From: a virus
Length of the DNA stretch: 23,500 bases
Virus record (IMG/VR): IMGVR_UViG_3300048790_000019
Location: 1-23,500 of that record
Reading direction: 5' to 3' (one strand)
The position numbers and the translations under genes were made by a program. Numbering within the stretch: position 1 is the stretch's first letter; each line of letters opens with the position of its first letter. This document shows positions 1 to 23,500 of the stretch, in pieces. Under the pieces are notes generated by a model. That model had not been told where the DNA came from. It made no database searches and was given only the letters and a program-made list of their open reading frames with translations.

Positions 1-420
1 AGGTGTCGAAGAACCAATACCAACATTCCCGGAATTGGAATTGTAAATATTATTTCCGTTACTAGCCCATTGACCACTACCCGACCATGAATTAATGGTC
101 ACACCACCTAAAGTGATACCCCCGGCCCCTGCGGTAAAATTGGTACCGCGCACGGTACCCGAAACATCAAGCTGTTGACCGGGTGTAGGTGATCCGATAC
201 CAACGTTCCCTTGAATGATGGCGCCATTGGCAGGGGCGGTTGTATTGGTATAGCTATAAGCACCTACCGCAACCCCGCCATTAATTCCTAAAGTATTATT
301 AGGAGACACGGTACTGATCCCAATATTGGTCCCAGGGGTGTTTATTTCTAATGAATTAGAGGCATGGGCAATCCAGGGTATGAGTAAAGCTACAAGTAAA
401 AATGCTATTTTCTTATCCAT
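1..420 (-). CDS. Secreted fibre-like protein, N-terminal part (cut by window edge)
   Basis: Reading back from the ATG at 420 gives 140 codons with no stop, so the gene continues beyond the left edge. An AAGGAG ribosome binding site lies 7 nt upstream. Residues 1-20 form a classical Sec signal peptide: Lys-Lys, a hydrophobic core (AFLLVALLIPW), then AHA before the likely cleavage site at 20/21. The mature part is rich in Gly, Asn, Ser and Thr and carries GNVGIGSPTP (71-80, followed by QQLDVSG) and GNVGIGSSTP (131-140). This repeat type is common in trimeric phage tail fibres and surface adhesins. The segment QWASNGNNIYNSNSGNVGIG resembles one in the next gene upstream, so the two are probably paralogues. 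It lies 10 nt after that gene and belongs to the same fibre cluster. Role inferred: receptor-binding or surface-displayed fibre. A signal peptide is unusual for a virion protein assembled in the cytoplasm. Confidence 0.75.
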   Translation of the reverse strand, partial: MDKKIAFLLVALLIPWIAHASNSLEINTPGTNIGISTVSPNNTLGINGGVAVGAYSYTNTTAPANGAIIQGNVGIGSPTPGQQLDVSGTVRGTNFTAGAGGITLGGVTINSWSGSGQWASNGNNIYNSNSGNVGIGSSTP

Positions 421-430
421 TGAATTCTCC

Positions 431-925
431 TTAATAAGTTAATGATTGCCCTAAATAGGTTAATTGTTGTCCTAAATATAATAAATTAGCACCACTTGAC
501 CTAGTGGGGCATGTACTTGGCGATGAAATAATATTTCCGTTATTATCAACTGTCCATACAAAACAGCTACCATTAGGCGATTTCACAAATATGCGCATAT
601 TAGCTGTGTTTAAATAAAGTGCACCATCTACTTCTAATTGAGCGGCGGGTGCTGTCGTATTTATACCAACGTTCCCATTCGCGTTATTGTTGTAAATGTC
701 CGTTCCTACTTGTGTCCATAACCCAAGAATGTTATTACCTAAGCATACGTCAATATTATCTAAAGATGTTTGGACATCCTTGGAAAAATTATTCAAGCAA
801 TTATGGAAATTAGCGGTCGTCGTTGATACTAAATTGGCCGGCGCCATGGTAATGGCCTGCCCTTTAATGCTTACACCTGTCACGAAAAACAAAGCAACCA
901 TAAGAATCAATAATTTATTTTTCAT
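431..925 (-). CDS. Secreted small fibre-like protein with signal peptide and four cysteines
   Basis: A 164-residue protein whose ATG overlaps the preceding stop as ATGA, which indicates translational coupling. Residues 1-24 look like a Sec signal peptide: KNK, then the hydrophobic stretch LLILMVALFFVTGV, ending GQA. The mature part has a helical-looking segment (about 38-66), then LWTQVGTDIYNNNANGNVGI and a TAPAAQLEVDGALYL segment, matching the repeat type of the cut gene downstream. Cysteines at 43, 61, 121 and 139 are even in number and paired at equal spacing (18 residues apart), which would suit disulfides in an oxidising compartment. The C-terminus has a short internal repeat, YLGQQLTYLGQSLTY. 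Likely a fibre or surface-display protein. Whether it is in the virion, secreted or placed on the host envelope cannot be told from sequence. Confidence 0.7.
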   Translation of the reverse strand: MKNKLLILMVALFFVTGVSIKGQAITMAPANLVSTTTANFHNCLNNFSKDVQTSLDNIDVCLGNNILGLWTQVGTDIYNNNANGNVGINTTAPAAQLEVDGALYLNTANMRIFVKSPNGSCFVWTVDNNGNIISSPSTCPTRSSGANLLYLGQQLTYLGQSLTY

Positions 926-1200
926 AGTTGGAGGGCTCCAAATACGGTATATCCAAGTGGGATACCTTGATTAAAAGTAACTATATTGCCCATAAGCGTA
1001 TAATCGCCGGTTAAAATATTTTGACCAATACCCATAATAAAAAGACAAATAATGGTAGATGGCACATACGGTAATGTAAAAACAGTCTGACAATCCACTG
1101 TTGCTGTCATACTAAAAGCAATGGGGGCTCCCATAACATAACCTCCGGCCTGTAATGTGATTGCGGGAAATAGAAATTGTTGCACTACAATTTGTTTCAT
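922..1200 (-). CDS. Small tail-fibre beta-domain protein
   Basis: The start is set at the ATG at 1200 because GAGGGAGG lies just upstream; an in-frame extension to 1293 has no comparable site and would overlap the previous gene. The 92-residue product has a pattern frequent in phage fibre domains: VDCQTVFTLPYVPSTI, then GQNILTGDYTLMGNIVTFNQGIP. This is the 'Q-x-F-L-P ... G-x-DYT-x-x-G-x-x-TF-x-x-x-P' beta sandwich seen in appendage proteins. The hydrophobic stretch around residues 48-58 (STIICLFIMGI) is read as beta strand rather than a membrane helix. Its stop overlaps the start of the next gene. Likely a short fibre or tip subunit; assignment by motif and position only. Confidence 0.6.
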   Translation of the reverse strand: MKQIVVQQFLFPAITLQAGGYVMGAPIAFSMTATVDCQTVFTLPYVPSTIICLFIMGIGQNILTGDYTLMGNIVTFNQGIPLGYTVFGALQL

Positions 1201-1211
1201 CAAGTCCTCCC

Positions 1212-1577
1212 TCAAGCACGTGTGACAGGCTGCTTGACAATTAGAGGGCCACCAAATAATCGTGTCGCCGCCCCTGCTGGTGAGTAAACCCAAATATCGT
1301 AATAATTACATGACGGATTAGGCAAGTTCATTGTCAAATTCGAATTCAAGTAAATTTGTATCGTCCCAAGCGTCCCGCCTAAAATGATTTGGCCGATTGT
1401 GCTTGATGCTATGAATAACGGCGGATCATTTGTGCTTACCGTATGACGCGCCGTCATCAAAGCACTATAATTTGTCAAGTCAATAGGGAAAGAATATACA
1501 TCCAACCATAAAATTGGCGGCGGTATAAATGTTTCTCCGGCATAGAATTCTATTGGAATTTGACAAGGATCATTCAT
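1212..1577 (-). CDS. Hypothetical baseplate/fibre beta-sandwich protein
   Basis: A 121-residue protein with TAGGAG ahead of the ATG at 1577. Sequence features are an N-terminal hydrophobic beta-rich part (ETFIPPPILWLDVYSFPIDLTNYSALMTAR) followed by a TIGQIILGG...GTIQIYLNS...YYDIWVYSPAG pattern. This is the alternating strand layout of Ig-like appendage domains (BppU-N-like, low certainty). I do not recognise a specific family. Position between a predicted fibre and a small fibre-domain protein supports a role in the host-binding apparatus. Confidence 0.55.
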   Translation of the reverse strand: MNDPCQIPIEFYAGETFIPPPILWLDVYSFPIDLTNYSALMTARHTVSTNDPPLFIASSTIGQIILGGTLGTIQIYLNSNLTMNLPNPSCNYYDIWVYSPAGAATRLFGGPLIVKQPVTRA

Positions 1578-1580
1578 TAA

Positions 1581-2303
1581 TTACACTCCTATGGGCTGCC
1601 ATGAAGCGCTGTTTAAAGTACCCACACTTACATTAATCTGTAAGTAGTCACCTTTTCTAACTTCCCCTTTTAATACATAGTTAATGGTACCGGCAGGCCC
1701 GCTAATTTCTAATGTATCTAATACATAACTAGGGGTCATACTAGAGTCTGATAATATATTTCCAGTAACAGCGGTAGATCCGCCTATATTTGCTGAAATA
1801 ATACCATCTGTCTGGGCTTGATATATAATGGTTGCAACAATGCTTCCGCTGCCACCAAATACAGTTGCTGAAGTAGTCCTTGCGCCCAACTGTGCCGAAA
1901 CTTTAAGAGTTCCCCAGTAAGTTGTATTGGTCGGAAGTGTTCCTGATATGCCCGCTCCTGAGTTGTCATTAATTACCTGATATAACACACCACTATACTG
2001 AACTACACTGTTAATAAAATATGTGGTACCTGCATCGTATTCTGGTATTCCCATTTGAAAACTATAGGCCAACATATAAGCAAACACATAGCATACGGCA
2101 TTCATGTCTTCCAGGAAGGGCCTATTGCTGGCAATAGTTTCAGCAGCCCATCCGGTTGTATAGGCGGTCAAAGATTGCAATGTCGCAATGTTCGCGGTAT
2201 AAACAGGGCTACCCGTTGCGGGTGAACCAAATTGGCAAATGTCGGACGCTGCATTGACATTCACCGCAAACTGTTTAAATGTTGCTCTTGGTATTTTGGC
2301 CAT
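1581..2303 (-). CDS. Tail fibre / adhesin with carbohydrate-binding-like module
   Basis: A 240-residue protein with AAAAGGAG upstream of the ATG at 2303. Residues 1-80 form an N-terminal attachment-like region. Residues about 84-132 (MGIPEYDAGTTYF, VVQYSGVLYQVIND, GTLPTNTTYWGTL) follow the aromatic spacing Y-x-x-G-x-x-Y ... V-x-x-x-G-x-x-Y ... W-x-x-L of small carbohydrate-binding modules common in phage fibres. Residues 145-240 are a Gly/Ser/Ile-rich beta domain, probably trimeric. It is the first gene after the gpI-like baseplate protein, where P2-like phages carry their fibre gene. Predicted to mediate host binding; the receptor is unknown. Confidence 0.7.
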   Translation of the reverse strand: MAKIPRATFKQFAVNVNAASDICQFGSPATGSPVYTANIATLQSLTAYTTGWAAETIASNRPFLEDMNAVCYVFAYMLAYSFQMGIPEYDAGTTYFINSVVQYSGVLYQVINDNSGAGISGTLPTNTTYWGTLKVSAQLGARTTSATVFGGSGSIVATIIYQAQTDGIISANIGGSTAVTGNILSDSSMTPSYVLDTLEISGPAGTINYVLKGEVRKGDYLQINVSVGTLNSASWQPIGV

Positions 2304-2315
2304 CAGAATCTCCTT

Positions 2316-3035
2316 TTAAATAAATGTTACCGTCACATAAATTCCCATGGACCGGGGAAGAATATCTAAAAACTGTGCTACTTGCGCTGTGATATAATAG
2401 GGCTGTTTGATATTGTAATTGATAATCATAATCGTGTTTTGGTTAGCCCTTTGAAAATGGATTGTATCGACCGGTGTCGTTGCCCGGTTAAATCCATTAC
2501 TTGCAGGCGTACCAGACGCACGGGTAAAGTTAAAATACTGGCCTGATGCTAATGGGACCGTAATATCAATGGCCCCATCCCAAGTATTGTATAACGCATT
2601 TTTTAAAGCTTTAAAGCTGGAATATGTATTATTATATATTATTTTTAATTTAATTAAATTAATCATTTCAAAATCGCTAAGCGTATAGCTGGCATTAACC
2701 TGGGCCCTTAAAAAGAAATCTGGATCAATTGGCGTCGTCGCTCGATTGAATCCAATGCTTGCAGGCTCACCTAAAGCGCGTGTGAAACTAAAATAGGTTG
2801 CATAGGGTTGAATGCCATAGACATTTCGTGGAACACCGACGATCTCACCAATAATTGTTAATTGAGCGCCTATCGCTGTATTTAAATTAAAACATGTCTG
2901 TAATGATAAAAATAATCCATCACATAGGGATTGATTGACAACCAATTCAATGAATTGCGTAAACTTAGGCAAACCCGCGTATTGAATTATCAGAAGACCA
3001 ACATAATACAACTGGAGTAATTGCAATGGTGTCAT
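2316..3035 (-). CDS. Baseplate/tail protein, gpI-like (DUF2612 type)
   Basis: A 239-residue protein following the J-like gene with a 1-nt gap. The N-terminal half (residues 1-70) contains the DUF2612-type segment LNTAIGAQLTIIGEIVGVPR, the 'G-x-x-L-D-x-x-G-x-x-x-G-x-x-R' signature of this group, which replaces gpI in many contractile phages. It is expected to link the outer baseplate wedge (J) to fibres. The region holds two copies of a motif of about 34 residues (81-114 and 167-200), each reading F-x-FTRA-x-G-x-PAS-x-GFNRATTP. The copies are separated by the usual DUF2612 helical core (SDFEMINLIKLKIIYNNTYS). The duplication looks like an internal insertion and is annotated separately. Confidence 0.75.
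   Translation of the reverse strand: MTPLQLLQLYYVGLLIIQYAGLPKFTQFIELVVNQSLCDGLFLSLQTCFNLNTAIGAQLTIIGEIVGVPRNVYGIQPYATYFSFTRALGEPASIGFNRATTPIDPDFFLRAQVNASYTLSDFEMINLIKLKIIYNNTYSSFKALKNALYNTWDGAIDITVPLASGQYFNFTRASGTPASNGFNRATTPVDTIHFQRANQNTIMIINYNIKQPYYITAQVAQFLDILPRSMGIYVTVTFI
2469..2540 (-). repeat. Internal duplicated segment, copy 2 (C-terminal)
   Basis: Encodes residues about 167-190 of the gpI-like protein (YFNFTRASGTPASNGFNRAT onward). It matches copy 1 at 2727-2798 at both protein and DNA level with many substitutions, so the duplication is not recent. The offset is 258 bases, exactly 86 codons. Confidence 0.7.
2727..2798 (-). repeat. Internal duplicated segment, copy 1 (N-terminal)
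   Basis: Encodes residues about 81-104 of the gpI-like protein (YFSFTRALGEPASIGFNRAT onward). Partner of the copy at 2469-2540. Both keep the reading frame and the conserved Phe, Arg, Pro and Gly positions, so each probably forms the same small structural element. Confidence 0.7.
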
Positions 3036-3036
3036 G

Positions 3037-4230
3037 TTAAGTATTCGTCACTGTAATGTTGGTCGTCTGAATAACAAAATAATAATTTACCGCCGGTGTC
3101 GATATCGAATTATAGAAATTAATATTGTCCCGAGATACACTCGCCGATGTCACTAAAAGAAGCGGATTATAACTTTTGATAAGCGCTGTGAGAGTCGTTA
3201 TATCAGCGACTTGGTTGATACCTAAAATGTAATTATTGGCAATCCATGTCTTTAAGCTTGCATCGTCTATATACCCCGATGATAATGATTCAACATTTAA
3301 ATTAATATATAACTGTGCCTGTAAAGCAAAATCATAATAGACCGTAAATAGCGAACCATCTATTTGAACGACATTATAAGAGTTGGACCCTTTATTGCCG
3401 CATCCATCCCCTAGGTAATCATAGATAGTCTCGGCAATCAAATAAGATGTTCCACCTACGATGATGGGCCATATGGAATGGGGTGGTACATTGAGCGCGT
3501 TGGTTGTCGCGGTATTATTCTCATAGACAGCCGCTTGTTCAACGCCTGGGATTTGGTTCAAGGCCGCATATAATGCCATGGCCTTATGTGTTGCAATTCC
3601 GGCGGTTGACTGTTGGCGACGCGTCTTAAGTTGTCCGTCCGTCTCTTGGGTGGCGCCCACACTATAGGCAGGGTAAGGATTATTGACGGTCAAGACGCCT
3701 AACTGAGGTGTCACAATCGCGGTAATGGTATTTTGAATGGCTTGTACAAAACCAATATTGGCCGCTTGGAAATTAAGGGTATACGTGCCTGTAGCGACGA
3801 CTGCGGATGTTATCAAATTGTATTGATTGCCGTTGCCATCTGCCACAACAAAGGGCGTCTGGACCGAGTTGTCAAGTCCGGTTAAACTGACAGATTGACT
3901 AGTTACCATCACAATCTGCACTTGAGTATATGTGCCACGCTTCCGGTAGAGGCCGTTTAGATAAGCAATGTTATCTAAACTTGTCCCAACAGCTTGATCT
4001 GGATCGAATGATTGATAAATGGCAAGTGCGAATTGCTCCATATTGAGCTTAGACATCGCAAGTAAATTAATCCATTGGCCATCGGGTGTATTTGATGCCA
4101 CATTAATTGTGGGTCCAAATATGGAGTAAAGACCGGGCGTTTGGCTTGTCCCGTTTAGAATATCGGTCACAATATCGGTATATTGCTCTATCTGAATTCC
4201 AGAGGCGTTAATTAGATTGGCTGTTGGCAT
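3037..4230 (-). CDS. Baseplate J-like protein
   Basis: A 397-residue protein of the Mu gp47/P2 gpJ (Baseplate_J) type, the outer wedge component that joins neighbouring wedges around the hub. Visible family features are the N-terminal segment with QWINLLAMSKLNMEQFALAI...GTSLDNIAYLNGLYRKRGTY, which is the typical 'G-x-x-L-D-x-x-A-x-x-x-G-x-x-R' element. A central beta domain follows (QTPFVVADGNGNQYNLITSA). A C-terminal part starts near ETDGQLKTRRQQSTAG and includes NQIPGVEQAAVYENNT and PHSIWPIIVGG. The length is normal. The ATG at 4230 overlaps the gp25-like gene by 23 nt and has AGGAG 11 nt upstream. Confidence 0.9.
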   Translation of the reverse strand: MPTANLINASGIQIEQYTDIVTDILNGTSQTPGLYSIFGPTINVASNTPDGQWINLLAMSKLNMEQFALAIYQSFDPDQAVGTSLDNIAYLNGLYRKRGTYTQVQIVMVTSQSVSLTGLDNSVQTPFVVADGNGNQYNLITSAVVATGTYTLNFQAANIGFVQAIQNTITAIVTPQLGVLTVNNPYPAYSVGATQETDGQLKTRRQQSTAGIATHKAMALYAALNQIPGVEQAAVYENNTATTNALNVPPHSIWPIIVGGTSYLIAETIYDYLGDGCGNKGSNSYNVVQIDGSLFTVYYDFALQAQLYINLNVESLSSGYIDDASLKTWIANNYILGINQVADITTLTALIKSYNPLLLVTSASVSRDNINFYNSISTPAVNYYFVIQTTNITVTNT

Positions 4231-4594
4231 TGAGTAATAGCTCCTCTAAATTCTGCAAAACCGCAGAAAAATTACTTGTATATATTGTGGTCACGTTATA
4301 GGCAAGCGCAATATGCCGGCCTACCACATTAACATTAACCGTGTTGACCTTTAAGACACCAAAGGATTGAAGTAGGCATGTGCGTACAGAGATAATTATT
4401 TGATTCTGATTATTAGGCTGACGTAAATATGTAAACCAGTCAATGCCAGACGACATATCCCATACGCAATTATTTAAAAAACTAAGTAACCGTGTCTGAA
4501 TATTTAAAGCTAAAGCGGATTGATTCACTAAATAATTCTGTTGGCCTTGTCCAAAGGTTATATCGCCATTGCTATCCAAAGCGCGTATGATCAC
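4208..4594 (-). CDS. Baseplate wedge protein, gp25/gpW-like
   Basis: A 128-residue protein starting with GTG at 4594; the GTGA overlaps the stop of the spike gene and GAGG lies about 9 nt upstream. The sequence follows the gp25-like/GPW family: a short beta region, then LALNIQTRLLSFLNNCVWDMSSGIDWFTYL ('I-x-x-R-L-x-x-x-x-G-x-x-x-x-D-x-x-x-G-x-x-W'), then a beta half ending in SVRTCLLQSFGVLKVNTVNV. In related phages this protein holds the sheath and wedge together. Immediately followed by the J-like gene, as expected. Confidence 0.8.
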   Translation of the reverse strand: MIIRALDSNGDITFGQGQQNYLVNQSALALNIQTRLLSFLNNCVWDMSSGIDWFTYLRQPNNQNQIIISVRTCLLQSFGVLKVNTVNVNVVGRHIALAYNVTTIYTSNFSAVLQNLEELLLNANSQSN

Positions 4595-5262
4595 TTAATT
4601 ACCTCGTCAATTGTTGCCTGTACTGCTGCCAAAGCTGTCGTAATAGAACTAGGAAAAACTCCGGAAACTATTAAAGTTTGAATTAAATCATCTATTCCTT
4701 GTCCTAAAGTGGTCGCGCCAACGCTAATTTTGATACGATCCTCTACGGCTATTTTAGCATTGCCATTGCCAAGTTCGGGGCCGTTCAAGTTGTATGTTTG
4801 CAATGAACGCGCTAACGACCGGACACCCACAAAAACAAGGGCATCATTCAAATCATGGATACGTGCGCTATTAGGTGCTGAGCTTTGGGTGCCTGTCGTA
4901 AACCAATTATCTATATCGCGGTCATTGAAAAAAATGACACATTCATCACCTTTAATGACAGGGAATGTCAAATAGCCAGGGCCACCGGAGTTTATCAATA
5001 ATGGACATTTTACCAGTTGGGGGTAGGTAATAGTGGTATTATTTGCAAAATAATCGTTCGATGTGTCGGACGCCCCGGTGCCTAAAATGGTCCTCAAATA
5101 ATTCAAGGATATGGTTACGGTCTGATCTAATGGATTAAATAATTGCACGGTCCCGACCCCAATACAATTCATCTCAACCTTAATTTCATTCTTCTTAATT
5201 TCCAAATATTGATTCACATCTGGATTAAGTGTCTGTGATATTTTGCTAAGTGGTGGAATCAT
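4591..5262 (-). CDS. Baseplate central spike protein, Gp138 N-terminal-like
   Basis: A 223-residue protein with an ATGA overlap with the hub gene. Residues about 31-150 fit the Gp138-type OB-fold: GVGTVQLFNPLDQTVTISLN, PGYLTFPVIKGDECVIFFNDRDIDNWF, then ARIHDLNDALVFVGVRSL, the family's 'R-x-H-D-L-x-D-A-x-x-x-x-G' signature. The C-terminal end (IKISVGATTLGQGIDDLIQTLI) is helical rather than an extended beta-helix needle. No HxH iron-binding tip is visible, so this is a short spike. Predicted to close the baseplate hub and help penetrate the outer envelope. Confidence 0.85.
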   Translation of the reverse strand: MIPPLSKISQTLNPDVNQYLEIKKNEIKVEMNCIGVGTVQLFNPLDQTVTISLNYLRTILGTGASDTSNDYFANNTTITYPQLVKCPLLINSGGPGYLTFPVIKGDECVIFFNDRDIDNWFTTGTQSSAPNSARIHDLNDALVFVGVRSLARSLQTYNLNGPELGNGNAKIAVEDRIKISVGATTLGQGIDDLIQTLIVSGVFPSSITTALAAVQATIDEVIK

Positions 5263-6251
5263 CCTAAAACCCCTTCAACCGGTATAGGGTTTGGTAACCC
5301 TGGGTTGGCAATACTATTAATCGTACCCGTCGATGTTGACGACGCTACCTTATAAAATAAGCGTAAGGTGGTGACGCATTTACCATTGACAGCCCCCGAA
5401 ATAATTCCTTTATGGGTAATACCTAAAATTTGATGCTGTCCGTTAAACTGACCGGAACTTTGGGATGTTAAATTAACCAATTGCCCGCAATATAGACCTG
5501 GCGAAAATAATAAATCTACATCCAAATAAGTTTCTGTACGACGAGGAGGGCTTAACAACCCGGTTGTATAATCAATGTTCGGAATACCACCACCACGCAC
5601 ATCAGAATTCTGTAATATATTAATTTGGCCATTCTCTATAAAAGCGCATCCACCTACTTCTCTTTGTAATAATTGCCAACTATTGCCAAATAAAGTCCTT
5701 CCTCTAGGGTATATTGTGCGGTTGGTGTTGTCATCAAAATTGCTCACATAGCCAACAGCCAAACCATTAGGTTGGCCACCCCCTGTCATATTAGGATTTT
5801 GAACCATTGGACACTTGACCAGGTCATTACATAATTGATTTACAACCTGCTGATGACTTACGGGACCGGCCAAGGTGACATTCGAAAATGCCGTTGATAT
5901 CGGATATCCAAAATCCCACCCTAGCCATTCGGTAATAAAATCGGTTGATCCCGATTCTCTAAAAGAATATGCTTGATTCACATTACCATTGAATATTTGA
6001 GGCCATGGTGGTGGTCCGTATCCGGCTGATAATTTCAAAGAACGAAAATCTGTTAAATCCAACTGGTCGCGAAATATCTGTTGACGATGCACGGGATTTA
6101 AGTTCTTCACCCTGAATTGACACCTGTTGGTCGATGACCATGCTTGGCGCGTAATGCTAAAGTCCAAGGTCAAAGGATAACTTATCGTCAATAAAGTACC
6201 GTCATTGAGCTGTGCTTCCAGCGTATAATTACGATTGAATTTAACAGCCAT
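5259..6251 (-). CDS. Baseplate hub protein (gp44/gpD-like)
   Basis: A 330-residue protein located between plug and spike genes, where the hub lies in simple contractile phages. Its ATG at 6251 shares one base with the previous stop (TAATG). The N-terminal domain (residues 1-130) has the hub-type pattern TLEAQLNDGTLLTISYPLTLDFSITRQ ... NRCQFRVKNLNPVHRQQIFRD ... LSAGYG, followed by IFNGNVNQAYSFRESGSTDFITEW. Later, FGNSWQLLQREVGGCAFIENGQI and a C-terminal beta part (LVNLTSQSSGQFNGQHQILGITHKG) match the gp27/gpD-like two-domain organisation. It should form the trimer linking the tube to the spike. Confidence 0.8.
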   Translation of the reverse strand: MAVKFNRNYTLEAQLNDGTLLTISYPLTLDFSITRQAWSSTNRCQFRVKNLNPVHRQQIFRDQLDLTDFRSLKLSAGYGPPPWPQIFNGNVNQAYSFRESGSTDFITEWLGWDFGYPISTAFSNVTLAGPVSHQQVVNQLCNDLVKCPMVQNPNMTGGGQPNGLAVGYVSNFDDNTNRTIYPRGRTLFGNSWQLLQREVGGCAFIENGQINILQNSDVRGGGIPNIDYTTGLLSPPRRTETYLDVDLLFSPGLYCGQLVNLTSQSSGQFNGQHQILGITHKGIISGAVNGKCVTTLRLFYKVASSTSTGTINSIANPGLPNPIPVEGVLG

Positions 6252-6610
6252 TATCTTGGTATTCCGCTCAATGATTGTAAATACGTTTCATACGTCTGCA
6301 CATCATCAGCATTCAATAAGAATAGACTTGCCCTGCCGCTATAAAAATCAGATATTAGAATGGGCTCATAACCATCATTGGTAATAATTGCCAACCCAAA
6401 TGGAATAATATTGGACCATCTACGCAACATATTTGCATTGACCGTCATGCGCTGATAGGTAATTCCACTCCAACCAGGATATGATACGCTCATATTCCAT
6501 CCATAATTTTGGTCAATATATTCCATGTAAAGCGGCGCCTGGCTGCCATCCTCTAGGATTAGGGTAAAATTTTGTTTAGCCTCTAAGGTGATACCGGTGA
6601 TTTCTGTCAT
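6251..6610 (-). CDS. Baseplate plug-like protein
   Basis: A 119-residue protein with an ATGA overlap with the Dit-like gene upstream. The layout (QNFTLILEDGSQAPLYMEYIDQNYGWNMSVSYPG, then LRRWSNIIPFGLAIITNDGYEPILISDFYSGRASLFLLN) matches the small all-beta baseplate plug proteins of Pam3-like contractile phages. Those share 'L-R-x-x-x-x-x-P-x-G-x-L-x-x-x-x-x-x-x-P-x-x-x-D-x-x-x-G-x-x-x-L-x-x'. It would sit between hub and tube-initiator rings. Assignment rests on pattern and position. Confidence 0.7.
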   Translation of the reverse strand: MTEITGITLEAKQNFTLILEDGSQAPLYMEYIDQNYGWNMSVSYPGWSGITYQRMTVNANMLRRWSNIIPFGLAIITNDGYEPILISDFYSGRASLFLLNADDVQTYETYLQSLSGIPR

Positions 6611-7662
6611 AGCATATTGTTATTGACAAATGGAGAAATTTCCATCTGTTGGAACGGCACTTGCGGTGCTATTAGATTAATCTGGGGCGTCTTAACGGCG
6701 ACCGGCAAAGTTCCTGAAATTACCGGATTTGGAATAACCTGTTTCTCTACGTCAATTGGAATATTCGTATTAGGCTCTAAAGGTACGCCCGTGCTACTCG
6801 CGCCCGGGAGATTAGGAACAGGTGTCAACGCATTGACCATTGGCCCCGATGCTTCCCCATCCGTAATTCCTGATTGGATCTGATTAGGGAAATTTTGCGT
6901 CACAGGTGATTGCACCGTCAAGGCTTGAGCTGTTGCTTGGGGACTGGTTTGTGTCGCCGATCCCGCTGGATTTGGGTTGCCAACCGTTGATGTTACGGAT
7001 GTACTGACCGTGTTAATTTGTTTAAATGTCACTTGAAATTCGCTATAGAGCGTCGTCTTTTCCGACTGTACAGGACGCACATCTTCAATCATCATGCTGG
7101 TCAATAAACCAAAAGGTGTTTGAATGGTGCATAAGGTGCGTGTACTCCAAAACTTATAAAATATAGAATATGCCTGTTCTTGTTTAGTCAACGTCGGTAG
7201 TAATTGTCCTATCAGAGATGCTACGCTTGTAATATTATTAATGACGGTTTGTGCAATATTATTGGCCTGTGCCAATGCCGCATAAGCTTGTCCGTCCTGT
7301 GCGTTCCAGTTGGGGATAAGTGCTCCAGGTGATAATAGTTGAATAACAGGTGTTAAGAGATTCTCGGCTTCTACTTGAAAAATATCCGTCAATTCACCGA
7401 CATACCCTGTCAAAGTAAACTTGACAGGCTTTAAGGCCACATGGTCTTGAATGGCATAATTAGTCTCTAAGTAACTATCGGTAATATCACTTTGCAAATG
7501 TATTTCTTCGGGGCCAATGCTATCAAATACAAAACCATTGATCCCCGGAGGCGCACTAGAAGGCGAGACAATAAAGGAATTTACGACATTTGATATTAGA
7601 TCAGTTGTCGAGCCAATCGATTGGGCGACGGCACTACTTAGGGAGAAATTAACTTGACTCAT
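6607..7662 (-). CDS. Dit-like tail tube initiator / baseplate hub-ring protein with long Pro/Thr-rich tail
   Basis: A 351-residue protein, start ATG at 7662 in an ATGA overlap with the tape-measure stop. Residues about 40-225 contain the Dit-like core: INGFVFDSIGPEEIHLQSDITDSYLE, then DHVALKPVKFTLTGYVGELTD, then a helical insert, then TPFGLLTSMMIEDVRPVQSEKT...FQVTFKQI. This type replaces gp48/gp53-like tube initiators in small contractile phages. Residues 226-351 are low-complexity and rich in Pro, Thr, Ser, Gln and Val, with no obvious fold; this may be an extended linker in the baseplate. Adjacent to tape measure and plug genes, as expected. Confidence 0.75.
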   Translation of the reverse strand: MSQVNFSLSSAVAQSIGSTTDLISNVVNSFIVSPSSAPPGINGFVFDSIGPEEIHLQSDITDSYLETNYAIQDHVALKPVKFTLTGYVGELTDIFQVEAENLLTPVIQLLSPGALIPNWNAQDGQAYAALAQANNIAQTVINNITSVASLIGQLLPTLTKQEQAYSIFYKFWSTRTLCTIQTPFGLLTSMMIEDVRPVQSEKTTLYSEFQVTFKQINTVSTSVTSTVGNPNPAGSATQTSPQATAQALTVQSPVTQNFPNQIQSGITDGEASGPMVNALTPVPNLPGASSTGVPLEPNTNIPIDVEKQVIPNPVISGTLPVAVKTPQINLIAPQVPFQQMEISPFVNNNML

Positions 7663-8696
7663 ATATTCGATTGTCCGCCCATATTCCGGGCATCACGAAT
7701 AGCATTATAAAGGCCCTTATGGGCCGCGTCTTGTACATCATCAGGATTACCGCCATTGACGTTAAAATTATTATTAACGTTAATATCCCCGCTATTATCC
7801 GTGCTTGTACCGCTAGGATTAAACTGTGGTAATAAAACACCTGCTAGAGCACTAGCGCCTAAGATGCCACCTGTAATACCTAAAGCTGCTAAATTGACAC
7901 CCCCTGTTATTGCTGTCATCGCAAGCGCAATACCCCCTAGAATGACAGCGACACTAGCCAGGGCACTGGCCAATTTAGGTAGTGTCATAAGCCATGATTC
8001 AAACCCGTTGACAATATCTAAAACAATTTGTGATATGGGGCCAAGTACAGGGGTTAAAATTGCACCTATAGAAATAATGATACTTGCAAACGTGCTTGCG
8101 ATATTGGTTAATACTTTCCATAAGGCTGACAATTGGTTCATCTCACGTTCAGAGTTTGCCATGGCCGTCTGGACATCTTCCCAATGACCAATCATCAACA
8201 CTAAATTTTCATTAAGACCTGCTGTCTGCAATAAATACCGGCGCATTGCAGGGTCGCGCACTCCTTCAAGATTTTGTAATATTCGGCGCAATACTTCTTC
8301 CGGTTGATCTTGCATCCCACGCGGGTCAATACCTAACAAAGCGCCCCATGTAGTTGCTTTGCCGGTACCTTGCGTTTGCAATTGCATGATGGATGATTGA
8401 ATGTCCGCAATGGTATTAGGCAATACCCCCGCTGAAATACCAAGAGCTTTGGCAGCATTGTCCCACTTTTGGAATACCGTCGATGATACACCCGTAATAC
8501 CCATCAAGTTTCTAAATGACAAAGATAAATTCTCTGCCTCATCAACAACATTTTTGATGCCGTCAACTAAACCTTTTAATCCTAGAGAGGATATGATACT
8601 ATTTAAATTCAGATCACTTAGATCCTTAATCAAGTCCTTAAGTTTCTTCGTGTCCGACTGAAATAAAATATCAAATACTAATTCGCCGCCCGTCAT
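7659..8696 (-). CDS. Short tail tape measure protein
   Basis: A 345-residue protein after the chaperone frameshift gene. The ATG at 8696 overlaps the stop of the -1 frame extension as ATGA. It has an amphipathic helical N-terminus (residues 14-60), an Ala/Leu-rich helical middle with DPRGMQDQPEEVLRRIL at 124-140, and hydrophobic segments at about 200-235 and 242-290 (Gly/Ala/Ile-rich, membrane-active type). The C-terminus, INVNNNFNVNGGNPDDVQDAAHKGLY, is typical of tape measures. Using the known rule of roughly 0.15 nm per residue, the tail would be only about 50 nm long. The tape measure sets tail length and is ejected into the host envelope during infection. Confidence 0.8.
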   Translation of the reverse strand: MTGGELVFDILFQSDTKKLKDLIKDLSDLNLNSIISSLGLKGLVDGIKNVVDEAENLSLSFRNLMGITGVSSTVFQKWDNAAKALGISAGVLPNTIADIQSSIMQLQTQGTGKATTWGALLGIDPRGMQDQPEEVLRRILQNLEGVRDPAMRRYLLQTAGLNENLVLMIGHWEDVQTAMANSEREMNQLSALWKVLTNIASTFASIIISIGAILTPVLGPISQIVLDIVNGFESWLMTLPKLASALASVAVILGGIALAMTAITGGVNLAALGITGGILGASALAGVLLPQFNPSGTSTDNSGDINVNNNFNVNGGNPDDVQDAAHKGLYNAIRDARNMGGQSNI

Positions 8697-9252
8697 AACG
8701 CACCTTGATTAGCTAATTCGATTTGTTTATTCTCGTATTGCATTTTGAATCGTTCGTAAATGAGTCCCGCGATGACAAGGTCCGTGCGCTCTTGAAGAAC
8801 TTCACTTGGTCGACATCCCCACACATTTGCCAATTTGACACTGATACCTACTGCTGTGTCGACCTTAATTTTGATATTAGGTCTTCGCCCACTTGGCCTT
8901 GTATATCCTTCAACACTAAAGGTAGGCTGCTCGAAAAAGGGCGTAGGTTCAACACCAACACCTCCTTGACTATCAGGAGATAGTCTTCTCGTATCTTCTC
9001 ATCCTGAAATAAAGCATTATTGACAGGACGATTATTATATTTGCAACGGCCAAAACATGGCTGCAATGCTTGTTTAATGCCGGGCGATGATATTGCCCGC
9101 GCAATTACATTCTTCAATAATTCAATGGCATCACTATTACTTTTGACCATTTCTAAATCACGTGCGACCGCTTCGAGCAAAGCCAACCCCACCTCAAACT
9201 CGGCCATGCTTATTTCCAATACTGCCCCAGATGGTAGCGTTTTTGTTTCCAT
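8693..9252 (-). CDS. Tail assembly chaperone, -1 frameshift fusion (gpGT analogue)
   Basis: Predicted fusion of 186 residues: 106 zero-frame residues ending RPF, then 80 residues read in the -1 frame from 8935 to the TGA at 8693-8695. The new part begins FEQPTFSVEGYTRPSG and ends IELANQGAL. It contains LANVWGCRPSEVLQ, DLVIAGLIYERFK and YENK. This 'W-G-x-x-P-x-E-x-L ... D-x-x-x-x-x-x-x-Y-x-R-x-K-x-E' sequence is typical of the T half of G/GT chaperones. The T part has no ATG of its own before this motif, so frameshifting is the natural route. Its stop overlaps the tape-measure ATG, which further supports the frame. Without this, 8697-8847 would be an unexplained gap in an otherwise gap-free operon. 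Confidence 0.85.
8848..9252 (-). CDS. Tail assembly chaperone, zero-frame product (gpG analogue)
   Basis: A 134-residue protein. I chose the ATG at 9252 because GGGAGG lies 8 nt upstream. Upstream in-frame starts exist (ATG at 9297, and further to 9453), but they overlap the tube gene and have no such site. The sequence has a helical N-terminal half (EFEVGLALLEAVARDLEMVK, AIELLKNVIARAISSPGIKQALQPCFGRC) and the segment NNALFQDEKIREDYLLIVKEVLVLNLRPF, typical of tail chaperones encoded between tube and tape-measure genes. Ribosomes that do not slip at 8935-8941 stop at 8848. It is expected to coat the tape measure until tube subunits replace it and is not part of the finished virion. Confidence 0.75.
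   Translation of the reverse strand: METKTLPSGAVLEISMAEFEVGLALLEAVARDLEMVKSNSDAIELLKNVIARAISSPGIKQALQPCFGRCKYNNRPVNNALFQDEKIREDYLLIVKEVLVLNLRPFSSSLPLVLKDIQGQVGEDLISKLRSTQQ
8935..8941 (-). other. Programmed -1 ribosomal frameshift slippery heptamer
   Basis: On the minus strand the sequence reads C CCT TTT in zero-frame phasing, an exact X XXY YYZ heptamer, followed by TCG AGC. After slipping, both tRNAs can re-pair on CCC TTT and the next codon is TTC. It lies in the tail-chaperone gene at the expected point, 28 codons before the zero-frame stop. Confidence 0.85.
8959..8967 (-). promoter_or_regulatory. Internal Shine-Dalgarno-like stimulator upstream of slip site
   Basis: Minus strand AAGGAGGTG, a nine-base match to the usual bacterial anti-SD, 17 nt before the heptamer inside the coding region. 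Internal SD elements upstream of slippery sites raise -1 frameshifting in bacteria (dnaX-type), though usually at 10-14 nt. Its use here is inferred. Confidence 0.5.
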
Positions 9253-9274
9253 CCCGTCATCCTCCCACTCAAGC

Positions 9275-9730
9275 TTAATTGATGCTTCGGTTAACATCGG
9301 CGAATTGTAACATCCAGGTGACGATCGCTTGGTTTGTTTCACCAGCTGCGTTTTCCATGGCCGATGGTTGTTTAGAGAATACCCCGCCAATACCTTGATA
9401 TATAACTTGATTGATGGCGCCGGTACCATCACCAACATTTTTGTCAAACTCAAAATTCATCAAAGGAAAGGCTGCGGGGTTAGAATTATAAGTAGATAAT
9501 AGCCCTTGGATGAATTGATCATCAGCAGACCCCAAAATCAATCTAATTTCAATCTTGATATTCTTACCCTTATAATTGTAACCGTAAATGGTATTGCCCT
9601 GTTTCCCGGTTGACATCGTGGATAAATCTTCAGGGATATCTAATTTAACGACATCGCCATCTCCCCAATTATTGAGTATCCTCCCATTGAGAGAGAAAAC
9701 GTCTTTTCCAACAGAGGCCGCTATAGGCAT
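9275..9730 (-). CDS. Tail tube protein (DUF3277-like)
   Basis: A 151-residue protein with AAGGAG ahead of the ATG at 9730. It sits directly between sheath and chaperone genes, the standard tube position. Features are the N-terminal segment SVGKDVFSLNGRILNNWGDGDVVKLDIPEDLSTMSTGKQGNTIYGYNYKGKNIKIEIRLILGSADDQFIQGLL and a beta-rich rest with AFPLMNFEFDKNV. The 'G-D-x-x ... S-x-x-x-G-x-x-G ... G-x-x-x-x-I-x-x-R-L-x-x-G-S-x-D-D' pattern is that of tube proteins of KPP10-like and related myoviruses. It would polymerise as hexameric rings inside the sheath. Confidence 0.8.
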   Translation of the reverse strand: MPIAASVGKDVFSLNGRILNNWGDGDVVKLDIPEDLSTMSTGKQGNTIYGYNYKGKNIKIEIRLILGSADDQFIQGLLSTYNSNPAAFPLMNFEFDKNVGDGTGAINQVIYQGIGGVFSKQPSAMENAAGETNQAIVTWMLQFADVNRSIN

Positions 9731-9740
9731 ATGAATCTCC

Positions 9741-11129
9741 TTATTGATTAATTGTAACTAAAATACTGCCGCTTTGAATTGCCCCTGCTTCTTTGCCTGC
9801 AATTTGGACTAAAGGAGCTTGACGCGCGGCGCGGGCCGTTGTCGATTGCTGACTGACAGGTGCTGAATATATGTAAAATCCGGTGCCTGTAATATTAGCC
9901 AAGAACTTGGTTGGATTGCCAAAAGTGTCAGCACTAGTCCAAGAGCCCGGTGCTAAATAACCATTTGATACAGCTTGTTTGAGTACCGCTCGGTAATACG
10001 ATTTAAGCAATGACATGCCCGCTTCCGTTTGAGCAATCTTTGTACCTACCGTTGCCAAAGCATTGAAACCGGCAACCTGCAAAGATGTGACAAGCCATAC
10101 CAAGTTGGTTACTTCATCGGTATATTTATTGGCGCCGACACTAACAACACCCGGATATGATCCACCATAATTAGCGTAGCAATCAGCACCACAGGCGGCC
10201 AATCCGGCTAAGATAACACTTGTCAAGGTTGTATCTGGTACAACATTGACAAGTTGTTGCAAGTTCATCGTCTGGGTGGTATTGGAACCTGACCAATTAG
10301 TGGATAACGCCTTGGATGCATAGGCAGCGGCATATAGCCGAGCATTTAAGCCAGTGCTGCCGTAATACAACATGCGGGTATTAATATCACTAGCTAATTG
10401 GATGGTAATAAATGTTCCGTAAATATCCAGAGTGTTAATAGTAGGTAAGAACAAAATCTGATTTTGATTAGCTTGCACGGCGGCAGCAAGTGCTACCCAT
10501 GTACTATTCGCTCCGTAGTTGGTCGCAATAATGCCATTAAAATATAAATAATTATTTCCACGGTTGTATGCATTTAATAATGTTTCGGTGCCAACAGATG
10601 TAATGGCCACAGTACAACCTGTCCCATAACCCCCTGTAACAGCAATCCCTGTGCCCGTGGTATAAAGTATACCCGGTGTCGCTAAACTTAAACTTGTGAC
10701 AATACCACCAGCAGTAGCTGTGACAGTGGCAAATCCGCCATATCCACCGGTTTGATTGATAGATAAAACATCCCCCACCTTATAATTGGTGCCACCTGCA
10801 GTCGGTGTGGCATTAAGACCTGTGATAGCACCTGTCTGAATTGGAATAATGATAAGCTGGCCGCCACCATTCAATATGCTAGGCTGCTGAGCAAACACGT
10901 TAACCGCTTGTTGGTATGTTTCAGAACTAAACCCAAAATCAGTACCAACGGCAGCCGCTGTGACATAAGGACGCCAGAAGTCGGTATTAGGATTGCTTAA
11001 AAAAGCATCTGTCGTAAATAAGCCAATATTATTGACGTTATATCCGGGGATACCAGACGACGCAAATTGGACAGAAACATTGATCACACTACTGATAGGT
11101 ATGACGCCTGGGGTATTATTACCGGCCAT
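9741..11129 (-). CDS. Contractile tail sheath protein (DUF3383-like) with inserted beta domain
   Basis: A 462-residue protein with AAGGAG before the ATG at 11129. It shows the DUF3383 sheath layout: an N-terminal part with VINVSVQFASSGIPGYNVNNIGLFTTD and TYQQAVNVFAQQPSILNGGGQLIIIPIQ, and a core with TETLLNAYNRGNNYLYFNGIIATN. TRMLYYGSTGLNARLYAAAYAS, an Ala/Gly-rich region and a C-terminal strand set (APLVQIAGKEAGAIQSGSILVTINQ) complete it. Residues about 103-183 are a Gly/Thr-rich insertion with TPTAGGTNYKVGDVLSINQTGG and a second half around SLATPGILYTTGTGIAV. This small beta module, often repeated in phage surface proteins, is not part of the basic sheath fold. Sheath contraction drives the tube through the envelope. 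Confidence 0.85.
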   Translation of the reverse strand: MAGNNTPGVIPISSVINVSVQFASSGIPGYNVNNIGLFTTDAFLSNPNTDFWRPYVTAAAVGTDFGFSSETYQQAVNVFAQQPSILNGGGQLIIIPIQTGAITGLNATPTAGGTNYKVGDVLSINQTGGYGGFATVTATAGGIVTSLSLATPGILYTTGTGIAVTGGYGTGCTVAITSVGTETLLNAYNRGNNYLYFNGIIATNYGANSTWVALAAAVQANQNQILFLPTINTLDIYGTFITIQLASDINTRMLYYGSTGLNARLYAAAYASKALSTNWSGSNTTQTMNLQQLVNVVPDTTLTSVILAGLAACGADCYANYGGSYPGVVSVGANKYTDEVTNLVWLVTSLQVAGFNALATVGTKIAQTEAGMSLLKSYYRAVLKQAVSNGYLAPGSWTSADTFGNPTKFLANITGTGFYIYSAPVSQQSTTARAARQAPLVQIAGKEAGAIQSGSILVTINQ

Positions 11130-11141
11130 GATTAATCTCCT

Positions 11142-11711
11142 TTATTTTGGAAGGACGCTTGGCGAAAATTCTTCAATGATGGTCCCACCATTATTAACGA
11201 CAACTTGAGTTTCAAAAGCATCGAAAAAGTTTTGATTCTTAATTAATTGATAACATGCCAATACATTGACCGTCACATCAAATCGGTACATCATCGAACC
11301 GCCTTCTAATACCGAAAGATTCTGTAGGGGCATTGTCTGGGCTATTTTAAAAGTCTGGGCTTCTTGCTGCTGCTGGGAATAGATAGAACGCAGCGCCATT
11401 GCAATGCCTTCTTTATAACGCAGCGCATCTTCGTTCTTCGACATAATAGAAATAACAATTACGTCTTGCGTCAGTGTATCTTGCTCTTCGTTAAAATTTC
11501 CAAAAGTGTCAATAAATGTACTGTTTTGGTTCGAATATACTTTATTGCCAATTTGATTTAAAACAATCCAGGCCCCCTTAATTTTCGGAATATTGTATTC
11601 TTGGTTAGCGATGAATATCCGAAGTTTAGGATTAAAGTTAGGGATATAAGTAATCTCCTCAATTAATATATTCATTAACTGATCAATCGTCGTCGTCTGC
11701 CCTAGAATCAT
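11142..11711 (-). CDS. Tail terminator-like protein
   Basis: About 189 residues, preceding the sheath gene, where tail terminators lie. Sequence is an N-terminal helix (TTIDQLMNILIEEITYIPNFNPKLRIFIANQ), then beta strands (GAWIVLNQIGNKVYS, TQDVIVISIMSKNEDALRYKEGIAMALRSI) and a final beta segment with MMYRFDVTVNVLACYQL. This 'beta-alpha-beta with D-x-x-V-x-x-x-V-x-x-Y' arrangement resembles terminator proteins of LIC_12616-type contractile phages. The start is uncertain: ATG at 11711 has GAGG 9 nt upstream, a TTG lies two codons earlier at 11717, and an ATG at 11675 avoids the 29-nt overlap but lacks an SD. It would cap the tube and sheath at the neck. Confidence 0.6.
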   Translation of the reverse strand: MILGQTTTIDQLMNILIEEITYIPNFNPKLRIFIANQEYNIPKIKGAWIVLNQIGNKVYSNQNSTFIDTFGNFNEEQDTLTQDVIVISIMSKNEDALRYKEGIAMALRSIYSQQQQEAQTFKIAQTMPLQNLSVLEGGSMMYRFDVTVNVLACYQLIKNQNFFDAFETQVVVNNGGTIIEEFSPSVLPK

Positions 11712-12093
11712 CTTCAAAATCCTCGATTATATGATATTCGTAATATCCGCTCCTAGAGTAATCTTTAAACGACATCACCTTATAACGTTCACCCCTAATC
11801 CATATTCTTTCATTGACATCTAATCTAAAATTTGTCAGCGTATGGATATAATACCAAGCCCAAGCCCTTTCACCTTCTGGCTTGACATTTAAGGCTTTAT
11901 CTGTGAGGGGCTGAATACTTCCTAAAGTTCGTACATCAACAGGTACTTTCTGCGATCGTCCATCAATAATTACAATTTGTAAACGTTGTAATACTAAAGG
12001 TGTCAATAATCGATTAACCGCAGCGTATTGATTAGGCATACTTGATATATCGCCTAATTGAATGTATTTCGCGGAACGTATAGGACCTATCAT
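11683..12093 (-). CDS. Neck / head-tail joining protein
   Basis: A 136-residue protein with an ATGA overlap with the gene upstream. Contains NQYAAVNRLLTPLVLQRLQIVIIDGRSQKVPVD, WAWYYIHTLTNFRLDVNERIWIRGERYKVMSFKDYSRSGYYEYHIIEDF, and an acidic C-terminus (DDSRADDDD). The later half with R-x-x-V-N-x-R-I-x-x-x-G-x-x-Y-x-V looks like small beta-barrel neck or stopper proteins. I do not recognise a named family with certainty. Position between the virion-morphogenesis-like and tail-terminator genes supports a connector role. Confidence 0.55.
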   Translation of the reverse strand: MIGPIRSAKYIQLGDISSMPNQYAAVNRLLTPLVLQRLQIVIIDGRSQKVPVDVRTLGSIQPLTDKALNVKPEGERAWAWYYIHTLTNFRLDVNERIWIRGERYKVMSFKDYSRSGYYEYHIIEDFEDDSRADDDD

Positions 12094-12638
12094 ATCTTCA
12101 CCGCCCGGCTGGTAATGCTTTTACGTAATTGTCCGCTATCAATCAATTGCGCCGAAGAACCTTTTTGTGCGATAGTCTGTGGCTTTAAAGGTGCCCACCC
12201 CGGACCATGCGCCGCAAATGCTTCTTGCACTACCTTCTCTGCATATATGCCAATCAGCGCGTAAAACTTACCCATATCGCCTTCTTTGACCGCCTCGCCT
12301 AATTTGCCTGATCCTTGCTTAATCGCATCAAACAAGTGTAAATTGAGTGGCATTCTTAAAAAAGAACGTGCTGGGATATGTAATGCAAAACTTCCAAATT
12401 CGTGAACTATACCTATTTCGGCATTGGTCAAAGGTGATTTATCGCCTGTCACTGCCTTTGCTCTTGCGCCATATTTAAACCTGATCACATTCTCACGCGC
12501 AACCTTAGAACCTAAAATGCCAATCTGTGATTTCCATCGTTCTTTAAGCTTATCTTCAATCAACGTCATCAACGAGCTATCGATTGTCACATTAAACTTA
12601 TTAGGGCCCGCTGGCAAAAACTTCAATACGCGTTTCAT
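12090..12638 (-). CDS. Virion morphogenesis / tail completion protein (Mu gpG or HK97 gp10-like)
   Basis: A 182-residue protein; the ATG at 12638 overlaps the DUF4054 stop as ATGA, which I prefer over the TTG extension to 12653. Diagnostic segments are NAEIGIVHEFGSFALHIPARSFLRMPL (the 'E-F-G-x-x-x-x-x-I-P-A-R-S-F-L-R' motif) and, near the end, HGPGWAPLKPQTIAQKGSSAQLIDSGQLRKSI ('G-W-x-P-L-x-x-x-T-x-x-x-K-x-S-x-x-x-L-I-D-x-G-x-L-x-x-S'). These are the hallmarks of the Mu-type virion morphogenesis and HK97 gp10-like families, which join tail to head. Confidence 0.85.
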   Translation of the reverse strand: MKRVLKFLPAGPNKFNVTIDSSLMTLIEDKLKERWKSQIGILGSKVARENVIRFKYGARAKAVTGDKSPLTNAEIGIVHEFGSFALHIPARSFLRMPLNLHLFDAIKQGSGKLGEAVKEGDMGKFYALIGIYAEKVVQEAFAAHGPGWAPLKPQTIAQKGSSAQLIDSGQLRKSITSRAVKI

Positions 12639-13096
12639 GCTGACGTGGTACAACCAGGGATTAAAGTAATACCGCTGCCAATCGTATACGGATAAACAAA
12701 ATCCAAATATTTCTTGCCATACCCGGTCGCCATAAGTCCGGACATGATGGGATCTTCTTTAAAGTATTCAGCGATTTGATTGGATAGCGAGACACTGCCA
12801 ACGCTGGAATTTTCGATAGCGAATTGCGCGGGTGCAGATATACCTTTAGAGGCATTATTTAAATTTATGCATAAATAATGAGCCCAAAGGTAATAGAAGA
12901 ACAGGTCCGCATTATTCCCGAATATGCCCGCGTTGTAGGTAGACGCCGCTTCATTAGAGGCATTCGTTATATCTTGCTGCAATACTAGATCAAAATTATT
13001 CTGATCATCTAAAGCAGCATACGGAAAGTCACGAAAGAATTGTGCTTGGAATTGTGCATTTGTTGGTGGCACCCATTGACCGTTGACTATTGGCAT
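12635..13096 (-). CDS. Head completion / connector protein, DUF4054 type
   Basis: A 153-residue protein with GAGG upstream of the ATG at 13096. It contains NAQFQAQFFRDFPYAALDDQNNFDLVLQQDITNASNEA ('F-x-x-x-F-P-x-F'), then FYYLWAHYLCINLN, a loop with SVGSVSLSNQIAE, and SGLMATGYGKKYLDFVY. This 'A-H-x-L ... G-x-x-x-S-x-S ... T-x-Y-G-x-x-Y' layout is that of DUF4054, small helical proteins lying just after major capsid genes and thought to be head-tail connectors. Confidence 0.8.
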   Translation of the reverse strand: MPIVNGQWVPPTNAQFQAQFFRDFPYAALDDQNNFDLVLQQDITNASNEAASTYNAGIFGNNADLFFYYLWAHYLCINLNNASKGISAPAQFAIENSSVGSVSLSNQIAEYFKEDPIMSGLMATGYGKKYLDFVYPYTIGSGITLIPGCTTSA

Positions 13097-13103
13097 GTTT
13101 GCC

Positions 13104-13385
13104 TCATTCTAAAATAATAATCTCGGATGGATAATTCTTGGATAATCGCTCACCGCATTCACGGGTGACGGTGCATCTTTCACCGGCCCGCACGGTGACA
13201 TATTTCTTATCTTTTGAATATGTTGTCTCAACACCACCCTTGACAACATCCGCGACATCAATCTGATAATCTCGTTTGCCCTGATTCCAAATCTTCATAG
13301 GAGCGGTAGGTACTGCTGCCACTTGTTTCGTTATCCTATTAGATTTAGATTTAGATTTGACAATACTCTTCTTCGTCGTTGCCAT
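13104..13385 (-). CDS. Small Lys-rich hypothetical head-module protein
   Basis: A 93-residue protein with a strong AAAGGAGAG upstream of the ATG at 13385. The first 25 residues are basic and Ser/Lys-rich (MATTKKSIVKSKSKSNRITK), probably disordered. The rest (PMKIWNQGKRDYQIDVADV, YVTVRAGERCTVTRECGERLSKNYPSEIIIL) is a compact beta-like domain. Similar short basic proteins lie between capsid and connector genes in many phages, but I cannot give a function. Possibly DNA-binding or a capsid-associated protein, by charge and position only. Confidence 0.6.
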   Translation of the reverse strand: MATTKKSIVKSKSKSNRITKQVAAVPTAPMKIWNQGKRDYQIDVADVVKGGVETTYSKDKKYVTVRAGERCTVTRECGERLSKNYPSEIIILE

Positions 13386-13422
13386 AATTCTCTCCTTTTG
13401 AGTTGTGAATGCTTTTGGCTTA

Positions 13423-14493
13423 TTACGTATTTAAATCGAGATACAACACTTCCAAGAATTTCAAGATGGTCGGCCCGCAATACTGGCCATAGGCGACATC
13501 TTGGAAATTGAAATTGTTATACGTGCCTTGCGCGGTCACCGTATAATCCAATGGCAATTCTTGGAAAATGGTATCAATATCACGACGATACAGCATATAT
13601 CTATGATGGCCAATAGTACCACCACCGGACGCTGTCGCACCAATAGCATAAGCGGATGGAAGGATCTTGAAATTTCCGCCTGGGCATATTTGGTTAAAAG
13701 CCTGTTGCAAATAACTCAACATGCTGATATTTGGATATGTGGAACTGACAGGTGTCGCCAAACCAGCATAATCATCTTGTGGGATAATTAATGTGTTAGG
13801 GAACACTGTTTGGGCCGCATTGGTCAAGAATGCGCCAATGATGGTCGAAACGGTCGTGGCAAACTGTGCCGCTGTCTGTGCGCTGATTTGAATGTTATTC
13901 AAAACAGTCGTATTGATATTGACCGTTGAATTAGTCAATAACCCAGGGAAATTTGTTGCGTTATCGGTATCCCCGACAAAAGTAACTGCTTGAATACCTA
14001 AATCCCATAATTTCTTACGGGATCTTTGCTTGGCCTCGATCAAATCCCACGACCCTGTGAAAGCGGCTTGGTTGATATCGAAGATGGTATAATCACAACC
14101 CATCGCCCAATTCTGGATGTAAGTTGTGACAGGATACAATGCAGCATCCGCTGTATTTACACGGGCGTTAGCGCGTGCTGTATCAATCTTACCAGCTTGG
14201 AAATTGGTGCCGACTTTATACGTGGTATTAGTGATAATAGCTTGACCGAAAGCACCTTCTCCTGGGATAATATCTACATATTCCGCCGGGCTTACTTCAT
14301 AAAATGTCTGTTCTACCATGCGGGACCGAATATAAGTCAGGCGGTCCAAAGTATACTGAAAAGCCAACCCGTTTGGATTAATGTCACCGGCAGCATTTAA
14401 CAATTCAAGTCCACGAAAAGACTTGCGATTGTATTTTTGCTGCATCAGGGCCTCGAACTTGTCAGGCGTTATGTTTGATTTAGTTGCTAACAT
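13423..14493 (-). CDS. Major capsid protein (DUF2184 type, HK97-like fold expected)
   Basis: A 356-residue protein with GGAGGG upstream of the ATG at 14493. Recognisable DUF2184-type segments are FRGLELLNAAGDINPNGLAFQYTLDRL, YVDIIPGEGAFGQAIITNTTYKVGTNFQAGKIDT, YIQNWAMGCDYTIFDINQA, RSRKKLWDLGIQAVTFVGD and, near the end, MLYRRDIDTIFQELPLDYTV and FNFQDVAYGQYCGPTILKF. These proteins form the capsid lattice in many phages with DUF2213 and DUF1073 partners. It follows the decoration-like gene, as usual. No sign that the N-terminus carries a scaffold delta domain, which fits the separate scaffold proposed at 15010-15573. Confidence 0.85.
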   Translation of the reverse strand: MLATKSNITPDKFEALMQQKYNRKSFRGLELLNAAGDINPNGLAFQYTLDRLTYIRSRMVEQTFYEVSPAEYVDIIPGEGAFGQAIITNTTYKVGTNFQAGKIDTARANARVNTADAALYPVTTYIQNWAMGCDYTIFDINQAAFTGSWDLIEAKQRSRKKLWDLGIQAVTFVGDTDNATNFPGLLTNSTVNINTTVLNNIQISAQTAAQFATTVSTIIGAFLTNAAQTVFPNTLIIPQDDYAGLATPVSSTYPNISMLSYLQQAFNQICPGGNFKILPSAYAIGATASGGGTIGHHRYMLYRRDIDTIFQELPLDYTVTAQGTYNNFNFQDVAYGQYCGPTILKFLEVLYLDLNT

Positions 14494-14522
14494 AATAATA
14501 CCCTCCGATTATTTTAAAAGAT

Positions 14523-14981
14523 TTAACGAACACGAACCCTAACAATTTGACCGGCTGCCGTTGCGATATCTAAAGCCTCGGCATTTGACACAGCCGATGT
14601 CGTCGAGAAAACGCTGCCTAATTGACCTGTGACCGTACCGGGTACATAATTCAATAATGCGCCACGATTGAATGCAGCGCCTGCTTGTACTGTAATGATT
14701 GAAGATGCCAAGGCAATTTCGCAAGAATCATACGCGTTGTATTGATTCTTTTTGGCATTGAAAATGATAACGCCATCAGCCTGGCTGCCAGACGGGCAAA
14801 GTGCAACACGGATAGACTGTGCAACGTCCGATGGTTGATACAATACGAAATCCCCAGCTTGTAAATATCCCGATGCAGGATTAGACGTACTTGCTATCGT
14901 CGCGGAAATCGTCGTAGGATTAACGTCCATGACTTGACCGGCAATCTGGGTCATACCAAATTGAGTAAGATTTAAAGCCAT
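14523..14981 (-). CDS. Capsid decoration / cement-like protein
   Basis: A 152-residue protein. The true start is taken as ATG at 14981 with GGAGGG 8 nt upstream; an upstream TTG at 14996 would lie within that site. The composition is beta-rich: QFGMTQIAGQVMDVNPTTISATIAS, YLQAGDFVLYQP, IIFNAKKNQYNAYDSCEIALASSIITVQAGAAFNRGALLNYVPG. This resembles capsid-stabilising proteins that sit just before DUF2184-type capsid genes, with 'A-G-x-x-x ... G-D-F-V' and 'F-x-x-x-x-x-x-Y-x-A-x-D-x-x-x-I-A'. Decoration proteins bind the outer capsid surface; this role is inferred from position and pattern. Confidence 0.7.
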   Translation of the reverse strand: MALNLTQFGMTQIAGQVMDVNPTTISATIASTSNPASGYLQAGDFVLYQPSDVAQSIRVALCPSGSQADGVIIFNAKKNQYNAYDSCEIALASSIITVQAGAAFNRGALLNYVPGTVTGQLGSVFSTTSAVSNAEALDIATAAGQIVRVRVR

Positions 14982-15009
14982 AATATTACCCTCCAATTCA
15001 AATTAAATG

Positions 15010-15573
15010 TTATTTTGACATGTTCTTCACAATACGATCACGGAAACCATTCGCACGTTCTTGACGAGTCATTCCCGAAAATCTGGCGGTACCGGTTTCG
15101 TCTATTACCACATCCTTGCGATTTTCAGCTTGATGTAATTGAGCAAAATATTCGTCACCTTTTTGTTTGGCGTTTTCTTTCATATCTTTTTCTTCTTCCT
15201 TATCGTTCTTCTTGGCACGCTTTTCTTCTTCTTCAACAGCGCCTTCGGCTTTGCCTTTTTTATCTTTTTCTTTCTCTACGTCTTTTTCTTGATTATCTTC
15301 TTTTTCGTTCTTCTTATCCTCGACGCCGTCCTTTTCCATCTTGGACATATAGGCAGACTTAAGGTCACCAATACAGACCTTGTTCCCGTTGACATCCACA
15401 ATATCGGCATCTTTGGCCATATACAATTCAGACTTTGACATATCGCCTGTTTTTTCATTGGCAACATAAGTCTCAACTAAAGATTCCAGTTTAATTTCTT
15501 TGCCATTGATCATGACAAAAGGAGAAACTTCTTCCTGTTTTCCTTCGGTATTTTTCTTGAATAATTTGAACAT
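15010..15573 (-). CDS. Nested scaffold protein from internal in-frame start
   Basis: Within the protease gene, ATG at 15573 (Met177 of the full product, followed by FKLFKKNTEGKQEEVSPF) is preceded by a perfect AGGAGG with an 8-nt spacer. Translation from here gives a 187-residue acidic/basic helical protein without the protease domain. Nested scaffolds of this kind are known from lambda (C/Nu3) and Mu (I/Z), where a strong internal start yields many scaffold copies per protease. The much weaker site at 16101 fits that ratio. This product has not been shown; the evidence is the SD and the domain boundary. Confidence 0.7.
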   Translation of the reverse strand: MFKLFKKNTEGKQEEVSPFVMINGKEIKLESLVETYVANEKTGDMSKSELYMAKDADIVDVNGNKVCIGDLKSAYMSKMEKDGVEDKKNEKEDNQEKDVEKEKDKKGKAEGAVEEEEKRAKKNDKEEEKDMKENAKQKGDEYFAQLHQAENRKDVVIDETGTARFSGMTRQERANGFRDRIVKNMSK

Positions 15574-16101
15574 GTTTTGTTCCTCCTGTTTTGATATGTT
15601 GTGCGCTGGTATCTTGCTATTGACCATCATTAATGGCATTTCATTAAGGATTTTAGATTCTTCGTAGCGTGGTTCTGTCACTAAAGCCAAATGTGTGAAT
15701 GATATTTTAGTAATCTCCCCATCGTACGGAATGTCTTGATAAAGGCCGCCCGCTCCTACATCCATCACGTTATAAGCGCAAGACACGGAATAACCTTTAT
15801 TTTCAATACAATCAATAGCTTCATCAGAATCCACAAGGAAATCAACATAATACCAAGCATCTTGAGGATTGAACCGTGCTGCAACCACATTGCCTTTACG
15901 GTATTTTTCATAATTGGCCGGTGTGACATCCGAATGGTCAATAATAACGGGCTTACCCTGAAAAGATTCAAGCGCTTCGTTGATAGTCTGGTTCTTTAAA
16001 AGAGCAATCCCGGCATCTACATCTTTATAAGAGACAAGCCCGGCGGTCAGAAATTTTGCTGTCTTAAGTTTTGGCCAGCTCTTGGCATTGTGGTTTTCCA
16101 T
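15010..16101 (-). CDS. DUF2213 head maturation protease/scaffold fusion
   Basis: A 363-residue protein. Residues about 15-160 match DUF2213: AKFLTAGLVSYKDV, ESFQGKPVIIDHSDVTP, then CIENKGYSVSCAYNV and TKISFTHLALVTEPRYEES. Conserved His56, Ser105/Ser107 and His137 are plausible catalytic residues of a herpes/HK97-type prohead protease; this is inferred. Residues 180-363 are highly charged, with a Lys/Glu tract at about 257-312, typical of a helical scaffold. The ATG at 16101 comes directly after a terminator-like hairpin and its U-tract, with only GGGA at poor distance as SD, so initiation should be weak. No alternative Met precedes the conserved domain. A second start at 15573 is annotated separately. 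Confidence 0.8.
   Translation of the reverse strand: MENHNAKSWPKLKTAKFLTAGLVSYKDVDAGIALLKNQTINEALESFQGKPVIIDHSDVTPANYEKYRKGNVVAARFNPQDAWYYVDFLVDSDEAIDCIENKGYSVSCAYNVMDVGAGGLYQDIPYDGEITKISFTHLALVTEPRYEESKILNEMPLMMVNSKIPAHNISKQEEQNMFKLFKKNTEGKQEEVSPFVMINGKEIKLESLVETYVANEKTGDMSKSELYMAKDADIVDVNGNKVCIGDLKSAYMSKMEKDGVEDKKNEKEDNQEKDVEKEKDKKGKAEGAVEEEEKRAKKNDKEEEKDMKENAKQKGDEYFAQLHQAENRKDVVIDETGTARFSGMTRQERANGFRDRIVKNMSK
15576..15587 (-). promoter_or_regulatory. Internal ribosome binding site for nested scaffold
   Basis: Minus strand CAGGAGGAACAA, containing AGGAGG 8 nt before the ATG at 15573. It is one of the strongest SD sequences in the window and lies inside a gene, at the boundary between the protease domain and the charged scaffold part. 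Confidence 0.7.
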
Positions 16102-16105
16102 AAAT

Positions 16106-16143
16106 AAAAAAAGTCCCGCACAGACTTGCGTCTGTACGGGACT
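16106..16143 (-). terminator. Intrinsic terminator-like hairpin in front of the protease gene
   Basis: On the minus strand the stem runs AGTCCCG-T-ACAGAC, a GCAA tetraloop, then GTCTGT-G-CGGGACT: 14 pairs with a single U-G wobble, followed by a run of Ts. This is a textbook rho-independent terminator. The U-tract is followed within a few bases by the ATG at 16101. There is no room for a promoter between hairpin and gene. It may terminate most upstream transcripts, be overcome by antitermination, act as an RNA-processing or stability element, or limit protease translation. Confidence 0.8.
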
Positions 16144-16268
16144 TCTGATTTTAGATTATTCCCGGCCTTAGTTGGCGATGATTAACGCTTGCGCGGTTTT
16201 CATCTTATAAAATATTGGATCTATTTATAAGTTACCACTATTTTAGTTTTTTACCAAATATTTTTTAT
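16144..16268 (-). promoter_or_regulatory. Non-coding leader with possible late-promoter-like box
   Basis: The largest gene-free stretch in the window. It is AT-rich in its upstream half. On the minus strand it holds TATAAATA (16222-16229), identical to the T4-type late promoter core, but I see no other copy placed like this and no T4-type late sigma gene is present. It could serve as a -10 for a promoter placed about 120 nt before the capsid module. A short reading frame and a CGGGA (near 16158) able to pair with the TCCCG of the terminator's 5' arm lie downstream. Regulatory use is inferred only. Confidence 0.3.
16168..16203 (-). CDS. Possible 11-codon leader peptide
   Basis: Minus strand ATG at 16203 opens MKTAQALIIAN followed by TAA. 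It lies just upstream of the terminator-like hairpin, as attenuator leader peptides do, but has no good SD and no run of a regulatory codon. It may be chance. Confidence 0.15.
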   Translation of the reverse strand: MKTAQALIIAN

Positions 16269-16457
16269 TTATTTTGTCAAGGTATTTTTTTGGGAGAATG
16301 TCTTAATAAAATTATTTCCTTTGTAACTAAATAAAACTTGCACGACCGGCATCATGCCGTCATAAAAATTAAGCGTAATATTCCCCACATGCCGTTCATT
16401 ACGCATCTGGCGGACAAGATTCACTAGCGCTAATTCTTCATCGTTTAGTTTTTCCAT
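16269..16457 (-). CDS. Small hypothetical protein
   Basis: A 62-residue protein whose ATG follows the glycosyltransferase stop after one base, so it is probably translationally coupled. The sequence has an N-terminal helix (EKLNDEELALVNLVRQMRN) and a beta part with GNITLNFYDGMMPVVQVLFSYK. The pattern weakly recalls YezD/DUF2292-type small proteins ('V-x-I-x-x-x-D-G-x-x-x-x-I'), but I would not assign the family. It is the last gene before the terminator-like hairpin. Function unknown. Confidence 0.55.
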   Translation of the reverse strand: MEKLNDEELALVNLVRQMRNERHVGNITLNFYDGMMPVVQVLFSYKGNNFIKTFSQKNTLTK

Positions 16458-16458
16458 G

Positions 16459-17265
16459 TTACATACTCATCAATTTGTTGATATCTTTAGTTCCGTCGAC
16501 ACCAAAAGCATCAACCAATTTATCTATAAACGGGTTCTTATTGTAGGGATCAGATTTAAGTATTCCGTTCGCCAACATCATACGAGCATCGGCATTCATC
16601 AAATGAACACGGTTCATAGGTGTTACTTCCCTGTGTGCCATTTTTACATCCATATGAACGTATTGCTCAATTTTATTATCTTGGCAAATTTTGGCAAAAT
16701 AAGTGTCGTCGGGACATTCTTCTATTTCAGGGAACAGGGGACGAGGGACTAATTTAAATGGTTCTACCTTAATTAAGGTCATACCAAAACCAATCAAATC
16801 AACTTTTTGGATACCCTCACCCTTGACCTCTGTCAAAAAATTTTCTTTTTCTCGGTAAGCTTCAACTAAATCTTTGGTATTGTCAACGCGATTAAGCGCG
16901 GCGTATACATAAGGAAAATACCTTGTGGGATATAATGCGCCAATGACATCCTTTTGAGCTTCGTATAATTTGCTAAAATGCTGATGACCTATCCCCCACA
17001 CGTCATCGTCCATACGCAAGATGTAATCGAAATCATGAGAAAATGCTACGTTAAATATTTTGTTCATCGCGGGGTACCAATGGTCCCTATGGATAAATAA
17101 AGGGGCATGGGTTAAACCATTGCTGCGTATATCATTGATGACATTTAAGAATGATTTAAGCCATCTGTTTGGATCTGAATCTATTCCCATCGTCGGAACA
17201 GCTACTAAAATTTTCTTAGGGTTTTCTACTTCGATAGATACTTTTTGGTTATCTAAGGATTCCAT
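16459..17265 (-). CDS. Glycosyltransferase-like protein (GT-A type) in the head module
   Basis: A 268-residue protein. The N-terminal strand ILVAVPTMG (19-27) begins a nucleotide-sugar-binding fold, followed by RWLKSFLNVINDIRSNG. The metal-binding motif is at 85-89 (MDDDV), in FDYILRMDDDVW. After it come VIGALYPTRYFPYVYAALNR, VDLIGFGMTLIKVEPF, DDTYFAKICQD and VHMDVKMAHREV, the layout of GT-A glycosyltransferases with a late His ligand. The start overlaps the minor head gene by 17 nt. A phage enzyme within the head operon could glycosylate virion proteins, modified DNA or host surface sugars; the target is not determinable. It is distinct in sequence from the tandem pair at 19937-21429. Confidence 0.65.
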   Translation of the reverse strand: MESLDNQKVSIEVENPKKILVAVPTMGIDSDPNRWLKSFLNVINDIRSNGLTHAPLFIHRDHWYPAMNKIFNVAFSHDFDYILRMDDDVWGIGHQHFSKLYEAQKDVIGALYPTRYFPYVYAALNRVDNTKDLVEAYREKENFLTEVKGEGIQKVDLIGFGMTLIKVEPFKLVPRPLFPEIEECPDDTYFAKICQDNKIEQYVHMDVKMAHREVTPMNRVHLMNADARMMLANGILKSDPYNKNPFIDKLVDAFGVDGTKDINKLMSM

Positions 17266-18274
17266 TTTGGATTTTCCCTTTCTTTGAATTAAAATGCATT
17301 TCTAATCGTCTTTCTTCGATGTCCCTAATGACAGGTATAGCAACACACCGACAGTTAAAATCTTCGCCAGGATTAGCTCTGCGCATATGGTGAATATCAA
17401 CCACCGGCGGATGATCAAATCTAAATATTTTTCCATTTAATTCCCTATGACGTTTTCTGACACGTTCATCATGACTCGTCGACCAAGTATAGTAATTTAT
17501 ACCATTTTCAGTATACCTAATTTCACGATATTTAGATGTAAGCAAGCTTGTCTCTTGCTTGGCTAAGAATCTGGCTTTACGGTAATTAACACCCTCTTCT
17601 TCTTCAATACCTTTAATCAAATTCTCCGCCCTAAATCCCGCTATGGTATTATCCATAACACGGGCCCGTAAACGCAACACCGCTTCTTCATGCCAATCTT
17701 TAATATATTTTTCAAGATTCTCCGCGTATTCTGTCTTTAAACCATCCTCATGCCGCTTATGCATCGGCACTTCTAAATCTTCGGGAATTAATGGCTTAGT
17801 CGTCTTATCGAACTGCTTATGTAAGTCTGTCAATGTCTTGCTAAATGATAATTCAATACCTAAAGGCGGCAATTCTTTGCCTTCTATGGAAATCAAATAT
17901 TCCTGGACGCGTTCTACCTTTTCTTTGTTCCTTATATTTCCATGTGCAATTGCCGCTTTAATTTCAATAGGTAATCGCTCGGCTTCCAATTGATACGCTC
18001 TAATAGTGTTATTGTACTTTGCACCAAGTTCACGTAGTTGTTTAGAAATTGTTGCATTTAGCTTGCCCTTGAAATATTTGTTTTGTTCATAAGTAAGCTT
18101 CCCTTCAATCAAATACTGAATGAGCATCGTCGATGCCGCATTCTTAAATTCTTTTTGGGGTTTAAGGATCTTATATATTTCTTTGAAAATATTTTCATAC
18201 AAATAAGAAAATATGTCCTTTTGCAATTGGACATGATACGACGGCTTATCTAAGATTGGCTTTATTAGTCGCAT
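17249..18274 (-). CDS. Minor head / head morphogenesis protein (SPP1 gp7 / Mu F-like)
   Basis: A 341-residue protein. The N-terminal two thirds are helical and charged. The C-terminal domain (about 227-320) has the Mu F/SPP1 gp7 signature: GVNYRKARFLAKQETSLLTSKYREIRY ('A-R-x-x-A-x-x-E-T'), YYTWSTSHDERVRKRHRELNGKIFRFDHPP ('W-x-x-x-x-D-x-R-x-R-x-x-H-x-x-L-x-G'), and RRANPGEDFNCRCVAIPV ('P-G-x-x-x-x-C-R-C'). These proteins enter the prohead with the portal. It overlaps the zinc-finger gene by 29 nt; no strong SD is seen at ATG 18274, so the exact start is less sure. Confidence 0.85.
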   Translation of the reverse strand: MRLIKPILDKPSYHVQLQKDIFSYLYENIFKEIYKILKPQKEFKNAASTMLIQYLIEGKLTYEQNKYFKGKLNATISKQLRELGAKYNNTIRAYQLEAERLPIEIKAAIAHGNIRNKEKVERVQEYLISIEGKELPPLGIELSFSKTLTDLHKQFDKTTKPLIPEDLEVPMHKRHEDGLKTEYAENLEKYIKDWHEEAVLRLRARVMDNTIAGFRAENLIKGIEEEEGVNYRKARFLAKQETSLLTSKYREIRYTENGINYYTWSTSHDERVRKRHRELNGKIFRFDHPPVVDIHHMRRANPGEDFNCRCVAIPVIRDIEERRLEMHFNSKKGKIQNGILR

Positions 18275-18452
18275 CGAAAGATTTTACTTCTAAAGTCCTA
18301 TATTCTTTGGGTTTTGATGTCTTGACTAACTCGCACGCGACAAGATGTTGTATAAAACATAAATTTAAATGCTGTACTAAATCATTAAAATTCTTTTTAA
18401 TGATATGACGGCCACAATATCCACACCAATATTCGCTGAGATTGGGAGACAT
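18246..18452 (-). CDS. Small C2HC zinc-finger protein
   Basis: A 68-residue protein. I place the start at ATG 18452, one base after the portal stop, with GAGGG just upstream; the longer frame to 18494 lies inside the portal gene. The protein has WCGYCGRH with Cys10 and Cys13, then LVQHLNLC with His28 and Cys32. This gives a C-x2-C-x14-H-x3-C zinc finger, in a KKNFNDLVQHLNLCFIQHL helix. The C-terminal half is polar. Small zinc-binding proteins occur between portal and minor head genes in some phages. DNA or protein binding is plausible but unproven. Confidence 0.65.
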   Translation of the reverse strand: MSPNLSEYWCGYCGRHIIKKNFNDLVQHLNLCFIQHLVACELVKTSKPKEYRTLEVKSFDATNKANLR

Positions 18453-18453
18453 C

Positions 18454-19944
18454 TTATCCCTCTTTGGCTTTTTCTTTCTTGGCCTTAGCACCATCTTGAC
18501 CGAATGATGCTTGACCTTCCTCTTCCATCATGGCACTTATAGGCGGCTCCGGCTCGGCACCTTTGGATACTTCCGTCTCCATTTCAAGCAGACCTTCGGA
18601 TTTTAAAAGCTGGCAATATTCTTTTGGGTTGACAATTCCTTGCGTATACAAAGCGCTTGCCCTGGCAAATTTAGATGTCTTAACCTCTTCCTCTTCGGTT
18701 GCTTTAAGTACACGTAAAGGGGCCCATTCCATTGACCAATTGTCAGGAATAAAACCCCATACTTTCATCATCACAATTGGAATTATCTTTTCTAAAATTT
18801 CTTCGGCTTTGTCCCGCTGATCTTCGACGATGGCGTTGTAGACTTCAAGATCGTCTTCACCACTGCTAAAACCACTTGATGCTAACCCAAATATTTTAGA
18901 CATTGGCATTCTAATTGCCGATGCCATTCCAATTCTGATTTGCTCAAGGATCTCGGGAAGTCCGGCGAAACTAACTTGTTTTTGCTCATAGTCATCCTCT
19001 TTATCCAGGACAACCGCATTTAAGAAATTCTTCATCGTTTGAGCAATCTGGATCCGACTTACCGTCTGATTGCGCGCAATAGAATTTAGGATATTTGAAT
19101 TAAATTTATTTATCTTCCAAACATCTACTTTAGCCTCGTCTAATAATTCAAATACAACGTTATTCTCTTTGAAATAATTATTCATCTCCCGGATAACGCA
19201 TTCAATGACCGACATATTCCAACCCTGCAAACGCATGCGTACAAGGCTTGGCGCTTCGTCACCCATTATCTTGCAGACACGGCTTTGATTTATTTTGCTG
19301 ATATTAAAACGATAGCTTTCGTCCTCAAGCATTGCATCAGTAACGCCGCTGGGTGTGCTGTAACCGAATCCTGGGTAATAAGCAAACGTCGCATCTGGGC
19401 TGTGGGGCGTACCCTGCCACATTAATTCCCAACGGTCGGCCGTGATAAACTGCAATTTACTTTTTTCGTTAATTAAATCTATATTGAATGGCTTGGTAAA
19501 ATCTTGTTCACAATTAATAATTATACCGGCGCCACCAAATAATCTATCCCACCGCATAGCGGTCTTGACCTTCTTTAAAATAAAAAGGCGTTTAATTTCT
19601 TTATGCAATGCTTCAATTTCTTCCGGGTCAACTTTGTCCGTCTTAATCTTAATTCCACCACGAAAAGCATCATAGACCGGCTGGTCAACCAACGTGCGCA
19701 GCGGTCCAAATAAAACATACGCATATGATAAAAGAACGCGCTGTAAAGAAATAAGGGTATAAGATGTGTTTGTGAAAAATTCGTATTGGGTGGATAATGC
19801 GGCAGTATTCTGTCCGCCAAAACTTGCGTCGAATACACCACTCATAGGATAATTTCCTGGGCCAATGCCTTGACCTAACCCTAAGTTTGGTCCAAGCGCA
19901 TTTTCAAGATCATCACCGACAGACACAGTTTTCTTTTTAGGCAT
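18454..19944 (-). CDS. Portal protein (DUF1073 type)
   Basis: A 496-residue protein, overlapping the preceding gene by 8 nt, with AAGGA upstream of the ATG at 19944. The DUF1073 portal signature is visible: LISLQRVLLSYAYVLFGPLRTLVDQPVYDAFRGGIKIK, KTAMRWDRLFGGAGIIIN, ELMWQGTPHSPDATFAYYPGFGYSTP, EQIRIGMASAIRMPMSKIFGLASSGFSSGEDDLEVYNAIVEDQRDK, and a helical C-terminus with WGFIPDNWSMEWAPLRV. The dodecameric portal forms the DNA entry channel and docks terminase. The last 30 residues are charged and Glu/Lys-rich. Family DUF1073 is also called Phage_portal_3. Confidence 0.9.
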   Translation of the reverse strand: MPKKKTVSVGDDLENALGPNLGLGQGIGPGNYPMSGVFDASFGGQNTAALSTQYEFFTNTSYTLISLQRVLLSYAYVLFGPLRTLVDQPVYDAFRGGIKIKTDKVDPEEIEALHKEIKRLFILKKVKTAMRWDRLFGGAGIIINCEQDFTKPFNIDLINEKSKLQFITADRWELMWQGTPHSPDATFAYYPGFGYSTPSGVTDAMLEDESYRFNISKINQSRVCKIMGDEAPSLVRMRLQGWNMSVIECVIREMNNYFKENNVVFELLDEAKVDVWKINKFNSNILNSIARNQTVSRIQIAQTMKNFLNAVVLDKEDDYEQKQVSFAGLPEILEQIRIGMASAIRMPMSKIFGLASSGFSSGEDDLEVYNAIVEDQRDKAEEILEKIIPIVMMKVWGFIPDNWSMEWAPLRVLKATEEEEVKTSKFARASALYTQGIVNPKEYCQLLKSEGLLEMETEVSKGAEPEPPISAMMEEEGQASFGQDGAKAKKEKAKEG

Positions 19945-20659
19945 TTAAACATTCCTTGTGGCCTGCTCTGATGGCAGCTATTAACGTATTAATCTGATCA
20001 GGCGTCGGATTAATATTACATGCCACCTGGTTCATGGCAATGCGCTTATAAATTTCATCGGGTTGACGTAGACCATTATGAATAGATATATGCTTGATTA
20101 CAATGGGAAGATGAATTATTTTACCAACGTTCCTGTATAGCTGTTCTAAAAAAATATCCGCCCCCCATGTTGGTATGGTAGGTGGAAAGAAATAACCTAA
20201 AGCATTGATACCGTCCCTTCCTTGCAATGGAAAACAACAGTAATTACCCAAATGATTCAAACGATGCGGTCCCAACATGTCTTCAATCCACCCATAAATA
20301 ATATTAGGGGCGTTGCCTATTTTATTCTCCAATATCTGTTTGCTATAAACATCCCAATGCTTTGTTATGAATTCAGCGTCATCATTACAGGCAATGACCC
20401 ACCGCCCTGTTGACTTAGAACATAGGAAATTATAATAATCTTTTGAGAAGTTTAAAGAACGCTTGACTTTATAGAATTTAGCAAACGGGAATTGGTTGCG
20501 ATCAATAACCGCATTTTGACGCACATCATCTTCATCCACCGCAATCAATACTTCAATGGCGCCTATATTAGCGGTGTTGTTACGGATGGAAGTTAACAAA
20601 TTAAATAAAAGGCCGGGGCGGTCGCGGGTGGGTAATATGATAGAGAAGTCACGACTCAT
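19937..20659 (-). CDS. Glycosyltransferase family 2-like protein
   Basis: A 240-residue protein. I chose the ATG at 20659 (MSRDFSIILPTRDRP) because it overlaps the preceding stop as ATGA and has GGAGAG 7 nt upstream. FSIILPTRDRPGLLFNLLTSIRNNT is the classical GT2 opening. IEVLIAVDEDD and GRWVIACNDDAEF (NDD at 92-94) mark the nucleotide-sugar and metal-binding region. Later GNYCCFPLQGRDGINALGYFFPPTIPTWGADIFLE and HLPIVIKHISIHNG include a His suited as the late ligand. It lies between the terminase and portal genes and shares layout with the gene just upstream. Donor and acceptor are unknown. Confidence 0.75.
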   Translation of the reverse strand: MSRDFSIILPTRDRPGLLFNLLTSIRNNTANIGAIEVLIAVDEDDVRQNAVIDRNQFPFAKFYKVKRSLNFSKDYYNFLCSKSTGRWVIACNDDAEFITKHWDVYSKQILENKIGNAPNIIYGWIEDMLGPHRLNHLGNYCCFPLQGRDGINALGYFFPPTIPTWGADIFLEQLYRNVGKIIHLPIVIKHISIHNGLRQPDEIYKRIAMNQVACNINPTPDQINTLIAAIRAGHKECLNA

Positions 20660-21429
20660 GATAATCTCTCCACTATGTTCTTGCATTGTGATTCAATTAT
20701 CTCTTTAAATAATTCTGTCTTCATATACTCAAAATTTTCTTTCCTGTCAGTATTCCACCGTGGATGATCTTCTTGATCCATGCTCCCTGTTTTACGGTTG
20801 ACAAATATACCGTCAGTAAAACGGGTTATATTAATATCATATTTAAACCATAAGACACGCTCAATGCATAAAGTCCATGCGTCGGTAAATGATATAGGGA
20901 ATGTTTCAACATCATTGATTAATTTAGTAGACCAGGCAGGCGCTTCATCTATAATATGCAAATCCTCGGCGTGGAATGGATTGAATGAAACATCGAATGG
21001 ATTGATATTATAATCAGGCCGGCTTATTGGAGGATGCGGCCTTTGGTGAATGATGAAATAATCCCCGGCGGTTTGAGCTTGATTGCACAATGCAAAATCC
21101 CAGCCATGATTTACTGTAAAATCATCGGCCATCGCTATGACTATTTTGGAAGAAGGGGACAATAAAGGAATTAATAAATTATAACCGTAGTGGATATCAA
21201 TATACCCTCGTAATTTCTCCTCATAAATCTGTTTTATTTTAAAGGGATATTTATTATCTGGTAATAATGAATCATGCACAAATCTTGCTTCTTGATCGCA
21301 AAAATCATATTTAACCAATACCTCAATCAGGCTAGGATAAAGTGTATTGACCCGTAATGATTCTAGTAAAGCGATTAAATTATGGTTTTTATTCCCCTCC
21401 ACCCTGCTTGAAATAATTATAGATATCAT
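20656..21429 (-). CDS. Glycosyltransferase-like protein, divergent paralogue of the next gene
   Basis: A 257-residue protein with AAGGA before the ATG at 21429. The opening MISIIISSRVEG, then LIALLESLRVNTLYPSLIEVLVKYDF and KIVIAMADDFTVNHGWDFAL (ADD at 101-103) align with LLFNLLTSIRNNT...IEVLIAVDEDD and WVIACNDDAEFITKHWD of the neighbour. This points to tandem duplication or paralogous origin. The rest (DYFIIHQRPHPP, PISFTDAWTLCIERVLWFKYDIN) is unlike the neighbour and may define a different acceptor. The fold is GT-A-like, but the catalytic DXD is only ADD here, so it may be inactive or weak. Confidence 0.6.
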   Translation of the reverse strand: MISIIISSRVEGNKNHNLIALLESLRVNTLYPSLIEVLVKYDFCDQEARFVHDSLLPDNKYPFKIKQIYEEKLRGYIDIHYGYNLLIPLLSPSSKIVIAMADDFTVNHGWDFALCNQAQTAGDYFIIHQRPHPPISRPDYNINPFDVSFNPFHAEDLHIIDEAPAWSTKLINDVETFPISFTDAWTLCIERVLWFKYDINITRFTDGIFVNRKTGSMDQEDHPRWNTDRKENFEYMKTELFKEIIESQCKNIVERLS

Positions 21430-21442
21430 GTGCCAATCCTTT

Positions 21443-22672
21443 TTATTTAGGCATTACATCATAAATACTGGTTATATTTTGCGTCCATTTCCTTAATGCG
21501 TACCGCGTCGCATCTGGTGAATGATTTGACAGGTCTAAAGGAATTGGCAATACTTCATTGGTAACACGGTCCCGCTTATACCTATACGATTGATAATCGT
21601 CAATTGTACCCGTACATTTAGGATGAATGACAATCTTGGTAAATGACCTTAAGAAATCTATACCTTCTTCGACCGACCCCGCGTGCTTCTCGGCGCCTTC
21701 AATATTAAAACCTTTGTTACCTAAAAAACTTATAGTATCAGGCCGGGATGAGTCGGCTAATATTTCAAATCCACGATTAACGGCAGGCATTGATCTCAAC
21801 GCGCTTGGCAATTCTTCTATCTCAACACCATGTCCGTAAAATTCATGGTCGATATATAAAACATTATCATCAATAAAACATTGAATAATAGCAGTAGGGT
21901 CAACAGAGAAACCGAAATCCATACCGATAAAATACTGGACATTCTCTCCCGGGCTATCAAATTCTTTAATCTCAATCTTGTCTTTAAAAATAACATCTTC
22001 CGAATAATTCTTGAACTGACCTTCCCATATCCAGAGATATTTTTCATAGTCTGTCTTCTTCATCCATTCCATACGTTTACGTAATACTTCAGGAAACCAC
22101 GGATTATCGCGGTAATTCATTTCCACGATTATGGAATCATTGGGATCCACTTTTTCAACGAAATATTGATTACAAGGACTTCGACGAGTTTCAGGATTAA
22201 AACTCGTCCAAATCTCACTATCAGGTGTACGGATTGTAGGGTCAAGCACTTCAATACTTTCTTGACTTATCCCCTCCCCCTCTTCAATCCATGCAACATT
22301 TATACCCTTGATAGACTTAATTTCATTGTAATTATTACGAAGTCCCGCAAATATGTACTCACACCCGGTATGGCTGCGTATATACCTATCTGTTACCTTA
22401 AATCTTTTATGCAGGTTCATATCGTGTTCAACGCTCATAAATTCAATTGTATCGACGATAGTTTTATGGACGGACTCACGTAATGAATTCTGCAATTCAC
22501 GGCAACACAAAAATCTTAAACTCTTTTCGGTCAAACTTCTGCGTATTGATAACCGTGCGAAACTTTCTGATTTAGCACTGCCGCGGCCGCCTTTAGCTGT
22601 TTTGTATCGGGCCTTCTTCCGGGCTAGCGGATGGAATGCTTTCGGGTAAAATACGTTCAGTGTCTTTGGCAT
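21443..22672 (-). CDS. terL: Terminase large subunit (PBSX type)
   Basis: A 409-residue packaging motor. ATPase: Walker A-like KGGRGSAKS at 27-35, the region FLCCRELQNSLRESVHK at 54-70, and Walker B INVAWIEE at 124-131 with Glu as catalytic base. After WTSFNPETR comes the linker. Nuclease domain (about 245 on): MDFGFSVDP with Asp252, ILADSSRPDTI with Asp307, and NHSPDATRYAL with Asp387, fitting the three-metal-ligand RNaseH-like nuclease. The ATG at 22672 overlaps the small-subunit gene by 80 nt; the N-terminal FYPKAFHPL is conserved in this family, so the overlap is real. PBSX-type terminases cut concatemers and pump DNA through the portal. Confidence 0.92.
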   Translation of the reverse strand: MPKTLNVFYPKAFHPLARKKARYKTAKGGRGSAKSESFARLSIRRSLTEKSLRFLCCRELQNSLRESVHKTIVDTIEFMSVEHDMNLHKRFKVTDRYIRSHTGCEYIFAGLRNNYNEIKSIKGINVAWIEEGEGISQESIEVLDPTIRTPDSEIWTSFNPETRRSPCNQYFVEKVDPNDSIIVEMNYRDNPWFPEVLRKRMEWMKKTDYEKYLWIWEGQFKNYSEDVIFKDKIEIKEFDSPGENVQYFIGMDFGFSVDPTAIIQCFIDDNVLYIDHEFYGHGVEIEELPSALRSMPAVNRGFEILADSSRPDTISFLGNKGFNIEGAEKHAGSVEEGIDFLRSFTKIVIHPKCTGTIDDYQSYRYKRDRVTNEVLPIPLDLSNHSPDATRYALRKWTQNITSIYDVMPK

Positions 22673-23201
22673 CTTTATCTTTTAATATTTCTTTAGCTTC
22701 TTCTAGGGAATCAACGAATACTTCCGTGACAGCTATAGGTTCGAAATTAGTACCGTCTAAATTACCGACCTCATTGCGGTCAGTTAATAATTTCTGGTTA
22801 CGGGCAAGATTTTCCAGGGCTTTATTGGCACCGGCGGAATCGAATTGGTAGACATATTCTTTAGTAGTAGTGCCATCCTCATTTATAACTTCCTTCATGA
22901 GCGGCATCCATCTCTTTTTATATTTATCAAACACCATCACCGGCTCGTTGGTCATACATCTTTGAGCAACGCGATCCATGTCTGCTAAAATTTTATCGGC
23001 AGTAATTAATGTCCGACGGGCACGCGCTTCCATTTGCTCATCGATCGCGGCTCTTATGTTAAGTTTCGTTAAGTTTTCTGATGCTATTTCCTTTGCAGAA
23101 TCCTGTGAATATCCCGCACGAATTGCTGCTTTAGCACCATTCATATCTTTTAAATACTCAATAACGAATAGAGCTTGTTTTGGGGTAAGATTATTACTCA
23201 T
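22593..23201 (-). CDS. terS: Terminase small subunit (Terminase_2 type)
   Basis: About 202 residues from the ATG at 23201; an upstream in-frame TTG at 23219 is less likely. Residues about 4-55 (LTPKQALFVIEYL, NGAKAAIRAGYS, AKEIASENLTKL) are the small-terminase DNA-binding HTH domain. The middle and C-terminal region is helical and acidic. The 3' end overlaps the large subunit by 80 nt, so the two are made together. It recognises the packaging start site and hands DNA to the large subunit. SD upstream is weak. Confidence 0.88.
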   Translation of the reverse strand: MSNNLTPKQALFVIEYLKDMNGAKAAIRAGYSQDSAKEIASENLTKLNIRAAIDEQMEARARRTLITADKILADMDRVAQRCMTNEPVMVFDKYKKRWMPLMKEVINEDGTTTKEYVYQFDSAGANKALENLARNQKLLTDRNEVGNLDGTNFEPIAVTEVFVDSLEEAKEILKDKDAKDTERILPESIPSASPEEGPIQNS

Positions 23202-23238
23202 GATTAACCAATACCACAAAAAAATAGTATTGTAAAAT

Positions 23239-23439
23239 CTATTCTATAAAATCTTTTTCAAGATCAAAGAATTCAACATTGCATTGAAGTTTATTAGACA
23301 ATTTATTTACCGTCTTATTGACAGCATATTTCGAGGTAAACATATTAGGTGATTCTGCTATCGTCAACCCTGCCCCGTTCAATAGTTCCCATTTAAAATT
23401 ACCATAACAGGATCGGATTATTCTAATTTTATAGGACAT
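23239..23439 (-). CDS. Small DUF1508/YegP-like protein
   Basis: A 66-residue protein. The sequence GNFKWELLNGAGLTIAESPNMFTSKYAVNKTVNKL follows the DUF1508 (YegP) repeat 'G-x-F-x-W-x-L-x-x-x-G-x-x-I-A-x-S-x-x-Y-x-S-x-x-x-A-x-x-x-I', a small alpha/beta unit. It is separated by 37 nt from the terminase genes. No SD precedes the ATG at 23439; the upstream bases are C-rich on this strand. Function in the phage unknown. Family assignment is from the pattern only. Confidence 0.5.
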   Translation of the reverse strand: MSYKIRIIRSCYGNFKWELLNGAGLTIAESPNMFTSKYAVNKTVNKLSNKLQCNVEFFDLEKDFIE

Positions 23440-23500
23440 ATTAATTTTTACTACGGGAGGAGGGGCGAGTTCTTTTAGGGGTCTTTACCCCAAATTCTTT
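23440..23500 (-). other. Non-coding edge sequence
   Basis: The last 61 bases hold no gene that I can support. A short GGGG-TAAAGA-CCCC inverted repeat lies at 23478-23491, and a C-rich tract (CCCCTCCTCCC on the minus strand) precedes the DUF1508-like gene. Neither is clearly a promoter or terminator. Confidence 0.4.

Follow-up and report, generated by a model that had tools for sequence, protein, structure and literature searches.

The structural genes of the phage represented by an IMG/VR virus record lie on the minus strand of a 23,500-base stretch, all of which was analyzed here and is called the window. Between its tail tube and tape measure genes, a short ORF is followed by what looks like a gap. 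An earlier note, made from the sequence alone, had proposed that the gap hides the second half of a tail assembly chaperone gene, reached by a programmed −1 frameshift. Is the gap empty, does it hold a small gene of its own, or does the locus produce both a short G protein and a longer GT fusion, as phage lambda does? A conserved site, a conserved direction of the frame change, a coding −1 frame and predicted protein folds all support the last answer. On this sequence evidence, the locus is almost certainly a tail chaperone gene with a −1 frameshift that yields G and GT isoforms of the lambda G/GT type.

A chaperone gene in two frames

The window carries genes for terminase, portal, capsid, a DUF3383 sheath, a KPP10_Orf10-type tube and a baseplate hub. 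This gene set is that of a contractile-tailed phage. ORFs together with Pfam and PHROG matches give the gene order sheath, tube, G, T and tape measure (Table 1). The site thus has matched genes on both sides and lies, as the earlier note had it, between tube and tape measure, which is the location of a lambda G/GT-type chaperone. The tape measure is short (345 aa) and would predict a short contractile tail. Elsewhere, amid the terminase, portal and head genes, three minus-strand ORFs of ∼250–270 aa (16459–17265, 19937–20686 and 20656–21429) look glycosyltransferase-like by eye, and match no Pfam family at E≤0.001. Neither Rfam families nor tRNAs were found in the 23,500-base window.

Table 1. 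Positions in the window of the chaperone locus, its putative control elements and the neighboring tail genes.
Feature	Position	Strand	Basis or remark
Tail sheath (DUF3383)	9741–11129	−	Pfam DUF3383, E 7.5e-31; PHROG tail sheath, E 1.1e-53
Tail tube protein	9275–9730	−	Pfam KPP10_Orf10, E 1.3e-5; phrog_280
Probable G ribosome binding site, GGGAGG	9261–9266	−	Sequence; 8 nt before ATG at 9252
G, tail assembly chaperone, 134 aa	8848–9252	−	ORF; Pfam; AF2; Foldseek
Proposed 5' stimulator, AAGGAGGTG	8959–8967	−	Nine bases complementary to 16S 3' end
Slippery heptamer, C CCT TTT	8935–8941	−	Sequence; same zero-frame site in relatives
T, C-terminal domain of predicted GT fusion	8693–8941	−	Open frame without start; conservation; third-position bias; AF2
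Possible hairpin 5' arm, GCCTAC	8922–8927	−	7 nt past heptamer; homologous to stem in relatives
Possible hairpin 3' arm, GTAGGT, containing zero-frame stop	8846–8851	−	Pairs with 8927–8922 in minimum-energy fold
Alternative local 3' arm for GCCTAC, GTGGGC	8887–8892	−	Local fold z=−0.06
Tape measure protein	7659–8696	−	PHROG tail length tape measure, best E 1.4e-8

The zero frame of G runs from the ATG at 9252 to a TAG at 8850–8848. The window protein matches Pfam family Phage_TAC_15 with an E value of 0.012 and 16.5 bits, which is under the 22-bit cut-off, and 29 of 43 aligned G relatives match the same family at E≤0.01. An AF2 model of the window G has a pLDDT of 91, and in Foldseek searches it matches tail-assembly chaperones of viruses and phages, including that of Citrobacter phage Moogle; no significant match was obtained against the PDB. 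Profile matches and the predicted structure together place G in a chaperone family.

Overlapping the end of G, an open −1 frame of ∼100 codons in all extends from 8998 to a TGA at 8695–8693. An open −1 frame of this length arises in 0.11% of base shuffles. The TGA overlaps the tape measure ATG (8696–8694) to form ATGA, and the coordinates of this overlap and of the zero-frame stop at 8848 agree with those first given. The heptamer and the open frame beyond it are likewise as described, whereas the count of 80 codons from the heptamer is corrected to 82 plus the stop. Beyond the zero-frame stop, differences between loci fall at positions 3, 1 and 2 of the −1-frame codons in 1133, 368 and 240 cases, respectively, as counted over 75 locus pairs of 75–97% identity that are not independent of one another.

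Conserved in the 45 aligned T sequences are PFxExP, which lies at the slip point, a motif of the KAGYG type and ALxYExF; the window has NVWGC in place of the second and GLIYERF in place of the third. The peptides NVWGCRPSEVL and LIYERFK, which had been called typical of G/GT chaperones, thus occupy conserved positions of the T domain of this family, although no Pfam match backs the description. In profile searches 36 of the 45 T sequences match the function-unknown family phrog_16793, whereas the T of the window itself falls short of phrog_16793 and matches neither a Pfam family nor any other known family. Its AF2 model (pLDDT 91) has two strands and three helices, and Foldseek returns only weak matches to small uncharacterized phage proteins. 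Taken together, these comparisons indicate that T is a −1-frame product conserved as a protein.

T could instead be a separate small gene, translated by re-initiation or from an internal start, as depositors have annotated it in several isolates (gp57/gp58 of phi1422, gp34/gp35 of BP63 and ORF13/ORF14 of KPP10), and TTG or GTG codons do occur near the site in the −1 frame of some loci. However, the −1 frame of the window contains no ATG, GTG or TTG from its opening at 8998 to 90 nt beyond the heptamer, and therefore has no start codon able to express the whole T domain alone, the kind of start that the earlier note had named as evidence against frameshifting. Of 58 loci, 22 lack these codons over the same stretch, and one of them is L008, the locus with the sequence of the window itself. 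Moreover, the conserved part of T begins at the slippery site with PFxExP, upstream of the annotated small ORFs. We consider a separate T gene very improbable.

The slippery site and the direction of the shift

The heptamer C CCT TTT (8941–8935) stands in the zero-frame register of an XXXYYYZ site. About one such heptamer is expected by chance in every G gene (codon-shuffle mean 1.0), so its presence alone proves nothing and conservation is needed. Single-sequence T and tube queries of IMG/VR returned only near-identical contigs, and loci were therefore gathered with sheath profiles from IMG/VR and prokaryote genomes. These were scanned, with either direction allowed, for an ORF of G size that has another open frame overlapping its end. 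A −1 partner was found in 278 of the 280 loci with enough sequence (34 of them also with some +1 or second candidate) and a +1 partner only in the other 2, while 12 further loci gave no pair. The automatic scan reported only a +1 partner for L213 and L266 and none for L203, L216, L263, L302 and L305.

Site variants were compared in 147 non-redundant loci, which are at most 75% identical to one another around the slip site. CCCTTTT occurs in 76, CCCTTTC in 19, CCCTTTA in 2, another base followed by CCTTTT in 27, TTTTTTN in 17 and other sequences in 6. CCCTTT is thus kept in 97 of the 147, and NCCTTT occupies the same zero-frame place in 124. The 27 loci with GCCTTTT, ACCTTTT or TCCTTTT (L021, L024, L030, L032, L040 and others) have imperfect XXXYYYZ sites, which break the XXX rule for the P site and keep T TTT for the A-site tRNA. 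Three loci (L039, L115 and L121) read CCC TTT AAA AAA AAG at the homologous site, where the proline codon is changed; a dnaX-type A AAA AAG apparently took over there as the slippery site. The zero-frame protein context is fixed as approximately DYxxxCxEVxKENLxPF. In many loci a −1-frame stop directly precedes the heptamer, such that the frame opens at −6, and the shift must accordingly occur at or after the heptamer and not earlier. Heptamer, direction, downstream frame and T motifs are retained in relatives, as the earlier proposal would have it.

These data also bear on two other accounts of the frame change. RNA polymerase slippage on the T run could join the frames during transcription, and some relatives do have runs of six to eight Ts. 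Runs of three to five, however, are generally understood to be too short for this process, and the window has five while many relatives have three (CCCTTTC). The heptamer also keeps a fixed codon register, for which polymerase slippage has no need. Transcriptional slippage is thus even less probable than a separate T gene. Breakage of a formerly continuous gene by an indel or an assembly error, for which nothing speaks beyond the frame change itself, is refuted by the conservation of that change in 278 of 280 loci, isolates and divergent relatives included, and its probability is negligible.

Under programmed frameshifting, the reading that we prefer, most ribosomes would translate G from 9252 to 8848 and stop at the TAG at 8850. 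We infer that a minority slip back by one base at C CCT TTT, so that tRNA-Pro exchanges CCT for CCC and tRNA-Phe pairs with TTT as before, and read on in the −1 frame to the TGA. The expected products are G as the major isoform and a GT fusion of ∼185 aa as the minor one. By analogy with lambda, G would coat the tape measure, and the T domain would recruit tail tube subunits in contractile-tail assembly. Slippage might be stimulated by an anti-SD sequence 5' of the heptamer and, in many relatives, by a hairpin ∼7 nt past it on the 3' side.

Putative stimulators flanking the site

The nine-base anti-SD match that had been placed 17 nt upstream is confirmed: AAGGAGGTG (8967–8959) ends exactly 17 nt before the heptamer, and the spacing after AAGGAGGT is 18 nt. 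Complementarity to the 16S 3' end, ACCUCCUUA, was calculated as ViennaRNA duplex energy and compared with within-gene synonymous-codon shuffles in 58 and then 122 loci. It exceeds the shuffles in two peaks, one for 9-nt windows starting at −29 to −20 (z∼−9) and one for those starting at −19 to −12 (z∼−6.5). Among loci that are at most 60% identical, the values are ∼−6.6 for the distant peak and ∼−5.8 for the near peak. Across the 122 loci, 42 have only the distant element, 36 only the near one, 6 both and 38 neither, compared with ∼22, 20, 4 and 76 expected from shuffles. Classified by spacing, an element lies ∼18 nt upstream in 46 of 122 loci and ∼8–10 nt upstream in 38. Pairing is stronger at the distant element, with a median of −10.0 kcal/mol versus −6.2 kcal/mol at the near one. 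These sequence comparisons indicate that the anti-SD match in relatives is real and under selection beyond what the protein requires. Shared ancestry may account for part of the signal, which persists among highly diverged loci. By selection and position, we infer that the upstream element is a putative stimulator.

Anti-SD sequences stimulate −1 frameshifting from 9–14 nt upstream of the shift site (PMC5009743), or from 10–14 nt according to PMC3673220, which cites Larsen 1994. The near element fits the published range, and the distant one, to which that of the window belongs, falls outside it. One proposal is that the chaperone frameshift of DUF3383-sheath phages is set by an anti-SD element at either ∼18 nt (stronger) or ∼8–10 nt (weaker), and that the distant one acts beyond 9–14 nt through a long-lived mRNA–16S hybrid or by slowing the ribosome before the site. 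The chances of this proposal are about even.

A competing explanation, which concerns only this element, is that AAGGAGGTG is no stimulator and just codes for the conserved residues Lys-Glu-Val, or else acts as an internal start. Glu-Val is indeed a conserved pair in G, the spacing of 17–18 nt exceeds the 9–14 nt given for −1 stimulation (PMC5009743), and the window has a zero-frame TTG at 8952, 8 nt past GGAGG. The codon choice, however, speaks against it. The Glu codon at −7 (8965–8963 in the window) is GAG in 49 loci and GAA in 13, as compared with GAG/GAA counts of 361/751 elsewhere, 33/69 in other Glu-Val pairs and 97/222 at nearby Glu codons; where Glu stands at codon −4, it is GAG in 11 of 11. 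Relatives share no conserved start codon at initiation distance, and loci without the distant element tend to have a similar one at ∼8–10 nt. A role unrelated to stimulation is, in our judgment, rather unlikely.

Evidence for a downstream element comes mainly from relatives. Over 60 loci, folding of the stretch from +11 to +80 surpasses that of dinucleotide shuffles (mean z=−1.71, with 45% below −2), unlike the stretch from +80 to +150 with its mean z of −0.44. The 5' arm of the hairpin mostly begins between +11 and +17. In one group of relatives, the zero-frame stop lies inside the 3' arm, and 75.9% of cells are paired in the 12-bp stem, versus 28–50% when the arms are slid. This stem shows eight double changes against 3.6 expected, to which peptides conserved in two frames may contribute. 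RNAalifold predicted no consensus structure for the group. In the window, GCCTAC and GTAGGT pair in the minimum-energy fold of 8932–8845, which is only moderately better than shuffles (z=−1.55). A local hairpin of GCCTAC with GTGGGC was rejected, being no better than shuffles.

Among the 46 loci with the distant anti-SD element, 16 have T runs of at least six, versus 45 of the 76 without it (p=0.015). There is thus a weak indication that the strengths of anti-SD, T run and hairpin compensate for each other, a pattern that may reflect shared ancestry.

Relation to known frameshift systems

Lambda G/GT (Xu, Hendrix and Duda 2004; reviewed in PMC5009743) shares the position between tube and tape measure and the −1 direction, and likewise makes a short G and a minor GT fusion, an arrangement conserved despite low sequence similarity. 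The window differs in its CCCTTTT site, its contractile tail and its flanking anti-SD, and many relatives differ also in their hairpin. In systems of the lambda type, GT amounts to a few percent of G, neither protein is present in virions, and G binds the tape measure and T the tube. The sequence-level traits of the type that were compared here (gene position, heptamer, coding −1 frame and G family) are all found in the window and its relatives.

Burkholderia phage Magia (NC_070954, PMC7883833) has a DUF3383-type sheath, the same zero-frame CCCTTTT and a joined tape measure chaperone product annotated by its depositors. It is distant, with 33% identity across part of the sheath. Its T belongs to a different sequence type, and its site showed no strong anti-SD element. 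The nearest isolate found is Bdellovibrio phage phi1422, in which gp57/gp58 share the gene order, have the identical heptamer at the identical place, and are preceded by a GAGGTG that ends exactly 17 nt before it, but are annotated as two separate hypothetical proteins with no frameshift noted. KPP10, whose tube family is matched in the window, also has the same gene order. In Vandenendeviridae and Andersonviridae, the available portion of PMC12846349 describes a myovirus chaperone with a conserved −1 frame like that of the window; it gives the site as GTTTTT and makes no mention of a 5' anti-SD. Literature searches returned nothing relevant on CCCTTTT sites in phages, or on frameshifting in connection with DUF3383 or with Rosemountvirus.

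The E. coli dnaX cassette (PMC5009743) has a layout like the one proposed here, with anti-SD, slippery heptamer and downstream stem-loop. It differs in its A AAA AAG site and in its spacing, which is within 9–14 nt, compared with 17–18 nt in the window; the 38 of 122 relatives with the near element have a spacing close to that of dnaX. In one group of relatives, a downstream stem-loop like that of dnaX is well formed and carries compensatory changes; in the window the fold has a z of −1.55. Salmonella phage BP63 (L006, 9026–9636) has a Rosemountvirus chaperone with T TTT TTC and an AAGGAGG ∼22 nt upstream, annotated as two genes. In Iodobacter phage PhiPLPE (L307, 6347–7370), the tail operon is compact except for an insertion of five reverse-strand genes, which separate the T frame from the next forward gene, annotated as tail fiber/lysozyme.

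Since Magia already has a depositor-annotated frameshift product, and PMC12846349 describes related myovirus families, the locus adds a new member to a known class. The less ordinary part, worth specialist attention, is the putative upstream anti-SD with its two alternative positions. The finding corrects the annotation of a group in which the chaperone's T half routinely appears as a gap or as a small gene of its own. It also offers over 100 diverged forms of a single −1 site that differ in slippery sequence, anti-SD position and downstream hairpin, and this natural variation would make the rule for ribosome–mRNA pairing distance directly testable in a standard reporter.
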